Of a DNA stretch of 64,000 nucleotides, positions 1-64,000 are shown one piece after another. This DNA is from Micromonospora sp. HM5-17. Its GTDB lineage: Bacteria; Actinomycetota; Actinomycetes; Mycobacteriales; Micromonosporaceae. Below the pieces are notes generated by a model. That model had not been told where the DNA came from, made no database searches, and saw nothing but the letters and a program-made list of their open reading frames with translations. Both the position numbers and the translations under genes were made by a program. Location of the stretch: the NCBI RefSeq assembly GCF_003762835.1, contig NZ_RJWA01000005.1, positions 186,001 through 250,000 of the forward strand, read 5' to 3'. The stretch's first letter is position 1; the number at the start of each line of letters is the position of its first letter.

Positions 1-54
1 GCGGACCGCCTGGCCGTTCGCGACGTCGACGGCGGGGAGCAGGGTGAGGCTCAA
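1..54 (-). CDS. priA: Phosphoribosyl isomerase HisA/PriA, N-terminal fragment
   Basis: Only the first 18 codons lie in the window; the gene runs off the left edge. They read MSLTLLPAVDVANGQAVR, the characteristic N-terminus of the actinobacterial HisA/PriA barrel, with the catalytic-region Asp in PAVDV. In Actinobacteria this enzyme isomerises ProFAR in histidine synthesis and often also phosphoribosylanthranilate in tryptophan synthesis. The start is TTG at 54, supported by a GAGGAG ribosome binding site about six bases upstream. It follows hisH and a small membrane ORF, as expected for a his operon. Family is clear; dual activity cannot be judged from a fragment. Confidence 0.9.
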   Translation of the reverse strand, partial: MSLTLLPAVDVANGQAVR

Positions 55-87
55 CGTGATCTCCTCGAAGAGTCGGGCGGAGGATGG

Positions 88-414
88 TCAGGTACGCCGG
101 CCCAGGGCGATCACCACGACGGCCGGCAACGCCAGCAGCACCAGGACGATCAGGCCCAGCCGCAGCGCCAGGTCGTCGACGAGCAGCCAGATACCACCCA
201 GGGCGACCAGGGAGAGGACGGCCACCCCGGCCCGCTCGCCCCGGCTGCGCCGCGGAAAGATCCGCCCCGTACGCCGGTCCGGAAGCCGGGGCGTGAGGCG
301 GCGCAGCAGGGCCCGGCGACGCTGGCGCCGCGCCACGGCCCGGGCCCGCGCCGCCCGGGCCCGCTCGGCCTCGGCGAGCCGGGCGGCCCGCCGCCGGGCC
401 CGTTCCCGGCTCAT
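88..414 (-). CDS. Small membrane protein between hisH and hisA
   Basis: A 108-residue protein with a strongly Arg/Ala-rich basic N-terminal half (residues 1-60) followed by two hydrophobic segments at about 64-80 and 86-103, separated by only a few residues. This suggests a hairpin anchor with a cytoplasmic basic tail. The ATG at 414 has a GGGGAGG ribosome binding site. The gene lies 13 bases after hisH and 33 bases before hisA, so it is probably cotranscribed with the his genes, though nothing ties it to histidine synthesis. I recognise no named family. The composition could suit nucleic-acid or phospholipid contact, but that is speculation. Confidence 0.7.
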   Translation of the reverse strand: MSRERARRRAARLAEAERARAARARAVARRQRRRALLRRLTPRLPDRRTGRIFPRRSRGERAGVAVLSLVALGGIWLLVDDLALRLGLIVLVLLALPAVVVIALGRRT

Positions 415-431
415 CGTCGGCCTCCCCTCAC
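411..431 (-). other. Six-codon bridging ORF between hisH and the next gene
   Basis: GTG at 431 overlaps the hisH stop (GTGA). Six sense codons (MRGGRR) follow, and the TGA overlaps the ATG of the 108-residue membrane protein (ATGA). The same geometry recurs at several other junctions in this window. It contains the downstream ribosome binding site, so it may be accidental here. Confidence 0.3.
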
Positions 432-1054
432 AGCGTCGCCAGCCAGTTGGTCAGCAGCAGCCGGCCGGTGTCGGCCGACTTCTCCGGGTGGAACTGGGTC
501 GCCGACAGCGGCCCGCGCTCCACCGCCGCCACGAACCGCGACCCGTGCTCGGCCGTGGCCGCCAGCGCACCGGCCGACGCCAACGCGGTCAGGTCGGTGG
601 CGGCGTAGGAGTGGACGAAGTAGAACCGCGAGCCGGCCGGCAGGCCGGCGAAGAGGGTCGAGCCGGCCGGCGCGTCGACGCTGTTCCAGCCCATGTGCGG
701 CACCCGCCGGGCGGCCAGCCGGGTCACCCCGCCGGGCAGCAGGCCGAGCCCCTTGGTGACCACCCCGTGCTCCTCGCCGTACTCGAAGAGCACCTGCATG
801 CCGACGCAGATGCCGAGCACCGGACGGCCGGCGGCGACCCGCTCGGCGATGACCGGACCGGCCTTCAGCGCCTCGATCCCGGCCATGCAGGCGGCGAAGG
901 CACCGACCCCGGGGACCACCAGCCCGTCCGCCGCCGCCGCCGCGGCGAGGTCGTCGGTGACCGTCACCTCGGCGCCGGCCCGGGCCACCGCCCGCTGGGC
1001 CGAGCGCAGGTTGCCCGAGCCGTAGTCGAGCACCACCACCCTCGGCGCGGTCAT
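428..1054 (-). CDS. hisH: Imidazole glycerol phosphate synthase glutaminase subunit HisH
   Basis: A 208-residue class I glutamine amidotransferase that supplies ammonia to HisF for making IGP and AICAR. The N-terminus VVVLDYGSGNLRS is the HisH signature. The nucleophile Cys is in GICVGMQVLFE, and the His/Glu of the triad lie in the C-terminal QFHPEKS. ATG 1054 is chosen because the family N-terminus begins there and because the preceding small ORF ends in TGATG sharing this start. The reading frame continues upstream but is not HisH-like. It lies in the minus-strand his operon; hisF is not seen in the window. Confidence 0.96.
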   Translation of the reverse strand: MTAPRVVVLDYGSGNLRSAQRAVARAGAEVTVTDDLAAAAAADGLVVPGVGAFAACMAGIEALKAGPVIAERVAAGRPVLGICVGMQVLFEYGEEHGVVTKGLGLLPGGVTRLAARRVPHMGWNSVDAPAGSTLFAGLPAGSRFYFVHSYAATDLTALASAGALAATAEHGSRFVAAVERGPLSATQFHPEKSADTGRLLLTNWLATL

Positions 1055-1224
1055 CAGGAGTCCCCGGGAATCAGCCAGAGTACCCCGCCCGTGGTGGCGA
1101 GGACGGCGAGCAGGCCGACCAGCCAGAGCGCCCCCCGGGGCGCGCCCTGCCGGTGCAGCGACCAGGCCCCGCCGATCAGCGTCCCGCCGAGGGCGAACAG
1201 GGCGATCGGGAGCACCGCCTCCAT
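1054..1224 (-). CDS. 56-residue two-helix membrane protein bridging hisB and hisH
   Basis: Translation gives a 56-residue hydrophobic protein, starting MEAVLPIALFALGG, with two membrane segments at about 3-23 and 30-52 joined by the basic linker SLHRQGAPRG. Its ATG shares one base with the hisB stop (TGATG), and its own TGA shares one base with the hisH ATG, so it is coupled at both ends. The hydrophobic pattern with a basic turn suggests real coding. I know of no assigned function. It might be a membrane tether or simply a translational relay. It is easy to miss in annotation because of its size. Confidence 0.72.
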   Translation of the reverse strand: MEAVLPIALFALGGTLIGGAWSLHRQGAPRGALWLVGLLAVLATTGGVLWLIPGDS

Positions 1225-1835
1225 CAGAGCAGTCCCTTGGTGCTGGGAACGGCGCCCCCGGATCGCGGGTCGATCGACACGGCCTCGCGCAGCGCCCGGG
1301 CGACCGCCTTGAACTGCGCCTCCACCACGTGGTGCGCGTCGGGGTGGCCACCGGGGCGGGCCGCCCGCAGCACCGAGACGTGCAGCGTCAGCCGGGCGGT
1401 CTGGCCGAACGACTCCCAGATGTGCCGGGTCATGCTGGTCGGATAGACCGGACCGATGTACGGGGCCAGCGGCGGTTCGTCGTGCACCACGTACGGCCGC
1501 CCGGACAGGTCGACGGCGGCCTGCACCAGCACCTCGTCCATCGGAATCGTCGCCGAGCCGTACCGCCGGATGCCGGCCTTGTCCCCGAGCGCCTGGTCGA
1601 ACGCGGTGCCGAGGGCGAGCGCGGTGTCCTCGATGGTGTGATGGGCGTCGATCTCCAGGTCGCCGACGGTCTGCACGGTCAGGTCGAAACCCCCGTGCCG
1701 GGCGATCTGGTGCAGCATGTGGTCATAGAACCCGACCCCGGTGGCGATCTCGGCGTTGCCGGAGCCGTCGAGGTCGAGTTCGACCAAGACCTTGGTCTCG
1801 GCCGTGGTCCGCTCGACCCGGGCGGTTCTGCTCAC
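1224..1835 (-). CDS. hisB: Imidazoleglycerol-phosphate dehydratase HisB
   Basis: A 203-residue monofunctional IGPD that dehydrates imidazoleglycerol phosphate to imidazole acetol phosphate. Both metal-binding His-rich motifs are present: HHTIEDTALALG near residue 65 and DAHHVVEAQFKA near 167, along with GVGFYDHML near 34. The length is usual for the stand-alone enzyme; the phosphatase domain of the enteric fusion is absent. The start is GTG at 1835, with AAAGG about 8-10 bases upstream. Its TGA shares a base with the next small ORF. It sits between hisC and hisH in the his operon. Confidence 0.96.
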   Translation of the reverse strand: MSRTARVERTTAETKVLVELDLDGSGNAEIATGVGFYDHMLHQIARHGGFDLTVQTVGDLEIDAHHTIEDTALALGTAFDQALGDKAGIRRYGSATIPMDEVLVQAAVDLSGRPYVVHDEPPLAPYIGPVYPTSMTRHIWESFGQTARLTLHVSVLRAARPGGHPDAHHVVEAQFKAVARALREAVSIDPRSGGAVPSTKGLL

Positions 1836-1895
1836 GGTAGGACCTTTCGTTGGGGAGGGCGCAGGTTCAGCATGCCAGGGCGGGCCGGGTCGGCA

Positions 1896-3059
1896 TCACC
1901 CGGGACCGGGCCCGACCGACCGGTCGGCGGGCGCACCACCAGCGGTTACGGCCGGACCGGCAGACGCGGCCGGGCCGGCGCCGGACGCGGCCCAGGCGTC
2001 CAGGGCGGCCAGGAAGGCGTCGGTCTCGGCCGGCGTGCCGGCGGTGACCCGCAGCCAGCCGGGCAGGCCGACGTCGCGGACCAGCACACCGCGGTCGAGC
2101 AGTGCCCGCCAGGCAACCCGCTGGTCGCCACCGACCTCGAAGAGCACGAAGTTCGCGTCGCTGTCGGCCACCCTCCAGCCCCGGGCCCGCAGCGTCGCCA
2201 CGATCCGGTCCCGCTGTTCCACGATCGCCGCGACGGTGCCGAGCAGGGTGTCGCGGTGGGCCAGCGCCGCCCGGGCCGCGACCTGGGTCAGCGCCGAGAG
2301 GTGGTACGGCAGCCGGACCAACTGCACCGCATCCACCACGGCCGGGTCGGCGGCGAGGTAGCCGAGGCGCCCGCCGGCGAAGCCGAACGCCTTGCTCATC
2401 GTCCGGGTCACCACCAGCCGGGGATGGTCGGGGAGCAGGGCCAGCGCGGTGGGCGTACCGGGGCGGGCGAACTCGGCGTACGCCTCGTCCACCACCACCA
2501 TCCCGGGAGCCTCGGCCAGCACCGCGGCGAGCACCGCCGGGTCCAGCGCCGTACCGGTCGGGTTGTTCGGTGAGCAGAGAAACACCAGGTCGGGACGGTA
2601 CTCCCGGACCTGCGCCACGGCGTGCTCGACGGTCAGGGTGAAGTCGGCGCCGCGACGACCGTCCCGCCACGCGGTGCCGGTGGCGGTGGCGAGTAGCGGA
2701 TGCATGGAGTACGCCGGGGTGAAGCCGAGCGCACTCCGCCCCGGACCTCCGAAGACCTGGAGAAGCTGCTGCTGGATCTCGTTGGAGCCGTTCGCCGCCC
2801 AGACGTTGGCGACCCCCAGCCCGTGACCCAGATAGTCGGCGAGGTCGGCGCGGAGCGCCACCGCGTCCCGGTCCGGGTACCGGTTGAGGTCGCGCAGTTC
2901 GGCGGCGATCGCCTTGCCGATCGCCTCCACCACCGGCTCCGGGACCGGATAGGAGTTCTCGTTGGTGTTCAGCCGGACCGGCACGTCGAGCTGGGGCGCG
3001 CCGTACGGCGTGCGGCCCCGCAGCTCGTCCCGGATCGGCAGGTCGTCGAGGCTGGTCAC
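1896..3059 (-). CDS. hisC: Histidinol-phosphate aminotransferase HisC
   Basis: A 387-residue fold-type I PLP enzyme converting imidazole acetol phosphate to histidinol phosphate. The PLP lysine is in [17 protein letters not shown], the substrate/PLP region in CSPNNPTG, and VVDEAYAEF precedes it, all as in the family. GTG 3059 overlaps the hisD TGA (GTGA), and the protein begins [13 protein letters not shown] as HisC proteins do. The reading frame extends far upstream into hisD, but that part is not HisC. The last 30 residues are a Gly/Ala/Pro-rich tail without homology that I can see. Confidence 0.96.
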
Positions 3060-4402
3060 GCCGACGCTCCCGCGGAATCGCCGGCGGGTCGGGGCGCGAA
3101 CCGGGCCAGGACCGCCTGACCGTGCGCGGGCAGATCCTCCACCCCGGCCAGGGTCACCACGTGCGCCGCGGTCTCCCGCAGCGCCGGCTCGTCGTACTCG
3201 ACGATGTGGATGCCACGCAGGAACGACTGCACGGAGAGGCCGGAGGAGTGCCGGGCGCAGCCGCCGGTGGGGAGGACGTGGTTGGATCCGGCGCAGTAGT
3301 CGCCGAGCGACACCGGGGCGTACGGCCCGACGAAGATCGCGCCGGCGTTGCGGACCCGCATCGCCCACTCCCGGGCGTCCCGGGTCTGGATCTCCAGGTG
3401 CTCGGCGGCGTACAGATCGACGACCCGCAGCCCCGCCTCGAGATCGTCCACCAGCACCGTGCCGCTCTGCGGCCCGGAGAGGGCGGTGCTGATCCGGTCG
3501 GCGTGCTTGGTCTCCGGCACCTGCCGCCGCAGCTCCCGGTCGACCGCGTCGGCGAGCACCACCGACGGGGTGACCAGCACGCTCGCCGCGAGCGGGTCGT
3601 GCTCGGCCTGGCTGATCAGGTCGGCCGCGACGTGCACCGGGTCGGCGGTGTCGTCGGCGAGTATGGCGATCTCGGTCGGGCCGGCCTCGGCGTCGATCCC
3701 GACCACCCCGCGGAGCAACCGCTTGGCGGCGGTGACCCAGACGTTGCCCGGACCGGTGATCAGGTCGACCGGGTCGCAGCGGTCGGACCCGTCGGCGGCG
3801 GTCGCCGCGCCGTAGGCGAGCATGGCGATCGCCTGCGCCCCGCCGACCGCGTAGACCTCGTCGACGCCGAGCAGCGCGCAGGCGGCCAGGACCCGGGCGT
3901 CGGGGAGGCCGCCGTTCTCCGGCTGCGGCGGGCTCACCACCGCCAGCGACCCGACACCGGCCGTCTGGGCCGGCACCACGTTCATCACCACGGTCGACGG
4001 GTACACGGCCAGGCCGCCCGGCACGTACAGGCCGACCCGGTCGACCGGAACCCACCGCTCGGTCACGGTGCCGCCCGGAACGACCTCGGTGGTGACGTCG
4101 GCGCGGCGTTGGTCGGCGTGCACCCGACGGGCCCGGGCGATGGACTCGACCAGCGCGGCCCGCACCTCCGGCTCGAGGGCCGACTCCGCTTGGGCGATCG
4201 CCTCGGCCGGCACCCGGAACCGGTCCAGCAGGACCCCGTCGAAGCGGTGCGTCAGATCCCGGATCGCGGTGAACCCATGCTCACGGACCGCCTCGACGAT
4301 CGGGCGGACCTGCTCCGCCGCGGCGGTGACGTCAAGCTGGGCGCGGGGCAGCACCTGACGGGGGTCCCGTCCGCTGCCACGCAGGTCGATCCGGTTCAAC
4401 AC
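3056..4402 (-). CDS. hisD: Histidinol dehydrogenase HisD
   Basis: A 448-residue zinc enzyme oxidising histidinol to histidine in two NAD-dependent steps. Visible signatures are the [19 protein letters not shown] stretch, the [12 protein letters not shown] strand, the [10 protein letters not shown] catalytic region and the C-terminal [14 protein letters not shown] 4402 gives the family N-terminus (LNRIDLRGS). A TAGACT hexamer (4415-4410) ends seven bases before the GTG with no ribosome binding site between, so the his operon mRNA is probably leaderless. It is the first gene of the operon, divergent from the LON-domain gene, and overlaps hisC by four bases. Confidence 0.96.
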
Positions 4403-4409
4403 CCTTGGG

Positions 4410-4415
4410 AGTCTA
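4410..4415 (-). promoter_or_regulatory. Putative -10 element for a leaderless his operon
   Basis: TAGACT read on the minus strand, followed by seven bases and then the hisD GTG. The TANNNT form and the distance suggest transcription starts at or next to the start codon. I see no convincing -35 hexamer. Confidence 0.5.
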
Positions 4416-4599
4416 TTCGTCGTCCCGGCCGGCCGGCCCGCTCCGTCCAGCGGGCGGGACGGTGAGCCGGACCACGGTGCCGCCGGCCGGCGCGGGGCAC
4501 ACGCCGGCCCGGGATGCCGGGATACGCGCCGGGAGCACGGCCGCGGGATGCATGGTCGGGGCCGGACGGCCGGACCGGTCGGCGGCGACCACGACCGGT

Positions 4600-4605
4600 T
4601 AGGCT
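4600..4605 (+). promoter_or_regulatory. Putative -10 element of the LON-domain gene
   Basis: TAGGCT on the plus strand, six bases before the GTG at 4612 and with no Shine-Dalgarno between, again suggesting a leaderless transcript. With the hisD element it defines a divergent promoter region at 4403-4611. Confidence 0.5.
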
Positions 4606-4611
4606 CGTCCG

Positions 4612-5373
4612 GTGGGTGTGCGGCTACCGGTATTCCCGCTCGAGACGGTGCTCTTTCCCGGCCTGGTGCTCCCGTTGCACATATTCGAGCAGCGCTATCT
4701 CGAACTGATCCGCCACCTGATCGCGCTACCCGAGGGGACGCCCCGGGAGTTCGGCGTCGTCGCGATCCGCAGCGGCGGCACGGCACCGGTCGTCGCCGGC
4801 CCGGCCGGGAACGGTCCCGGCGAGGAGGATCCGGGCGACGACGGGCCGACGAGGTCACCGGCGGGCGCCACGGCGACCCCGCCGGCCGTCGCGCTGCACG
4901 AGATCGGGTGCACGGCCGAGCTTCGCCAGGTGACCGAACTGCCGGACGGACGGCTCAACGTGGTGACGGTGGGGCGGCGTCGATTCCGGATCACCAACAT
5001 CGACCACGAAACGACGCCGTACCTCACCGCCGACGTGGAGTGGCTGCCCGAGCCGGCCGGTCAGGAACAGGACGCCGACCTGCTCGCGCCCCGGGTCCTC
5101 GCCGTCTTCCGGCAGTACCTCGCCCTCATCCGGAACGACCCGGAGGAGTCCGCCGAGCAGTTGCCGGACGACCCGACGGTGCTGTCCCACCTGGTGGCGG
5201 CCACCGCCGCGCTGACCCTGGCCGACCGGCAGCGGCTGCTGGCCACCCCGGACACCGCCGGCCGGCTCCGCGCGGAACTCCGGCTGCTCAACCGCGAGGC
5301 GGCGCTGCTTCGTCACGTCCGGGCGGTGCCGGTGCCGCTGGCGGAGCTGGCGGTGCCGCTGAGCCCCAACTGA
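4612..5373 (+). CDS. LON substrate-binding domain protein
   Basis: A 253-residue protein that starts [25 protein letters not shown], the standard N-terminal LON domain, with the family strand TVGRRRFRI near residue 122. There is no AAA or serine protease domain, so it is the stand-alone LON-substrate-binding type whose role is unknown. A low-complexity acidic insert (about residues 64-90) interrupts the beta domain. The last 86 bases overlap the convergent DUF2567 gene. Apparently monocistronic from its own promoter. Confidence 0.88.
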
Positions 5374-6307
5374 CCGGGCCCGGCCCGGGTTCCGCCGGCT
5401 CGGCCTCGGGCCGCAGGCCCGGATACCGCGACCACCCGGCCAGCAGGGTGTAGACCACCGCCGCGCCAAAGGCCGGCACCAACAGGTCCTGGATGGCGGG
5501 GACGAACCCCAGCACCTCCGTGTACCGCCCACCGTGCAGGTCCGGCGGCTTGGTGAAGCTCGCCCCGGCCGGGGCGCTGTGCAGCAGGCGCTCATACCCG
5601 GACAGGCCGATCCGCCGACCCACCTGCCAGGCCAGCGTGGCGGCGCCGAGCATCCCGGCCACCACCACGACCATGCCGACCGGCCCCCGGTAGCGGCGGA
5701 GCAGCACCCAGGCCGCGACCGCGGCCAGGACTCCGAGCACGAAGCCGAGCAGGCTGAACCACCCGTCGGCGGCGATGAACTCTTCCGGCTGCGGCTCGGC
5801 GAGGACCGCCCCGTCCTCGGTCTGCAGCACCGGCACCCCGGGCGCCACCGCCGCCCAGAGCAGGCCGAACGGCAGACCCAGCAGGATCAGCACCAGCAAC
5901 GACCCGAGGTGGACGCCGAGCGCCCGCCGCCACGACGGCCGCGGCGGGGGCGTGGCCCGCCCACCGCTCGGGCCGGTTGCCCCGGGTTCGGGAACGGTGC
6001 CCGGAGACGCCGGCGGGTCAGCCGGTGCCGTATCCGACGGGCCCGGCACCGGCGGGCCGGCCGGGGGCACGGGCGTGCCCGCGGTCCGCTCCCCGCCCGC
6101 CGATCCGGCCACCGCGGCCGACGCGCCGCCGGACAGGCCCGCGGCCGGCGTGTCCCCGGACAGGTCTGCGGCCGGTGCGTCGCCCGGCGACTCGGGGGCC
6201 GGCGGCTGCGGGGCTGGCGGCTCGCCGGGGTGGGACGGCGGGGCGGATGGGACGGCGGGGCGACCCTCGTCGGGCGCTCCGCTGGCGCGAGAGATTGCCG
6301 GACTCAC
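5288..6307 (-). CDS. DUF2567-like four-helix membrane protein with Pro/Ala-rich N-terminus
   Basis: A 339-residue protein. Residues 1-125 are a low-complexity Pro/Ala/Gly/Ser tail. Four hydrophobic segments follow at about 133-158, 183-205, 212-232 and 265-290, with a conserved-looking loop VLQTEDGAVLAEPQPEEFIAAD between the first two. This matches my memory of the actinobacterial DUF2567 family, of unknown function. GTG 6307 has AGAGGATC upstream. It lies downstream of dnaE on the same strand (211-base gap) and its 3' end overlaps the convergent LON gene. Family assignment rests on topology and loop sequence only. Confidence 0.75.
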   Translation of the reverse strand: MSPAISRASGAPDEGRPAVPSAPPSHPGEPPAPQPPAPESPGDAPAADLSGDTPAAGLSGGASAAVAGSAGGERTAGTPVPPAGPPVPGPSDTAPADPPASPGTVPEPGATGPSGGRATPPPRPSWRRALGVHLGSLLVLILLGLPFGLLWAAVAPGVPVLQTEDGAVLAEPQPEEFIAADGWFSLLGFVLGVLAAVAAWVLLRRYRGPVGMVVVVAGMLGAATLAWQVGRRIGLSGYERLLHSAPAGASFTKPPDLHGGRYTEVLGFVPAIQDLLVPAFGAAVVYTLLAGWSRYPGLRPEAEPAEPGPGPVSWGSAAPPAPPAAPAPPGRDEAAPPRG

Positions 6308-6518
6308 CCGATGATCCTCTCAGGCCCGGGCCACCGCCGGCGGCCCGGCCCGGGAAGACCGCCCGCGCGGGCGGAGGTGCCCCGGGCCACCCGGCGCCCG
6401 GCCGGACCGACCCGGGACCGTCCGCGCCTCGAGGCCATCAACCCCTCCCGGCCGTGCGACGCCGACTGGTGGCCGGCACGGGCCGCCGGCCGACGGGTCG
6501 CCCGGCCCCACACCGCCG

Positions 6519-9500
6519 TCAGCCGGCGACGGCGCTCGGGCCGAGCAGAGCCTTCAGGTCAGCCATCAGGGCGGTGGTCGGGGCGACCCGCATCGGGCTG
6601 AGCCGCAGCAGCGTGGCGCGGGAGCCGTTGATGAGCTTGACGTGTACCTCGGCGGTGCCGGGGTGACTGGTCAGGACCTCACGGAGCCGCTCCACCAGGG
6701 GTGGCGTGCAGCGGGACGGCGGGAGGGCGAGGACGACCGGCTTGACCTCGTCGGCGGCGGTGATCTCCGGCAGCGACAGGTCCATCGCCATCAGCCGGGG
6801 CTGGTCGTCGCGCCGGTCGACCCGGCCCTTGACCACCACGATCGCGTCCTCGGCGATGTACTGCCCGACCAGCTCGTACGTGTTCGGGAAGAACAGCACC
6901 TCCACCGAGCCGCCGAGGTCCTCCAGCATCGCCGACGCCCAGGCCCGGCCCTGCTTGGTGATCCGGCGCTGGACCCCGGAGAGGATCCCGGCCAGCGTGA
7001 CCACCTGACCGTCCGCGACCGCGCCGTCCTCGGCGAGAGCGGCGATCGACATGTCCGCGGCGGCGGCGAGGACATGCTCGACCCCGAGAAGCGGATGGTC
7101 CGAGACGTAGAGGCCGAGCATCTCCCTTTCGAAGGTGAGCAGATCCTGCTTGTCCCACTCGTCCTCGGGAATCGGCGGGGTCACCACCATCGACCCGGCG
7201 GCCTCACCGCCCGCGGCGAAGGCGTCACCGAAGAGGTCGTACTGGCCGACCGCCTCGTTGCGCTTCTGCGCCATGAAGGAGTCGATCGCGTCGGCGTGCA
7301 CGGCGAGCAGCCCCTTGCGGCTGTGCCCGAGCGAGTCGAAGGCGCCCGCCTTGATCAGCGACTCGATGGTGCGCTTGTTGCAGACCACCGCGTCGACCTT
7401 GCGCAGGAAGTCGTAGAAGTCGGTGAACTTGCCCTTCTCCTTACGGGCCCGCCGGATCGCCTCCACCACGTTGGCACCGACGTTCCGGATGGCCCCGAGA
7501 CCGAACCGGATGTCCGCGCCGACGGCGGCGAACCGCGCGTTGGACTCGTTGACGTCCGGCGGCAGCACCTTGATGCCCATCCGCCGGCACTCGGCCAGGT
7601 AGACCGCCGACTTGTCCTTGTCGTCGCCGACGGAGGTCAGCAGCGCGCTCATGTACTCGGCCGGGTAGTTGGCCTTCAGGTACGCCGTCCAGTACGACAC
7701 CAGCCCGTAGCCGGCGGTGTGCGCCTTGTTGAAGGCGTAGTCGGAGAACGGGACGAGAATGTCCCAGAGCGTCTTGATCGCGTCGTCGGAGTAGCCCTTC
7801 TCCCGCATGCCCTGCGAGAACGGCACGAACTCCTTGTCGAGGATCTCCTTCTTCTTCTTGCCCATCGCCCGGCGCAGCAGGTCGGCCTGGCCGAGGCTGT
7901 AGCCGGCGAGCTTCTGGGCGATCGCCATCACCTGCTCCTGGTAGACGATCAGCCCGTAGGTGTCGCCCAGGATGTCGGCGAGCGGCTCGGCCAGCTCCGG
8001 GTGGATCGGCACCACCGGCTTGCGGTTGTTCTTCCGGTCGGCGTACTCGTTGTGCGCGTTGGCGCCCATCGGACCCGGCCGGTAGAGCGCGAGCACCGCG
8101 GAGATGTCCTCGAAGTTGTCCGGCGCCATCGAACGCAGCAGCGCCCGCATCGGGCCACCGTCGAGCTGGAACACCCCGAGGGTGTCGCCGCGGGCCAGCA
8201 GCTCGTAGGTGGGCTTGTCATCCAGCGGCAGCTCCTCCAGGACCAGGTTCTCGCCCCGGTTCTCCCGGATCGCCTCCAGACAGTCGTCCATCACCGTCAG
8301 GTTGCGCAGGCCCAGGAAGTCCATCTTGAGCAGACCGATGGTCTCGCAGGCGCCCATGTCCCACTGGGTGATGATGGCGCCGTCCTGCTCCCGCTTCTGG
8401 ATCGGAAGCACGTCGATCAGCGGATCGCGGGACAGGATGACGCCGGCCGCGTGCACCCCCCACTGCCGCTTCAGCCCCTCCAGGCCCTTGGCGGTGTCGA
8501 CGACCTTGCGGACCTCGGGGTCGGACTCGTAGAGCTGCCGGAACTCCGCCGCCTCCGGATAGCGTGGGTGGTTCGGGTCGAAGATGCCGCTGAGCGGGAT
8601 GTCCTTGCCCATCACCGCCGGCGGCATCGCCTTGGTGATCCGGTCACCCATCGCGAACGGGTAGCCGAGAACCCGGGCCGCGTCCTTGATGGCCGCCTTC
8701 GCCTTGATCGTGCCGTACGTGATGATCTGGGCGACCCGCTCCTCGCCGTACTTCTCCGTGGCGTAGCGGATCATGTCACCACGCCGACGCTCGTCGAAGT
8801 CCATGTCGATGTCGGGCATCGACACCCGGTCGGGATTGAGGAAGCGCTCGAAGAGCAGGCCGTGCGACATCGGGTCGAGCTCGGTGATCCCGAGGGCGTA
8901 CGCGATCAGGGCCCCGGCCGCCGAACCCCGGCCCGGACCGACCCGGATCCCCTCCCGCTTGGCGTACGCGACGAGGTCCGCGACCACCAGGAAGTAGCCG
9001 GGGAAGCCCATCTTGATGATCACGTCGAGCTCGTACTCGGCCTGCCGCCGCCGGTCCTCCGGCACCCCACCCGGGAACCGCCGCTCCAGCCCGCGCATCA
9101 CCTCCTTGCGCAGGAACGACTCCTCGGTCTCCCCCTCCGGCACCGGGAACTGCGGCATGAGCTTGCGCGGCGCGAAGATCGGCGAGTAGTCGCCGATCCG
9201 CTCGGCGATCTCCAGCGTGTTGGCGCAGGCCCCCGGCACCTCGCTGTCCCACAGCGCCCGCATCTCGGCAGGGGACTTGAGGTAGAAGTCGCGGGCGTCG
9301 AACTTGAACCGCTTCGGGTCGGCCAGGGTGGAACCCGACTGGACGCAGAGCAGCACCTCGTGGGCGTCCGCGTCCTTGGCGTACGTGTAGTGCAGGTCGT
9401 TCGTGGCCACCGGCTTGAGGTTCAGCCGCTTGCCCAGCCGCAGCAGGTCCTGCCGGACCCGGTTCTCGATGTCGAGGCCGTGGTCCATCACCTCGAGGTA

Positions 9501-10052
9501 GAAGTTCTCCGGACCGAAGATGTCCCGGAACTCCGCCGCCGAGGCGCACGCCCGCTCGAAGTCCCCGATCCGCAGCCAGGTCTGCACCTCGCCCGAGGGG
9601 CAGCCGGTGGTGGCGATGATCCCCTTGCCGTACTCGTGCAGCAGCTCGCGGTCCGCCCGCGGCTTGTAGAAGTACCCCTCCAGGCTCGACCGGGAGTTCA
9701 GCCGGAACAGGTTGCGCAGCCCGTCGGCGTCCGCGGCCAGCATGGTCATGTGGGTGTACGCCCCACCACCGGAGACGTCGTTCTCGCCACCGTCGGCCCA
9801 GCGCACCCGGGTCCGGTCCCGCCGGTCCGTCCCCGGCGTGAGATACGACTCCACCCCGATGATCGGCTTGATCCCGGCCGCGGTCGCCTGCTTGTAGAAG
9901 TCGTACGCACCGAAGAGATTGCCGTGGTCGGTCATCGCGAGCGCCGGCATGCCCAGCCGCTCGGTCTCGGCGAACAGCTCCTTGAGCCGCGCCGCTCCGT
10001 CGAGCATCGAGTACTCGGTGTGGACATGCAGGTGCACGAACGAGTCCGACAC
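6519..10052 (-). CDS. dnaE: DNA polymerase III alpha subunit
   Basis: A 1177-residue DnaE1-type C-family replicative polymerase. The N-terminal PHP domain is intact ([26 protein letters not shown]). The polymerase active-site motif [15 protein letters not shown] lies near residue 425, and the conserved [11 protein letters not shown] near 378. The C-terminal part carries the OB-fold region (about 990-1065: [18 protein letters not shown]). Length and motif order are normal, with no intein. It starts at ATG 10052. The 426-base upstream region presumably holds its promoter, but I see no strong match. It catalyses chromosomal replication with the beta clamp. Confidence 0.98.
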
Positions 10053-10478
10053 CCAGGGCCCCCCTTCCCCTCGCGACCACCGGTCATTTCGCGCCGGCCG
10101 GGTCGACGGTCGGACACCGTGCGCCGGCGGCCCGTCCCCCCGGCCGGGAACCTGGCGCGGCCCGCGTCACCGACGCACCAGCGTCCGCGCAGGCCACGGC
10201 CACACGGCTGCGGCGGCTGGCCGTCCCCCGACGGCGACCGCCGGCCCTCGAGCCTAGCCTGTGGATCTCCCCGCCTCTACCCGACTCGCCCTGCCGGCGT
10301 CGGCCCGGCCCCGCAGGCCCACACCGGCCGGGCGGGCGGTGTCGCCGCGGCCCGACCGCTCGCGGTGGCGTCTCCCGACCACGCCCCGCCCGCCGGCGGT
10401 GCGGCGGGTGAGCATGGTCGGCCGTCGCCGAAGCGGTCACCCGGCCCGGGCCTGCGCCTCGGTCGGCTCCGCCCGGGA
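10053..10478. other. Non-coding region upstream of dnaE
   Basis: About 430 bases between the MinD-like gene and dnaE. Open frames exist on both strands but have Arg/Pro-rich shadow composition. TAGGCT on the minus strand at 10256-10251 could be a -10 element for dnaE, about 200 bases from its start. Nothing else stands out. Confidence 0.4.
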
Positions 10479-12104
10479 TCAGCGGGCGAACGGCTCGAGC
10501 ATCATCGACGCGGCCCGAAGCCAGGCGTCCCGGGTCTCCGGCTGCACCTGGGCGTACTCGATCGAGGAGCCGGTCTCCAGCGCCGGGTCGTACGGCACCA
10601 CGGCCACCGCCCGGGTCCGGGAGGCGAAGTGCCGCTTCAGGTCGTCCAGCAGCGGCGACTGTCCCGGAGTCGGACAGGAGAGCAGGGTGACGGCGTTCTC
10701 CGCCAGCTCGCCCATGCCGGTGTCGTGCAACAGGTCGAGCATCCAGTCCGCGGTGAACGCCGCGTCCTCCCGGGGCACCGTGGTCACCACCAGCTGGTCG
10801 GCGGCGCGCAGTACGGTCTGCCAGTTGGCGCTCTCGACGTTGTTGCCGGTGTCGACGCAGATGACGTCGTGGGTACGGCGCAGCAGGTCCAGCACCCGCC
10901 GGACGGTGTGTTGGTCGAGCCGCTGGGCGAACCGCGGACTCTCCTCCCCGGCCAGCACGTCGTACGACCCGTCGGAGGCGTGCCGAAGGTAGTCGTCGAG
11001 CCGGGCGGTCAGCTGCGTCCCGGGCAGCGCCTCGATCTCCAGCAGGTCCGCGACGAGGTGCCGGATCGTCCGGGCGTGCCGGGCGCTGCCGGCGCGCAGC
11101 CCGAGCGTGCCGCGCAGCTCGTTGTCGTCCCAGGCCAGCACGCCGCGCCCGCGTACGCTGCCCACGGTGGCCGCGGCGAGCACGGTCGCCGTGGTCTTGT
11201 GCACCCCACCCTTGGGGTTGGCGAAGGCGAGCACCCGGGGCGAGCCGAGGTCCCGGCGCAGCACGCTGATCGCGCGCTCCACCTCGGGGTCGGTCTGGCG
11301 ACGCAGCCAGCCCGAGCGGCCGGTCCGATGGCCGGGGTCCGCGGCGGCACGGCCCGGCACGGCGGCGTAGCCGGCCTCCGGCGGCGTGTAGCGGGGTGGT
11401 CGGCCGGGAGCCTCGACCGGGGCGGCCCCGAGCGTCGGTGGCGCCGGCGCCGGTCGGAAGGCCGGCTCGACCGGGGCGGCCGGCGGCGCCTGGGCGGCGC
11501 GGGGCGCCGGAATGGGCCGGCCCAGGCGCTCCTCGGGCCCGCTCCGGGGCCCGGGGACGTGCTCGGCCGGGCCCTGCGGCGGCAGGCCGGGGACCGCCGA
11601 CGGCGAACGCCGGGGCAGGGGCGGCCCACCGGATCCGGCCGGCGGCGGTGCCGGCGGCTGCCAGCCGCCGGCGAGTGCCGCGTACCGGGACTCGCCGGGG
11701 CGCCCACCGTCGGCCGGGTGGCCCGGGGAGGGCCGGTACCCGGGGTCGGTATGGTGACCCGGGTCCGGACGGTAGCCCGGGTCGGTGCGGTGGCCGGGGG
11801 CCGGGCCGAAGAACGGGTCGTGACGGTACCCGTTCTCGAGCGCGGCCCAGCGCGACTCGCCGGAATGCTCGGCGCCGTCCCGCGGATACGGCACGTACCC
11901 GGAGCCGGCCGGGGGGCCGGGCTGGGCCGGCGGGGATCCGGACCGGCCGAAACGGCCGCCGGACCGACCGCCACCCGCGCCGGGCCGGTCGTCGAGGACC
12001 TGGTGTTCGTCGGTCCGGCCACCGTGCAGGGCCCGGTCGAGCAGCGTCCGCCAGCGCGGTGCTGATTCCGCCGGCCGGCCCCAGCCGGTCTCGGTGCCGT
12101 CCAC
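10479..12104 (-). CDS. MinD/ParA-like ATPase with long disordered N-terminus
   Basis: About 541 residues. Residues 1-260 are Pro/Gly/Arg-rich and low complexity. The C-terminal half is a SIMIBI ATPase: a deviant Walker A FANPKGGVHKTTA near residue 300 (His where ParA/MinD have Gly), WDDNELRGTLG as the switch region, VICVDTGNN as the Walker B region, and TTVPREDAAF. It resembles actinobacterial chromosome-partitioning-like ATPases of the KGG(V/A)HKTT group. GTG 12104 is preferred because GGGAGGG lies six bases upstream; ATG 12125 in the same frame is an alternative. TAGCCT (12147-12142) is a possible -10. The adjacent membrane protein is a likely partner. Function unknown. Confidence 0.82.
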   Translation of the reverse strand: MDGTETGWGRPAESAPRWRTLLDRALHGGRTDEHQVLDDRPGAGGGRSGGRFGRSGSPPAQPGPPAGSGYVPYPRDGAEHSGESRWAALENGYRHDPFFGPAPGHRTDPGYRPDPGHHTDPGYRPSPGHPADGGRPGESRYAALAGGWQPPAPPPAGSGGPPLPRRSPSAVPGLPPQGPAEHVPGPRSGPEERLGRPIPAPRAAQAPPAAPVEPAFRPAPAPPTLGAAPVEAPGRPPRYTPPEAGYAAVPGRAAADPGHRTGRSGWLRRQTDPEVERAISVLRRDLGSPRVLAFANPKGGVHKTTATVLAAATVGSVRGRGVLAWDDNELRGTLGLRAGSARHARTIRHLVADLLEIEALPGTQLTARLDDYLRHASDGSYDVLAGEESPRFAQRLDQHTVRRVLDLLRRTHDVICVDTGNNVESANWQTVLRAADQLVVTTVPREDAAFTADWMLDLLHDTGMGELAENAVTLLSCPTPGQSPLLDDLKRHFASRTRAVAVVPYDPALETGSSIEYAQVQPETRDAWLRAASMMLEPFAR

Positions 12105-12238
12105 GGCTCGCCCTCCCAGCGCCATCGATCCCCGCCCTGACAGGCTACGAAGCAAACCCTATTCGGACCACTGAGTGCCCGCACCCACCGCCGGCGCGGG
12201 CGTCGTCGCTCGCACCCGCACGGCGGTCGGCGCACCGG

Positions 12239-13393
12239 TCACGGTTCCCCTCTCGACGTCTCGGCCGGCACCCGACCGGCCGAACTCGACGGTGCCCCGT
12301 CCGGCCCCGCCCCGTCCGGCAGCGCGCCGGCCGGTGCGGTGGTGCCGGGTGCCCCGCCGTCGCCGTCGGACACCGGGCGGCTCGGCTCGGCGTCGGCCGG
12401 GGTGGACTCCGACCCGGAGCCGGGGGTCACGGCCGGGGTGGTTGGGTGCCCGTCCACCCCCTGGGACGGCGGTGTCGGAGGCGTCGACGTCCCCGTCCCG
12501 TCCGGCGCCCCGGTCGGGGCGGCGGAGGCCGCCGCGCTCGGCGGTGCCGTGGACGGTCCGCCCGGCTCCGGCGGCAGGCTGGCGTCGGCGGGTGGCCGCA
12601 CCACATCCTCCTGCTCGGGCAGGGGCGGGGTGAAGACGGCCCGGTCCAACCGGCGTACCTCGGGCGCCGGATCGACCGCCCGCACCCCGGGCCGGCCGGC
12701 GACCTGACCGAGCGCCACCGGCTCGCCCCGCACCACGGCGGCGTAGACGCAGGAACAGCGGGAGCGGTAGGCGGTGGCCTCGTCGGCGGCGACCCGGGCG
12801 CCGCTGTCGTACCACCGGCGCAGGTCGCGCTCGCGCGGTCCGTCCCCGACGACCGCCGCGCTCCGCTCCTGGTAGTCGCGAGCCTCCCGGTCCTTGCGTT
12901 CGGCGACCTCCAGCATCCCGGCGATGACGTCGTCGGGGACCCGGAGTGCCGGAATGCGCACGATCTGCGTCTGTACGCCCGGCCGCCACAGCCGGGCGTA
13001 CACCTCGGAGACCTCCACTCCGGCCAGCACCGGCGGCAGTCGGTCCGGCGCCAGGTAGGCCGAGAAGGTCACCAGGGCGTACGTCCGCGGTGTCGGCCCG
13101 GTCGCCGGCGCGGCGAGCAGCGCGGCGAGTTCGCCGCGGCTGGACTCGACGTACCCCGGGATGGACTGGCCCTGCACGACGCCGACCCGGGTGACCTCAC
13201 CGAGGGTCGGATCGCCCGCGGGCTGCCGCTCCGCCGCCCAGACCGCGGTGACGAGAACGGCGGCCGAGCAGAGCAGCGCGACGCCACTGAGCAGCCGCAG
13301 GCGCAGCGCCCCGTTCCCGAGCCGGGCCGCGCCACGGGCCAACGGCGGCAACACTCGCCGGTCCAGCTGTCGCAACAGGTCACCGGGGCGCAC
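12239..13393 (-). CDS. Single-pass membrane protein of unknown function, upstream of the MinD-like gene
   Basis: 384 residues. There is a short basic N-terminus, one transmembrane helix at about 33-53 (LSGVALLCSAAVLVTAVWA), an extracytoplasmic mixed domain (55-245) with a CSC motif near 220, and a Pro/Ser/Thr/Gly-rich tail from about 270. The region around 120-190 (RIPALRVPDDVIAGMLEVAE, then a charged helix) looks folded. I do not recognise a family. GTG 13393 has GGGGGAG upstream. It follows rluD by 40 bases and precedes the MinD-like ATPase by 134 bases, an arrangement suggesting a cytoplasmic ATPase working with an envelope protein. Confidence 0.72.
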   Translation of the reverse strand: MRPGDLLRQLDRRVLPPLARGAARLGNGALRLRLLSGVALLCSAAVLVTAVWAAERQPAGDPTLGEVTRVGVVQGQSIPGYVESSRGELAALLAAPATGPTPRTYALVTFSAYLAPDRLPPVLAGVEVSEVYARLWRPGVQTQIVRIPALRVPDDVIAGMLEVAERKDREARDYQERSAAVVGDGPRERDLRRWYDSGARVAADEATAYRSRCSCVYAAVVRGEPVALGQVAGRPGVRAVDPAPEVRRLDRAVFTPPLPEQEDVVRPPADASLPPEPGGPSTAPPSAAASAAPTGAPDGTGTSTPPTPPSQGVDGHPTTPAVTPGSGSESTPADAEPSRPVSDGDGGAPGTTAPAGALPDGAGPDGAPSSSAGRVPAETSRGEP

Positions 13394-13433
13394 GGGCGGA
13401 CTCCCCCTCGTCGGGTGCTCGCTGGCGGGTCAG

Positions 13434-14393
13434 TCAGTCACGCAAGATGCGGAGTGCATGTGCCAGGTCGTCAGGGTAGTCGCTGACGAACCGGACCGCT
13501 TCGCCCGTCCGGGGGTGTGCGAAGGCCAACTCCCGGGCATGCAGCCACTGCCGGGTGAGGTTGAGCCGGGCGGCCAGCGTGGGATCGGCACCGTACGTCA
13601 GATCACCGACACACGGATGCCGCAGCGTGGAGAGGTGCACCCGGATCTGGTGCGTCCGCCCGGTCTCCAGCCGGATGTCGAGCAGGCTCGCCGCCGGGAA
13701 CGCCTCCAGGGTGTCGTAGTGCGTGATGCTCGGCTTGCCTCCGGCCACCACCGCCCAGCGGTGGTCGTGGACCGGGTGGCGGTCGATCGGGGCGTCGATG
13801 GTCCCCCGCAGCGGGTCCGGGTGCCCCTGCACCACGGCGTGGTACCGCTTCTCCACCTCGCGGGCCTTGAAGGCCCGCTTCAGCACGCTGTAGGCCCGCT
13901 CACTCTTGGCCACCACCATCACCCCGGTGGTGCCCACGTCGAGCCGGTGCACGACGCCCTGCCGCTCGGCCGCACCGCTCGTCGCGATGGTGTGGCCCAG
14001 CGCGGCCAGCCCGCCGATCACCGTCGGGCCGGTCCAGCCCGGACTGGGGTGGGCCGCCACCCCGACCGGCTTGTCGACCACCACGATGTCCTCGTCGGAG
14101 TAGAGGACCCGCAGCCCGGGTACGGTCTCCGGGATCACCGTCGGCGCGGCGACCGGGGCGGGGAGCACCACCTCCAGCCACGATCCGGCGCTGACCCGGT
14201 CCGACTTGGGCCGAGCGATCCCGTCGACGAGCGCGTCGCCGGCCTCGACCACCGCCGCGGCGGCGGTGCGGGAGAGCCCGAAGAGCCGGGAGACCGCCTG
14301 GTCCAGCCGCATTCCGTCGAGTCCCTCGGGGATGGGCAGCGAACGCCGCTCCCCGGTCGGACGTACCTGTCCCGTTCCGTACGTCGAGGTCAT
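13434..14393 (-). CDS. rluD: RluA-family 23S rRNA pseudouridine synthase
   Basis: 319 residues. An N-terminal S4 RNA-binding domain ([15 protein letters not shown], about residues 28-85) precedes the pseudouridine synthase domain. The catalytic Asp is in [18 protein letters not shown] near residue 155, and [13 protein letters not shown] supplies the conserved C-terminal motif. This is the RluC/D arrangement, likely modifying 23S rRNA; the exact site cannot be told from sequence alone. ATG 14393 overlaps the lspA TGA (ATGA); the reading frame continues upstream but out of homology. lspA-rluD is a common bacterial pair. Confidence 0.93.
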
Positions 14394-15037
14394 GCGTCCC
14401 GCCGTTCCGCCTCGACGCCCGCCTCCGCCGGACCGGGCTCTGCGTCGGAGTCGGTCCGCCGGGTCCGCAGCCGAGTGCCGTCGCGCTGCCGGCCGGTCAG
14501 TTCCAGCAGCACCACCAGGCACACCCCGCTGACGAGGGCGCTGTCCGCGAGGTTGAAGATCGGCCACACCCGCCCGTACGGGTCGAAGAGGCTCACCATG
14601 TCGACCACGTGCCCCACGAACGCCCCGGGGGCACGGAAGATCCGGTCGGTCAGGTTGCCGAGCGCCCCGCCGAGCACCAGGCCCAGCCCGACCGCCCACG
14701 CAAGCGACCGCAGTCTGACCGCCATCCAGGCGATCCAGCCGATGACGACGACGGTGACCAGCGGAAAGACCCAGGTGTAGTCGGAGCCGAGGCTGAAGGC
14801 CGCTCCGCTGTTCCGGGTCAGCGTGAGATAGACGGCGCCGCCGAGCAGGCGCACCGGATCACGGTCGGCGAGGGTCGTCAGCGCGAGGTGCTTCGTGCCG
14901 AGGTCGGCCAGCCAGGCCAGCACGGCGGCGGAGAGCAGCACGAAGACGGCGAGCCGCCGCGCGGGTGGTCGGTGGGGTCCGGTCGGGTCGGCCCCGGCCG
15001 GCCGCGCCTCCGTCGTCCGCCCGTCGTCGATGTTCAG
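14390..15037 (-). CDS. lspA: Lipoprotein signal peptidase LspA (probable CTG start)
   Basis: Type II signal peptidase that removes lipoprotein signal peptides. Conserved motifs are [19 protein letters not shown] and [11 protein letters not shown]; the last two carry the catalytic aspartates. The first ATG/GTG/TTG in frame is GTG 14941, but that would cut into the first transmembrane helix ([20 protein letters not shown]). The frame stays open to CTG 15037, which sits below GGAGGAAGG and overlaps the TGA of a tiny upstream ORF (CTGA). I therefore propose CTG 15037 (215 residues). The C-terminal tail is charged. It follows the DksA-like gene and overlaps rluD. Confidence 0.85.
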
Positions 15038-15073
15038 CAGGAGTCCCTTCCTCCGGTCACGACCCCGGTACGC

Positions 15074-15493
15074 TCACCGGCGCTCCTCCAGCTGCTTGCA
15101 CGAGACGCACAGGGTAGCCGACGGGAAGGCGGCGAGCCGTTCCACCGGGATCGGGTTGCCGCACCGCTCGCACCAGCCGTAGCTGCCCTCGTCCAGCCGC
15201 TCCAGGGCGCGCTCCACCTGGGTGATGCGTTCCAGGATGCTGTTGGCGAGAGAGATCTCCTGCTCCCGCTCGAACGTCTTGGTGCCGGTGTCGGCCTGGT
15301 CGTCCCCGGCCGAGTCGGTCAACCGGTCGCGCTGCAGCTCGGTGATCTCGCTCAGCGTCTGATCGTACTCGCCGCGGAGCTCGTCGCGGCGAGCCGCCAG
15401 GGCCGCTCGGATCTTCTCGGTCTCGGCCGTGCTGCGCGCGGCCTTCGGCGCCGCCTTGCGGCCGGCGGTCCTGGTCTCGGCTGGCTTAGCCAT
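15074..15493 (-). CDS. DksA/TraR C4-type zinc finger protein
   Basis: 139 residues. A basic Ala/Lys-rich N-terminus (AGRKAAPKAARS) is followed by a coiled coil (about 30-100) and a C-terminal C4 zinc finger (YGWCERCGNPIPVERL, then ATLCVSCKQLEE). All four Cys are present. DksA-type proteins bind the RNA polymerase secondary channel; actinobacterial members are less studied, and the acidic tip residues should be compared before assuming DksA activity. ATG 15493 has GAGGGAG upstream. The frame is open further upstream but lacks family similarity. Likely cotranscribed with lspA and rluD. Confidence 0.9.
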   Translation of the reverse strand: MAKPAETRTAGRKAAPKAARSTAETEKIRAALAARRDELRGEYDQTLSEITELQRDRLTDSAGDDQADTGTKTFEREQEISLANSILERITQVERALERLDEGSYGWCERCGNPIPVERLAAFPSATLCVSCKQLEERR

Positions 15494-15955
15494 CGTCGCT
15501 CCCTCGGCCGCGGACCCCGCGGCGGTCGGCCGTGCCTGGACAGGGTCGCCCCGCCGCCACCCGGGCGGAGCGGGGGAACCTGCTCGGTGCGGTCTCTCCG
15601 GCGGACGCGACCGGTGACGCGTCGGCAGCGCGGGTCGCCGTCGCCGGGCCACGGGGCCGCCGGGTGTCGAGGTCGCCGCCGCGCCCCGGGACCATGGCCC
15701 GGCCCGGCGCCGACGACCGTCGGCCGGGCGCGCACCCGGCCACTGGCGAACCGGATTTTCCGGTCATCCCGCCTGCGGCCCTCGCTCGCTCGGCCATGGC
15801 GTCCCCCAGTGCAAAAACGGGCGCGCGGCGAGCCGCCGCGCACTCCGGAGATTGGAAAGAATACGGAACGTACAGGCATCCGACAACATGCCGCACCGAT
15901 GTTACCCTTTTTCTCCCGCAATAACCCACAATACGGACAGAAGGTGCGGTACGCA
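15494..15955. other. Gene-free region with an AT-rich island
   Basis: About 460 bases without a convincing gene. Positions 15845-15960 are clearly richer in A+T than anything nearby. They contain the inverted repeat AACAT/ATGTT (15885-15903) and a second pair CCGCACC/GGTGCGG (15891-15897 and 15943-15949). The island abuts the 3' end of the antiporter pseudogene. It could be a promoter region for the dksA-lspA-rluD operon or a scar of foreign DNA. Confidence 0.4.
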
Positions 15956-16475
15956 TCATTCGTCGCGCTCGTCGCCGTACTCTCCGAACCAGCGGGCCAG
16001 CCGCCCACGCCGGCTGACCGCCCGCAGCCGCCGCTCGACCTCGTCGCGGACCGCACCGGTCGCCACGATCAGGAGGCTGTCGCCGACCTTCAACCGGGTG
16101 TCCGCGGCCGGGACGAACCCGACGCAGTCCCGGGCGAGCAACGTCACCGCACCACCACGCCGACCACGGCGATGCTCACCACCACGCCGAGGGTGGCCAG
16201 CGCCGTGGGCAGGCCGAAGACCGGCCGCAGCGTGCTCCACCCGGCGGTCAGCCCACCCTCCGCGATGATCACGATCAGCGCGCAGAAGCCGAGCGCCCGG
16301 GTCAGGTCGGCGTCGTCGGACCGGATGCCGAGCCCGGGCTCCCCGATCGCCACCCAGAGCGCGAGGTAGACCAGCAGGCTGGGCACGCCGAGGCGGGTGG
16401 GAAGGCGGACCGCGCCGACGGCGACGAGCAGCACCGCCTCCCGATCAGCAGGGCACGGTCGAGTCGTTGGGTCAC
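15956..16475 (-). pseudogene. K+/H+ (NhaP2/CvrA-type) antiporter pseudogene with large internal deletion
   Basis: Three pieces in different frames make the ends of one transporter. (i) GTG 16475 opens MTQRLDRALLIG, which shifts frame around 16440. (ii) 16434-16144 reads LLVAVGAVRLPTRLGVPSLL and IIAEGGLTAGWST, typical CPA1 helices 1-3, then stops. (iii) From about 16150 the other frame reads AVTLLARDCVGFVPAADTRL and ends at 15956, a TrkA-C regulatory domain end. Intact homologues are about 500 residues; only about 170 remain, so the middle of the transporter is lost. It lies 25 bases after DUF167. Confidence 0.85.
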
Positions 16476-16504
16476 GGCCACCCCGCAGGGGGCAGACCCG
16501 TCAC
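16472..16504 (-). other. Ten-codon bridging ORF between DUF167 and the antiporter start
   Basis: GTG 16504 overlaps the DUF167 stop (GTGA). It encodes MTGLPPAGWP, and its TGA overlaps the antiporter GTG (GTGA). Another instance of the double-overlap relay geometry described in the findings. Confidence 0.35.
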
Positions 16505-16806
16505 CGCGCGGATCCGTCCCGCAGCTCGCGCAGCCGCGCGTCGATCGCCACGTCGGGGCCGGCGACCTCGAAGAGCTTGTCCCGGCTCGCCGCGCCGGCC
16601 CGCAGGGTCACCGCCGCCGGCCGCAGCCGCAGCGCCTCGGCCAACGCCCGCCGGGCGGCCTCGGTGGCCCGGCCGTCGACCGCGGGCTGGTGCACCGCGA
16701 TCACCAGCGCCGGCCCGTACGGCCCGTCGTAGCGGCCGCCCACCCGGGTCCGGGACGAGCCGGGTTTGACCCGGACCGCGACGGTCACCGCGCCGTCCCC
16801 GGTCAC
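16501..16806 (-). CDS. DUF167 (YggU-family) protein
   Basis: 101 residues with the DUF167 pattern: VAVRVKPGSSRTRVGG at the N-terminus, GRATEAARRALAEAL in the middle, and VTLRAGAASRDKLFEVAG near residue 66. It is a small alpha/beta protein of unknown role found widely, often beside yggT and yggS genes as here. GTG 16806 overlaps the TGA of a 37-residue ORF (GTGA). Length is normal for the family. Confidence 0.88.
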   Translation of the reverse strand: MTGDGAVTVAVRVKPGSSRTRVGGRYDGPYGPALVIAVHQPAVDGRATEAARRALAEALRLRPAAVTLRAGAASRDKLFEVAGPDVAIDARLRELRDGSAR

Positions 16807-16916
16807 GGCGTCCCGCCCCGGGGCGTCCCCGCAGGCGTGCCGCCCGTCATCGATGTCGTCAAGCCGCCGGATGGTCCGGTCGTGAAGCCGGACATCGGCG
16901 CCGTCGCCGCCCTCAT
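16803..16916 (-). CDS. 37-residue bridging ORF, Gly/Thr/Pro-rich
   Basis: ATG 16916 overlaps the stop of the upstream membrane protein (ATGA), and its TGA overlaps the DUF167 GTG (GTGA). The product, beginning MRAATAPMSGFTTGPSGG, is Gly/Thr/Pro-rich and does not look folded. It may serve translational coupling rather than make a functional peptide. Confidence 0.35.
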   Translation of the reverse strand: MRAATAPMSGFTTGPSGGLTTSMTGGTPAGTPRGGTP

Positions 16917-17617
16917 GGGCGGGGCGCCTCGGCGAGCAGCGCGCTGTCCGGCTCGCAGCGTCCGCACGGGGTGAAGCCCAGGTCGACCGCCTCGCCGACC
17001 GGCAACGGCTCGGACTCCCGGCCGATCAGGTGGGCGCAGTCGGGGAGGTGGTAACGGGGCCGCCCGTCGACGACGTACACCTCGGTGGTGAGTCGCGCGA
17101 CCCGGGCGGCATCGGCTGTCGAGACCCGCTGCGCCGCCGGCTCGTCCGCCGGAACCGCGTCCGGCGGGGCCGTATCGTGCGCCGCGCCCGGCTCGGTGCC
17201 GGCCGGCTCTGGGGTGCTGCCCGGGGGCCGCCCGCCGGCGGCGTCGGCGCGGATGGTCTGGGCGGGCACCGAGACGGAGACCGGCTCGGTCGCCGCCCCA
17301 CCGGCCGACTCCTCCCGCGCCACCCCCGCCATCCGGGGGTCGGTCGGCACGGCGCGGGCGTTGGTCGGGGGGCGGCGTCGGCGCGGCCCGCCGGGACCCT
17401 CGTCGCCGTCGTCCGCCACCGCTCCGTCGTCGCCGAACGGCTCGCCGTCGAGTCCGCCCCGTGTCGCGGCGGCCTGCCGGGCCCCCACCACCAGCGCGAC
17501 GGCGGCCAACAGGCTGGCCGCGATCGAACTGATCAGCAACCCGCTCGACCCGGTTGCCAGGCCGAGCACGAGCAGCGTGACGGCGACGAGGATGAGCAAC
17601 AGACTGCCGACGATCAC
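16913..17617 (-). CDS. Membrane protein with C-terminal Cys/His motif
   Basis: 234 residues. Two N-terminal helices (about 2-20 and 25-45), a long disordered charged/Pro-rich linker (50-175), then a compact C-terminal segment with VYVVDGRPRYHLPDCAHLIG followed 21 residues later by FTPCGRCEPD. The H-x3-C and C-x2-C spacing resembles a small zinc-binding or Ada-like knuckle used in nucleases and surface proteins, but I cannot assign a family. GTG 17617. It lies 64 bases downstream of divIVA on the same strand. Confidence 0.78.
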   Translation of the reverse strand: MIVGSLLLILVAVTLLVLGLATGSSGLLISSIAASLLAAVALVVGARQAAATRGGLDGEPFGDDGAVADDGDEGPGGPRRRRPPTNARAVPTDPRMAGVAREESAGGAATEPVSVSVPAQTIRADAAGGRPPGSTPEPAGTEPGAAHDTAPPDAVPADEPAAQRVSTADAARVARLTTEVYVVDGRPRYHLPDCAHLIGRESEPLPVGEAVDLGFTPCGRCEPDSALLAEAPRP

Positions 17618-17681
17618 GGCTCACCCCCGACGCATCGTGTCCAGTTGTCGTGCCGGGTCGACGGGCGCGGTCGACCCGGAC

Positions 17682-18482
17682 TCAGCGACCGGCTTCGAGC
17701 GCGCCCGACCGGCTACCCGCGCCGTAGGAGTTCGTCAGGCCGGCGGTGGCCAGACCCGGGGTGGTGCCGACGGACCGATTGCCGTCGGTCCGGTTCATCT
17801 CAGCCTCGAGGCCCTGGCCGCGCCCGTCGAGATCCCGCAGCTGGCTCTCCAGGTACGCCTTGAGGCGGGTCCGGTACTCGCGCTCGAACTGCTTCAGCTC
17901 CTCGATGTGCTTCTGCAGCGCGGTCCGCTTCGCGTCCAGACCGCCCATCGCCTCCTGGTGCCGCTGGCGGGCGTCCCGCTCCAGCGCGTCGGCCTTGGCC
18001 CGCGCCTCCCGGGTCACCTCCTCGGCCTTGGTACGCGCCTCGGAGAGCAGCTTGTCCGCCTCGCGGCGCGCGTCGGAGACGTGGTCGTCGGCCGTCCGCT
18101 GCGCCATCATCAGCACCCGCAGGGCCTGCTGCTCGCCGTCACCGCTCGCCGCACCGCCCTGGGCGCGTAGCTGCTCCAGCTCCGCCTGCATCGCGCGGGC
18201 GGCCTGCTCGGCCGCGGCCTTGTCGCGCTGCGCTCGGTCGAGCTGAGCCTTGACCTCATTGAGCTCTGCAGCCAGTCGCGGGTCGGCGCCGGGGCCGCCT
18301 GGCCCACCACGGCCACCGCGCTCCACCTGGGCACGGAGCTCGTTGTTCTCCTCGATGAGACGAGCGAGCTCGCGCTCGACCTCGTCCAGAAACGCGTCGA
18401 CTTCTTCCTCGTCATACCCCCGCTTGCCGATCGGTGGCTTCTTGAAGGCGACGTTGTGGACGTCGGCCGGGGTCAGCGGCAT
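17682..18482 (-). CDS. divIVA: DivIVA / Wag31 polar growth protein
   Basis: 266 residues. The N-terminal DivIVA lipid-binding motif ([20 protein letters not shown] then [19 protein letters not shown]) is intact, followed by a long coiled coil (about 30-75 and 90-215) split by a short Gly-rich linker, and a Gly/Ser-rich tail. In Actinobacteria this protein marks cell poles and organises apical peptidoglycan synthesis. ATG 18482 has GAGGAG upstream. It is the distal member of the sepF-yggT-divIVA group downstream of ftsZ, the standard actinobacterial order. Confidence 0.96.
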
Positions 18483-18534
18483 CGAAACTCCTCGGGTCAG
18501 TTGCGGCCGCGTGGCACGCCGGTCACCAGGTTGT

Positions 18535-18837
18535 TCAACTGACGATCAACGGCCTTAACACGAACTCCATCAGCACGAACAGGATAACCAGGAGCACAAG
18601 GGAGGCCAGGTCGATGCTCACGGTACCAATTCGCAATGGAGGGATCACACGCCTCAACGCCTTGAGAGGCGGATCAGTGACGCTCCACACTGACTCCATT
18701 CCCGCCGCGGCGCCTCGGCCGGGCTGCCAGCGGCGGCCGTACTGCAGGACGGCACTCAGGACAAACCGGGCCAGAAGCACCAGGAGGAAGACGTAGAGGA
18801 TCAGGTAGAGGACCTGAAACAGGATGTTCAGCAACAC
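18535..18837 (-). CDS. yggT: YggT-family membrane protein
   Basis: 100 residues with two hydrophobic stretches (about 3-30 and 72-97) flanking the YggT signature [20 protein letters not shown]. These proteins (YlmG in Gram-positives) are linked genetically with sepF and affect division and nucleoid or osmotic behaviour. The biochemical role is unknown. GTG 18837, 24 bases after the sepF stop. Position between sepF and divIVA is conserved. Confidence 0.93.
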
Positions 18838-18861
18838 GGCAGGCGTGATCCCTCGGTCGGG

Positions 18862-19575
18862 CTAACTCAGGCTGAAAAACCCACCCTCAGCGATCTTGGC
18901 CTTGTCCTCCGCGGTGACCTGGACATTAGCCGGTGAGAGCAGGAACACCCGGTTGGTCACGCGCTCGATGGTACCGCGCAGCCCGAACGCCAGCCCCGCG
19001 GCGAAATCGACCAATCGGCGGGCATCCGCCTCGTCCATCTCGGTGAGGTTGATGATCACCGGAACGCCGTCGCGGAAGTGCTCCCCGATGGTGCGCCCCT
19101 CCCGGTAGGTGGTGACGTGCAGCGTCGTGATCTGGTACCGCTGCTCCGGCTCGGCCGGCACCGCCCGCTCCCGAGGCTGGGCCTGTGGAGCGAGCGCGAG
19201 GTTGTCCCGGGTCGGGTACGTCAGCGCGGACGACGACTCGGCCGAGCCCGACCGGCTGATCGAGCGCACGCTGGAGCGCTCGGTCCGGTCGGCACGCTCC
19301 GTCCGCTCCGGACGGTCCGACTCCGCCCGGTCGTGGTCGGCGGTGCTCCGCCCGGCGGTACGCTCGGACAGCCGACTGCGCTCGCCGATCCGCGACCGCG
19401 GCAGCGGCGGCTCGTCCTGCTCGTCCTCGTCGTCGGCGAACTCGTCCGCGTACCGGCTCTGCCGGTAGCGCGAGTCGCGGTAGCTCCCCTTGTCGTAGCC
19501 ACCGTCGTCGTAGGCCCGCTCGTCGTCGTCCTCCACGAGGCCGAGCCAGACCCCCGCCTTGCGCAGTGCACCCAT
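18862..19575 (-). CDS. sepF: Cell division protein SepF
   Basis: 237 residues. The N-terminal amphipathic helix ([18 protein letters not shown]) is the membrane anchor. A long charged, Arg/Asp/Glu/Ser-rich linker (20-135) precedes the SepF domain (about 140-225) with [20 protein letters not shown] and [14 protein letters not shown]. SepF tethers FtsZ to the membrane; Actinobacteria lack FtsA, so it is expected to be essential. ATG 19575 has GGAGGGG about 7 bases upstream; the frame extends upstream without similarity. The 193-base leader is relatively A+T-rich and probably holds a promoter. Confidence 0.95.
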
Positions 19576-19768
19576 CGCCGCGCCCCTCCGTCCGCCGCCT
19601 GCGACACACCCCCCGTGCCGTGCCACTGTCACGCGCGTGAACACTGCAGTGCCCACCGGCTTGAGACTTCAACCCCGGCACGTTCGCTGAATCGAATACA
19701 CTCAGCCCCCCGACGGTGGGGATGCCGCCTCAAACAACACTGATGTAGTTTGGTGTCCGGTTGCCAGG

Positions 19769-20518
19769 CTACCGCAGCGTCGGACGCATGCCGAGTAACG
19801 CGCTTCCGATCCGCACATGTGTCGCGCCGTAGCGAAGCGCCGCCTCCAGGTCACCACTCATCCCGGCCGAGACGGCGACCGCCTCCGGGTGCGCGCCGCG
19901 CACCTGCTCCGCGACCTCCGCCAGCCGTGCGAAGGCCCGCTCCGGCTCCCAGTCCAGCGGCGCGACCGCCATCACCCCGGCCAGCCGCAACTCGGCGCGC
20001 CCGGCGATCTCGGCGGCCACCGCGGCAACCTCCCGGTCCGGGTCGGCGCCGCCGACCAGCGCCCCGCCCCGCCCGGGGGCACCGTCCAGATTGACCTGGA
20101 CCAGCGCGGCCAGCGGCCGGTCCCGATACCGTCCCGCGGCCTGGGCAAGCGCGGCGGCGAGCCGGACACTGTCGACCGAGTGGACCAGGTCGGCGTAGCG
20201 CACCACCGACCGGGCCTTGTTGCGCTGCAGCTGACCGACGAAGTGCCAGCGGACCCGGACCCCCGCCGCGGCCACCTCGGCCGCCTTCGGCGCCGCCTCC
20301 TGGTCGCGGTTCTCCCCGACGTCGGTGACACCGAGCCCGGCCAGCGACACCACGTCACCGGCCGGGTACGTCTTGGTCACCGCCACCAGGGTGACCTCGG
20401 CCGGGTCCCGGCCGGCGGCGGCGCAGGCCCGGTCGATCCGGGCCCGGACCGCGGCCAGGTTGGCCGCGAGCTGGGCCCGGCGCCCGGGTTCGGGCGCCGG
20501 AAGGGGTGGTTCGGTCAT
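19769..20518 (-). CDS. yggS: Pyridoxal phosphate homeostasis protein YggS/YlmE
   Basis: 249 residues, a PLP-binding alanine racemase-like barrel without racemase activity. The PLP lysine is in LVAVTKTYPAGDV near residue 48. VRWHFVGQLQRNKARSVV and LSAGMSGDLEAALRYGATHVRIGSAL-type motifs (split here as VSAGMSGDLEAA and THVRIGSALLG) are present. It starts at ATG 20518, nine bases after ftsZ. In Streptomyces and Mycobacterium a pgeF/yfiH gene separates ftsZ and yggS, but here it is absent. Confidence 0.95.
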   Translation of the reverse strand: MTEPPLPAPEPGRRAQLAANLAAVRARIDRACAAAGRDPAEVTLVAVTKTYPAGDVVSLAGLGVTDVGENRDQEAAPKAAEVAAAGVRVRWHFVGQLQRNKARSVVRYADLVHSVDSVRLAAALAQAAGRYRDRPLAALVQVNLDGAPGRGGALVGGADPDREVAAVAAEIAGRAELRLAGVMAVAPLDWEPERAFARLAEVAEQVRGAHPEAVAVSAGMSGDLEAALRYGATHVRIGSALLGMRPTLR

Positions 20519-20527
20519 CGGAGCAGC

Positions 20528-21643
20528 TCAGGACCCGTTCTTGAGGAAGTCGGGAACGTCCACATCGTCGAAGAGCACCGCCCTGCGCGGCTGCGGGCTC
20601 GGCGCCGGGGCCGGCGACGGCGAGACCGGGGCGGCGCTGTGCGGCACCACCGGCTGCCCCGCCTTGCGCGCCGGGTCGACCGGCTTGTACGCCGGCGCCC
20701 CGGTGTCGAAGCCCGCCGCGATGACGGTCACCCGCACCTCGTCGCCGAGCGCGTCGTCGATCACGGCGCCGAAGATGATGTTGGCGTCCGGGTGGGCGGC
20801 GTCGGTGACCAGCTGCGCCGCGTCGTTGATCTCGAAGAGCCCGAGGTCGGAGCCGCCCGCGATGGAGAGGAGCACCCCCCGGGCGCCGTCCATGCTCTGC
20901 TCCAACAGCGGGCTGGAGATCGCCGCCTCGGCCGCCTCCACCGCCCGGTTCTCGCCCCGGGCGCTGCCGATCCCCATCAGCGCGCTGCCCGCACCGCTCA
21001 TCACGCTCTTCACGTCGGCGAAGTCCAGGTTGATCAGACCGGGCGTGGTGATCAGGTCGGTGATGCCCTGGACACCGGAGAGCAGCACCTGGTCCGCCTG
21101 CCGGAAGGCGTCCATCATGCTGATCCCGCGGTCGCCGAGCGCGAGCAGCCGGTCGTTGGGGATCACGATCAGCGTGTCGCACTGGTTACGCAACTCTTCG
21201 ATCCCCGCCTCGGCCTGCACCTGGCGCCGCTTGCCCTCGAAGGAGAAGGGCCGGGTGACCACGCCGATGGTCAGGGCACCGAGCTTGCGGGCGATGTTCG
21301 CCACCACCGGCGCCCCGCCGGTGCCGGTCCCACCGCCCTCACCACAGGTGACAAAGACCATGTCGGCACCCTTGAGCACCTCCTCGATCTCGTCGCGGTG
21401 GTCCTCGGCGGCGTTCTTGCCCACCTCGGGGTTGGCACCGGCGCCGAGCCCCCGGGTCAGCTCGCGGCCCACGTCGAGCTTGACGTCGGCGTCGCTCATC
21501 AGCAGGGCCTGGGCGTCGGTGTTGATCGCGATGAACTCGACGCCCTTGAGCCCGACCTCGATCATGCGGTTGACGGCGTTGACTCCGCCGCCACCAATGC
21601 CGACGACCTTGATGACCGCCAGGTAGTTGTGCGGAGGTGTCAT
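20528..21643 (-). CDS. ftsZ: Cell division GTPase FtsZ
   Basis: 371 residues, tubulin-like GTPase forming the Z ring. The N-terminus [20 protein letters not shown], the GTP signature [16 protein letters not shown] and the T7 loop NLDFADVK are all present. The C-terminal linker is Pro/Ala-rich and ends in [13 protein letters not shown], the SepF/FtsW-binding tail. ATG 21643 has GGAAAGGA upstream; the frame runs further upstream without homology. A strong promoter candidate lies about 110 bases upstream. Confidence 0.98.
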
Positions 21644-21751
21644 CGGGGTCCTTTCCTTCGGTCTCGGCGGGGGCGCCCACCCCGCCCGGCGATCGGGCCG
21701 AGGCGGGGCCGAACAACCAATCGGTACGAGGAGGCGAAGGGTAACCCTCAC

Positions 21752-21780
21752 CCTCTACTAGAGGTCTACAGTTATGTCAA
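21752..21780 (-). promoter_or_regulatory. Probable vegetative promoter of ftsZ
   Basis: On the minus strand TTGACA (21780-21775), a 17-base spacer, then TAGAGG (21757-21752). The -35 is a perfect consensus. The -10 lies inside the inverted repeat CCTCTAGTAGAGG, which could be an operator. The 257-base ftsQ-ftsZ gap is the usual location of ftsZ promoters in Actinobacteria. Confidence 0.65.
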
Positions 21781-21900
21781 CTATTGATCCTCTCGGGGCA
21801 ACGTATGCGGACGCGCGGCGGGAGCCAAGGACCTGCGCGGCGTGTCGGCACGCCCGCCGACAATCATCACCGACACCCGGCCGGCCGGCCCCCCGGCACC

Positions 21901-22893
21901 TCAGCGAATGGTCACCACGTGCGGCGTACGGACGTCGATGGTGTCCCCCGCCCGACCCAGCAACGACGTCGCCACCTGAGCCTTGGTGTCGCTGCGCGAG
22001 GCGTCGCCCCAGAGCACCGTACGGCCCCCGCGCAGCCGGACCGTGATCCGCGCCGGCGCCTCCACCACCACCTCGACGAGCTGCTCCCGCAGTTCGGGGG
22101 TCAACGCCGCCAGCACCTCCAGCGCCGCCCGCGTCGACATGTCCTCCGGACCGGGTGCCGCCAACCGGACCAGTGGCAGCCCGGCCGGCCGGTCGGGGCG
22201 GTCCTGGAACACCACCCCGGTCCCGTCCATCACCGCGAACCGCCCGTTCCGCGGCACCACCGCCACCGGGGTCCGCTCGACCACCTCGATCCGCAGCGTG
22301 TTCGGCCACTGTCGAGACGCCCGCACCCGGGCCACCGGGGGCAGCGCCGCGACCCGGGAGCGCACCGCCGCGAGGTCCACCCGGGCCAGTGGGGTGCCCT
22401 CCGGCACCGCGGCCGCCGCCCGGACCTGCTCGGGAGTGACCAGGGCGGCGCCGACCACCCGGACGGCGCGGACCCCGAGCACCCCCGTCCCGTACGTCAG
22501 CCAGCCGCCGGCCAGGCCAAGGACCAGCACCCCGGCGACGACGGTCCAGGGCAGCGCGGCGCGAACCCGCCGCCGCCGGGCGCGCTGGGTGAAGCGACGC
22601 ACCGACGGTGGCACCGCGTCACGACTCGCCCGGACCAGCCGCCAACCCCGCGCGGCCCCCGGCCCCGCGCCGGCTCGGGCCGAACCCGCCCGCGCCGGTC
22701 CCCCCGGCACACCGCCGCCGGCCCGGGCCCGGGGCACCCCGCGGCCGGCCGTTCTCGGTCCGCCGCGGCGGGCCGGCGGGTCCGAACGGTCCCGGGAGCC
22801 ACCCGACCCGCCCGCGCCGAACCGGCCACCCGGCCCACCCGGACGGCCCGCGCCGGCGCCGCCCGAGCGGTCGCGGGACCCGCCGGGGCTCAT
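21901..22893 (-). CDS. ftsQ: Cell division protein FtsQ
   Basis: 330 residues. A long Gly/Arg/Pro-rich cytoplasmic N-terminus (1-110) precedes one transmembrane helix (about 113-135, PWTVVAGVLVLGLAGGW). The POTRA domain (VLGVRAVRVVGAALVTPEQVR) and the FtsQ beta domain (RQWPNTLRIEVVERTPVAVV) follow. It scaffolds the divisome with FtsL/FtsB-like partners. ATG 22893 overlaps the murC stop (ATGA). The cytoplasmic tail is longer than in most FtsQ proteins, a trait shared by FtsI and FtsL here. Confidence 0.94.
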   Translation of the reverse strand: MSPGGSRDRSGGAGAGRPGGPGGRFGAGGSGGSRDRSDPPARRGGPRTAGRGVPRARAGGGVPGGPARAGSARAGAGPGAARGWRLVRASRDAVPPSVRRFTQRARRRRVRAALPWTVVAGVLVLGLAGGWLTYGTGVLGVRAVRVVGAALVTPEQVRAAAAVPEGTPLARVDLAAVRSRVAALPPVARVRASRQWPNTLRIEVVERTPVAVVPRNGRFAVMDGTGVVFQDRPDRPAGLPLVRLAAPGPEDMSTRAALEVLAALTPELREQLVEVVVEAPARITVRLRGGRTVLWGDASRSDTKAQVATSLLGRAGDTIDVRTPHVVTIR

Positions 22894-24383
22894 TCGGCGT
22901 CGCGGGTCGCCACGTCCGGCCCGGCACCGCCGGACGGTGCCGCCCCGGCCCCGTCCCCGCCGACTGACCGGCCGGCGAGCGCGTCGAGCAGTTCGTCGCC
23001 CATCAGCGAGATCGGCGGCGCGCCCATGGTCACCACCACGTCGCCCTGCCGCGCCCGCCGCGCCACCTCGGCCGGGACGTCCTCCCAGGAGGGCAGGAAA
23101 ACCTTGCGCTCGGGCGGCAGGGCGATCGCCTCGGTGAGCGCGGCGCCACCCTCCCCGGGAGCCCGGACCTCGCCCGGGCCGAACACCTCCAGCACCACCG
23201 CCTGGTCGGCGATGGCCAGCGCGGTGGCCAGCTCCGCCTGGAGGTCCCGCGTCCGGTAGACCCGGTACGGCTGGAAGACGACGATCAGCTGCCCGTCACC
23301 GGCCACCTCGCGCAGGGTCGTCAGGGCGGCGGTCATCGACGTCGGGTGGTAGGCGTACTCGTCGTAGACCTGGATCCCGTTGACGACGCCCTTGCGTTCG
23401 AAGCGGCGGCGTACCCCGGGGAAGGCGGCGAGACTCGACACGACCGAGTCCTGGGCGATCCCGAGCTTGCGAGCGGTCAGCACCGCGGCGGCGCTGTTGA
23501 GCCCGAGGTGGCTGCCCGGAACCGGAAGCTGGATCTCGCCGAGCGGCTCACCTCCGAGGAAGGCCCGGTAGCGCACCCCGGCGGCCGAGGAGACGATGTC
23601 GGTCAGGCGCAGGTCGGCGTCCTCGGCGGTGCCGTAGGTGTAGACCGGCCGTCCCTCGGCACGCAGCACCTCGGCCATCCGCCGGGTGCCCGGGTCGTCC
23701 GCGCAGGTCACCACGAACCCCTCGGGGTCGGTCAGCCGGGCGAAGTCGGCGAAGGCCGCCTCCAGGCCGGCGTAGTCGCCGTACGTGTTGAGGTGGTCCT
23801 CGTCGATGTTCGTGACGATCGAGACGTAGGGGCGGTAGAGCAGGAACGACCGGTCGCTCTCGTCGGCCTCGGCGACGAAGTACTCGCCGCTGCCGTGGTG
23901 GGCGTTCGAGCCGACCTCGGAGATCTCCCCACCGATGACGAAGGACGGGTCGAGGCCGGCCCGCTGCAGGACCAGGGTCACCATCGAGGTCGTGGTGGTC
24001 TTGCCATGGGTGCCGGCGACCGCGATGGTGCGCCGCCCGGTCATCGCCGCCGCCAGCGCCTCCGACCGGTGCAGCACCCGCAGACCGCGCTCGCGGGCCG
24101 CCACCAGTTCCAGGTGGTCCTGCGGGATCGCGGAGGAGTAGACGACGGTGTCGACGCCGTCCAGGTTGCTCGCCGCGTGGCTCATGTGGATGGTGCCGCC
24201 GAGCGCCCGCAGCCCGGCCAGGGCCGGCCACTCCCGCAACTCACTGCCGGAGACCCGGATCCCCCGGGTCAGCAGCAGTCGGGCCAGGCCGCTCATCCCG
24301 ACCCCACCGACCCCGATCAGGTGTACGGTGCCGAGGTCCTCGGCGGAGAGGGTACCGACCGGACTGAACTGCGCGGTATTCAT
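22890..24383 (-). CDS. murC: UDP-N-acetylmuramate ligase MurC
   Basis: 497 residues. It adds the first amino acid to UDP-MurNAc; in Micromonosporaceae this residue is often glycine rather than L-alanine. The N-terminal Rossmann motif HLIGVGGVGMSGLA, the P-loop AGTHGKTTTTSMV and the C-terminal domain (YDEYAYHPTSMTA) are present. ATG 24383 overlaps the TGA of a 25-codon bridging ORF (ATGA), and the gene overlaps ftsQ. The last 30 residues are a low-complexity tail. Confidence 0.97.
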   Translation of the reverse strand: MNTAQFSPVGTLSAEDLGTVHLIGVGGVGMSGLARLLLTRGIRVSGSELREWPALAGLRALGGTIHMSHAASNLDGVDTVVYSSAIPQDHLELVAARERGLRVLHRSEALAAAMTGRRTIAVAGTHGKTTTTSMVTLVLQRAGLDPSFVIGGEISEVGSNAHHGSGEYFVAEADESDRSFLLYRPYVSIVTNIDEDHLNTYGDYAGLEAAFADFARLTDPEGFVVTCADDPGTRRMAEVLRAEGRPVYTYGTAEDADLRLTDIVSSAAGVRYRAFLGGEPLGEIQLPVPGSHLGLNSAAAVLTARKLGIAQDSVVSSLAAFPGVRRRFERKGVVNGIQVYDEYAYHPTSMTAALTTLREVAGDGQLIVVFQPYRVYRTRDLQAELATALAIADQAVVLEVFGPGEVRAPGEGGAALTEAIALPPERKVFLPSWEDVPAEVARRARQGDVVVTMGAPPISLMGDELLDALAGRSVGGDGAGAAPSGGAGPDVATRDAE

Positions 24384-24457
24384 GACGCCAGCCTTCCACT
24401 CACGGCCCGCCCGAGCCGGGTCATCGGGGCAGCGCCCCACCGACGGGCCCACCTCAC
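24380..24457 (-). CDS. 25-residue bridging ORF between murG and murC
   Basis: GTG 24457 overlaps the murG TGA (GTGA), and its own TGA overlaps the murC ATG (ATGA). The product starts MRWARRWGAAPMTRLGR and is basic. It fills the 70-base gap exactly. More likely a translation relay than a functional peptide. Confidence 0.4.
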   Translation of the reverse strand: MRWARRWGAAPMTRLGRAVSGRLAS

Positions 24458-25560
24458 CGGGCCACCGCCTCGTAGACGAAGTCGAGTAGCGCCTCGTCGC
24501 CGTCCCGCCGGCCGTACGCCGCCGCCGCGGCGCTCATCGCAGCCAGCCGGTGCGGATCGCGGATCAGCGGGATGATGTTCTGCTCCACCCAGCTGGCGGT
24601 CATCTCGGAGTCGTCCACCAGCAGGCCGCCACCCGCCTCGACCACCGGCAGCGCGTTGCGCTTCTGCTCCTGGTTGCTGTGCGGGTACGGCACGTAGACC
24701 GTCGGCAGCCCGACCGCCGCGACCTCCGCACAGGTCATCGCCCCACCCCGGCCCAGCATCAGATCGGCGGCCGCGTAACCCAGCTCCATCTGGGAGAGGT
24801 ACGGCAGCGTCACGTACGGCACCGGGAGGTTGCCGGGGACCGTGACCGGCTCGTTGCGGGCGCCGATCACGTGCAGCACCTGCACCCCGGCGTAGGTGAG
24901 CGCCTTGGCCGCCCCGGCGACCGCGAGGTTGATCGAGCGGGCCCCCTGTGAGCCACCGGCGACGAAGAGGGTCGGCAGGTCGGGGTGGAGCCCGAAGTGG
25001 CGCCGGGCGGCGGCGCGCTGCGCCGCCCGGTCGAGGGTGGTGATGCCCCGCCGCAGCGGCACCCCCACCACCCGCGCGTTGCGCAGCGACTCCGCCTGCC
25101 GGGGCTGGTGCGGGAAGCCGACGGCGACGTGCTTGGTGAACTTCATGCCGAGCCGGTTGGCGATCCCCGGCGGCACGTTCACCTCGTGGATCACGATCGG
25201 CAGCTCCCGGCGCCAGGCGGCCAGGTACGCGGGCACCGAGACGTAGCCGCCGAACCCGATGATGACGTCGGCGCGTACCTCGTCGATCACCTTTCCGGCG
25301 GCCCGGGCGGCTTTCCACATCCGGTCCGGCGTACGCATCAGGTTCATGTTGACCGACCGGGGCAGCTGGTACGCCGGGATCTGCCGCAGATCGTAGCCGT
25401 GCGCGGGAATCAGCTCGTTCTCCAACCCCTTCGGCGACCCGACACAGGTGATGCGTACCCCCGGGTCGTGTCGACGCAAGCAGTCGGCGAAGGCCAGCAA
25501 GGGGTAGATGTGACCGCCCGTGCCGCCTCCCGCAAGCACCACCGACCGCAGCGAACCCAT
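24454..25560 (-). CDS. murG: Lipid II synthase MurG
   Basis: 368 residues, GT28-family GlcNAc transferase making lipid II from lipid I on the inner membrane face. The N-terminal glycine loop VVLAGGGTGGHIYPLLAF, the second G-loop VAGGSQGARSINLAV and the UDP-GlcNAc motif PYPHSNQEQKRNAL are intact. ATG 25560 shares one base with the ftsW stop (TGATG), and GAGGAG lies upstream; the open frame extending into ftsW is not MurG. Confidence 0.97.
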   Translation of the reverse strand: MGSLRSVVLAGGGTGGHIYPLLAFADCLRRHDPGVRITCVGSPKGLENELIPAHGYDLRQIPAYQLPRSVNMNLMRTPDRMWKAARAAGKVIDEVRADVIIGFGGYVSVPAYLAAWRRELPIVIHEVNVPPGIANRLGMKFTKHVAVGFPHQPRQAESLRNARVVGVPLRRGITTLDRAAQRAAARRHFGLHPDLPTLFVAGGSQGARSINLAVAGAAKALTYAGVQVLHVIGARNEPVTVPGNLPVPYVTLPYLSQMELGYAAADLMLGRGGAMTCAEVAAVGLPTVYVPYPHSNQEQKRNALPVVEAGGGLLVDDSEMTASWVEQNIIPLIRDPHRLAAMSAAAAAYGRRDGDEALLDFVYEAVAR

Positions 25561-27188
25561 CAACGTCTCCTCTCGCCCGCCGTACCGGCGCGCCCTCTCC
25601 TCGTCGCCCGGCCACCCGTTGGCCCGGCCCCGGTCTCCCGCCGTTTCCTGGCCCCGGACGGGGATTCCCGGCGGGACTGCGCGGGCAGGGGTCCGCGCCG
25701 ACGCGCCGGGGGAAGCGGCGGCAACGGGGCCCAGAGTAGCCGTACCCATCGGGGCGCCGGACGGGCGTGCAGGGCTCGCGCGGCCTCCGGTTCGGCGCGG
25801 GCGAAGGAGGCGAGCATGCCGACCGCGGCCAGCGTCACCACCAGGGCACTTCCCCCGTCGGAGATGAACGGCAGCGGCAGGCCGGTGATCGGCAGCAGTC
25901 CGACCACCCCGCCGATATTGATCACGGCCTGGCCGACCAGCCAGGCGGTGGCCGCGGTGGCGGCGAGCCGACGAAACGGGTCCGCGACCCGGCGGGCGAT
26001 CCGCAGCCCGGTGTACGCCAGTACGGCGAAGAGGCTGAGCACCACCGCACAGCCGACCACGCCGAGCTCCTCGGCGACGATGGCGAAGATGAAGTCGTTG
26101 TGCGCGGCGGGAAGCCAGTCCCACTTCAGCACGCTCTTGCCCAACCCGACACCGAACCAGCCGCCGTTGGCGATCGCGTACCGGGCCTGGAGGTACTGGT
26201 AGCAGCCGTCCAGCCCACACTCCTCCGGGGGCGGCGGGTTGATGAACATGGTGAGCCGGGTCAGCCGGTAGTTCTCCCCGCCCGCCTCACCCGAGCCGGC
26301 CCCGATCGAGGCGGCGGCGACCAGCAGGCCGACACCGATCAGCCCGAAGACCGACAGGGTGGCGAAGACCCGCTTGCGGACCCCGGCCGCCCAGAGCAGT
26401 CCGACGACGACGGCGAGCAGGCAGAGCATCGTACCCAGGTCGTTGTAGCCGACCAGGACGAAGAGCAGCCCCACCGCCGGAAAGAGCGGGGTGGCCAGCT
26501 CCCGCCACCAGCCGAGCGCGGCCCCCTTCCGGGCGATCACGTCGGCGCCCCACAGGACGAGGCCGAACTTGGCCAGTTCGGAGGGCTGCACCTGGACCGG
26601 CCCGATGACCAGCCAGAGCAGCTGGGCGTCGATCGGGCCGAGCGTGGTGTCGCCGGTGAGCTTGCCCCACAGGTGCAGCGCGTCGAGCAGGACCAGCAGC
26701 ACCACGGCGATCCCGAGCGTGGGCAGGCCGAGGACACGGAAGGTCCGGGCCGGGAGCCGCTGACAGATCCAGAACGCGACCAGGCCGAACAGGGCGAAGA
26801 GCGCCTGTTTGGCGAACATCGCGAACGGGTTGCCGTCGGTGGCCGACGACCGGACGCTGGTCGCGGAGAAGACCATGGTCAGCCCGATCAGCAGCAGCAG
26901 ACCCGCGCTGGAGACGAGCAGGTAGTAGGAGGCGAGGGGCCGGGCCAGCAGCCCGCGCAGCGTGGCGAGGCCGCCGGCCAGGTCGAGCCGGGACCCGGCC
27001 GCCGGGCCGAGCCCGGAGCCCGCCGGGTACGCCGGTCCGGCGCCCGGCCGCGGCAGGTCGCCCCCGGCGACCCGCCCGCCGTCCGTGCCGCGTCCACCCG
27101 CCCGTACGTCCCTCGGGCCGCTCGTCTCCGCACGCCCACCGTCGGGGCCACCGTCCCCCGCCGGTCGCCGTGGCGCCTCGTCCGTCAC
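25560..27188 (-). CDS. ftsW: SEDS glycosyltransferase FtsW
   Basis: 542 residues, septal peptidoglycan polymerase. The N-terminal 85 residues are a Gly/Arg-rich cytoplasmic tail. About ten transmembrane helices follow, including WFGVGLGKSVLKWDWLPAAH with the catalytic-loop Asp in the next segment (HNDFIFAIVAEELG) and GVVGLLPITGLPLPFISDGG. The C-terminus (about 470-542) is a second basic low-complexity tail. GTG 27188. It is separated from mraY by 203 bases where murD would be expected. Confidence 0.95.
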   Translation of the reverse strand: MTDEAPRRPAGDGGPDGGRAETSGPRDVRAGGRGTDGGRVAGGDLPRPGAGPAYPAGSGLGPAAGSRLDLAGGLATLRGLLARPLASYYLLVSSAGLLLLIGLTMVFSATSVRSSATDGNPFAMFAKQALFALFGLVAFWICQRLPARTFRVLGLPTLGIAVVLLVLLDALHLWGKLTGDTTLGPIDAQLLWLVIGPVQVQPSELAKFGLVLWGADVIARKGAALGWWRELATPLFPAVGLLFVLVGYNDLGTMLCLLAVVVGLLWAAGVRKRVFATLSVFGLIGVGLLVAAASIGAGSGEAGGENYRLTRLTMFINPPPPEECGLDGCYQYLQARYAIANGGWFGVGLGKSVLKWDWLPAAHNDFIFAIVAEELGVVGCAVVLSLFAVLAYTGLRIARRVADPFRRLAATAATAWLVGQAVINIGGVVGLLPITGLPLPFISDGGSALVVTLAAVGMLASFARAEPEAARALHARPAPRWVRLLWAPLPPLPPARRRGPLPAQSRRESPSGARKRRETGAGPTGGRATRRGRAGTAGERRR

Positions 27189-27320
27189 CGCGCCACTCCT
27201 TCGTCCTCCCGCTTGCGCCCATCATCGGCGCTGGCCCGCGCCGCGGGCGGGCAATCGGCCGGCCGGCGTGTCGAGCCGCGTGGGACGGTGGTCGGTTCGG
27301 GAGGTGGGCGGTGGTCGACC

Positions 27321-27364
27321 CGGGAGGTGTCGCCGGACCCCTGGGGAACCGGCGACACCTCCCG
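27321..27364. repeat. 16-bp perfect inverted repeat in the mraY-ftsW gap
   Basis: CGGGAGGTGTCGCCGG at 27321-27336 is exactly complementary to CCGGCGACACCTCCCG at 27349-27364, with a 12-base loop; one more C-G pair extends the stem. There is no T-run after it on either strand, so it is not a classic intrinsic terminator. It lies where murD normally sits. Confidence 0.85.
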
Positions 27365-27391
27365 GTCACCGAGGAGGCGCCGAGGCCGGGG

Positions 27392-28495
27392 TCAGCCGAC
27401 CGCGGCGAGGAACTCGCTGTAGAAGAGCCCCAGGGCGATCGCCACCCCGATCCCCGCGATGATCCAGAACCGGACGACGATGTTGACCTCGCTCCATCCG
27501 GCCAGCTCGAAGTGGTGCTGGAGCGGGGACATCCGGAACACCCGCTTACCGGTGGTCCGGAACGAGATCACCTGGATCACGACCGACATCGTGATGATCA
27601 CGAACAGCCCGCCGAGGATCGGCAGCAGCAGCAGGGTCCGGGTGGACATCGCCATGCCGGCGATCAGCCCGCCGAGCCCGAGCGCCCCGGTGTCGCCCAT
27701 GAAGATCCGTGCCGGCGAGGTGTTCCACCAGAGGAAGCCGACACAGGCACCGGCCGCCGCCCCGGCGATCAGCGCGATCTCCAGGGGGTCCCGCACCATG
27801 TAGCAGTACGCCCCGCCGGCCGCGTACGCCTCGTCGGCGCACCAGTGCCGGTACTGCCAGAACGCGATCAGCCCGTACGCCGCCAGCACCATCACCGAGG
27901 CACCGGTGGCCAGACCGTCCAACCCGTCGGTGAGGTTCACCCCGTTGGTCGTCGCCATGACCACGAAGATGAAGATGATCACCGAGGCGATCTTGCCCAC
28001 CTCGAGCGCGTCGATGTCCCGGATGAACGAGAGCGTCGTGCTGCCGACCGTCAACCCGAAGGAGCTGGGGAAGTAGAGGGCGATCACCCCGAAGACCGCC
28101 CCGACCAGCATCTGGCCGAGCAGCTTGCCCCGCTTGTTCAGCCCGGCGCTGTTGCGCTTGCGGACCTTGAGAAAGTCGTCGAGGAAACCGACCGCGCCGG
28201 AGAAGACCATCAGGCCGAGCAGCACCAGCCCGGTGATGGTCGGGGTGACCTGGGCGATCTGGTTCTCGGGCAGCGTGGTCAGCGCGAGGTGGCCGGCGAC
28301 GTACGCGATCACGGTGGCGACGATGAAGACCACCCCACCCATCGTCGGGGTGCCCTTCTTGCCCAGGTGCATCACCGGGCCCTCGGCGCGGATCGGCTGA
28401 CCGGCCTTCAACCGGGTGAAGACCCTGATCGCGATCGGTGTGGTGAAGAGCGAGATCAGGAACGCCACGAAGACGGCGACGATGACCGCCCTCAC
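27392..28495 (-). CDS. mraY: Phospho-MurNAc-pentapeptide transferase MraY
   Basis: 367 residues with about ten transmembrane helices. It makes lipid I from UDP-MurNAc-pentapeptide and undecaprenyl phosphate. Visible motifs are [10 protein letters not shown], the DDFLK motif in [50 protein letters not shown] and the C-terminal [14 protein letters not shown] 28495 overlaps the TGA of a 51-residue upstream ORF (GTGA) and has GGAAGG upstream. Confidence 0.97.
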
Positions 28496-28647
28496 GCCGC
28501 GACACCTTCCGCCGGAACCGCCGGAACCGCCGTGACAGCCGCGACCGCCGAGACGGGCGACGGTACCGCGACAGCCGGAGACACCGCGACGGCCGCGACC
28601 GGCGCGCCCGACGCCACCGGCCCGGTCGAAGCGCTCGCGCCGCTCAT
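28492..28647 (-). CDS. 51-residue Ala/Val/Pro-rich ORF bridging murF and mraY
   Basis: ATG 28647 overlaps the murF TGA (ATGA) and its TGA overlaps the mraY GTG (GTGA), so it fills the 148-base gap exactly. The product is almost entirely Ala, Val, Pro, Ser and Gly (for example [15 protein letters not shown]). The low complexity reflects imperfect short DNA repeats in this stretch. It may be a secreted-like or unstructured peptide, but I think coupling is the likelier role. Confidence 0.42.
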
Positions 28648-30050
28648 CGCGCGCCCTCCTCGGGGGCAACGGCCGCCTCACGCAGCGCGTCGGCCACGTC
28701 CCAGGTGCGGTAACGCGAACCCTTCACCAGGACGACGTCGCCCGGCCGCAGCTCGCGCCGTAGCAGCTCGATCGCCGCCTGCTGATCCGTAACCAGCACC
28801 GATTCTCCTCCCCAATCCGCCACCGCCGCCGCTCCGTCCCGGATCGGCGCGGCCGGCTCACCGACCACCAACAATCGGTCGACTCCCAGCTCGGCCGCGA
28901 GCCGACCGACCTCCTCATGCCCGTCCCGCTCGAACGCGCCCAGCTCGGCCATGTAGCCGAGCACCGCGACGGTGCGCCGCCCCCGGCCCATCCCGGCCAG
29001 CGCGTGCAGCGCCGCGCCCGTCGAGGCGGGATTCGCGTTGTACGAGTCGTCGATCACCGTCACCCCGTCGGCGCGGTCGAAGACGTCCATCCGCCGGGTC
29101 GAGGGCAGGCCGAGCCCGCCGAGCGCCTCGCCCAGCTCGTCCAGCGGCATCCCCAGGTCGTACGCCACCGCCGCGGCGGCGAGCGAGTTGCCGACCTGGT
29201 GCCGCCCGCTGATCCGCAGTCGCACCGGCACCCGCCCGCCCGGGGTCACCAGGGTGTACGCCGCCCGCCCCCGGTCGTCGAGGGTGACCTCCTCGGCCCG
29301 GAGGTGCGCGTCGACGGCCTCGCCGACCAGCAGCACCCGGGCGCCCGTCCGGTCCGCCATGGCGCGTACCCGGGGATCGTCGGCGTTGAGCACCGCGAGC
29401 CCGTCCGCCGGCAGCGCCTCGACCAGCTCCCCCTTCGCCTGCGCGATCGCCTCGACCGAGCCGAACTCGCCGATGTGCGACACCCCCACGTTGGTCACCA
29501 GGGCGATCCGGGGCGGGGCGATCTCACAGAGATAGCGAATGTGGCCGATCCCCCGGGCCCCCTTCTCCAGCACGAGGTAGCGCGTGTCGGCATCGGCCTG
29601 CAGGGCGGTGTACGGATGCCCCAGCTCGTTGTTGAACGAGCCCGGCGGCGCGACCGTCGGACCGAGCCGGGCGGTGAGCTGGGCCACCAGGTCCTTGGTG
29701 GTGGTCTTGCCGGACGAGCCGGTCACCCCGACCACGGTCAGCGTGGGGAGCCGGTCCAGCACCACCCGGGCCAGCCGGCCCAGCGCCGCCCGGGCGTCCT
29801 CGACCAGCACCATCGGCACACCGTCGACCGGCCGGGAGCCGAGCACCGCCACCGCACCACCGTCGGCGACCGCCGACGCCGCGAAGTCGTGACCGTCCAC
29901 CCTCTCGCCGGGGAACGCCACGAAGAGCCCACCCGGACGGATGACGCGGGAGTCGAACTCGACCGGACCGGTGACGGTCAGGTCCGGATCGTCGGCGGCC
30001 AACCGGCCGCCGACGGCGGCGGCGATCTCGGCCAGGGTCATCGGGATCAT
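28644..30050 (-). CDS. murF: UDP-MurNAc-tripeptide--D-Ala-D-Ala ligase MurF
   Basis: 468 residues. It adds D-Ala-D-Ala to the UDP-MurNAc-tripeptide. N-terminal domain [20 protein letters not shown], the P-loop [14 protein letters not shown], the central [11 protein letters not shown] and the C-terminal [15 protein letters not shown] are all typical. ATG 30050 overlaps the murE TGA (ATGA); a second in-frame ATG at 30041 is possible. The stop overlaps the start of the small bridging ORF. Confidence 0.97.
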
Positions 30051-31576
30051 CGGCGCCCCACCACGCTGTCGAAACGGGCGGCCAGCGCGCTCGCCAGCTC
30101 GACCCGGTCGTCGAAGGGCTCGGTACGGCCGGCGATCTCCTGGCCGCGCTCGTGCCCCTTGCCGAGGACCGCGACCACGTCACCGGGCTCGGCGAGCCGA
30201 ACCGCCTCCGCGATGGCGGCCCGGCGGCCCGCCACCTCCAGGATCCGGGCCGGCGTACCGGCCTCCTCCGCACCCCGGCGCACCGCGGCCCGGATCACCG
30301 CCGGGTCCTCACTGCGCGGATTGTCGTCCGTGATCACCGCCACGTCGGCCCCCCGCGCCGCCGCGGCGCCCATCATCGGACGCTTGCCGGGATCCCGGTC
30401 GCCCCCGGAGCCGATCACACAGATCAGCCGGTGGTCGGCGCCGGCCAGCCCACGCAGGGCGGCAAGGACGGCGACCACGGCGTCCGGCTTGTGGGCGTAG
30501 TCGACCACCCCGTGGACCGGGCCGGGGGCGGCGACCCGTTCGAGCCGGCCGGGCACCCCCGGGCAGGCGGCGACCCCGGCCGCCGCCACCGCCGGATCCA
30601 CCCCGGTCGCGACCAGGGTGGCGATCGCCAGCAGCGCGTTGGCGACGTTGTGCCGCCCGGGCAGTCCCACCCCCGCCTCGACCATTACCCCGTCCGGTCC
30701 GTAGGCGGTGAAGGTCTGGGCGTAGCCGGAGTCGCGAATCGCCTCGGCGCGCCAGGTGGCGGCCGGGTCGCCGGCGGCCGAGTAGGTGATCGTCCCCGGC
30801 TTGCGCAGCGGAACCAGCGCCGGGTCGTCGTGGTTGAGCACCTCGACGGCGCAGCGGCCGTCGAAAAGCCGGGCCTTGGCCGCGAAGTAGTCGGCGGCGT
30901 CGGCGTGGAAGTCCAGGTGGTCGGAGCCGAAGTTGGTGTAGCCGCCGACGCGGAACCGCACCCCGCCGACCCGACCCAGGGCCAGGGCGTGGCTGGAGAC
31001 CTCCATCGCCACCGCGGTGACGCCCCGCTCCCGGGCGGCGGCGAGCATGGCGTGCAGGTCGGGCGCCTCGGGGGTGGTCCGGACGCTGGCCACGGTGAGG
31101 TCGCCGAGCCGGGTCTCCACGGTGCCGATCAGACCGGTGACGTGCCCGGCGGCCCGCAGCCCCGACTCGATCAGGTACGTCGTGCTGGTCTTGCCGGCCG
31201 TCCCGGTGATCCCGATCATGGTGAGCCCGGCCGTCGGGTCGCCGTAGACCGCGCCGGCGACCTCGCCGAGCACCGCCCGCGGGTCCGGGACGACCAGGGC
31301 CGGCAGCCCCGCCTCGCGGGCCGCCGCCGCACCGGCCGGGTCGGTGAGCACGGCGACCGCGCCGGCCTCCGCGACGGCCGGAACGAACTCGGCACCGTGC
31401 CGGCGGGCGCCGGGCAACGCCGCGTACAGGTCGCCGGGCCTGACCTCACCGCTGGCGTGGGTCAGCCCGGTGACCGCCACGTCGGCGGCCTCCGGCGGCA
31501 GGTCGACGGAGACCCGCGCGGCAAGCTCGGCGAGCCGGCGCGGTGTCACGGCCTGGGGTCGGGGATTGCCGGGCAC
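30047..31576 (-). CDS. murE: UDP-MurNAc-dipeptide--meso-DAP ligase MurE
   Basis: 509 residues. The P-loop GITGTAGKTSTTYL is near residue 120, and the DNPR motif (VITDDNPRSEDPA) marks meso-diaminopimelate specificity. GTG 31576 is preferred: a TAGGGT hexamer (31590-31585) ends eight bases upstream and there is no ribosome binding site, suggesting an internal, near-leaderless promoter. A TTG at 31687, overlapping ftsI, is the longest alternative. The gene is coupled to murF. Confidence 0.94.
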   Translation of the reverse strand: MPGNPRPQAVTPRRLAELAARVSVDLPPEAADVAVTGLTHASGEVRPGDLYAALPGARRHGAEFVPAVAEAGAVAVLTDPAGAAAAREAGLPALVVPDPRAVLGEVAGAVYGDPTAGLTMIGITGTAGKTSTTYLIESGLRAAGHVTGLIGTVETRLGDLTVASVRTTPEAPDLHAMLAAARERGVTAVAMEVSSHALALGRVGGVRFRVGGYTNFGSDHLDFHADAADYFAAKARLFDGRCAVEVLNHDDPALVPLRKPGTITYSAAGDPAATWRAEAIRDSGYAQTFTAYGPDGVMVEAGVGLPGRHNVANALLAIATLVATGVDPAVAAAGVAACPGVPGRLERVAAPGPVHGVVDYAHKPDAVVAVLAALRGLAGADHRLICVIGSGGDRDPGKRPMMGAAAARGADVAVITDDNPRSEDPAVIRAAVRRGAEEAGTPARILEVAGRRAAIAEAVRLAEPGDVVAVLGKGHERGQEIAGRTEPFDDRVELASALAARFDSVVGRR

Positions 31577-31667
31577 GGCGTCAGACCCTACCCCGTCGGG
31601 GGGTACGCCCCGCACAGCCGCCCCGGTGGTTTGCCCGCACCTACCGATGATGTCCTGTTCGGCCTGG

Positions 31668-33938
31668 TCAACGCGGATAGACGACAAACTTCGGCGGCGT
31701 GCTGCCGGTTGCGGGCACCCGATAGTGCCGCAGGGTGTACTCCATCATCTCCTTGAACGCCGGGGCGGCGATGTCCCCGCCGCCGCCCCGCGGGGTGTAC
31801 GCGAAGACCGCGATCACGTAGTGGGGCTGGTCCGCCTGGTCCATACCGATGAACGAGGCGACCTCGCCCGGGGCGTACCGGCCGTTCACCACCCGGGAGC
31901 CCGTGCCGGTCTTGCCGGCGACCCGGTAGCCGGGGATGGCGGCCTTGGTGGCGGTGCCGCCCTCGATCGAGACCGGCGCCTCCAGCAGCTGACGCAGGGC
32001 GGCGGCAGTGGCCGGGCTCAGCACCTGGCGGGTCTTCGGGGCCGGGCCGGGGCGGGGCGGGCCGTCCGGCGGGATGATCTCCCGCACCAGGTGCGGCTGC
32101 ACCCAGACACCGTCGTTGGCGATCGCCGCGTAGACGGCCGCCATCTGCAGGGGCGTCACGTCGACGCTGTGCCCGATCGGCACCGACCCGTACGTCGATC
32201 CGCTCCACTCGGCCGGCTTGAGCACCCGGCCGGCGGCCTCGCCGAGCACCCCCTCCCCGGTGGGCTGGCCCAGCCCGAACCGGAGCTGGTACTGGTAGAG
32301 CTTCTCCGGGCCGAGGGCGTCGGCGATGCGGATCGTCCCGACGTTGGAGGAGTACCCGAGCATCCCCGCGACGCTCAGCTTCCGGCCCTGCGCCGGGTGG
32401 GTGTCCTGGAAGTACCGGTCGCCCTTCCAGACGCCGTTCGGGATCCGCCAGGCGGTCTGCGGGGTGATCACCCCCTCCTCCAGCCCGGCGCCGAAGACGA
32501 TCGCCTTGTGCACCGAGCCGGGGTCGACCACGAAGCTGGTGGCCGCGTCGTTGCGGTCCTCGGCCGGGTACTTCTTCCAGTCCGCGGCGTCGTAGGTCGG
32601 GTAGCTGGCCTGGGCGAGCACCTCGCCGGTACGGACGTCGAGAACGACGGCGGCGCCGATCTCCCCGTTGACCTCCCGCATCCGCTCGCTGAGAATCCGC
32701 TGCACCACGTACTGGAGGTCCCGGTCGATGGTGAGCTGGAGCGAGCTGCCCGGTCGGGCCTTGGTGACCCGGTTGTAGCCGCCCGGGATCTCGGCGGCCA
32801 GTTCGCCCTTGCCCACCTCGTAGACCCGCTTGCCGTTCACCCCCCGCAGCAGGTCGTCGTAGCGGGCCTCCAACCCCTCCAGCCCGGTGAGCTCCTCGCC
32901 GGTGAAGCCGAGCAGATTCGCCGCCAGGTCGCCGCCGGGGACCTCCCGACGCTCGTCACGGCCGGTGCCGATCCCGGGCAGGTCGAGATCCATGATCTTC
33001 TCGGCGGTGGCGATCTCCACCCCGCGCGCCAGGTACTCGAACTGCGACGGTCGCCCGTCGGGACGCTTCTGCGGCCTCATCCGCTCGGTCAGCTCGGAGA
33101 CCGGGATGCCCAGCAGCGGCGAGAGCGCCGCCGCGGTGCGGGCCGGGTCGGTGATCTGGGTGGGGTCGGCGAAGACGTACCGCGCCTCGACCGAGTGGAC
33201 CAGCGGCGCGCCGTACCGGTCGTAGATGGCCCCGCGCGGGGCCGGCAGGACGACCTCCCGGACCCGGTTGGCGAGGCCGTTGCCGTCGTACTCCGGCGCG
33301 TCCACCACCTGCAGGGCGACCAACCGGATGCCGATGGTGGTGAACATGGCGAGCACGAGCAGCGTGCCGATCCGCAGCCGGCGCTGCGGGTCGGCGAGAC
33401 GCAGCGGGCGACGGGGCCGGCGCCGCGGCGGGCGGCGGCCCGATCCGTCGCCGCCGGACGCCGCGCCCGCCGGGTCGGTCGCCGGCCGGCGCGGCGGCGC
33501 CGGCTTCGCCATCTCGCCGTCCCGGACCGGCCGGGCGGTGAGGGTCCGTCCGGCGCCACTCGCCGCGGTGCGGTGCACGGTCCGGGCGGCGCCGACGCGA
33601 CCGCCGTCGAGCACCTGCAACGCGGGTCGGAACGGGTCGCCGGACCGACTGGTCCGCGGGGTACGCCGCACCCGCGCCTCGGCGGTGCGCCCCCAGGGGA
33701 CGGCCCCGTCCGGGTCGCCGAGCGGCGTCCGGTAGCGCCGCGAGAGTTCCGGGGCGTCCCGCACCGTACGCCCGCGCGGGGTGTAGGCACGGGCCTCGGA
33801 GATCCCGGAGAAGCCGGACCGCCCGGTCGGGCCGCCGGCCTCCCGACCTGCGCCGGGCTCCCGGTCGCCGCCCGGGCGTGACGCGCCGCGCCGGGACACC
33901 GACGTGTCCCGGCGCGGTTCGTCGGACCGCGGGGTCAC
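31668..33938 (-). CDS. ftsI: Septal transpeptidase FtsI (class B PBP)
   Basis: 756 residues. A long basic N-terminal tail (1-185) precedes one transmembrane helix (about 190-212), the PBP dimerisation domain and the transpeptidase domain. Its catalytic motifs are all present: SVHK (active Ser), SSN (in YSSNVGTI) and KTG (in VAGKTGTGS). It cross-links septal peptidoglycan with FtsW. GTG 33938 lies three bases after the ftsL stop; ATG at codon 143 is a shorter alternative, but the tail is basic like those of FtsQ and FtsW. Confidence 0.94.
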   Translation of the reverse strand: MTPRSDEPRRDTSVSRRGASRPGGDREPGAGREAGGPTGRSGFSGISEARAYTPRGRTVRDAPELSRRYRTPLGDPDGAVPWGRTAEARVRRTPRTSRSGDPFRPALQVLDGGRVGAARTVHRTAASGAGRTLTARPVRDGEMAKPAPPRRPATDPAGAASGGDGSGRRPPRRRPRRPLRLADPQRRLRIGTLLVLAMFTTIGIRLVALQVVDAPEYDGNGLANRVREVVLPAPRGAIYDRYGAPLVHSVEARYVFADPTQITDPARTAAALSPLLGIPVSELTERMRPQKRPDGRPSQFEYLARGVEIATAEKIMDLDLPGIGTGRDERREVPGGDLAANLLGFTGEELTGLEGLEARYDDLLRGVNGKRVYEVGKGELAAEIPGGYNRVTKARPGSSLQLTIDRDLQYVVQRILSERMREVNGEIGAAVVLDVRTGEVLAQASYPTYDAADWKKYPAEDRNDAATSFVVDPGSVHKAIVFGAGLEEGVITPQTAWRIPNGVWKGDRYFQDTHPAQGRKLSVAGMLGYSSNVGTIRIADALGPEKLYQYQLRFGLGQPTGEGVLGEAAGRVLKPAEWSGSTYGSVPIGHSVDVTPLQMAAVYAAIANDGVWVQPHLVREIIPPDGPPRPGPAPKTRQVLSPATAAALRQLLEAPVSIEGGTATKAAIPGYRVAGKTGTGSRVVNGRYAPGEVASFIGMDQADQPHYVIAVFAYTPRGGGGDIAAPAFKEMMEYTLRHYRVPATGSTPPKFVVYPR

Positions 33939-33941
33939 CGG

Positions 33942-34628
33942 CTATTCCCCGGTGCCCTGCTGGCTGGTGATCGCCGGCTCGCCGCCGGCCGGCTGCGGTA
34001 CGCCGATCACCTGACCGTCCGGCAGCCGGATGAAGGCGGGCGGGCCCGCGTCGACCAGGCCCAGCTTGCGCGCCCGCGCGGTCAGGTTGCCCGGTACCTT
34101 CGCCTCGTCGATCTTCTGCTGCAGTTGCTGCTGCTGGATGTCCAGGCTGGACTGCTGCTGCTGCAGCCGCTCCAGCCGGAACGCGTTCTCGTTGACCTTG
34201 CTGTTGACGACCAGGATCCCGAGCATCCCGCCGACGACCAGCACCAGGATCAGCGCCACGAAGGAGACCCGGGGGCGGGCCACCGGCAGCGGCGGCGCGA
34301 CCCGCAGCCGGGTCCGCCACGCCGCCGGCGCCGCAACGCCCGACTCCGCCGGCCGCTCCGGCCGCTCGTCCGAGCTGTCCCAGACCCGCACCGTGCGGCT
34401 GGGCTCGGCCGACGGCTCCCAGTCTCCGGCCGCCCGCAGCGCGGCGCTGCCCTGCGTCGGGTACTCTCGTGCCCCCCGCACCCGACGCGACGAGATCACC
34501 GTGGACCGTCCGCCACCCGTACGCCCGGTTCGCTGCACCGTGGTCCGGCCCCCCGACCGCGGTGTTCGCTGCCCAGCGCCGCGCGTCACGTCGGGCTCAA
34601 CCCGACGCTCGCGCCTGTTGACGTTCAT
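33942..34628 (-). CDS. ftsL: FtsL-like divisome protein
   Basis: 228 residues. A basic, Arg/Thr-rich cytoplasmic N-terminus (1-118), one transmembrane helix (about 121-143, [20 protein letters not shown]), then a periplasmic coiled coil dominated by Gln/Leu ([20 protein letters not shown]) and a C-terminal [19 protein letters not shown] segment. Topology, size of the coil and position between rsmH and ftsI identify FtsL. ATG 34628 overlaps the rsmH stop (ATGA). It ends in TAG, unusual among these TGA-ending genes. Confidence 0.9.
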
Positions 34629-35734
34629 GTTCCCTCCCCCTGTACCGTCGTGCCGCCGTCGTCGGTCGACGACCGCGGCGGGTCCTGCGTCGCCTCGAAC
34701 CCGTCCGACTCCCCGGCGACGCCCCGGCCGGGCCGTTCGCGGTCGGCCCTCCTCGTCGTCGGGGTCCGGTCGTCGGTCGGGTCGATCCGTTCCGCCGCCC
34801 GCAGCCGTGCCGAGGCGGCGCGCGGGTTGGCCGCCACCTCCGCCTCGCCCGGCATCTCGGCCCCCCGGCTGAGCAGCCGCAGCGTCGGTCCGCTGCCGGG
34901 CAGCTCCACCGGAAGGTCGACCGGCCCTGTGCTGCGGGCCCGGCCGGCGAACACCTGTTTGGTGATCCGGTCCTCCAGCGAGTGGTAGGAGAGCACCACC
35001 ACGCGACCGCCCACGGACAGCGCGTCCAGGGCGGCCGGCAAGGCCGTCTCCAGCGCGGCCAGCTCCCGGTTGACCTCGATCCGTAAAGCCTGAAACGTTC
35101 TCTTCGCCGGATGCCCCCCGGTACGTCGGGCCGGGGCCGGGATCGCCTCCCGCACCAGCTCCGCCAGCCGGGCCGACGAGGTGAGCCGCGAGCGCTGCCG
35201 CTCCCGGACGATCGCCGAGGCGATCCGGCCGGCGAACCGCTCCTCGCCGTAGACCCGCAGCACCCGGGCGAGCTCGCCGTGCGAGTAGGTGTTGACCACC
35301 TCCTCGGCGGTGGTGCCGGTGGTCTGGTCCATCCGCATGTCCAGCGGCGCGTCCTGCGCGTAGGCGAACCCGCGGTCGGGCGCGTCGAGTTGGAGCGAGG
35401 AGACACCGAGGTCGAACAGGACAGCGTCCACCTCGGAGTAACCCAGCCGGGCCAGCACGTCCGGGAGCTCGTCGTAGACCGCGTGGACCAGGTGGATCCG
35501 GTCGGCGTACGGTGCGAGTCGTGCCCGCGCGTGCGCCAGGGCCTCGGTGTCGCGGTCGAGTCCGACCAGGACGGTCCGGGGGTGCGCGGCCAGGACCGCC
35601 TCGGCGTGCCCGGCGAGACCGAGGGTGGCGTCGACGTACACGGTTGCCCGGTCGGCCCGGTCCAGGGCGGGGGCGAGCAGCTCAAGACAGCGCTCGAGCA
35701 GCACCGGTACGTGCGTACCGCGTAGCTCCCCCAT
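34625..35734 (-). CDS. rsmH: 16S rRNA m4C1402 methyltransferase RsmH
   Basis: 369 residues. The N-terminus [18 protein letters not shown]-binding [15 protein letters not shown], the [10 protein letters not shown] motif and [14 protein letters not shown] followed by [16 protein letters not shown] are standard RsmH (MraW). It methylates N4 of C1402 in 16S rRNA. ATG 35734 is chosen by homology. About 60 C-terminal residues are a charged low-complexity extension. It follows mraZ by 200 bases and is coupled to ftsL. Confidence 0.96.
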
Positions 35735-35934
35735 CGTGACCCCCCAGTGACCCCTGTCTCGCCCGGACGTGCCCGGGTTCCCGTTGCCCGTCGTACCGCC
35801 AGATCCCCATCCGCTCTGGTCCCCCGGGTCCGACCGTCGGACCACCGGACGATCGCGCCTGGCACCGGGGAAGAGGCGCCAGGAACGTCGAGCGGGTGGA
35901 GATCTGGCGGTACGTCGGGCGTCGGCACGCCGCC

Positions 35935-36366
35935 CTACAGTCCGCCCGGCAGCACCCCCTCCTCGATGTCGGCGAACTCCTCTTCGCTCTCTGCGAGGTA
36001 GGTCTCCCAGGCGCGCTTGTCCCAGATCTCCACCCGGGTACTCGCTCCGATCACCACCAGATCCCGATCCAGCCCGGCGTACTCCCGCAGGTGGATCGGG
36101 ATGGTGACGCGACCCTGCTTGTCCGGGATCTCGTCGTGGGCGCTCGCGAAGAAGACCCGGCTGTAGGCCCGGGCGGCCTTGTGCGTCATTGGCTGCTCGC
36201 GCAGCTGTGCCGCGATGCGCTGGAACTCGGGCATCGGGAACACGTAGAGGCAGCGCTCCTGCCCTTTGGTGATCACGACACCTCCCGCCAGCTCATCCCG
36301 GAACTTGGCCGGAAGGATCAGCCGGCCCTTGTCGTCCAGGCGAGGGGTGTGCGTGCCGAGAAACAC
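35935..36366 (-). CDS. mraZ: Transcriptional regulator MraZ
   Basis: 143 residues with two SpoVT/AbrB-like half-domains: [20 protein letters not shown] and, near residue 80, [20 protein letters not shown], each with the DxxGR DNA-binding signature. MraZ represses the dcw cluster by binding short TGG repeats upstream of itself. GTG 36366 matches the family N-terminus. Four such repeats at a strict 10-bp period lie 75-110 bases upstream. It is the first gene of the division cluster. Confidence 0.96.
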
Positions 36367-36440
36367 CGGCCCCAACCCCCTCGCCCTTCCCAGCGGCGTT
36401 CGCGGCGCCGCTGCCCCCCGGGCCGACGGGCCCTCCTGGC

Positions 36441-36476
36441 CCCCCAACGCGCCCCACTCTACTCCACTTCCCTCCA
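36441..36476 (-). promoter_or_regulatory. MraZ operator: four TGG boxes at 10-bp period
   Basis: Read on the minus strand, TGGAG, TGGAG, TGGGG and TGGGG begin at 36476, 36466, 36456 and 36446, exactly ten bases apart with five-base spacers. This matches the TGGGN-N5 direct-repeat operator known for MraZ in other bacteria, so autoregulation of mraZ and the division cluster is expected. Confidence 0.8.
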
Positions 36477-36667
36477 CCCGCAACCAGAATCGCCCGGAAA
36501 ACCCGCCTGTTCTCCAGACGAAACCGCACGTCAACCGGGGTGGCGGTCGGTGGAGGGGATCGAGGCTCCCCACCCGGCGGTCCGCAATCCGACAGCCCCT
36601 CACGACCGCCGAATCGCCAGACATGCCGCATAAATCCGGCGCCCCGTGACGCCGGCTCGGCGGGGCG

Positions 36668-36720
36668 TGGAGGGAAGTGGAGGAAAACTGCCGCCCGGCC
36701 ACGGGCCGAGTGGAGGAAAG
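36668..36720 (+). promoter_or_regulatory. Second MraZ-like box cluster, opposite orientation
   Basis: On the plus strand TGGAGGGAAG at 36668, TGGAGGAAAA at 36678 and TGGAGGAAAG at 36711. The first two are at the 10-bp period and the third is 33 bases on, within an imperfect direct repeat (TGGAGGAAA then GCCGCCCGG). They are about 200 bases upstream of the main operator, next to the helicase stop. Confidence 0.45.
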
Positions 36721-36736
36721 CCGCCCGGGTACGCCG

Positions 36737-39634
36737 TCAGCGCGGCACCGGATGCTCGGACGAGCGCAGCCGCGGCCAGTCGGCGACGAGTTCCAGGGCG
36801 GCCCGGACGGGATCCCCGGCCCAGCGGCTGGCGAACGCGTCGACCAGGGTCCAGCCCAACCGGGTCAACGACCGGTGCCGTCGCAGGTGCGCCGCCACGC
36901 CGTCCGGGTGCACCCGGCAGATCAGCCCGACCGCCCCGGCACCCGAGCCCGCGCAGAGGTCCACCGTCCAGCGCCCGACCGGGTACCGCAGCCGCACCGG
37001 TACGCCGAGCCGGTGCAACTCCGCCGCCAACGCACCGGTCCAGTCCCGGTCCCGCCGGTCGGCCTCCGCGGCCGGCCCGGCGTAGGGTTCGCCCCGCGGT
37101 GGTGGTGGCACCTCGGCGTACCGCAGGTACTCGCCGAGCAGACCGTCCGGATCGGACAGCGACGTGAGCACCACCATCCGGCGCCGGGCCCGGGTCACCA
37201 TCACGTTGAACAGATGGGGATCGGTCAGGAACCGCAGCCGGCCGGCCGGAACGGGATCGCTCAGCGCCAGCGAGAGGACCACCGTCTCCGCCTCGCTGCC
37301 CTGGAAGGAGTGGACCGTGCCGACCCGCAGCCCGAGCCGCGCGATCTCGGTCACCGGGAAGGCGTCGACGAGCGCCGCCTCCAGGGCCGCCGCCTGGGCC
37401 CGGAAGGGCGTGATGACGCCGATCCCCGCCTCTCCCCCGGCGGCGAGTCGCCGTACCACCGCCACCGCCGCCTCCACCTCGGCCCGGTTCACCCCCGCCT
37501 CGGTGCTGGCGTCGGGCACCCGTACCACATCGATCACGTCGGCGGCCTCGTTGCCCGGATGGTGGGTCGCCACCGCGATGCGGTCGGCGTAGAACCGGTG
37601 CGCGGAGAACGCGATCAGGTGCGGCGCGCAGCGGTAGTGCTCGTCCAGCCAGGTGGTCGGCGCGGCTCCGGCCGCGAGGTCGAAGGCACTGACCCGGCGT
37701 ACGTCCCACCGGCTGTCCAGCCCGTGCCGGCGCAGCGTCGCCGCGACATCCACGTCCGCGACGAACGAGACGAAACGCAGCTGCCGGGGATCGCCGACCA
37801 CCAGTGCCCGGCGGGCCCGCGCCAGCACCGGGGCGGCCCGGATCTGGTCGGTGTGCGACGCCTCGTCCAGGATCACCAGGTCGAAGAGGCCGGGCACCGG
37901 AGGCAGCAGCTCCTCGACGTCGGTCACGGTGCCGATCCACAGTGGCAGCGCCCGCACCAGCGCCGCCCCCTCAAGCTCGGCGATTATCTCCCGCCGACGG
38001 TTGCGGCCGGCCCGCAACGCCGTACTCAGCGCCGCCGCGCTCCGCCGGGCCTCCTCGTCCCAGCGCGTGGCGCTGCGCGCGCGGCTGCGCATCGCCGTCC
38101 CCACCGCCGCCGCCAGCGTCTCGTCCGCCGCCAGCAGCTCGGCGAGGAGGGGATGGGTGTCCGCCCCGCCGACGGTGGCGAGGTTGGCCGCCGCGGCGAC
38201 CGCCCGGGCCGCCTCGACCGCCTCGGCGATCCGGTCGAGCGACACGGTACGGCCGGCGCCGAGCCGGCGCCGCAGCCGGTCACCGGGCCGTCCCGGGAGG
38301 AAGCGGCGCCACCAGGCGTCGGCGGAGTCCCGAGCCCACCCCACCGCCCGGGCGACCGAGTCGAGATCGACGTCGGAGGCGAAGACCCCCGGCACGTCGA
38401 ACCGGAGCCCGGGCAGCCTCGGCTCCCACCGGGGCACGGTCTCCGCCAACCGCTGCAGCTCCAGCAGCCGGGACAGCTCCGCGGTGATCCGGTCCACCTC
38501 GGTGGCCGCCCGGGTCACCGCGGCCTCGTCCGCGGCCAGGACGTCGGGCCCCACCACCTCGTCCGGTCCCCGCCCCAGAATCTGGGCGATGGCCTCGCGG
38601 CGCTCCGCGTCGCCGAAGAGCACCGGGGTCGGCCCGGGATACCGCTCCAGCAGCTCGGCGAGGACGTCGGCGGCGTGCGAGGACTGGGTGACCACCAGGA
38701 CGCTGCCGCCCCGGTCGACCACGTCGATCGCCGCCGCCACCACGGCGTGGCTCTTGCCGTTGCCCGGTGGCCCGGACAGCACGGTCAGCGGCTGGTGCCG
38801 GACCCGGCGGACCACCTCGGCCTGGGCCTCGTTCAGCGGCATCGGCGACCGCACCGGCTCGGCCGCGCCGGTGGGGCCCGACGGAGCGTTGCCGGGCTCC
38901 GGCTTCGGCTGGGGGTCGGGGCGCAGGCCGTACACGGTCGCCAATGCCGTCTCGTCCAGGCCGGGCCGACCCGCCCAGGCCCGGAGCCCGTCGGCGAGGG
39001 CGACACCGGCGAGGTCCCGAACGCTGAACAGCGCTGCGGCGACGTAGAGCACCAGCCCCCGGGTCGGCAGCTCGGCAAAGCCCTCCCGGGTCTGCCGGTC
39101 GACCTCGGAGATCGGCAGCCCGGCCGCCTCGGCGACGCGACGCAGCCACGCCTCGGTCTCGGGCGCGGAGAGCCACGCCGCCGAACCGGGTGTGTGGGCG
39201 CTCAGCCGCTCTCCGGCCGCCCGCGACCGCACGAGCGACTCGATCCGCGCGGTCGCCTCCAGCCGCGCGGCGACGGTCCGGTCCTCGATCAACGGGGTGA
39301 GCTCGAGGTCTCCCGCGGAGACGACGCGGTAGCCGTACAGCGCCCGTTCCAGCCGGACCGGTTCGCTCACCAACGGCAGCCGGACCCGGCGCCGGACCCC
39401 GTCGGTTTCGATCGCCCCGGCGACCAGCCCCCAGGCGCGGCGCAGTGTCCGCTCGTCGCGGTGCAGCATGTCGGCGGCGGCCAGCCGGTTCACCTCGCGG
39501 GACACACCGCAGCGCTCCGGGTCCGGCAGCCAGATCAGTGGCTGCCCCGGCCGGGTGACGTCGAGAACCCGTGGAGACGTCGCCGGGGCAAGATCGGCAA
39601 GGGCTTGGAGCACGGTGGCGACGGTGGGGTTCAT
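36737..39634 (-). CDS. UPF1-like superfamily 1 helicase with C-terminal nuclease-like domain
   Basis: 965 residues. The helicase core has Walker A GPPGNGKS (288-295), motif [13 protein letters not shown] (DEAS at about 590), motif III GDPRQL, motif IV/V ([12 protein letters not shown] and [19 protein letters not shown]) and motif [12 protein letters not shown]. The N-terminal 265 residues are family-specific. Residues about 865-955 resemble a DUF559/restriction-endonuclease-like fold ([14 protein letters not shown], later [16 protein letters not shown]), but the usual E-C-D-G stretch reads LICRVHPDG, so catalysis is doubtful. ATG 39634. It stands alone between murT and mraZ. Role in DNA or RNA processing is unknown. 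Confidence 0.88.
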
Positions 39635-39742
39635 CGGCAGCCGAGGGTATCCGCCCGAGGCCCGTACCGGCGGGGTCCGGAGGGTGGCGCGGTCCCTCGT
39701 GCGACGGCCACCCGCCCCGCGCCGTCCGGTAACCTCGCTCGC

Positions 39743-41005
39743 GTGACGGACGGGAAAATGCCCCTTCGGGCAAAGGTGGCCAGCTCCGTGTCGCGGACCG
39801 CTGCGGCGCTGTCCCGGGCCGCCGGCCGAGGTGACGGCTCGGTCATCGGCGGATGGATCGGTCTCAAGATCGACCCGGATCTCCTCGCGCACCTGTCGGC
39901 CGGCCGCGCCATCGCGCTGATCTCGGGAACCAACGGCAAGACGACCACCACTCGGCTGACCGCCGCCGCGGTCGGCGTACTCGGCCCGGTCGCCACGAAC
40001 TCGTTGGGGGCGAACATGCCCACCGGGCACACCTCCGCGCTGGCCAAGGCGGGCAACACCCCGTACGCCGTGCTGGAGGTCGACGAGCACTACCTCCCCC
40101 AGGTGCTGGAGGCGACCAACGCCCGCGTCGTCGCGCTGCTCAACCTCTCCCGCGACCAGCTCGACCGGGCCAAGGAAGTGTCGATGATGGCGCAGCTCTG
40201 GCGGGCCGCGCTGGTCCGCCACCCGGGGGTACGGGTGGTCGCCAACGCCGACGACCCGATGGTGGTCTGGGCGGCGACCCCTCCGGCGAACCGCAGCGAG
40301 GCGGTGCAACCGGCCCCGGTGACCTGGTTCAGCGCCGGCCAGCGCTGGCGCGACGACTCGTGGGTCTGCCCGGAGTGCGGCTCGCCGATCGAGCGGATGG
40401 CCGACCAGTGGTGGTGCACCGGATGCTGGCTGCGCCGCCCCGAGCCGCAGTGGGTGGTCGAGGACGACGGGGTGGTCGACCCCGCCGGCGCCTGGCACAA
40501 GGTGGTGCTGCAGCTACCGGGCCGGGTCAACCTCGGCAACGCCGCCACCGCCCTCGCCGTCGCGGCCGAGTTCGGCGTACGACCCGCCGACGCCGTCTCC
40601 CGGCTGGCCGGGGTCACCTCGGTCGCCGGCCGGTACGCGCAGGTGGTGCGGGACGGGCGGACCATCCGGCTGCTGCTGGCGAAGAACCCGGCGAGCTGGC
40701 TGGAGGCGTTCGACATGGCCGAGGTCGCCCCGACCCTGCTCTCGATCAACGCCCGGGACCCGGACGGGCTGGACACCTCGTGGCTCTTCGACGTCGACTT
40801 CTCCCCGCTGCGCGGCCGCCAGGTGCTGATCACCGGTGACCGTGCCTTCGATCTGGCGGTCCGGCTCGAGGTCAACGATGTACCGTTCCACCACGTACGG
40901 ACCTTCTCGGACGCGATCGCGAGCGTCCCGCCGGGCCGGCTTGAGGTGATCGCCAACTACACGGCGTTCCAGGACATCCGAGCGGAGCTGAACCGTGTCA
41001 ACTGA
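39743..41005 (+). CDS. murT: Lipid II isoglutaminyl synthase, MurT subunit
   Basis: 420 residues. Mur-ligase core with P-loop ALISGTNGKTTTTRLTA, a four-Cys zinc ribbon inserted in the middle domain (CPECGSP then WWCTGCWL), and a DUF1727 C-terminal domain. With GatD it amidates the D-Glu alpha-carboxyl of lipid II using glutamine. TAACCT (39730-39735) ends seven bases before GTG 39743, suggesting a leaderless start; ATG 39758 is the alternative. The frame is open far upstream antisense to the helicase, but that is not coding. gatD overlaps its 3' end. Confidence 0.95.
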   Translation: MTDGKMPLRAKVASSVSRTAAALSRAAGRGDGSVIGGWIGLKIDPDLLAHLSAGRAIALISGTNGKTTTTRLTAAAVGVLGPVATNSLGANMPTGHTSALAKAGNTPYAVLEVDEHYLPQVLEATNARVVALLNLSRDQLDRAKEVSMMAQLWRAALVRHPGVRVVANADDPMVVWAATPPANRSEAVQPAPVTWFSAGQRWRDDSWVCPECGSPIERMADQWWCTGCWLRRPEPQWVVEDDGVVDPAGAWHKVVLQLPGRVNLGNAATALAVAAEFGVRPADAVSRLAGVTSVAGRYAQVVRDGRTIRLLLAKNPASWLEAFDMAEVAPTLLSINARDPDGLDTSWLFDVDFSPLRGRQVLITGDRAFDLAVRLEVNDVPFHHVRTFSDAIASVPPGRLEVIANYTAFQDIRAELNRVN

Positions 41006-41747
41006 CCGGGCGTATCCCGTACCCGCTCCCGGCGGGGAGAGCACGCTGCGCATCGTCTGGATCTACCCGGATCTGCTCTCCACCTACGGCGACCGGGGCA
41101 ACATGCTGATCCTCGCCCGCCGGGCCCAACTGCGCGGCATACCGGTGGAGACCATCGAGGTCCGCTCCGACCAGCGGCTCCCCACCACCGCCGACATCTA
41201 CCTGATCGGCGGGGGCGAGGACGGCCCGCAGGCGCTCGGCGCCCAGCGGCTGATCGCCGACGGTGGGCTGCACCGCGCGGTCGCCCAGGGGTCGGTGGTC
41301 TTCGCGGTCTGCGCCGGCTACCAGCTGCTCGGCGGCTCGTTCTTCGCCAAGGGCACCAAGTGCGCCGGGCTCGACCTGCTCGACCTGCACTCCGACCGGG
41401 GGTCGACCCGGGCCGTCGGCGAGCTCGCCGGCGACATCGATCCCCGGCTCGGGCTTCCGCCGCTGAGCGGGTTCGAGAACCACGGCGGCCGGACCCACCT
41501 CGGCCCGGGAGTCTCCCCGCTGGCCCGGGTCACCAGCGGAATCGGCAACGAGGGCATCACCGAGGGAGCCTGGCGGGGCAAGCTGCTCGGCACGTACGCG
41601 CACGGCCCGGCGCTGGCCCGCAACCCGGCCCTGGCCGACCTGCTGCTCCGCTGGGCGACCGGCGTGCACCAGCTGCCGCCGTTGGATGACACCTGGTCCG
41701 AGCGCCTGCGCGCCGAGCGCCGGGCGGCCCTGGCAGCCCGGGCGTGA
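40995..41747 (+). CDS. gatD: Lipid II isoglutaminyl synthase, GatD glutaminase subunit
   Basis: 250 residues, class I glutaminase-type subunit giving ammonia to MurT. The nucleophile Cys is in VVFAVCAGYQLLGGSF near residue 105, and the His of the dyad is in LLGTYAHGPALARNP near 203. The N-terminus RIVWIYPDLLSTYGDRGN is the GatD signature. GTG 40995 overlaps murT by 11 bases. Gene end overlaps the next gene start (GTGA). Confidence 0.95.
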   Translation: MSTDRAYPVPAPGGESTLRIVWIYPDLLSTYGDRGNMLILARRAQLRGIPVETIEVRSDQRLPTTADIYLIGGGEDGPQALGAQRLIADGGLHRAVAQGSVVFAVCAGYQLLGGSFFAKGTKCAGLDLLDLHSDRGSTRAVGELAGDIDPRLGLPPLSGFENHGGRTHLGPGVSPLARVTSGIGNEGITEGAWRGKLLGTYAHGPALARNPALADLLLRWATGVHQLPPLDDTWSERLRAERRAALAARA

Positions 41748-42451
41748 CCGGAGGGGTCGGGCGGCTGCCGCGCCAACGGCCGGTCGCCCGGTTCACCCTC
41801 CTGGTGCTGCTGCTCGGGCTCTGCGGACTCGCCCTGCTGGTGGTGCCCCGGCCCGAACTGGCCGCGCTGCCGCGGCTGGTCGACCGGCTGGGGCCGCTGG
41901 CCCCGGTCGCCGCGGTGCTGGTGGGGGCGGTGCTGATGCTCGCCCTGGTCCCCCGGACCGCGATCACGGTGGTCTGGGGGGCGCTCTTCGGGCCGCTCGC
42001 CGGGGCCGGCTACACGCTGGGCTCCGCCCTGCTGGCCGCCGCCGCGGGCTTCGCGGTCGGCCGGCTGCTCGGTCGGGACTTCGTCGCCGCCCGGGTACGC
42101 GGCCGGCTGGCCCGGCTGGACCACTGGTTCACCCGGCAGAGCGTCCTCGGGGTGATCTCCGTACGGCTGGTGCCGCTCGGCGGCTACGGACTGGTCAGCT
42201 ACGGCTACGGCACCACCGGCGCGCGGCTGCTGCCGTTCCTGGTCGGCAGCGTCCTCGCCTCGGCCCCGTCGGCGTTCGGCTACGCCGCGGTCGGGGCGGC
42301 GGTGGTCGCGCCGGACGAGGTGAACTGGCTGACCGTCGCTCCAGCCGGACTGGGCCTGGCCGTCGCCGCCGGGCTCGGGGCCCGTTGGTGGTGCGCCAGG
42401 CGGGCCGCACCGCGCGAGGTCCCCGCCGACCACGACGAGGCCGGGCGGTAG
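41744..42451 (+). CDS. TVP38/TMEM64 (VTT-domain) membrane protein
   Basis: 235 residues with about six hydrophobic segments. The VTT/SNARE-associated core is visible: ALVPRTAITVVWGALFGPLAG, AAAGFAVGRLLGRDF, and RLVPLGGYGLVSYGYGTTG. VTT proteins include DedA-family members that recycle undecaprenyl phosphate across the membrane. GTG 41744 overlaps the gatD stop (GTGA), so it is translationally coupled to lipid II amidation genes. That coupling makes a role in lipid-carrier supply plausible but unproven. Confidence 0.88.
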   Translation: MTGGVGRLPRQRPVARFTLLVLLLGLCGLALLVVPRPELAALPRLVDRLGPLAPVAAVLVGAVLMLALVPRTAITVVWGALFGPLAGAGYTLGSALLAAAAGFAVGRLLGRDFVAARVRGRLARLDHWFTRQSVLGVISVRLVPLGGYGLVSYGYGTTGARLLPFLVGSVLASAPSAFGYAAVGAAVVAPDEVNWLTVAPAGLGLAVAAGLGARWWCARRAAPREVPADHDEAGR

Positions 42452-42657
42452 CGGACTCCGACCACCGATTCACTCCTTTTGGGTTGTATGCCCGATAGCG
42501 TCGCTCCGGCGGTACGGTGAGGAGTGTCCGCCGGTCGCGCAGTATTCCCCAGCAGGTGGCGGCATGCCCCGGCGGCACGCCCCGGCGTGGACCGCCGGGT
42601 CTGCAGGGACCGGAACGGGCGGCCCGGACCGGCGGCGATCGGCAGCGGGGGGATCAG

Positions 42658-43359
42658 GTGAAGTCGTACGCGGAGACGGTCGGGGCGGTCCAGACCGCCG
42701 ACACCGCGGTCGTCCGCGGCCCCACCTCGGTGGTGGTACGCCTACACGTCAACGGCACGCCCCGGACCATTCTGGTCGAGCCCCGGGTCAGCCTGCTCGA
42801 CGCGCTGCGGGACCGGCTCGGCCTGACCGGCGCCAAGAAGGGCTGCAACCAGGGCGCCTGCGGGGCCTGCACGGTCTGGGTCGACAAGCGACGGGTCCTG
42901 GCCTGCCTGACCCTCGCCATCGCCTGCGAGACCCGTGAGATCACCACGATCGAGGGGCTCTCCGACGGGGTGGAGCTGCACCCGATGCAGCAGGCGTTCA
43001 TCGACCACGACGCCTTCCAGTGCGGCTACTGCACCCCGGGGCAGATCATGTCGGCCGTGGCCCTCCTCGCCGAGGGACACGGCGCCGACGACGACCAGAT
43101 CCGGGAGTGGATGAGCGGCAATCTCTGCCGCTGCGCGGCGTACCCGAACATCCGGGCCGCGATCCGGACGGTCCGCGACGCGGCGACGAACCAGATCCCG
43201 GCCACGGCCGCGGAGGGTGGCTCCACCCGGCCGGAGCCGGCGCGGGCCAGACCGGCCGGGGTCGGCCCGACCGAGACCGGGCCACCACCGGCCGGGTCCG
43301 GACGGCCCGGACCGGCGGAGGGCCCGGCGGCGGAAGGAGGTCCTGGTGCGGCCGCTTAG
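42658..43359 (+). CDS. Molybdenum aldehyde oxidoreductase, 2Fe-2S subunit
   Basis: 233 residues. Plant-type ferredoxin domain with Cys 63, 68, 71 and 83 (KKGCNQGACGACTVW), then the helical [2Fe-2S] domain with Cys 122, 125, 157 and 159 (FQCGYCTPGQ, GNLCRCAAYPNI). The last 55 residues are a Pro/Gly-rich tail not normal for the family. No Tat signal is visible, so it is probably cytoplasmic, unlike E. coli PaoA. GTG 42658 follows GGGGGGATCAG. Overlaps the FAD subunit by 14 bases. Confidence 0.92.
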   Translation: MKSYAETVGAVQTADTAVVRGPTSVVVRLHVNGTPRTILVEPRVSLLDALRDRLGLTGAKKGCNQGACGACTVWVDKRRVLACLTLAIACETREITTIEGLSDGVELHPMQQAFIDHDAFQCGYCTPGQIMSAVALLAEGHGADDDQIREWMSGNLCRCAAYPNIRAAIRTVRDAATNQIPATAAEGGSTRPEPARARPAGVGPTETGPPPAGSGRPGPAEGPAAEGGPGAAA

Positions 43360-44386
43360 CTACTCCCGGGTGGCCGACGTCGCCACCGCGGTCGGCACCG
43401 TCGCCGCCGACCCGGACAGCACGTTCCTGGCTGGCGGCACCACCGAGGTGGATCTGCAACGCGTCTACGTCTCCCCGGCGCGCCGGCTGGTCGACATCAA
43501 CGACCTGCCGCTGCACCAGATCGAGGAGCTGCCCGGCGGCGGCGTCCACATCGGTGCCCTGGCACGGATGAGCGACGTGGCCCAGGCCCTGCCGATCCGG
43601 CGCCGCTTCCCGATGATCTCCCAGGCCCTGCTGCTGGGCGCCTCACCGCAGCTGCGCAACATGGCGTCGATCGGCGGCAACCTGCTGCAACGGGTCCGCT
43701 GCGGCTACTTCCGAGACGTGGCCGCGCGCTGCAACAAGCGCGAGCCGGGCACCGGGTGCAGCGCCATCCACGGGATCAACCGGGGGCACGCGGTCCTCGG
43801 CACCACCGAGTACTGCATCGCCACCCACCCCTCCGATCTGGCGGTCGCGCTGGTCGCGCTCGACGCGGTCGTGCTGACCCAGGGTCCGGACGGACCCCAC
43901 CGGTACGCGATCGACGAGTTCTTCCTGCTCCCGGGGGACACCCCGCACCGCGAACATCCACTCGCCCACGGCGAGCTGGTGGTCGCGGTCGAGGTGCCAC
44001 CGAACCCGATGGCGAGCCGGTCACTGTATCTGAAGGTGCGCGACCGCGAGTCGTACGAGTTCGCGCTCGCCTCGGCCGCGGTGGCGGTCCGGCTCGACGG
44101 CGGGACCGTCGCCGAGGTCCGGCTGGCGCTCGGCGGCGTCGCCACCGTGCCCTGGCGGGCCCGCCGGGCCGAGGCGACGCTGACCGGCGCACCGGCCACG
44201 GTGGAGAGCTTCGCCGCGGCGGCCCGGGAGGAACTCGCCCCGGCGGTCGGGTACGGGATGAACGACTTCAAGATCGAGCTGGCCCGGCGAACCATCGTCC
44301 GGGCGCTGCGGATGGCGATCGGCGACCCGGACCTGCGCGACGGTACGGCGGCGGGGCTGCTCAGCCAGGACGACCACGGGTCATGA
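43346..44386 (+). CDS. Molybdenum aldehyde oxidoreductase, FAD (and 4Fe-4S) subunit
   Basis: 346 residues. FAD-binding motifs FLAGGTTEVD and SIGGNLLQR are present. A Cys-rich insertion carries Cys 119, 129, 138 and 157 (VRCGYFRDVAARCNKREPGT, then GCSAIHG and TEYCIATHPSD), as in the YagS/PaoB subfamily, which binds an extra [4Fe-4S] cluster. This places the complex nearer YagTSR than xanthine dehydrogenase. GTG 43346 has GGAAGGAGG upstream. The stop overlaps a small ORF leading to the Mo subunit. Confidence 0.92.
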   Translation: MRPLSYSRVADVATAVGTVAADPDSTFLAGGTTEVDLQRVYVSPARRLVDINDLPLHQIEELPGGGVHIGALARMSDVAQALPIRRRFPMISQALLLGASPQLRNMASIGGNLLQRVRCGYFRDVAARCNKREPGTGCSAIHGINRGHAVLGTTEYCIATHPSDLAVALVALDAVVLTQGPDGPHRYAIDEFFLLPGDTPHREHPLAHGELVVAVEVPPNPMASRSLYLKVRDRESYEFALASAAVAVRLDGGTVAEVRLALGGVATVPWRARRAEATLTGAPATVESFAAAAREELAPAVGYGMNDFKIELARRTIVRALRMAIGDPDLRDGTAAGLLSQDDHGS

Positions 44387-44487
44387 AGCCCGACGACGGA
44401 GGCCGGGTCATGGATCGCGGCACCCGGAACGGGGTGGCGAGCCGCGGCGACCGGGGGTCTCGCGCCGCGGCGACAAGGCGGAGGTGA
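44383..44487 (+). CDS. 34-residue ORF between the FAD and Mo subunits
   Basis: ATG 44383 overlaps the FAD subunit stop (ATGA). The ORF ends in TGA six bases before the Mo subunit ATG, and its last codons form that gene's GGAGG ribosome binding site. The product is Arg/Gly-rich (MKPDDGGRVMDRGTRNG...). A partial example of the bridging pattern. Confidence 0.3.
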   Translation: MKPDDGGRVMDRGTRNGVASRGDRGSRAAATRRR

Positions 44488-44493
44488 GGGGTC

Positions 44494-46737
44494 ATGAGTC
44501 CGGCGATCGGTGCGGCGCTCGACCGGGTGGACGGTCGGGCCAAGGTGACCGGGGCCGCCCGGTACTCGGGTGAGATCCCGCTCCCCGGTCTCGCGTACGC
44601 CGTGCTCCTCGGCGCCCAGGTGCCGAGCGGCCGGATCATCGGCATCGACCGCCAGGCGGCGATGACGGCGGACGGAGTGATCGCCGTCCTGACCCACCTG
44701 GACCTGCCCCGGGTCGCGGCCCGGCCGAGACTCTTCCCGTCGCTGGCCGGGCTGACCGCGCACGGGCAGAGCTACTTCCCGATGCAGGACGACGTGGTCC
44801 ACTACGCCGGGCAGCCGGTGGCGATCGTCGTCGCCGACACCCTGGAACGCGCCGAGCACGCCGCCACGCTGGTCCGGGTCAGCTACGCGGAGACGCCCGC
44901 GCTGACCCTGCTCGACCAGGGACGGGAGCAGGCGTACGAGCCGGAGAAGATCTTCGGCGGGCTGGTCCCGGGGCGGAACCCGACCCGGGGCGACCCGGAG
45001 GCGGCGCTGCGGGACGCGGAGGTGACGCTCGACCTGACGTACCGGTTCGCGGTCAACCACCAGAACCCGCTGGAGCCGTCGACCACCACCGCGGTCTGGG
45101 ACGACGTCGACCGGCTGACCCTCTACGACTCGACCCAGGGGCCGACCGCGACCCAGCTCAGCGTCGCCGAACTGCTCGGCCTGCCGCCGGTCAACGTCCG
45201 GGTGGTGAGCCACTACGTCGGTGGCAGCTTCGGGTCGAAGGCGCTGATCTGGCCGCACGTCACCCTCGCCGCGCTCGCCGCCCGCCAGGTCGGCCGCCCG
45301 GTCCGGCTCGCGCTCAGCCGCGACCAGATGTTCCACTCCTGCGGGCACCGGGAGGAGCAGGAGCAGCGGATCCGCATCGGCGCCGACCGGAACGGGCGAC
45401 TGACCGCGCTGACCCACGACAAGATCGGACTGACCTCGCACTTCGACGACTGGGCCGAGACGTCGCTGGAGTCGGCGGCGATCACCTACGCCTGCCCGAA
45501 CTACGCGGGCGGCTACCGGCTGGTCCGGGGCAACATCATCACCCCCACCTTCACGCGGGGGCCGGGCGAGGCGACCGGGATGTTCGCCCTGGAGTCCGCG
45601 ATGGACGAACTCGCGTACGCGGTCGGGGTCGACCCGCTGGAGCTGCGGCTGCGCAACCACGCCGACACCGACCCGGAGACCGGCAAGCCGTGGTCGAGCA
45701 AGGGACTCCGGGAGTGCTACCAGCGCGGCGCCGAGCTCATCGGCTGGGCCGACCGGGACCCGACCCCCGGCGTACGGCGCGACGGGCAGTGGCTGGTCGG
45801 CACCGGAATGGCGACCGCGGCGTACCCGGTCGCCGCGCCGATCAGCCCGCAGCGGGCCCGGGCCCGGATGTACGGCGACGGCAGCGCGGTGGTGGAGGCC
45901 GGGATATCCGAGTTCGGCACCGGGGCACTGACCGCGATGACCCAGGTCGCGGCGGACGCCCTCGGGCTGCCGGTGACCCGGGTACGCTTCGTCGGCGGCA
46001 CCACCGACCTGCCGAACATCGCCGCCGCGGTCGGGTCGGCCGGCGCGGGAGCGACCAGTGCCGCCGTACACCTGGCGTGCGTTCAGCTGCGTGACCAGCT
46101 CATCCGGCACGCGGTGGCCGACCAGGGCTCCCCGCTGCACGGCGCCGACCCGGCCGACGTGGTGGTCCGGGACGGCCGGATGTGCCGGCGGGACGCGCCC
46201 CAGGTCGGCGAGACGTACGCCGAGCTGCTCGACCGCAACCACATGCCGGACGTCGAGGCGATCGGCACCTGGACGCCGGTGCTGCCGATGGCCAGCGACC
46301 ACGCCATGCACACCTTCGGGGCGCAGTTCGCCGAGGTCGCCGTCGACGCCGACCTGGGGAGAATCCGGGTACGCCGACTCGTCGGGGTCTTCGCGCCGGG
46401 GCGGGTGCTGAACCGCAAGACCGCGCACAGTCAGCTCCTCGGCGGGATGCTCTGGGGGCTCAGCCAGGCGTTGCTGGAGGCGACCCGGATGGACCCGCAC
46501 ACCGGCCGGTACGCCAACGAGAACCTCGCCGACTACCTGGTCGCGACGAACGCCGACGTCCCGGACGTGGTGGTGGAGACCATCGAGGTGCCGGATCAGG
46601 TGGTCAACCCGCTCGGGGTGAAGGGCGTCGGCGAGATCGGCATCGTCGGTACGTCGGCGGCGATCGCCAACGCGGTCTACCACGCCACCGGCCGGCGGAT
46701 CCGTACCCTCCCGATCACCCTGGAAGCGCTGCTCTGA
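44494..46737 (+). CDS. Molybdenum aldehyde oxidoreductase, molybdopterin subunit
   Basis: 747 residues, xanthine oxidase-family large subunit. It begins GAALDRVDGRAKVTGAARYS. Mo-cofactor binding regions include YVGGSFGSKALIWPH and TFTRGPGEATGMFALE, and the catalytic Glu is in KGVGEIGIVGTSAAIANAVY. Together with the two preceding genes it forms a YagTSR-type enzyme oxidising aldehydes, probably aromatic; substrate cannot be told. ATG 44494 follows GGAGGTGAGG. No dedicated maturation (XdhC/PaoD) gene is next to it. A terminator follows. Confidence 0.93.
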   Translation: MSPAIGAALDRVDGRAKVTGAARYSGEIPLPGLAYAVLLGAQVPSGRIIGIDRQAAMTADGVIAVLTHLDLPRVAARPRLFPSLAGLTAHGQSYFPMQDDVVHYAGQPVAIVVADTLERAEHAATLVRVSYAETPALTLLDQGREQAYEPEKIFGGLVPGRNPTRGDPEAALRDAEVTLDLTYRFAVNHQNPLEPSTTTAVWDDVDRLTLYDSTQGPTATQLSVAELLGLPPVNVRVVSHYVGGSFGSKALIWPHVTLAALAARQVGRPVRLALSRDQMFHSCGHREEQEQRIRIGADRNGRLTALTHDKIGLTSHFDDWAETSLESAAITYACPNYAGGYRLVRGNIITPTFTRGPGEATGMFALESAMDELAYAVGVDPLELRLRNHADTDPETGKPWSSKGLRECYQRGAELIGWADRDPTPGVRRDGQWLVGTGMATAAYPVAAPISPQRARARMYGDGSAVVEAGISEFGTGALTAMTQVAADALGLPVTRVRFVGGTTDLPNIAAAVGSAGAGATSAAVHLACVQLRDQLIRHAVADQGSPLHGADPADVVVRDGRMCRRDAPQVGETYAELLDRNHMPDVEAIGTWTPVLPMASDHAMHTFGAQFAEVAVDADLGRIRVRRLVGVFAPGRVLNRKTAHSQLLGGMLWGLSQALLEATRMDPHTGRYANENLADYLVATNADVPDVVVETIEVPDQVVNPLGVKGVGEIGIVGTSAAIANAVYHATGRRIRTLPITLEALL

Positions 46738-46738
46738 C

Positions 46739-46775
46739 GGGACGTCTCACGCCACCAGGCGTGGTCCCGGTTTTT
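46739..46775 (+). terminator. Intrinsic terminator after the aldehyde oxidoreductase genes
   Basis: CACGCC/GGCGTG stem (46748-46753 and 46758-46763) with an ACCA loop, an outer GGGAC/GTCCC pairing and then TTTTT at 46771-46775. It starts two bases after the stop codon. Confidence 0.75.
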
Positions 46776-47226
46776 CCTTACGGCAATCCGTCGGGATCAC
46801 CAAAGCGGATCGGTCACCAGCCGCCATCGCGTGTCGGGACCGCACGCCCGTGCCTACAGGCGTCACGGCGTCGGGCGCCCATCTCGTCGGCGGCCCGGCG
46901 CAGGAAGGCGTACACGTGATCCGGGTCCAAGCCGCCGTGCCACCGTCGTACCCCGAATGTCACGGATCGGATGAGGTGCGGGCCGAGTCGACCGCCTGCC
47001 CGGTAGATCATCGCCGCGTCTCCATCTCCTCAAGTTCAGGGGACCCCACTCAACCACGGCCCTACGGCGGCGGCGATCCGACCGCCGGGCTCTCGCTCGG
47101 GTACGGGAGACGGGTCCGGCAGGTGGGCGCTCACTAGAAATCGGGCTTTTCGGGTCTTCCGCTCGCTATCGTGAAGGGCGCTCGCTCGTACGGTTCGTCC
47201 AACTCGACGCGGAGGGGCGGCAGGTC
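46776..47226. other. Spacer upstream of the alcohol dehydrogenase
   Basis: Contains the DivIVA-like remnant on the minus strand (46814-47011) and the dehydrogenase promoter region. TATCGT at 47167-47172 is a possible -10. Otherwise I see nothing. Confidence 0.4.
46814..47011 (-). pseudogene. Truncated DivIVA-domain-like gene remnant
   Basis: 65 codons starting MIYRAGGRLGPHLIRSVTFG, then VRRWHGGLDPDHVYAFLRRAADEM, which resembles the start of Micromonosporaceae DivIVA-domain proteins (F-x-V-RR-x-GLDP-x-x-V-x-x-FL). After DEM the sequence turns into Arg-rich residues unlike the family and stops. Intact relatives are longer, with a coiled coil. A GGAGATGGAG stretch precedes the ATG. I read it as the 5' remnant of a disrupted gene; a genuine short protein is possible. 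Confidence 0.55.
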
Positions 47227-48264
47227 ATGCAGGCGTTACAGCTCGTCGCGCCCGGCACGATCGAGGTCCGAGACGTGCCGGTGCCGGCGATCGCCCCGGA
47301 CGAGGTGCTGGTCAGGGTCGCCGGCGCCGGCCTCTGCCACTCGGACCTGCACATCCTGCACACGCCCGACTGGCCGGCGCTGAACGTGACGCTCGGGCAC
47401 GAGACCGCCGGGCACGTCGCCGCGCTGGGCGCCAACGTCAGCGGGTTCGCCGAGGGCGACCCGGTGCTGGTGTACCTCGTCTGGGCCTGCGGGGTGTGCC
47501 GGCAGTGCGTCGCTGGGCGCGACAACGTCTGTGCCACCACCGGCGGACGGCTGGGTTTGCCGCCGGGTCCGGGGCTCGGACCCGACGGTGGCATGGCGGA
47601 GTACATCAAGGTCAACCAGCGCTTCCTGGAACCGCTCGGCGATCTCGACCCGGTGCGGGCGGCCCCACTTGCCGACGCCGGGCTCACGTCGATGCACGCC
47701 ATCAACGGCGCCCGGCACCGCCTCGATCCCGGCGCCACCGCCGTGGTCATCGGGGTCGGCGGGCTCGGTCATGTCGGCCTGCAGATCCTCGCCGCGACCA
47801 CCGGCGCCCGCCTCATCGCGGTCGACACCAGCGAGCAGAAGCTGGAGATCGCCCGCGGGCACGGTGCCGACCTGGTGATCAAGACTGACGCCGACACCGC
47901 CCAGCGGATTCTCGACGAGACGTCCGGCTACGGCGCGGACGCCGTCTTCGACTTCGTCGGTGTGCAGCCCACGGTGGACCTCGCGACGCAGGTCATCGCG
48001 CCCGACGGGGCGCTGCGCCTCGTCGGTCTGGGCGGTGGCGGGTTCCCCTACCGCGCCGATGCCGCCACCGCGCCGTTGCCCTGGGGCGTGGACGTCCGCC
48101 GCCCGTACGCGGGCACCCGCTCCGACCAGCGGCAGGTGATCGACCTGGCGAAACAGGGCAAGGTGTCGGTCGACGTCACGACCTATCCGCTCGCCGACGG
48201 CCCGCGGGCCTTCGCCGACCTGGAGGCGGGCACGGTACCCGGCCGCGCCGTCCTCGTACCGTGA
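47227..48264 (+). CDS. Zinc-dependent NAD(P) alcohol dehydrogenase
   Basis: 345 residues, medium-chain dehydrogenase. Catalytic zinc ligands are in GLCHSDLHI and LGHETAGHV. The four structural-zinc Cys are in WACGVCRQCVAGRDNVC, and the Rossmann motif is VIGVGGLGHVGLQILA followed by AVDTSEQK, whose Asp favours NAD. ATG 47227 follows GGAGGGGCGGCAGGTC. It has its own upstream region after a terminator. Being next to an aldehyde oxidoreductase suggests alcohol-aldehyde-acid oxidation, but regulation is separate. Confidence 0.93.
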   Translation: MQALQLVAPGTIEVRDVPVPAIAPDEVLVRVAGAGLCHSDLHILHTPDWPALNVTLGHETAGHVAALGANVSGFAEGDPVLVYLVWACGVCRQCVAGRDNVCATTGGRLGLPPGPGLGPDGGMAEYIKVNQRFLEPLGDLDPVRAAPLADAGLTSMHAINGARHRLDPGATAVVIGVGGLGHVGLQILAATTGARLIAVDTSEQKLEIARGHGADLVIKTDADTAQRILDETSGYGADAVFDFVGVQPTVDLATQVIAPDGALRLVGLGGGGFPYRADAATAPLPWGVDVRRPYAGTRSDQRQVIDLAKQGKVSVDVTTYPLADGPRAFADLEAGTVPGRAVLVP

Positions 48265-48280
48265 CTCGGCAGTCCCGGGA

Positions 48281-48727
48281 TCACCGGACCGAACGCCTTC
48301 GCCGCGTCTGCGGGCTCCATCCGGGCGCCTCGTCCGGGGGATCTGGGGCCGACAGCCAGGAGCGCAGTCTCGGGGTCGCGGCAACGGCGACCGCGCCCGT
48401 GACGGCGACCCCGAGCCCGGCCCGCACCAGCGTGCGGCGGCTCGGCCGCCAGCTCGCGGATCGGGCGGGCTCGGCTCGCGCGGCAGGGTCGGCGGTCGAT
48501 TCCTGGGCGGTACGGCGGGCCGATCGCTCGTACCTCGCGGTCGCCACGATCGCCGCGACGAGGAGTGTCGCCAGGACCGCCAGGTACAGCCCGTCGGGCA
48601 GCCGATCAAGCGCCCGCTGCAGCGGACCGCTGACCACGTTGGCGAAGAGTTCCAGGGCGAGCGCCGCGGTGACGAACAACAGGCTGAGCACCACCAGCCG
48701 CCGTCGCTCGTCGCGGGACGGACGCAT
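48281..48727 (-). CDS. Small membrane protein of unknown function
   Basis: 148 residues. Two N-terminal helices (about 11-33 and 43-61), a charged linker, then a third hydrophobic segment near 98-116 (RAGLGVAVTGAVAVAATP) and a basic tail. The last hydrophobic piece with preceding RRTLVR could also be an internal anchor. No family recognised. ATG 48727 has GGAGGAA upstream; the longer frame to 48874 has no such site. Convergent with the alcohol dehydrogenase. Confidence 0.65.
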   Translation of the reverse strand: MRPSRDERRRLVVLSLLFVTAALALELFANVVSGPLQRALDRLPDGLYLAVLATLLVAAIVATARYERSARRTAQESTADPAARAEPARSASWRPSRRTLVRAGLGVAVTGAVAVAATPRLRSWLSAPDPPDEAPGWSPQTRRRRSVR

Positions 48728-49147
48728 GCGAGGGTTCCTCCGATGCCTGTCGTGGGCGTCCACCGCCTGCCATCGCATGCCGCCTCGACCGGGCCGTTGG
48801 GTGGCTCCCGGCGGAACCGACGGGACGGGATGTACGACGTCGCGACGCCGACGATGCGGACTGGGGCGCGGCACTGCGTGGGTTCAGGCTATCGGGCGCC
48901 GTCCCGTGCCCCCGATCGACACGATCGTCTACCGTCGATGCATCAGCGCCCGGAACCCCCAGACTGCCGCCACGTCGTCGAGCGTCACGACGGCGGGCAG
49001 GTGTCGACCCACGGCCTCAGCGCTCACGCGCCCAACCTGTGCGGCAGCTCGGACCGACGACCGGCATCGATCGTCGGCAGCGACGCCGCGGGGCCGGGCG
49101 ACACCCGCCGCCCGGCCCCGCGGTCACGTCACCGATCCTCCGTCGGG
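48728..49147. other. Gene-free region downstream of leuS
   Basis: About 420 bases. TAGCCT on the minus strand (48891-48886) may be a promoter for the small membrane protein. No tRNA, terminator or convincing ORF seen. Confidence 0.35.
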
Positions 49148-51988
49148 TCAGACGACGACGCTGACCATCCGACCCGGCACCACGATCACCTTCCGCGGCT
49201 CCCGGCCACCCAGGTGGTCGGCGACCGCGGCCAGCGCCGCCGCCCGTACGTCGTCCTCGGACGCGTCCGCCGCGACCTCGACCCGGGCCCGGACCTTGCC
49301 ACCCACCTGCACCGGGTACGTCACCGACTCGGCGACCAGCAGGCTCGGGTCCGCGACCGGGAACGGCTCGTACGCCAGCGACTCGGGGTGCCCCAGCCGC
49401 TCCCACAGCTCCTCGGCGATGTGCGGCGCGAACGGCGACAGCATCAGCACCAGCGGCTCGGCCACCTCGCGGGGCGTCGCCGGCAGCCGGGTGATCCCGT
49501 TGGTCAGCTCGATCAGCTTGGCGATCGCGGTGTTCATCCGGATGTTGTCCAGATCGGACCGCACCCCGTCGATGGTCCGGTGCAGCAGCCGTCGGGTGGC
49601 GTCGTCGGCCGGGGTGTCGACAACCCGCAGTTCACCGGTGTGTTCGTCGACCAGCGCCCGCCAGACCCGCTGCAGGAACCGGTACGCCCCGACCACCGCC
49701 CGGGTCTCCCAGGGCCGGGAGACCTCCAGCGGCCCCATCGACATCTCGTAGACCCGGAACGTGTCGGCGCCGTACGCCGCGCACATCTCGTCCGGGGTGA
49801 CCACGTTCTTCAGGGACTTGCCCATCTTGCCGTAGACCCGGGTGACCGGCTGCCCCCGGTAGAAGTAGCCGCCGTCGCGCTCCTCCACCTCGGCCGCCTC
49901 GACGTACGCGCCCCGAGCGTCCTGGAACGCGTACGCCTGGATCATGCCCTGGTTGAACAGCCGACGGTACGGCTCGAACGACGAGACGTGGCCCAGGTCG
50001 TACAGCACCTTGTGCCAGAAGCGGGCGTACAGCAGGTGCAGCACGGCGTGCTCCTGGCCGCCGACGTACAGGTCGACACCGCCGCAGTCGCCGGGGTGGC
50101 GCGGCCCCATCCAGTAGCGCTCGTTGGCCGGGTCGACGAAGCGCTCCGCGTTCTGCGGGTCCAGGTAGCGCAGCTCGTACCAGCAGGAGCCGGCCCACTG
50201 CGGCATCACGTTGGTCTCCCGGGTGTACCGCTTCGGCCCGTCCCCCAGGTCCAGCTCGACCTCGACCCACTCCTTGGCCCGGGACAGCGGCGTCTCCGGG
50301 TCGGACTCGGCGTCGTCGGGGTCGAAGGTGCGCGGCGAGAAGTCGTCCACCTCGGGCAGCTCGACCGGCAGCATCGACTCCGGCAACGCGTGCGGGTTGC
50401 CGTCGGCGTCGTAGACGATCGGGAACGGCTCGCCCCAGTAGCGCTGCCGGCTGAACAGCCAGTCCCGCAGCCGGTAGGTGACCGCGCCGGAGCCGTTGCC
50501 GGTCGCCTCCAGCCACTCGATGACGCGCGCCTTGGCCTCGGCGACGCCCAGGCCGTTCAGGTCCAGGTCACCCTCGGGCCGGGCGCTGTTGATCGCCGGC
50601 CCCTCCCCGGTGTACGCCTTCCCGGTGAAGTTCTCCGGCGGCTGCACCGTCCGGATGATCGGCAGGTCGAAGACCTCGGCGAACTCCCAGTCCCGCTCGT
50701 CCTGGGCCGGCACCGCCATGATCGCCCCGGTGCCGTAGCCGGCCAGCACGTAGTCCGCGATGAAGATCGGGATCTGGGCGCCGTTGACCGGGTTGGTGGC
50801 GTACGCCCCGATGAAGACGCCGGTCTTCTCCCGGTTCTCCGCCTGGCGCTCGACGTCGGTCTTGGCCGCCGCCGCCTTCCGGTAGGCCTCCACCGCCGCC
50901 CGCGGGGTGGCCTGCCCCCCGGTCCAGGCCGGCTTCGTCCCCTCCGGCCAGCTCTCCGGGATCAGCGACTCGACCAGCGGGTGCTCCGGGGCCAGCACCA
51001 TGTAGGTGGCGCCGAAGATGGTGTCCGGCCGGGTGGTGAAGACCCGGATCGGGGCGCCGGCGGTCGGGAAGTCGATGTGCGCGCCGGTGGAGCGGCCGAT
51101 CCAGTTCCGCTGCATCAGCTTGATCGGCTCCGGCCAGTCCAGCGCGTCCAGGTCCTCCAGCAGCCGGTCGGCGTACGCGGTGATCCGCATCATCCACTGC
51201 TTCAGGTTGCGCTTGAAGACCGGGAAGTTGCCCCGCTCCGACCGGCCGTCCGCGGTGATCTCCTCGTTGGCCAGCACGGTGCCCAGCCCCGGACACCAGT
51301 TGACCGGCGCCTCGGAGACGTACGCCAGCCGGTGGTCGTCGATGATCCGCCGCCGCTCGGCGGCGGACAGCTCGGCCCAGGGCCGACCGTCCGGGGTGGG
51401 CCGGGTCCCCGCCTCGAACTCGGCGACCAGTTCGGCGATCGGCCGGGCCTTGCGGGCGGCCGGGTCGTACCAGGCGTTGTAGATCTGCAGGAAGATCCAC
51501 TGGGTCCAGCGGTAGTAGTCGGTGTCGATGGTCGCCACCGACCGGCGGTCGTCGTGGCCCAACCCCAGCCGGCGCAGCTGCGCCCGGTAGTAGTCGATGT
51601 TCGCCTCGGTGGTGGTCCGCGGGTGGGTGCCGGTCTGCACCGCGTACTGCTCGGCCGGCAGGCCGAACGCGTCAAAGCCCATGGTGTGCAACACGTTGCG
51701 CCCGACCATCCGCTGGTACCGGGCGAAGCAGTCGGTGCCGATGTAGCCCAGCGGATGCCCGACGTGCAGCCCGGCGCCGGACGGGTACGGGAACATGTCC
51801 AGCACGAACAGCTTCTCGGCGTTCGCCCGAGGGTGTGTCGGATCGGCCAGTGGCCCGACCGGGTTCGGAGCCCGGAAGGTGCCGCGCTCGGCCCACCGGT
51901 CCTGCCAGCGAAGCTCGATCTCTCCGGCCAGCTCGGCGGTGTAGCGGAACGGCGGAATCTCCGCCGCCGGCTCGGCTACCTCGGTCAT
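49148..51988 (-). CDS. leuS: Leucyl-tRNA synthetase
   Basis: 946 residues, class Ia synthetase. The HIGH motif is in [15 protein letters not shown] near residue 75, the KMSKS motif reads KMGKS ([13 protein letters not shown]), and the CP1 editing domain (about 280-480, including [20 protein letters not shown]) and anticodon-binding C-terminus are complete. ATG 51988 follows GAGGAG. Upstream lie a leader peptide with two adjacent Leu codons and an intrinsic terminator, so expression is probably controlled by attenuation in response to charged tRNA-Leu. Confidence 0.98.
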
Positions 51989-52065
51989 GGCGTCTCCTCG
52001 CTGCGGTCCTCGTCGCTACGCTCGTGCACGCACGGGCTGGGGTCGGTCACACATTCTCCGCGCAC

Positions 52066-52090
52066 AAAAAAGCCCCTCGCACAGGAGGGG
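52066..52090 (-). terminator. Attenuator terminator upstream of leuS
   Basis: Minus strand CCCCTC (52090-52085), loop CTGTGC, GAGGGG (52078-52073), one C and TTTTTT (52071-52066). It lies between the leader peptide stop and leuS. Just before it, AGCACGGCT (52100-52092) is complementary to AGCCGTGCT (52127-52119) in the leader peptide. Confidence 0.75.
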
Positions 52091-52116
52091 TAGCCGTGCT
52101 GGGCGCGGTCGTCGCG

Positions 52117-52155
52117 TCAGCACGGCTCGCTAAGGAGCACGTGAACCCGGGACAT
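52117..52155 (-). CDS. leuS leader peptide
   Basis: MSRVHVLLSEPC, 12 codons, with adjacent Leu codons CTC CTT; CTT is rare in this DNA. ATG 52155 is six bases after TACAGT, so it is probably translated from a leaderless transcript. The terminator hairpin follows 27 bases after its stop. It is in frame with, and forms the last 12 codons of, the membrane-protein ORF at 52117-52458. Confidence 0.7.
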   Translation of the reverse strand: MSRVHVLLSEPC

Positions 52156-52458
52156 GGACCCACTGTACCGCTTCGCGGCCCGGCCTGCCGTACCCGTTCC
52201 CGGGCGCCGGCCGGGCCGCGATCCCGTGGTCGGCCGGCGGCTGACCGCGGCGAGCAGGAAGATCGCGAAAAGGACCAGGTTGATGATCCAGCGCGGACCG
52301 TCGAGGTGAGGATTCGTCACGAACTGCTCCCGTTCGGCATCGGTCAACGGCGTGGTCGACCACTCCGCCGCGGCGAAGTCCAGCCGGTCGCCGGCGAAGA
52401 CGAGATAGGTCCAGACGCGGTGCACCAGATAGATTCCCGCCACGCCGACGATGAGCAC
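52117..52458 (-). CDS. Small two-helix membrane protein upstream of leuS
   Basis: 113 residues. Helices at about 2-21 (IVGVAGIYLVHRVWTYLVFA) and 53-72 (RWIINLVLFAIFLLAAVS) flank an acidic loop (AEREQFVTNPHLDGPRW). The C-terminal 35 residues are basic and low in complexity, and the final 12 codons double as the leuS leader peptide. GTG 52458 has GGGGCG upstream. No family recognised. The first 75 residues look like genuine membrane-protein sequence. Confidence 0.65.
   Translation of the reverse strand: MLIVGVAGIYLVHRVWTYLVFAGDRLDFAAAEWSTTPLTDAEREQFVTNPHLDGPRWIINLVLFAIFLLAAVSRRPTTGSRPGRRPGTGTAGRAAKRYSGSMSRVHVLLSEPC
52162..52167 (-). promoter_or_regulatory. Putative -10 for the leuS leader transcript
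   Basis: TACAGT (52167-52162), six bases before the leader ATG, inside the upstream membrane-protein gene. No clear -35 is seen. Confidence 0.55.
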
Positions 52459-52537
52459 CCGACGCCCCGTTGTGCGCCAACCCGGTCAGCGGGACCGCCG
52501 AGGGGGTGGACCCGTCCGAATGCGGTTAGCCTGAGGC

Positions 52538-52624
52538 ATGCGGGTGATCCCGGCACGAGTGACGGGCGTGTTCTCCCGCGAACCAAACGGCCGGCCCAAC
52601 GACTCTCTACCTAGGCAGCCGTGA
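52538..52624 (+). CDS. Possible 28-residue leaderless upstream ORF of moxR
   Basis: TAGCCT (52527-52532) is followed five bases later by ATG 52538. The frame, starting MRVIPARVTGVFSREP, stays open to TGA at 52622-52624, just before the moxR ribosome binding site GAGGAGGAGG. It may be a regulatory uORF or coincidence. Confidence 0.3.
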   Translation: MRVIPARVTGVFSREPNGRPNDSLPRQP

Positions 52625-52643
52625 TCCGACGAGGAGGAGGCCC

Positions 52644-53699
52644 GTGACTCAACAGATTCGGGACGAGCTGGGTGGCATCCTGCCCAGTGACGAGTTCCGC
52701 GCAGCCACCGACGCGATCGTGGCGAACATCGAGCAGGTCATCGAGGGCAAGACCGCCACGGTCCGCCTCGCACTCGCCGTACTCCTCGCCGAGGGCCACC
52801 TGCTGATCGAGGACGTACCGGGGGTCGGCAAGACCAAGCTCGCCAAGGCGCTCGCCCGGTCCATCGACTGCTCGGTCCGGCGCATCCAGTTCACTCCCGA
52901 CCTGCTGCCGAGCGACGTCACCGGGGTCAGCGTCTACAACCAGGAGACCCACGACTTCGAGTTCCGGCCGGGCGCGGTCTTCGCGAACCTGGTGGTCGGG
53001 GACGAGATCAACCGGGCCTCGCCGAAGACGCAGTCCGCGCTGCTGGAGTGCATGGAGGAGCGGCAGGTCACCGTCGACGGCGTCACCTACGACCTGCAGA
53101 CGCCGTTCATGGTGATCGCCACCCAGAACCCGATCGAGATGGAGGGGACGTACCCGCTGCCGGAGGCGCAGCGGGACCGGTTCACCGCCCGGATCGCCAT
53201 GGGCTACCCGGACGCCGGCGCCGAGCTGGCGATGCTCGACGTACACACCGGGGTCGACCCGTTGCAGGAGCTGCGCCCGGTCTCCGACGCCGCGACGGTA
53301 CGCCGGCTGATCGCCACGGTCCGCGACGTGCACGTCGCCGACGCCGTCAAGCAGTACGCCGTCGACCTCGTCACCGCCACCCGGGAATCCCCCGACCTGC
53401 GGCTCGGCGCCTCCCCCCGGGCGACCCTGCAACTGCTGCGCACCGCCCGGGCGGTGGCCGCGCTGGAGGGTCGCGACTACGTCCTCCCCGACGACCTCCA
53501 AGCGCTCGCCGTGCCGGTCCTCGCCCACCGGGTCATCTCCACCGCCGACGCGCAGCTCGCCCGGCGCACCACCGACGCGATCATCTCGGACCTGGTGCAT
53601 CGGTTGCCGTTGCCACACGAACGGCAGCGCTCGCCGTACGACCGGCCGCAGTCCAGGAGCGACAACGGCCGATCCCCGTACGAGCCCCGGAGGCGGTGA
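52644..53699 (+). CDS. MoxR-family AAA+ ATPase
   Basis: 351 residues. Walker A is in EDVPGVGKTKLAKALA near residue 53, Walker B/sensor in VVGDEINRASPKTQSALLEC near 115, and the arginine-finger region in LPEAQRDRFTARIAMGYPD. MoxR ATPases act as chaperones for assembly of partner complexes. GTG 52644 follows GAGGAGGCCC. It forms an operon with a DUF58 protein and a transglutaminase, the classical MoxR-DUF58-TgpA set. The C-terminal tail after residue 325 is disordered. Confidence 0.94.
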   Translation: MTQQIRDELGGILPSDEFRAATDAIVANIEQVIEGKTATVRLALAVLLAEGHLLIEDVPGVGKTKLAKALARSIDCSVRRIQFTPDLLPSDVTGVSVYNQETHDFEFRPGAVFANLVVGDEINRASPKTQSALLECMEERQVTVDGVTYDLQTPFMVIATQNPIEMEGTYPLPEAQRDRFTARIAMGYPDAGAELAMLDVHTGVDPLQELRPVSDAATVRRLIATVRDVHVADAVKQYAVDLVTATRESPDLRLGASPRATLQLLRTARAVAALEGRDYVLPDDLQALAVPVLAHRVISTADAQLARRTTDAIISDLVHRLPLPHERQRSPYDRPQSRSDNGRSPYEPRRR

Positions 53700-55000
53700 C
53701 GGTGCGCGAGGCCCTGCGCGGGCTCACCACCCGGGGCCGGTCCTTCCTGGCCGCCGCCCTCGCGGCCGCGCTCTCCGCCCTGCTCCTCGGCGAGAAGGAC
53801 CTGCTCCGGGTGGCGATCCTGCTCGGTGTGCTGCCGCTGCTGGCCGCGCTCTACGTCGGGCGCAGCCGCTACAAGCTCGCCTGCAGCCGGTCCCTGCAGC
53901 CGCACCGGGTGCCGGTCGGCGCCAGCTCCCGGGTGGTGCTCCGGCTCCAGAACATGTCCCGGCTGCCCACCGGGACACTGCTGCTGGAGGACCGACTCCC
54001 GTACGCGCTCGGCAGCCGTCCCCGGGTGGTGCTGGAACGGCTCGGCGCCCACCAGGCCAGCTCGGTGGCCTACACGGTCCGGGCCGACATCCGGGGTCGC
54101 TACGAGGTCGGCCCGCTGGTCATCCGGCTCACCGACCCGTTCGGCCTCTGCGAGCTGACCCGCGCCTTCCCCAGCGTCGACTCGCTCACCGTCATCCCGC
54201 AGGTCACCCCTCTCCCCTCGGTCCGGCTGACCGGCGAGTACGCCGGCACCGGCGAGAGCCGGGCCCGCTCGGTTGCCGTCCACGGCGAGGACGACGCGGC
54301 GACCCGGGAGTACCGGCGCGGCGACGACCTGCGCCGGGTGCACTGGAAGTCGACCGCGCGCACCGGCGAGCTGATGGTCCGCCGCGAGGAGCAGCCCTGG
54401 GAGAGCCGCGCCACGGTCGTCCTGGACACCCGGTCCTTCGCGCACCGCGGCGAGGGTCCGACCGCCAGCTTCGAGTGGGCCGTCTCGGCGGCGGCCAGCA
54501 TCGCGGTGCACCTGCGGCAGGCCGGCTACAAACTGCGGCTGGTCAGCGACTCCGGAATCGACATCACCGCCAACGAGGCCGGTGGTGAGGGCCTGCTGCT
54601 CGACCGCCTGGCCGAGGTCCGGCTCAACAAGCACGCCGACGTGGCGACGCTGGTCGAGCGGGTCCGGCAGCGCTCGGACGGAGGGCTGGTGATTGCTCTC
54701 CTCGGCGCCCTGACCACCACCGAGGCCGAACTGCTCGCCGGCCTGCGCGGCAGCGGCGCCACCTGCATCGCGTTTCTCATCGACAGCTCGACCTGGCTCA
54801 ACCTCACCCCCGAGGTGAGGGCGGAGGCGAACCACGCGCACGCCGCCGCGGCCCTCGGACTGATGCAGAGCGGCTGGCGGGTGGTCAGTGTCGAGCACGG
54901 CAGCAAGCTGCCGGCGCTCTGGCCGCAGGCCGCCCGGGGCTCGCAGGGCTTCGCCTGGCGGGCCGTGCTCGCCGAGACCGTTGCCGGCGGTGTGCGATGA
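53696..55000 (+). CDS. DUF58 (von Willebrand A-like) membrane protein
   Basis: 434 residues. Two close N-terminal hydrophobic segments (about 15-32 and 35-55), then a beta-rich domain and the DUF58 signature REYRRGDDLRRVHWKSTART near residue 205, followed by a vWA-like fold (RATVVLDTRS). GTG 53696 overlaps the moxR TGA (GTGA); GTG 53702 with better ribosome-site spacing is an alternative. Partner of the MoxR ATPase, probably at the membrane. Its stop overlaps a small ORF. Confidence 0.92.
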   Translation: MTVREALRGLTTRGRSFLAAALAAALSALLLGEKDLLRVAILLGVLPLLAALYVGRSRYKLACSRSLQPHRVPVGASSRVVLRLQNMSRLPTGTLLLEDRLPYALGSRPRVVLERLGAHQASSVAYTVRADIRGRYEVGPLVIRLTDPFGLCELTRAFPSVDSLTVIPQVTPLPSVRLTGEYAGTGESRARSVAVHGEDDAATREYRRGDDLRRVHWKSTARTGELMVRREEQPWESRATVVLDTRSFAHRGEGPTASFEWAVSAAASIAVHLRQAGYKLRLVSDSGIDITANEAGGEGLLLDRLAEVRLNKHADVATLVERVRQRSDGGLVIALLGALTTTEAELLAGLRGSGATCIAFLIDSSTWLNLTPEVRAEANHAHAAAALGLMQSGWRVVSVEHGSKLPALWPQAARGSQGFAWRAVLAETVAGGVR

Positions 55001-55152
55001 GCCGCCCCGGACCGGCCGCGGCCGGGGACGGCCACCGGAGGGCCCGGTCCGCCGGTGCCACCACGACACGACGGGAGACCGGAGCCGCCACGACACGACG
55101 GGAGACCGGACGCGACGGTCGGGACGCCGACCGGGACGGGAGTACGTCATGA
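54997..55152 (+). CDS. 51-residue ORF bridging DUF58 and the transglutaminase
   Basis: ATG 54997 overlaps the DUF58 TGA (ATGA), and its TGA overlaps the transglutaminase ATG (ATGA). It contains two tandem 27-base copies (55057-55083 and 55084-55110, one mismatch) that encode ATTTRRETG and AATTRRETG. The peptide is Arg/Gly/Thr-rich. Exact fit at both ends suggests translation coupling; function of the peptide is unknown. Confidence 0.42.
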   Translation: MSRPGPAAAGDGHRRARSAGATTTRRETGAATTRRETGRDGRDADRDGSTS

Positions 55153-57632
55153 GGGGACGCCGTCACCTGGGATTCGTCGCCGCCGTGGCGACCCTGCTGG
55201 CCGCCGCCCCGCTCGCGACGATCTACGAGCGGTGGACCTGGCTGGTGCAGTGTGTCATCGTCGTCGCCCTGATCAGCGGGGCCGCGACGCTCGCCCGGTG
55301 GTGGCGGGCGCCGGTCTGGGCGCAGATCGTGAGCATGCTCGGCGCGTTGCTGTTCGGCCTCACCTGGATCTTCCCCAGCGGCGCCGAACTGCTGAACCTG
55401 ATCCCCATGCCGGCCACGGTCCAGCACTTCGGCGCGCTGGTCACCGGCTCCGCCCAGGACATGCGGACCTACGGCGTCCCGGTGCAGGACGTCGACTCCC
55501 TGTTGTTCATCACCGTGCTCGGGGTCGGCGGGGTGGCGATCGTGGTCGACCTGCTCACCGTCACCCTACGCCGTCCGGCGCTGGCCGGGCTCCCGATGTT
55601 GGCGATCTACTCGGTGCCGGTGGCGGTGCACGTCGACAGCGTCTCGGCGGTCCCCTTCGCCATCGGCGCGGCGGGATTCCTGTGGTTGCTCGCCGCCGAC
55701 AACGTCGACCGGGTGCGTCACTTCGGCCGCCGGTTCACCGGCGACGGACGCGACGTGGACGTGTGGGAGCCGTCCCCGCTGGCCGCGGCGGGCCGCCGGC
55801 TGGCGGTGGTCGGCGTGGTGGTGGCGGTGGCGCTGCCGCTCGCCGTACCGGGCATGACGTCAGGGCTGCTGAGCCGGATCGGCCCCGGCGGCAGCGGCCA
55901 GGGCAACGGGCTCAGCGGCTCCGGCGGCTCCCCGGGCCGGGTCAACCTCTTCGCCGCGCTCAGCGGGGAACTCACCCGCTCCGAGATCCGGGACATGGTC
56001 AAGGTGACCACCGACGATCCCAGCCCGTTCTACCTGCGGTTCGCGGTCGCCGACGACATGCGCCGCACCGGGGTCGCCACGCGTACGCCGAACGGCATGC
56101 CGGTCACCCGGGGCATGGTCGACCCGCGCAACACCGGACGGACCATCGAGGGCATCACCCACCACGCCTACCAGGCCAACGTCGAGATCATCGACTTCAA
56201 CATGCCGTTCCTGCCGGTGTACGCCGAGCTGGTCAGCATGAGCGGCGTGGACAGCACCTGGCTCTACGACGAGAGCATGCAGGTCGTCTTCTCCAACCGG
56301 TCCTCGTCGCAGAAGCGGAAGTACTCCTTCGAGTACGTGCGCGCGGAGTACACGCCGCAGGCGCTGGCCGCCGCACCGTCGCTGCCCCCGGAGCACGCGA
56401 TGCGCCAGCTCTACACCGAGGTCGACCAGGTGCGGGAGGTCGACGACCTCGTCGCGCGGCTCATCCGCGGCAAGCGGACCGACTACGACAAGGTCCGGGC
56501 GATCTTCGACTACTTCTCCCGCGACAACGGGTTCAGCTACAGCGTGAGTACCGAGGGCGGGGTCAGCGGGCAGGACATCGTCAACTTCCTCACCACCAAG
56601 GTCGGCTTCTGTCAGCAGTACGCCGCCGCGATGACCTGGCTGGTCCGGGCCGCCGGCATTCCGGCGCGGGTCGCGTTCGGGTTCACCAACGGCACCAACC
56701 GGCAGGAGAACACGTACACGCTGACCAACCTGAACCTGCACGCCTGGACCGAGGTCTACTTCACCGACATCGGTTGGGTGCCGTTCGACCCGACGCCGGC
56801 CGCGAGCATCCCCGGTTCGGCCCGGTCCCGCTCGGCCTGGGCGCCGGACGTCGACGCACCGGACCCGGTGACCAGCGCGCCCGCCACCGGCGGGAACCCG
56901 GAGACGGACGCGTCGGCCGGCCCGACCGAGGACAACCGGCCCGAGCGCGCCGTCGACGAGAATCTTGGCGAGATCACCGGGCCGGTCGCGCAGCGTGGAC
57001 CCACCTGGCCGCTCTGGGTGGCGGCCGGGGCGCTCCTGCTCGTCCTGCTGCTCAGCCTGCCGGCGCTACGCCGGGAGCTGCTGCGCCGGCGGCGGCAGCG
57101 ACGGACCACGGCGGCGGCCAGTGCGGCCCCCACGGCGGTGGGCGAGGCCCCGCCCGGGGTGGCCCGGGTTCTGCTCAGCGACGGCGAGCTGGCCCGAGCC
57201 CGGGCCGACGCGCACGCCGCCTGGGACGAGTTCATCGACACCCTGGTCGACTTCCGGGTCCGGGTGGACCCAACCGAGACCCCCCGGGCCACGGCCGAAC
57301 GCCTGGTCGCCGACGGGCTCACCACGGGCCCCGCCGAGGAGGCGGTACGCCTGCTCGGCCGGGCCGAGGAACGGGCCCGGTACGCCCGGGAGCCGCTGCG
57401 CCAGCACGCCCCGCTGGACGACGCGCTTCGCGCGGTACGCCGCGCGCTGCGCAGCCAGGCGGACCGGCGGACCCGGATCGTGGCGGCGGCCCTTCCGCCG
57501 TCGGTGCTGAACCGCTGGCGGTCGACGCTCATGGACGTCTCGGCCGGGGTGGTCGGCCGCAGCAGCCGGGTACGGGACCGGCTGCTGCGCTGGAATCCGC
57601 GCCGGGTCCTCGCCAGCCGCCCGTCTCGCTGA
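55149..57632 (+). CDS. TgpA-type transmembrane transglutaminase-like protein
   Basis: 827 residues. An N-terminal block of about six helices (DUF3488-like, 1-235) precedes a large extracytoplasmic domain and a transglutaminase core: Cys in KVGFCQQYAAAMTWL near 493, His in NLHAWTEVYF near 533 and Asp in WVPFDPTP near 546. One more helix (about 618-640, WPLWVAAGALLLVLLLSLPA) is followed by a cytoplasmic DUF4129-like tail. ATG 55149 is the first plausible start after DUF58. Last gene of the MoxR operon. Confidence 0.93.
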   Translation: MRGRRHLGFVAAVATLLAAAPLATIYERWTWLVQCVIVVALISGAATLARWWRAPVWAQIVSMLGALLFGLTWIFPSGAELLNLIPMPATVQHFGALVTGSAQDMRTYGVPVQDVDSLLFITVLGVGGVAIVVDLLTVTLRRPALAGLPMLAIYSVPVAVHVDSVSAVPFAIGAAGFLWLLAADNVDRVRHFGRRFTGDGRDVDVWEPSPLAAAGRRLAVVGVVVAVALPLAVPGMTSGLLSRIGPGGSGQGNGLSGSGGSPGRVNLFAALSGELTRSEIRDMVKVTTDDPSPFYLRFAVADDMRRTGVATRTPNGMPVTRGMVDPRNTGRTIEGITHHAYQANVEIIDFNMPFLPVYAELVSMSGVDSTWLYDESMQVVFSNRSSSQKRKYSFEYVRAEYTPQALAAAPSLPPEHAMRQLYTEVDQVREVDDLVARLIRGKRTDYDKVRAIFDYFSRDNGFSYSVSTEGGVSGQDIVNFLTTKVGFCQQYAAAMTWLVRAAGIPARVAFGFTNGTNRQENTYTLTNLNLHAWTEVYFTDIGWVPFDPTPAASIPGSARSRSAWAPDVDAPDPVTSAPATGGNPETDASAGPTEDNRPERAVDENLGEITGPVAQRGPTWPLWVAAGALLLVLLLSLPALRRELLRRRRQRRTTAAASAAPTAVGEAPPGVARVLLSDGELARARADAHAAWDEFIDTLVDFRVRVDPTETPRATAERLVADGLTTGPAEEAVRLLGRAEERARYAREPLRQHAPLDDALRAVRRALRSQADRRTRIVAAALPPSVLNRWRSTLMDVSAGVVGRSSRVRDRLLRWNPRRVLASRPSR

Positions 57633-58121
57633 CCAGCCTGCGCGCCGTACGGCCCTCGGCGCTCGCCACGCCGTGTCCCGGTTCGGTGCCGCGGAGCGCT
57701 CCGCCGGGGGCCGCCCGGCAGCCGTCAACCGGCGGACGACCGGCAGCCGGGCGTCCGCCCCGGCCCAGCGGTGCCCCGAGGCGCGACACCGGCGGGGACG
57801 GGCGGACGTGCCCGGAGGCTCGCCGCCGGTCGGAGCCGGGCGGCGAGGTGAGGCGTCGTCGGGTCGACGGCGAATTGACGCGTCGTCGGCCGACGGTACG
57901 GAAAACAGAATCGGTCGAGGGTGAAGATCAGAAGGATCGGCGGGTGGCCGGGACGATCCGCCGGCTCGGCGGAGCAGGATCGCTACCAGGGTCCGATCAC
58001 GCCCGGACGGCGGATACCGGACCCGGCGGCTGATCAGGGGCGCAGGGGACTACACGTTCGTCGCCGGGACGAAGCCGGCGGGACCCCGCCGGCGGCCTGG
58101 GCCGTCGGCCGGGTGACACGG
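57633..58121. other. Gene-free region between convergent operons
   Basis: Nearly 490 bases with no convincing ORF. The only structure I see is the hairpin at 58074-58093. Confidence 0.4.
58074..58093. terminator. Hairpin between transglutaminase and DUF3040 genes
   Basis: GCCGGCGGG (58074-58082) and CCCGCCGGC (58085-58093) are perfectly complementary with a minimal loop. No T-run; a possible bidirectional terminator in a convergent gap. Confidence 0.5.
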
Positions 58122-58505
58122 TCAGCGGTGGCCCTCCGGCCGCTGACGCCACCTCTCCTCCAGCCGGTCGACCAGAGACAGGCGTCGCCCGCGGAACCGA
58201 CGGCTGGTGGTGCCGCCCACGACGTGCAGATCCGGCGACTGCGCCCGCCGCTGCGACAGCATCGCGAACGCGGCCGAACCGAGCATCACCACGAAGCCCG
58301 CTACTCCGAGCAGCGGGGTTTTGCTCACCGTGCCGTAGACGACCAGTGCAAGGCCAGCGATGATCCCGCTGACCGCGACGAGCAGACGACGCCGCGCCTG
58401 GAAGCGCGGGTCGGTGGCGCGCACAGCCGAGGCGAACTTTGGGTCCTCGGCGAGCGACTGCTCGATTTGTTCGAACAGCCGCTGCTCGTGCTCAGAGAGC
58501 GGCAC
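58122..58505 (-). CDS. DUF3040 membrane protein
   Basis: 127 residues. The N-terminus MPLSEHEQRLFEQIEQSLAE and the motif ATDPRFQARRRLL define the actinobacterial DUF3040 family. Two transmembrane helices follow (about 41-60 and 66-84) with a basic tail. The function is unknown; these genes commonly sit near dinB and the mraZ region in Actinobacteria. GTG 58505 has GGGGAGGAG upstream. Confidence 0.92.
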   Translation of the reverse strand: MPLSEHEQRLFEQIEQSLAEDPKFASAVRATDPRFQARRRLLVAVSGIIAGLALVVYGTVSKTPLLGVAGFVVMLGSAAFAMLSQRRAQSPDLHVVGGTTSRRFRGRRLSLVDRLEERWRQRPEGHR

Positions 58506-58644
58506 GGCACTCCTCCCCGGTCACGTTGGTCGGCCCGGTCGGGCCGACAGACCGTGGCAGCCAACCGGCTGCTTACCCGCCAGTCTACGAGGGGGGTCGC
58601 GGGTCGGAAAGCGGGACGACCCATGGCCGCGCCGGTTTTTCCGG

Positions 58645-59877
58645 CTACCGCAGGTCATCACGCCCCAACAGGCTCGCCGGCCGCACCACCGCCCGGCCGA
58701 ATCGGGCGGCGGCGGCGTCCACGGCTGCCTCCGCCTCGCGCCAGCCGTGCTCCGGCGCGCCGAGCGCGAGCTGCTGGGGCGTCCCGTCCGCCGCGCTGAG
58801 CCCCTCCACCCGGACGCCGATGAGGCGAATCCGGTCAGTCGGACCGAGCGCGGTGAAAAGCGACCAGGCCGTGTCGAAGATCTCCCGGGCGACGTCGGTC
58901 GCCTCCTGGGTGCGGGACCGGTTGACGGTACGGAAGTCGGCGAACCGTACCTTGATCGAGATCGTCCGGCCCACCTGGTTGGCCCGGCGCAGCCGGGTGC
59001 CGACCTTGTCGGCGAGGGCGAGCAACGCCCGCCGGATGGCCTCGGGGTCGGCCAGGTCGGTGTCGAAGGTGACCTCGGCACCGATCGACTTCTCCACCTG
59101 TTCCGGGGAGACCGGGCGCGGATCCCGCCCCGCGGCCAGCTCGTGCAGGTGCGTCGCGGCGGCCTCGCCCAGCCCGCTGCGCAGCAGGCCGATCGGCGCC
59201 GCGGCGATGTCACCGATGCGGGTCAGGCCGAGCCGGCGCAGGGTCTGGGCGGCCCGCTCCCCCACCCCCCACAGCGCCTCGACCGGCAACGGATGCAGGA
59301 ACTCCAGCACCCGGTCGGCCGGCACCACCACGAGGCCGTCCGGCTTGGCCCGGCTGGAGCCGAGCTTGGCCACGAACTTGGTCGGCGCCACCCCCACCGA
59401 GCAGGTCAACCCCTCCTGCTCGGCGACCCGGGCCCGGATCAGCCGGGCGATCTCGGCCGGCCCGCCGAACAGCCGGCGGGCCCCGGAGACGTCGAGGAAC
59501 GCCTCGTCGACGGAGAGCTGCTCGACCAGCGGCGTGACGTCCCGGAGGATCTCCATCACCGCCTGGGAGGCGGCCGAGACCGCGGCGAAGTCGGGTGGCA
59601 GGAAGACCGCCCTCGGGCAGAGGGCCCGAGCCCGGGCCATCGGCATGGCGCTGCGGACGCCGTACGCCCGGGCCTCGTAGCTGGCGGAGCTGACCACGCC
59701 GCGCGGGCCCATCCCGCCGACCACGACGGGCCGACCCCGCAGGTCGGGACGGCGTCGGACCTCGACGGCGACGAAGAACGCGTCCATGTCGACGTGCAGG
59801 ATCGGTGAGCCGGAGTCGTCGGCGTCCGGACCGAAGCGCGGGTCGTTCCCGCGCGGCACCGACTGGCTGCGACCCAT
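58645..59877 (-). CDS. dinB: DNA polymerase IV (DinB)
   Basis: 410 residues, Y-family translesion polymerase. Catalytic motifs ILHVDMDAFFVAVE and SVDEAFLDVSG are intact. The steric-gate region, helix-hairpin-helix thumb (GVGERAAQTLRRLGLTRIGD) and little finger domain (KSIGAEVTFDTDLADP, VGRTISIKVRF) are present. ATG 59877. No LexA-type operator is obvious upstream; a 25-bp tandem repeat begins 35 bases from the start. Confidence 0.95.
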   Translation of the reverse strand: MGRSQSVPRGNDPRFGPDADDSGSPILHVDMDAFFVAVEVRRRPDLRGRPVVVGGMGPRGVVSSASYEARAYGVRSAMPMARARALCPRAVFLPPDFAAVSAASQAVMEILRDVTPLVEQLSVDEAFLDVSGARRLFGGPAEIARLIRARVAEQEGLTCSVGVAPTKFVAKLGSSRAKPDGLVVVPADRVLEFLHPLPVEALWGVGERAAQTLRRLGLTRIGDIAAAPIGLLRSGLGEAAATHLHELAAGRDPRPVSPEQVEKSIGAEVTFDTDLADPEAIRRALLALADKVGTRLRRANQVGRTISIKVRFADFRTVNRSRTQEATDVAREIFDTAWSLFTALGPTDRIRLIGVRVEGLSAADGTPQQLALGAPEHGWREAEAAVDAAAARFGRAVVRPASLLGRDDLR

Positions 59878-59911
59878 GCCCGCAGGCTAGCGCCCAGGTA
59901 CGACGGTCCCT

Positions 59912-60000
59912 CGGGCCGCGCCCGACGATCGTGGCCCGGGCCGCTCCCGGCGATCGTGGCCCGGGCCGCTCCCGGCGATCGTGGCCCGGGCCGCGACGGC
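59912..60000. repeat. 25-bp tandem repeat, three copies plus a partial
   Basis: Units start at 59912, 59937 and 59962, with a 14-base partial at 59987. Copies 2 and 3 are identical; copy 1 differs at two positions. Each unit contains CGATCG, and the unit junctions form GGCCCGGGCC, so every copy carries two palindromes. It lies between the divergent dinB and aldo/keto reductase genes. Confidence 0.9.
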
Positions 60001-60053
60001 GACCGGAAAAGTCAGGTGCCGGATCACGAAACGGGTCGATAACGTGAAACGGT

Positions 60054-60067
60054 TTTCCGCGCGGAAA
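60054..60067. promoter_or_regulatory. Perfect 14-bp palindrome before the aldo/keto reductase
   Basis: TTTCCGCGCGGAAA, immediately upstream of the GGAAAGGA ribosome binding site and ATG 60077. Possible repressor operator or a hairpin covering the 5' leader. Confidence 0.45.
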
Positions 60068-60076
60068 GGAACATGG

Positions 60077-61081
60077 ATGGAAACGCTGCCGCTCGGCAAC
60101 ACCGGTGAACGGGTGAGCCAGCTCGCGCTCGGGTGCATGCTGATGGGGACGATGGCCGACGAGGAGACGTCGTTCCGGATCCTCGACCGCTACCTCGACG
60201 ACGGCGGAAACTTCCTCGACACCGCGAACTGTTACGCCTGGTGGCCCGGTCCCGCCTTCCGGGGTGGGGAGAGCGAGAGCCTGCTCGGCCGCTGGTTCGC
60301 CCGGACCGGCCGGCGGGACGAGGTCTTCCTCGCCACCAAGGGCGGCGCCTGGATCCGGGACCTGGCCGAGGTGCGGGCCCACCCGGACGATCCCGGGGCG
60401 GCCGCGCGCCAGTACGAGGGCGCCGGTGGGCAGACCCTGCGCCGAGCCCTCGACGACAGCCTCCGTCGGCTCGGCACCGACCACGTCGACCTCTACTACG
60501 TGCACGTCGACGACCGGAACACGCCGCTGGAGGAGACGCTGGAGGCCCTCGCCGACCTGGTCGCGGCCGGCAAGACCCGGTACGTGGGCTGGTCCAACGT
60601 CCGTACCTGGCGGCTGGAGCGGATCCGCCAGCTCGCCGAGCGGCACGGGTGGCCGGCACCGGTCGCGGTCCAGCAGCAGCACTCGTACCTGCGTCCCCGC
60701 CCCGGCGCCGACACGACCTCCATCGTGGACGACGAGCAGCTCGACTACCTGCGGACCCACGATGACCTCACCCTGGTCGCGTACTCCCCGATCCTGAAGG
60801 GCAGCTACGACGACCTGACCAAGCGTCGCGAGCACCACGTGATGGAGTCGTACCGGGGACCGGACTCCGACGCCCGGTTCGCCATGGTCGCCGAGATCGC
60901 CGCCGAACTCGGCGTGACCGGAAACCAGGTGGTGCTCGCCTGGCTCCGCCAGCAGCGGGATCCACGCCTGGTCACCCTCGTCGGCGTCCGCACCCTCGAG
61001 CAGTACGCCGCGGCGGTGCGCTCGCTCGACGTCCAGCTGACCGAGGACCAGATGACCCGGCTGGCCGAGGCCGGCGCCTGA
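60077..61081 (+). CDS. Aldo/keto reductase
   Basis: 334 residues, NADPH-dependent TIM-barrel oxidoreductase. Catalytic tetrad: Asp and Tyr in NFLDTANCYAWW, Lys in VFLATKGGAW, His in LYYVHVDDRN. C-terminal cofactor region (LVTLVGVRTLEQYAAAV) is typical. Substrate cannot be inferred. ATG 60077 is supported by GGAAAGGA; an upstream frame is not similar. Transcribed alone, divergent from dinB. Confidence 0.92.
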   Translation: METLPLGNTGERVSQLALGCMLMGTMADEETSFRILDRYLDDGGNFLDTANCYAWWPGPAFRGGESESLLGRWFARTGRRDEVFLATKGGAWIRDLAEVRAHPDDPGAAARQYEGAGGQTLRRALDDSLRRLGTDHVDLYYVHVDDRNTPLEETLEALADLVAAGKTRYVGWSNVRTWRLERIRQLAERHGWPAPVAVQQQHSYLRPRPGADTTSIVDDEQLDYLRTHDDLTLVAYSPILKGSYDDLTKRREHHVMESYRGPDSDARFAMVAEIAAELGVTGNQVVLAWLRQQRDPRLVTLVGVRTLEQYAAAVRSLDVQLTEDQMTRLAEAGA

Positions 61082-61110
61082 GCCGCCCTCGAACACGAAC
61101 CGGCGCGTGC

Positions 61111-61148
61111 CGGGCCGGATCAAGGGAGCACCGATCCGGTCCGGCCCG
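61111..61148. terminator. Bidirectional hairpin between convergent genes
   Basis: CCGGATC (61115-61121) pairs with GATCCGG (61133-61139), extended by CGGG/CCCG after a bulge. It lies midway in the 83-base gap between the aldo/keto reductase and the phosphatase-like gene. Confidence 0.55.
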
Positions 61149-61164
61149 GTACCGCTCGGTCCGG

Positions 61165-62616
61165 CTAGCCGCGGGACCGGCGGACCACCAGCAGCGGGAC
61201 GGTCATCTCGGTCGCCGTACACGAGCCGTGGTACGCGACCAGGCGGGCCTCGATCGGGTTCTCCGTCGAGGCGACCACGACGGCCGGCGCCACACACACC
61301 GCCACCACGTCACCGATCCGGGCCAGGTGCGCCTCCGGCACCGACCCGAACCAGCCGGCGGCCACCGCCTCATCCCGGGTGACGACCCACGCACCGGCTC
61401 CCAACACCTCCGTCCAGGTGGCCACGACGTCGTCGACCGCACCCGGCTCGGTGTGCAGGTAGCGGACTCGGGCCTCCCCGGCGACCACCCGCACCCCGGC
61501 ACGCAGCCGCGGGTCGGTGTCGAGGTCGAACCGCGCCTCCGCCGGGATGTCGAGCTGCCCGTGGTCGGCGGTGACCAGCAGGGCGGCGTCCGGCGGCAAC
61601 CCGTCGACCAGCCGGGCGAGCAGCCGGTCCACCTCGGCGACGGCGGCACGCCACTCGGCCGTGTCGACGCCGTTCTGGTGCCCGTACCGGTCGACGTCCG
61701 GGTGGTAGCCGTAGACCAGCGTCGGCCCCGTCCCGGCGCGCAACGCGGCGAGCATCTCGTCGGCCAGCGCGTCGACGCCGACCGCGCCCCGGTGCGTACC
61801 CGCCCGGTACGCCGCCAGGCTGAGCCCGGTCCCGGCCAGCTCGGGACGGCTCACCAGGCTCACCGCGACCCCCGCCGCCTCGGCCCGCTCGAACTGGGTC
61901 GGCAGCGGCTGCCAGCGCCGGGGATCGGGGTCCTCGACCGTCGGCCAGCCGTCGCGACCTCGGCCCGGCTCACCCCCACCGCCGGCGGCCGGGTCCACCG
62001 ACGACCGGGCCGGTTGCTCCCCCACCGACGACCTCGGCTGTTCCTCCGTACCGGTGGTCTCCGCCGTGCCGGTGGTCGGCCAGGTGCCGCCCGGACGGTC
62101 TCCGCCGACCGGGGAGGCCGGGCCGCCGCCGGGGAAGCCCGGCCCGGCCACCGGCGACCTCGGCCAGTCGATGTGGGTGAGGACCCGGTCGGTCCCCGGG
62201 ATGTTGAGCCGGAACCCGAGCACACCGTGCGCGCCCGGGGTCGCCCCGGTGCCCAGCGTCACCAGACTCGTCGGGGTGGTCGAGGGGAAGCCCGAGGTCA
62301 GGGGCCGACCGAACCGGTGCGCCAGGTCGGCCAGGGTCGGGGCGTACGGCGCCGCGACCGGAATCTGGTACCAACCGAGCCCGTCGAGCAGCAGGACGGC
62401 GATCCGGCGTACCCCGGCCAGCGGGCCGGTCAGCCCCAGCGGGTCGGCGAAGCGGGGAACACCGAACGCCGACGCGCGTCCCCGGGGCGGGGAGCCCGGC
62501 CCGGCCGGCGCCCCGAGCACCGCCAACACGCTCGGCAGCACGTCGGCCAGGCTGCCGCCGACGTAGTGTGGCCGGACCACCTCGAGCGGGTCGGCGGCCC
62601 CGAGCGGGACGGTCAC
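61165..62616 (-). CDS. Alkaline phosphatase-fold phosphodiesterase/nucleotide pyrophosphatase
   Basis: 483 residues of the type I phosphodiesterase/NPP group. Metal and nucleophile motifs are AVLLLDGLGWYQI (Asp), GFPSTTPTSLVTLGTGATPG (Thr nucleophile region), YHPDVDRYGHQNG and LLVTADHGQLDI. A Gly/Pro-rich disordered insert (about 160-240) interrupts the fold. No signal peptide, so likely cytoplasmic. GTG 62616 follows GGAGGCGATGAG. It follows the methyltransferase by 38 bases on the same strand. Confidence 0.88.
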   Translation of the reverse strand: MTVPLGAADPLEVVRPHYVGGSLADVLPSVLAVLGAPAGPGSPPRGRASAFGVPRFADPLGLTGPLAGVRRIAVLLLDGLGWYQIPVAAPYAPTLADLAHRFGRPLTSGFPSTTPTSLVTLGTGATPGAHGVLGFRLNIPGTDRVLTHIDWPRSPVAGPGFPGGGPASPVGGDRPGGTWPTTGTAETTGTEEQPRSSVGEQPARSSVDPAAGGGGEPGRGRDGWPTVEDPDPRRWQPLPTQFERAEAAGVAVSLVSRPELAGTGLSLAAYRAGTHRGAVGVDALADEMLAALRAGTGPTLVYGYHPDVDRYGHQNGVDTAEWRAAVAEVDRLLARLVDGLPPDAALLVTADHGQLDIPAEARFDLDTDPRLRAGVRVVAGEARVRYLHTEPGAVDDVVATWTEVLGAGAWVVTRDEAVAAGWFGSVPEAHLARIGDVVAVCVAPAVVVASTENPIEARLVAYHGSCTATEMTVPLLVVRRSRG

Positions 62617-62654
62617 CTCATCGCCTCCCCCGCCCGACACGCCGACCACCCCGG

Positions 62655-63437
62655 TCACTCCGGACGGCGGGCGAAGAGGTGCAGCTGGGCGGCGACGTCC
62701 CGGTACGGCGGCCGGGCCGCGGCGGCCAGCTCCAGCTCCAGCAGCGCCTGCGGGTCCGTCTCGGCGGCCACCGCCGGGACGAGGTCGGCGAAGACCCGTA
62801 CGCCGTGGATCTGCTCCACCTCGAGGCCGGCGGCGCGCAGCAGCGCGGCGGCGCTGTCGGCGTCGTACCGGCGCCGCAGGGTGTCCCGCGGCCCGGCGCG
62901 GCCGTCCGGGTCGGCCAGAAGCGCCGCGGCGACGTCGAGGTGCCCGTTCGTCACCCGGCTGAGGACGGCGGCGGCCCGGCTCGCGACCAGCAGGCTCGCC
63001 GCGCCGCCGGGACGCAGCGCGGCGGCGACCGCGGCGACCACCCCTGCCGGGTCGTCGACGACCTCCAGGACGGCGTGGCACAGCACCAGGTCGACGCTGG
63101 CCGGCTCCACGAGGTCGGCAAGGGCGTCCCCGTCGCCCTGCACCGCGGAGACCCGCTCGGCCACCCCGGCCTCGGCGGCCCGCCGGGTCAGCGCGGCGAG
63201 CGCGTCGGGGCTGGCGTCGACCACCGTCACCCGGTGCCCCGCCTCGGCCAACGGCACCGCGAAGCCGCCGGTGCCGCCGCCAACGTCGAGAACGCTGAGC
63301 CGGCGGTCCGCCTGCCGGTCGAGTTCGCGGCGCAGGACGGCCCAGACCACGGCGGTACGGGGAGTGGCCTGCGGTCCGGCGGTCGACGAGGCCCGACCGG
63401 TCGGTACGCCCTCCGACCGGTTCTCTGTTCGCTCCAC
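62655..63437 (-). CDS. Class I SAM-dependent methyltransferase
   Basis: 260 residues. Motif I is LSVLDVGGGTGGFAVPLAEA, followed by VTVVDASPDALAAL (motif II) and VDLVLCHAVLEVVDDP (motif IV), with RPGGAASLLVASR after. Substrate unknown. GTG 63437 lies six bases after TACGCT (63449-63444) without a ribosome binding site, suggesting a leaderless mRNA. Probably cotranscribed with the phosphatase-like gene. Confidence 0.88.
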   Translation of the reverse strand: MERTENRSEGVPTGRASSTAGPQATPRTAVVWAVLRRELDRQADRRLSVLDVGGGTGGFAVPLAEAGHRVTVVDASPDALAALTRRAAEAGVAERVSAVQGDGDALADLVEPASVDLVLCHAVLEVVDDPAGVVAAVAAALRPGGAASLLVASRAAAVLSRVTNGHLDVAAALLADPDGRAGPRDTLRRRYDADSAAALLRAAGLEVEQIHGVRVFADLVPAVAAETDPQALLELELAAAARPPYRDVAAQLHLFARRPE

Positions 63438-63531
63438 GCGACGAGCGTAAGCCACCCACGGAATTCGGCTCGCCGGCCGCCGGCGACCCCGGTCCGGCCG
63501 CCGGCTCACCCGAACGCGCCGGGTGGGCGGA

Positions 63532-63556
63532 GAACCGTTCCGACGCCGGCTGCGTC
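63532..63556 (+). promoter_or_regulatory. Possible ECF-type promoter of the sigma factor gene
   Basis: GAACC (63532-63536), 16 bases, then CGTC (63553-63556), close to the GGAAC-N16-CGTC form typical of ECF sigma promoters. TACCGT (63558-63563) six bases before the ATG is an alternative housekeeping -10. Confidence 0.4.
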
Positions 63557-63569
63557 CTACCGTCACGTG

Positions 63570-64000
63570 ATGGAACTCGGCGACGAGGAGCTGTTACGCC
63601 GCGTCGGCTCCGGCGACCGACGGGCGTTCGAGATCTTCTACGCCCGGCACGCGCCCTGGCTGACCCTGCGGCTGCGCCGCCGGTGCCGGGACCCGGAACT
63701 CGTCGCCGACCTGCTCCAGGAGACGTTCCTCACGATCTGGCGGGCGGCGGACGGCTACCGGGGAAGTGGTGAGGTGGTCGGCTGGGTCTGGACCATCGCC
63801 GTGCGGCGTCTGATCGACGCCAGCCGGCGGGCGTTGGCCCGGCCGAGGACCGCCGTCGGCACCGACGACCTCAACGAGGACCGGGCGCCGTGGGCGGAAC
63901 TCGTCCGGTCACCGTCCGCGGAGGAGGAGGCCATGCGCAGGACGTACGACGGGAGGCTGGCGCAGGCGCTGCGTCGGCTCTCCCCGGAACTGCGGGCGGT
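63570..64000 (+). CDS. ECF RNA polymerase sigma factor, N-terminal part
   Basis: 143 codons before the window ends. Region 2 is clear: DEELLRRVGSGDRRAFEIFY, then DPELVADLLQETFLTIWRAA (region 2.2-2.3) and GWVWTIAVRRLIDASRRA (2.4). The start of region 4 appears at LAQALRRLSPELRA. It is a group IV (ECF) factor; subgroup and anti-sigma cannot be told because the rest lies outside. ATG 63570, with GTG three bases upstream in the same frame. Divergent from the methyltransferase gene. Confidence 0.9.
   Translation, partial: MELGDEELLRRVGSGDRRAFEIFYARHAPWLTLRLRRRCRDPELVADLLQETFLTIWRAADGYRGSGEVVGWVWTIAVRRLIDASRRALARPRTAVGTDDLNEDRAPWAELVRSPSAEEEAMRRTYDGRLAQALRRLSPELRA

Follow-up and report, generated by a model that had tools for sequence, protein, structure and literature searches.

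Upstream of leuS in Micromonospora sp. HM5-17, a 12-codon reading frame with adjacent leucine codons is followed by a terminator hairpin, and it shares both its frame and its stop codon with a 113-codon ORF (52458-52117) that precedes it. This arrangement raises two questions: whether the short ORF is the leader peptide of an attenuator controlling leuS, and whether the same codons also serve as the tail of an upstream membrane protein, as a preliminary description of this DNA had proposed. Comparison with related loci answers the two differently, in that a ribosome-mediated attenuator is very likely, whereas the overlap with the upstream ORF appears to be an accident of this genome.

Organization of the leuS leader region

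The features of the region are listed in Table 1; the window referred to throughout is the whole 64-kb stretch of HM5-17 DNA that was analysed. The assignment of the downstream gene is certain, as its product scores 889 bits against TIGR00396 (leuS_bact, cut-off 548) and also matches the editing domain PF13603. The preliminary description had named a 12-codon peptide with adjacent leucine codons, one of them the rare CTT, an intrinsic terminator with six T's, a TACAGT -10 element within the 113-residue ORF, a frame and stop codon common to that ORF and the leader, and two complementary segments (AGCCGTGCT at 52127-52119 and AGCACGGCT at 52100-52092), and all of these are present. The leader is encoded by ATG TCC CGG GTT CAC GTG CTC CTT AGC GAG CCG TGC TGA, and CTT is otherwise scarce, accounting for a single one of the 108 leucine codons in leuS and the ORF at 52644-53699. 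Fifteen bases separate the leader stop codon from segment 2, after which come the terminator and then leuS, starting at 51988. Segment 1 pairs with segment 2 over 10 bp to give what we refer to as the 1:2 stem. The terminator hairpin passes an intrinsic-terminator scan, and apart from its U-tract neither strand of the window has a run of six T's. A short ORF with adjacent leucine codons therefore lies upstream of leuS with an intrinsic terminator between the two, both as expected of an attenuator. No promoter was matched by a sigma-70 promoter scan.

Table 1. Coordinates of features in the leuS leader region of HM5-17 (positions in the window)
Feature	Coordinates	Strand	Basis and remarks
-10 element TACAGT, putative leaderless promoter	52162..52167	-	Sequence; 6-nt spacer GGGTCC to ATG
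Leader ORF MSRVHVLLSEPC plus TGA, 12 codons	52117..52155	-	Start at ATG 52155; sequence, relatives and LeuL2
Putative transcription start, A of the leader ATG	52155	-	-10 element and spacing fit
CTC CTT, proposed sensing codons	52132..52137	-	Codon conservation
Segment 1, AGCCGTGCTG, 5' arm of the 1:2 stem	52118..52127	-	Overlaps codons 10-12 and the stop codon
Segment 2, CAGCACGGCT, 3' arm of the 1:2 stem	52092..52101	-	One base from the terminator
Intrinsic terminator hairpin CCCCTC-CTGTGC-GAGGGG	52073..52090	-	Covariation, fold and terminator scan
Terminator U-tract TTTTTT	52066..52071	-	C between hairpin and T run
Candidate antiterminator (2:3), GCACGG 52099-52094 with CTGTGC 52084-52079	52079..52099	-	Proposed pairing
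leuS, leucyl-tRNA synthetase, 946 aa, regulated gene in the proposed scheme	49148..51988	-	TIGR00396, PF13603
5'-truncated remnant of a larger membrane protein, putatively outside the switch	52204..52482	-	Homology to L174

T-box elements regulate aminoacyl-tRNA synthetase genes through tRNA charging, and the proposed leuS leader would resemble them in placing a synthetase gene under such control. It differs in that sensing would proceed via translation of a leader peptide, and in having no Rfam match: no family, T-box included, was matched in the window at the gathering score, so that membership of the T-box or another Rfam family was rejected. At E <= 10, three other families were matched within 52500-51900, none of them a T-box, and the only gathering-level match among four related loci (L201, L203, L262 and L263) was to a tRNA gene.

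A separate observation concerns the bases just past the U-tract. In HM5-17 these read TGCG (52060-52065), and a TGYC motif is found no more than two bases past the U-tract in 63 of the 70 leuS-leader terminators that have a T-run.

Conservation of the leader upstream of leuS

Loci were drawn from the genus (seven genomes including the host), the family (61 genomes and further stretches) and 80 named contigs, leaving out two of the 61 family genomes (G026 and G043) whose best leuS matches, with E values of 7.2e-26 and 1.4e-11, were not close. By LeuS, Plantactinospora endophytica comes out as the closest named relative (94% across the first 163 residues), which makes it probable that the HM5-17 DNA belongs to Plantactinospora. 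Leaders were identified as ORFs of 8-20 codons with adjacent leucine codons that begin with ATG or GTG and have a TAxxxT motif 4-8 nt upstream of this start codon; as the motif at that spacing and the two adjacent leucine codons are demanded by the pattern, they do not constitute independent evidence. The pattern is present in 118 of 143 leuS loci, a set that includes named loci duplicating other genomes, and the 118 leaders comprise 112 that are distinct by sequence. A covariance model recovers the leader in four of the 25 loci lacking a pattern match, and in the other 21 of the 143 it was found by neither approach. Within the host's own family the pattern alone finds a leader in 59 of 63 loci and the model finds it in three of the remaining four (L052, L057 and L144), for a total of 62 of 63; together with the leaders in other families of the class, this extends a leuS attenuator for which the published cases, in the literature consulted, are from Streptomyces.

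The 112 distinct leaders are alike in several respects. The spacing from TAxxxT to the start codon is 6 nt in 77, 7 nt in 33 and 8 nt in two, and the ORF has 12 codons in 89, nine in 15 and another length in eight. The last codon of the leucine run is CTT in 108 leaders, with CTC in three and CTG in one, and it is preceded by CTC or CTT in 110. In all 15 nine-codon leaders a TAG stop codon occurs one codon past the leucine run and CCG[TC]G follows directly, untranslated. These shorter leaders thus keep the arm for pairing, and the conserved Pro-Cys or Pro-Arg with which the longer peptides finish is best read as reflecting RNA pairing rather than a function of the peptide. Among distinct leaders, 56 of 58 from the host's family have a T5 run directly after GGGG as against 14 of 54 from outside it, such that termination in the latter may be weaker or different. 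Aligning the leuS leaders of the family, a check proposed with the preliminary description, showed that the leucine codons and the terminator are kept in relatives.

The nearest published counterpart is the LeuL2 leader of Streptomyces lividans TK24, for which PMC8079986 reports RNA-seq evidence of a leaderless transcript before leuS that encodes MRAVRLLLSEPR and carries a hairpin and U-tract. The S. lividans -10 element is given there as TAnnnT, in most cases separated by 5-7 nt from the start site, and PMC1262725 predicts that in S. coelicolor and S. avermitilis, too, leuS is preceded by a classical attenuator. The HM5-17 leader resembles LeuL2 in the gene that follows, in the 12-codon leaderless peptide (MSRVHVLLSEPC compared with MRAVRLLLSEPR) and in the hairpin and U-tract before leuS; it differs in belonging to another family and in having two adjacent leucine codons rather than three, and also in its accidental overlap with a decayed upstream ORF. 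The HM5-17 leader is accordingly a further case of an already published kind of leuS attenuator.

When the covariance model R1 was run on 296 genomes of the class, matches at E <= 0.01 were obtained in 176, not all of them at leuS. Each of 29 class-wide loci that we inspected (L191-L219, of which L191 and L192 come from genomes already in the alignment) lies before a LeuS-like match, a weak one at L197 (E = 3e-7), and 13 of the 29 encode the exact peptide MRAVRLLLSEPR. One model thus finds both the HM5-17 leader and leaders encoding the LeuL2 peptide, as expected if they belong to one family. In the host genome the leuS leader is a strong match (E = 3e-27), the next having E values of 0.64, 1.85 and 9.88, and no leader pattern was seen at two of these weaker host-genome matches (L188 and L189).

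The upstream 113-codon ORF

Clear homologs of the 113-residue ORF (E <= 1e-12) occur in 10 of 149 other family genomes, as larger proteins at other loci; those at L174, L175, L177 and L178 have 220-255 residues from plausible starts. The HM5-17 segment corresponds to residues 156-248 of the 251-residue L174 segment (59% identity), that is, to the C-terminal ~93 residues of the homologs, and L174 comes from a genome of the same genus in which leuS is located elsewhere. An in-frame stop codon lies just before the remnant, the homology ends before the promoter, and past that point the frame stays open across the promoter and joins that of the leader. The host genome contains a single other match to the remnant, and a weak one (E = 0.055). 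No Pfam family was matched by the upstream ORF or by two of the longer homologs.

The six other genomes of the genus keep the leader without the membrane-protein part beside it. At L011, about 22 codons before the leader resemble the C-terminal extension of the ORF (64% over 25 residues, E = 0.002) behind an in-frame stop codon, a resemblance as expected of conserved promoter-proximal DNA and not of a protein tail. Upstream of the 112 distinct leaders, the median open stretch is 24 codons in the leader frame compared with 33 in the other two frames; the leader frame is no more open than the others, and nothing suggests selection to keep it so.

The proposal that the leader is read two ways, both as the tail of a functional membrane protein and as a sensor, draws on the frame and stop codon common to the two ORFs, and we consider it scarcely credible. 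The membrane-protein part is a 5'-truncated remnant whose homology stops short of the promoter, it is absent beside the leader in the other members of the genus, and the openness of the leader frame offers it no help. A conserved upstream gene ending in the leader, as dual coding would call for, was not found, and relatives show the reverse of a membrane protein retained while the leucine codons and terminator are lost. Comparison with relatives thus contradicts dual coding and removes a tempting story for the leader. From these comparisons the 113-codon ORF is no normal gene, its overlap with the leader is most simply an accident of the HM5-17 genome, and it would have no part in the switch.

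Two covarying helices

We aligned 86 leaders, leaving out near-identical rows. Among these, standard pairs account for 97.0% of cells in the 1:2 stem and terminator, a figure to be read in light of the fact that the search pattern itself favours a conserved segment 2 and that L069, L086, L105, L128 and L161, in which segment 2 falls outside the pattern, are omitted; controls in which the arms were slid are 44-54% paired. Two-sided changes in the two helices number 37 cells as against 11.7 +/- 2.5 in shuffled alignments, none of 500 of which reached as many. In the 1:2 stem the main exchange replaces U-A by C-G at a single pair, in 25 of the 86 sequences, and at each of two further pairs both sides have changed in two of 86. 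RNAalifold, unprompted, returns the same two helices. In the 86 sequences, then, the end of the leader ORF overlaps with a stem that covaries, as expected of an attenuator. The fold of the leader RNA, at -39.3 kcal/mol, is more stable than that of shuffled sequences (-30.4 +/- 3.0 kcal/mol; z = -2.95), none of 200 being as low.

When nothing occupies segment 1, the predicted fold contains both the 1:2 stem and the terminator. The preliminary description had offered the pairing of AGCCGTGCT with AGCACGGCT as an alternative fold, and this part of it does not survive: the pairing coexists with the terminator, which rules out the 1:2 stem as an antiterminator. The candidate that we considered in its place, GCACGG of segment 2 with CTGTGC of the terminator loop, makes six pairs in the host genome and encloses the 5' arm of the terminator. 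Across the alignment 80.5% of its cells pair, one pair is broken in 49 of the 86 rows, and neither this pairing nor any other antiterminator has covariation above shuffles in the 86 sequences. Pairing of CTCCTT with GAGGGG is likewise possible, and each of its pairs can form in 83-86 of 85-86 sequences; as its columns hardly vary, this pairing is uninformative.

A proposed mechanism and its alternatives

Comparison among loci shows that the leader, its CTT codon, the 1:2 stem and the terminator have all been conserved, with covariation in each of the two helices. The best explanation, which we hold with considerable confidence, is that leuS is controlled by ribosome-mediated transcription attenuation. 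We infer that transcription in HM5-17 would begin at the A of the leader ATG, with the leaderless 12-codon ORF translated at once. With ample charged Leu-tRNA, the ribosome would pass CTC CTT, finish the peptide and leave; segments 1 and 2 would then pair, the adjacent terminator would form, and transcription would stop before leuS. When Leu-tRNA is scarce, the ribosome would be expected to stall at CTC CTT, covering part of segment 1 and freeing segment 2, and the free segment 2 would disfavour the terminator so that leuS is made. The GCACGG:CTGTGC pairing is a candidate for how free segment 2 might block the terminator. The classical scheme is the most likely explanation of the locus, with its antiterminator step a presumptive one, and the covariation-supported stem and clear sensing codon are now available to test. 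Of the preliminary description, then, the leaderless leucine leader with an attenuating terminator stands, strengthened by conservation, covariation and likeness to LeuL2, and its headline of a leader formed from the tail of an upstream gene falls.

To the extent that ribosome masks with assumed footprints represent the stalled complexes, their predictions agree with this scheme in part. Placing CTT in the A site hides five of the ten 1:2 pairs by construction, and the remaining five (TGCTG:CAGCA) are still predicted to form; a ribosome with CTC in its A site hides two. A role for CTT as the control codon fits this result but is not proven by it. Before the 3' arm of the terminator has been transcribed, the calculated antiterminator probability is 0.26 under the CTT mask and 0.63 under a mask at the stop codon; once the terminator is complete the values are 0.0 and 0.34, respectively, and the terminator at equilibrium has a probability of 1.0 under the CTT mask. 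In these calculations a ribosome at the stop codon favours the antiterminator over one at CTT, which the simple scheme would not predict.

Leader control might be leucine-dependent and yet operate otherwise than by classical ribosome-position switching, for example at the level of translation, through a Rho- or NusG-dependent effect, or by CUCCUU:GAGGGG pairing. Several observations lean this way: the search for an antiterminator with covariation was negative, CTCCTT and GAGGGG are pairable nearly throughout with near-invariant columns, and the T5 run is absent from 40 of the 54 distinct leaders outside the host's family. PMC1262725 also describes non-classical behaviour in S. coelicolor, where mutation of candidate leader codons of ilvB had no effect and the leuA leader behaved unlike classical attenuation. 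Against this, the order of leucine codons, segment 1, segment 2 and terminator fits control by ribosome position, and own-family leaders nearly always have the T5 run (56 of 58 distinct leaders), and we regard non-classical control as unlikely, though deserving of some weight. Much less probable still is that the hairpin with its U-tract serves as an ordinary terminator for an upstream transcript, the leader ORF being incidental. The upstream ORF does read towards the hairpin, which passes the terminator scan, but the leader, its CTT codon and the covarying stem are conserved even though the upstream coding sequence is not, and the S. lividans counterpart is reported with a leaderless start of its own (PMC8079986). 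Classical attenuation is thus the reading that we prefer for leuS.

Similar leaders upstream of ilvB, cimA and leuA

Forty further model matches, picked as second or weaker hits so that their mix of genes is no census, were assigned by tblastn with LeuS, IlvB, CimA and LeuA, giving ilvB for 14, cimA for 12, leuS for 11, leuA for two and none for one. Seven of the 40 were checked with NCBIfam using fragments of up to 450 aa, and six scored over the cut-off, with one leuS fragment just below it. The ilvB leaders of other genomes are thus also found by a model built on leuS leaders; R1 misses the cimA and ilvB leaders of the host genome, which we located on contig C12 of its assembly (G000). The host cimA (TIGR00977, 495 bits, cut-off 450) is preceded by a leader encoding VTCSALIIGS (L262:1343-1375) with CTC ATT ATT, a GCGCGC stem and a terminator-like hairpin, making this leader before citramalate synthase a candidate isoleucine attenuator. 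The leader of the host ilvB (TIGR00118, 646 bits, cut-off 538), as read from the sequence, encodes MSPTRSFRVLI (L263:1052-1087) with GTA CTT ATC; its stop codon is followed at once by a palindromic stem, and there is also a GGCCC...GGGCC hairpin with T5. In both leaders, the motif ahead of the start codon is CAxxxT instead of TAxxxT.

The ilvB leaders, including ilvL as described in PMC1262725 and PMC8079986, resemble that of leuS in that a stem and a terminator accompany a short peptide containing codons for branched-chain amino acids, and differ in using Ile, Leu and Val codons with GTA and in having a GCGC-rich stem. GTA is present in all 14 ilvB leaders read by script, and ATT in nine of ten cimA leaders (two of the 12 cimA loci were unreadable by script). 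Both codons are infrequent in the host, ATT being two of 96 isoleucine codons and GTA seven of 190 valine codons in four genes, two of them fragments. According to Elf and colleagues, rare codons reportedly make leader peptides sensitive. We are evenly divided on a broader proposition, that in Actinomycetes leuS, ilvB, cimA and some leuA genes carry one attenuator layout retuned by codon swap: a leaderless ORF of about nine or 12-13 codons, a stem arm inside the ORF or just past an early stop codon, and a terminator right behind, with the rare sensing codons CTT, ATT and GTA perhaps each reading one poorly supplied tRNA isoacceptor. A literature search judged by titles, with most subscription journals outside its coverage, found no actinobacterial cimA attenuator, and if the proposition is true, the cimA isoleucine attenuator would be a new regulated gene. 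With a layout that leuS would share with ilvB and cimA, branched-chain control in Actinomycetes could also be tested as a single system.

The published LEU element of leuA is, like the leuS leader, a leucine-rich leader before a leucine gene. It differs in being described as a pseudoknot (PMC1262725), and the S. lividans leuA leader as lacking a typical terminator (PMC8079986), whereas the leuS leader has one. At L220 and L228, from two genomes of one genus, leaders with CTC CTT (that of L220 being MKHLLLIESARH) occur before a bacterial-type leuA with the same layout of stem and terminator, indicating that leuA too can carry a leader of the terminator type. In the host itself, a CTC CTC CTT stretch noted by eye upstream of a leuA-type gene (L260, G000:C51, minus strand) resembles the published leuA leaders.
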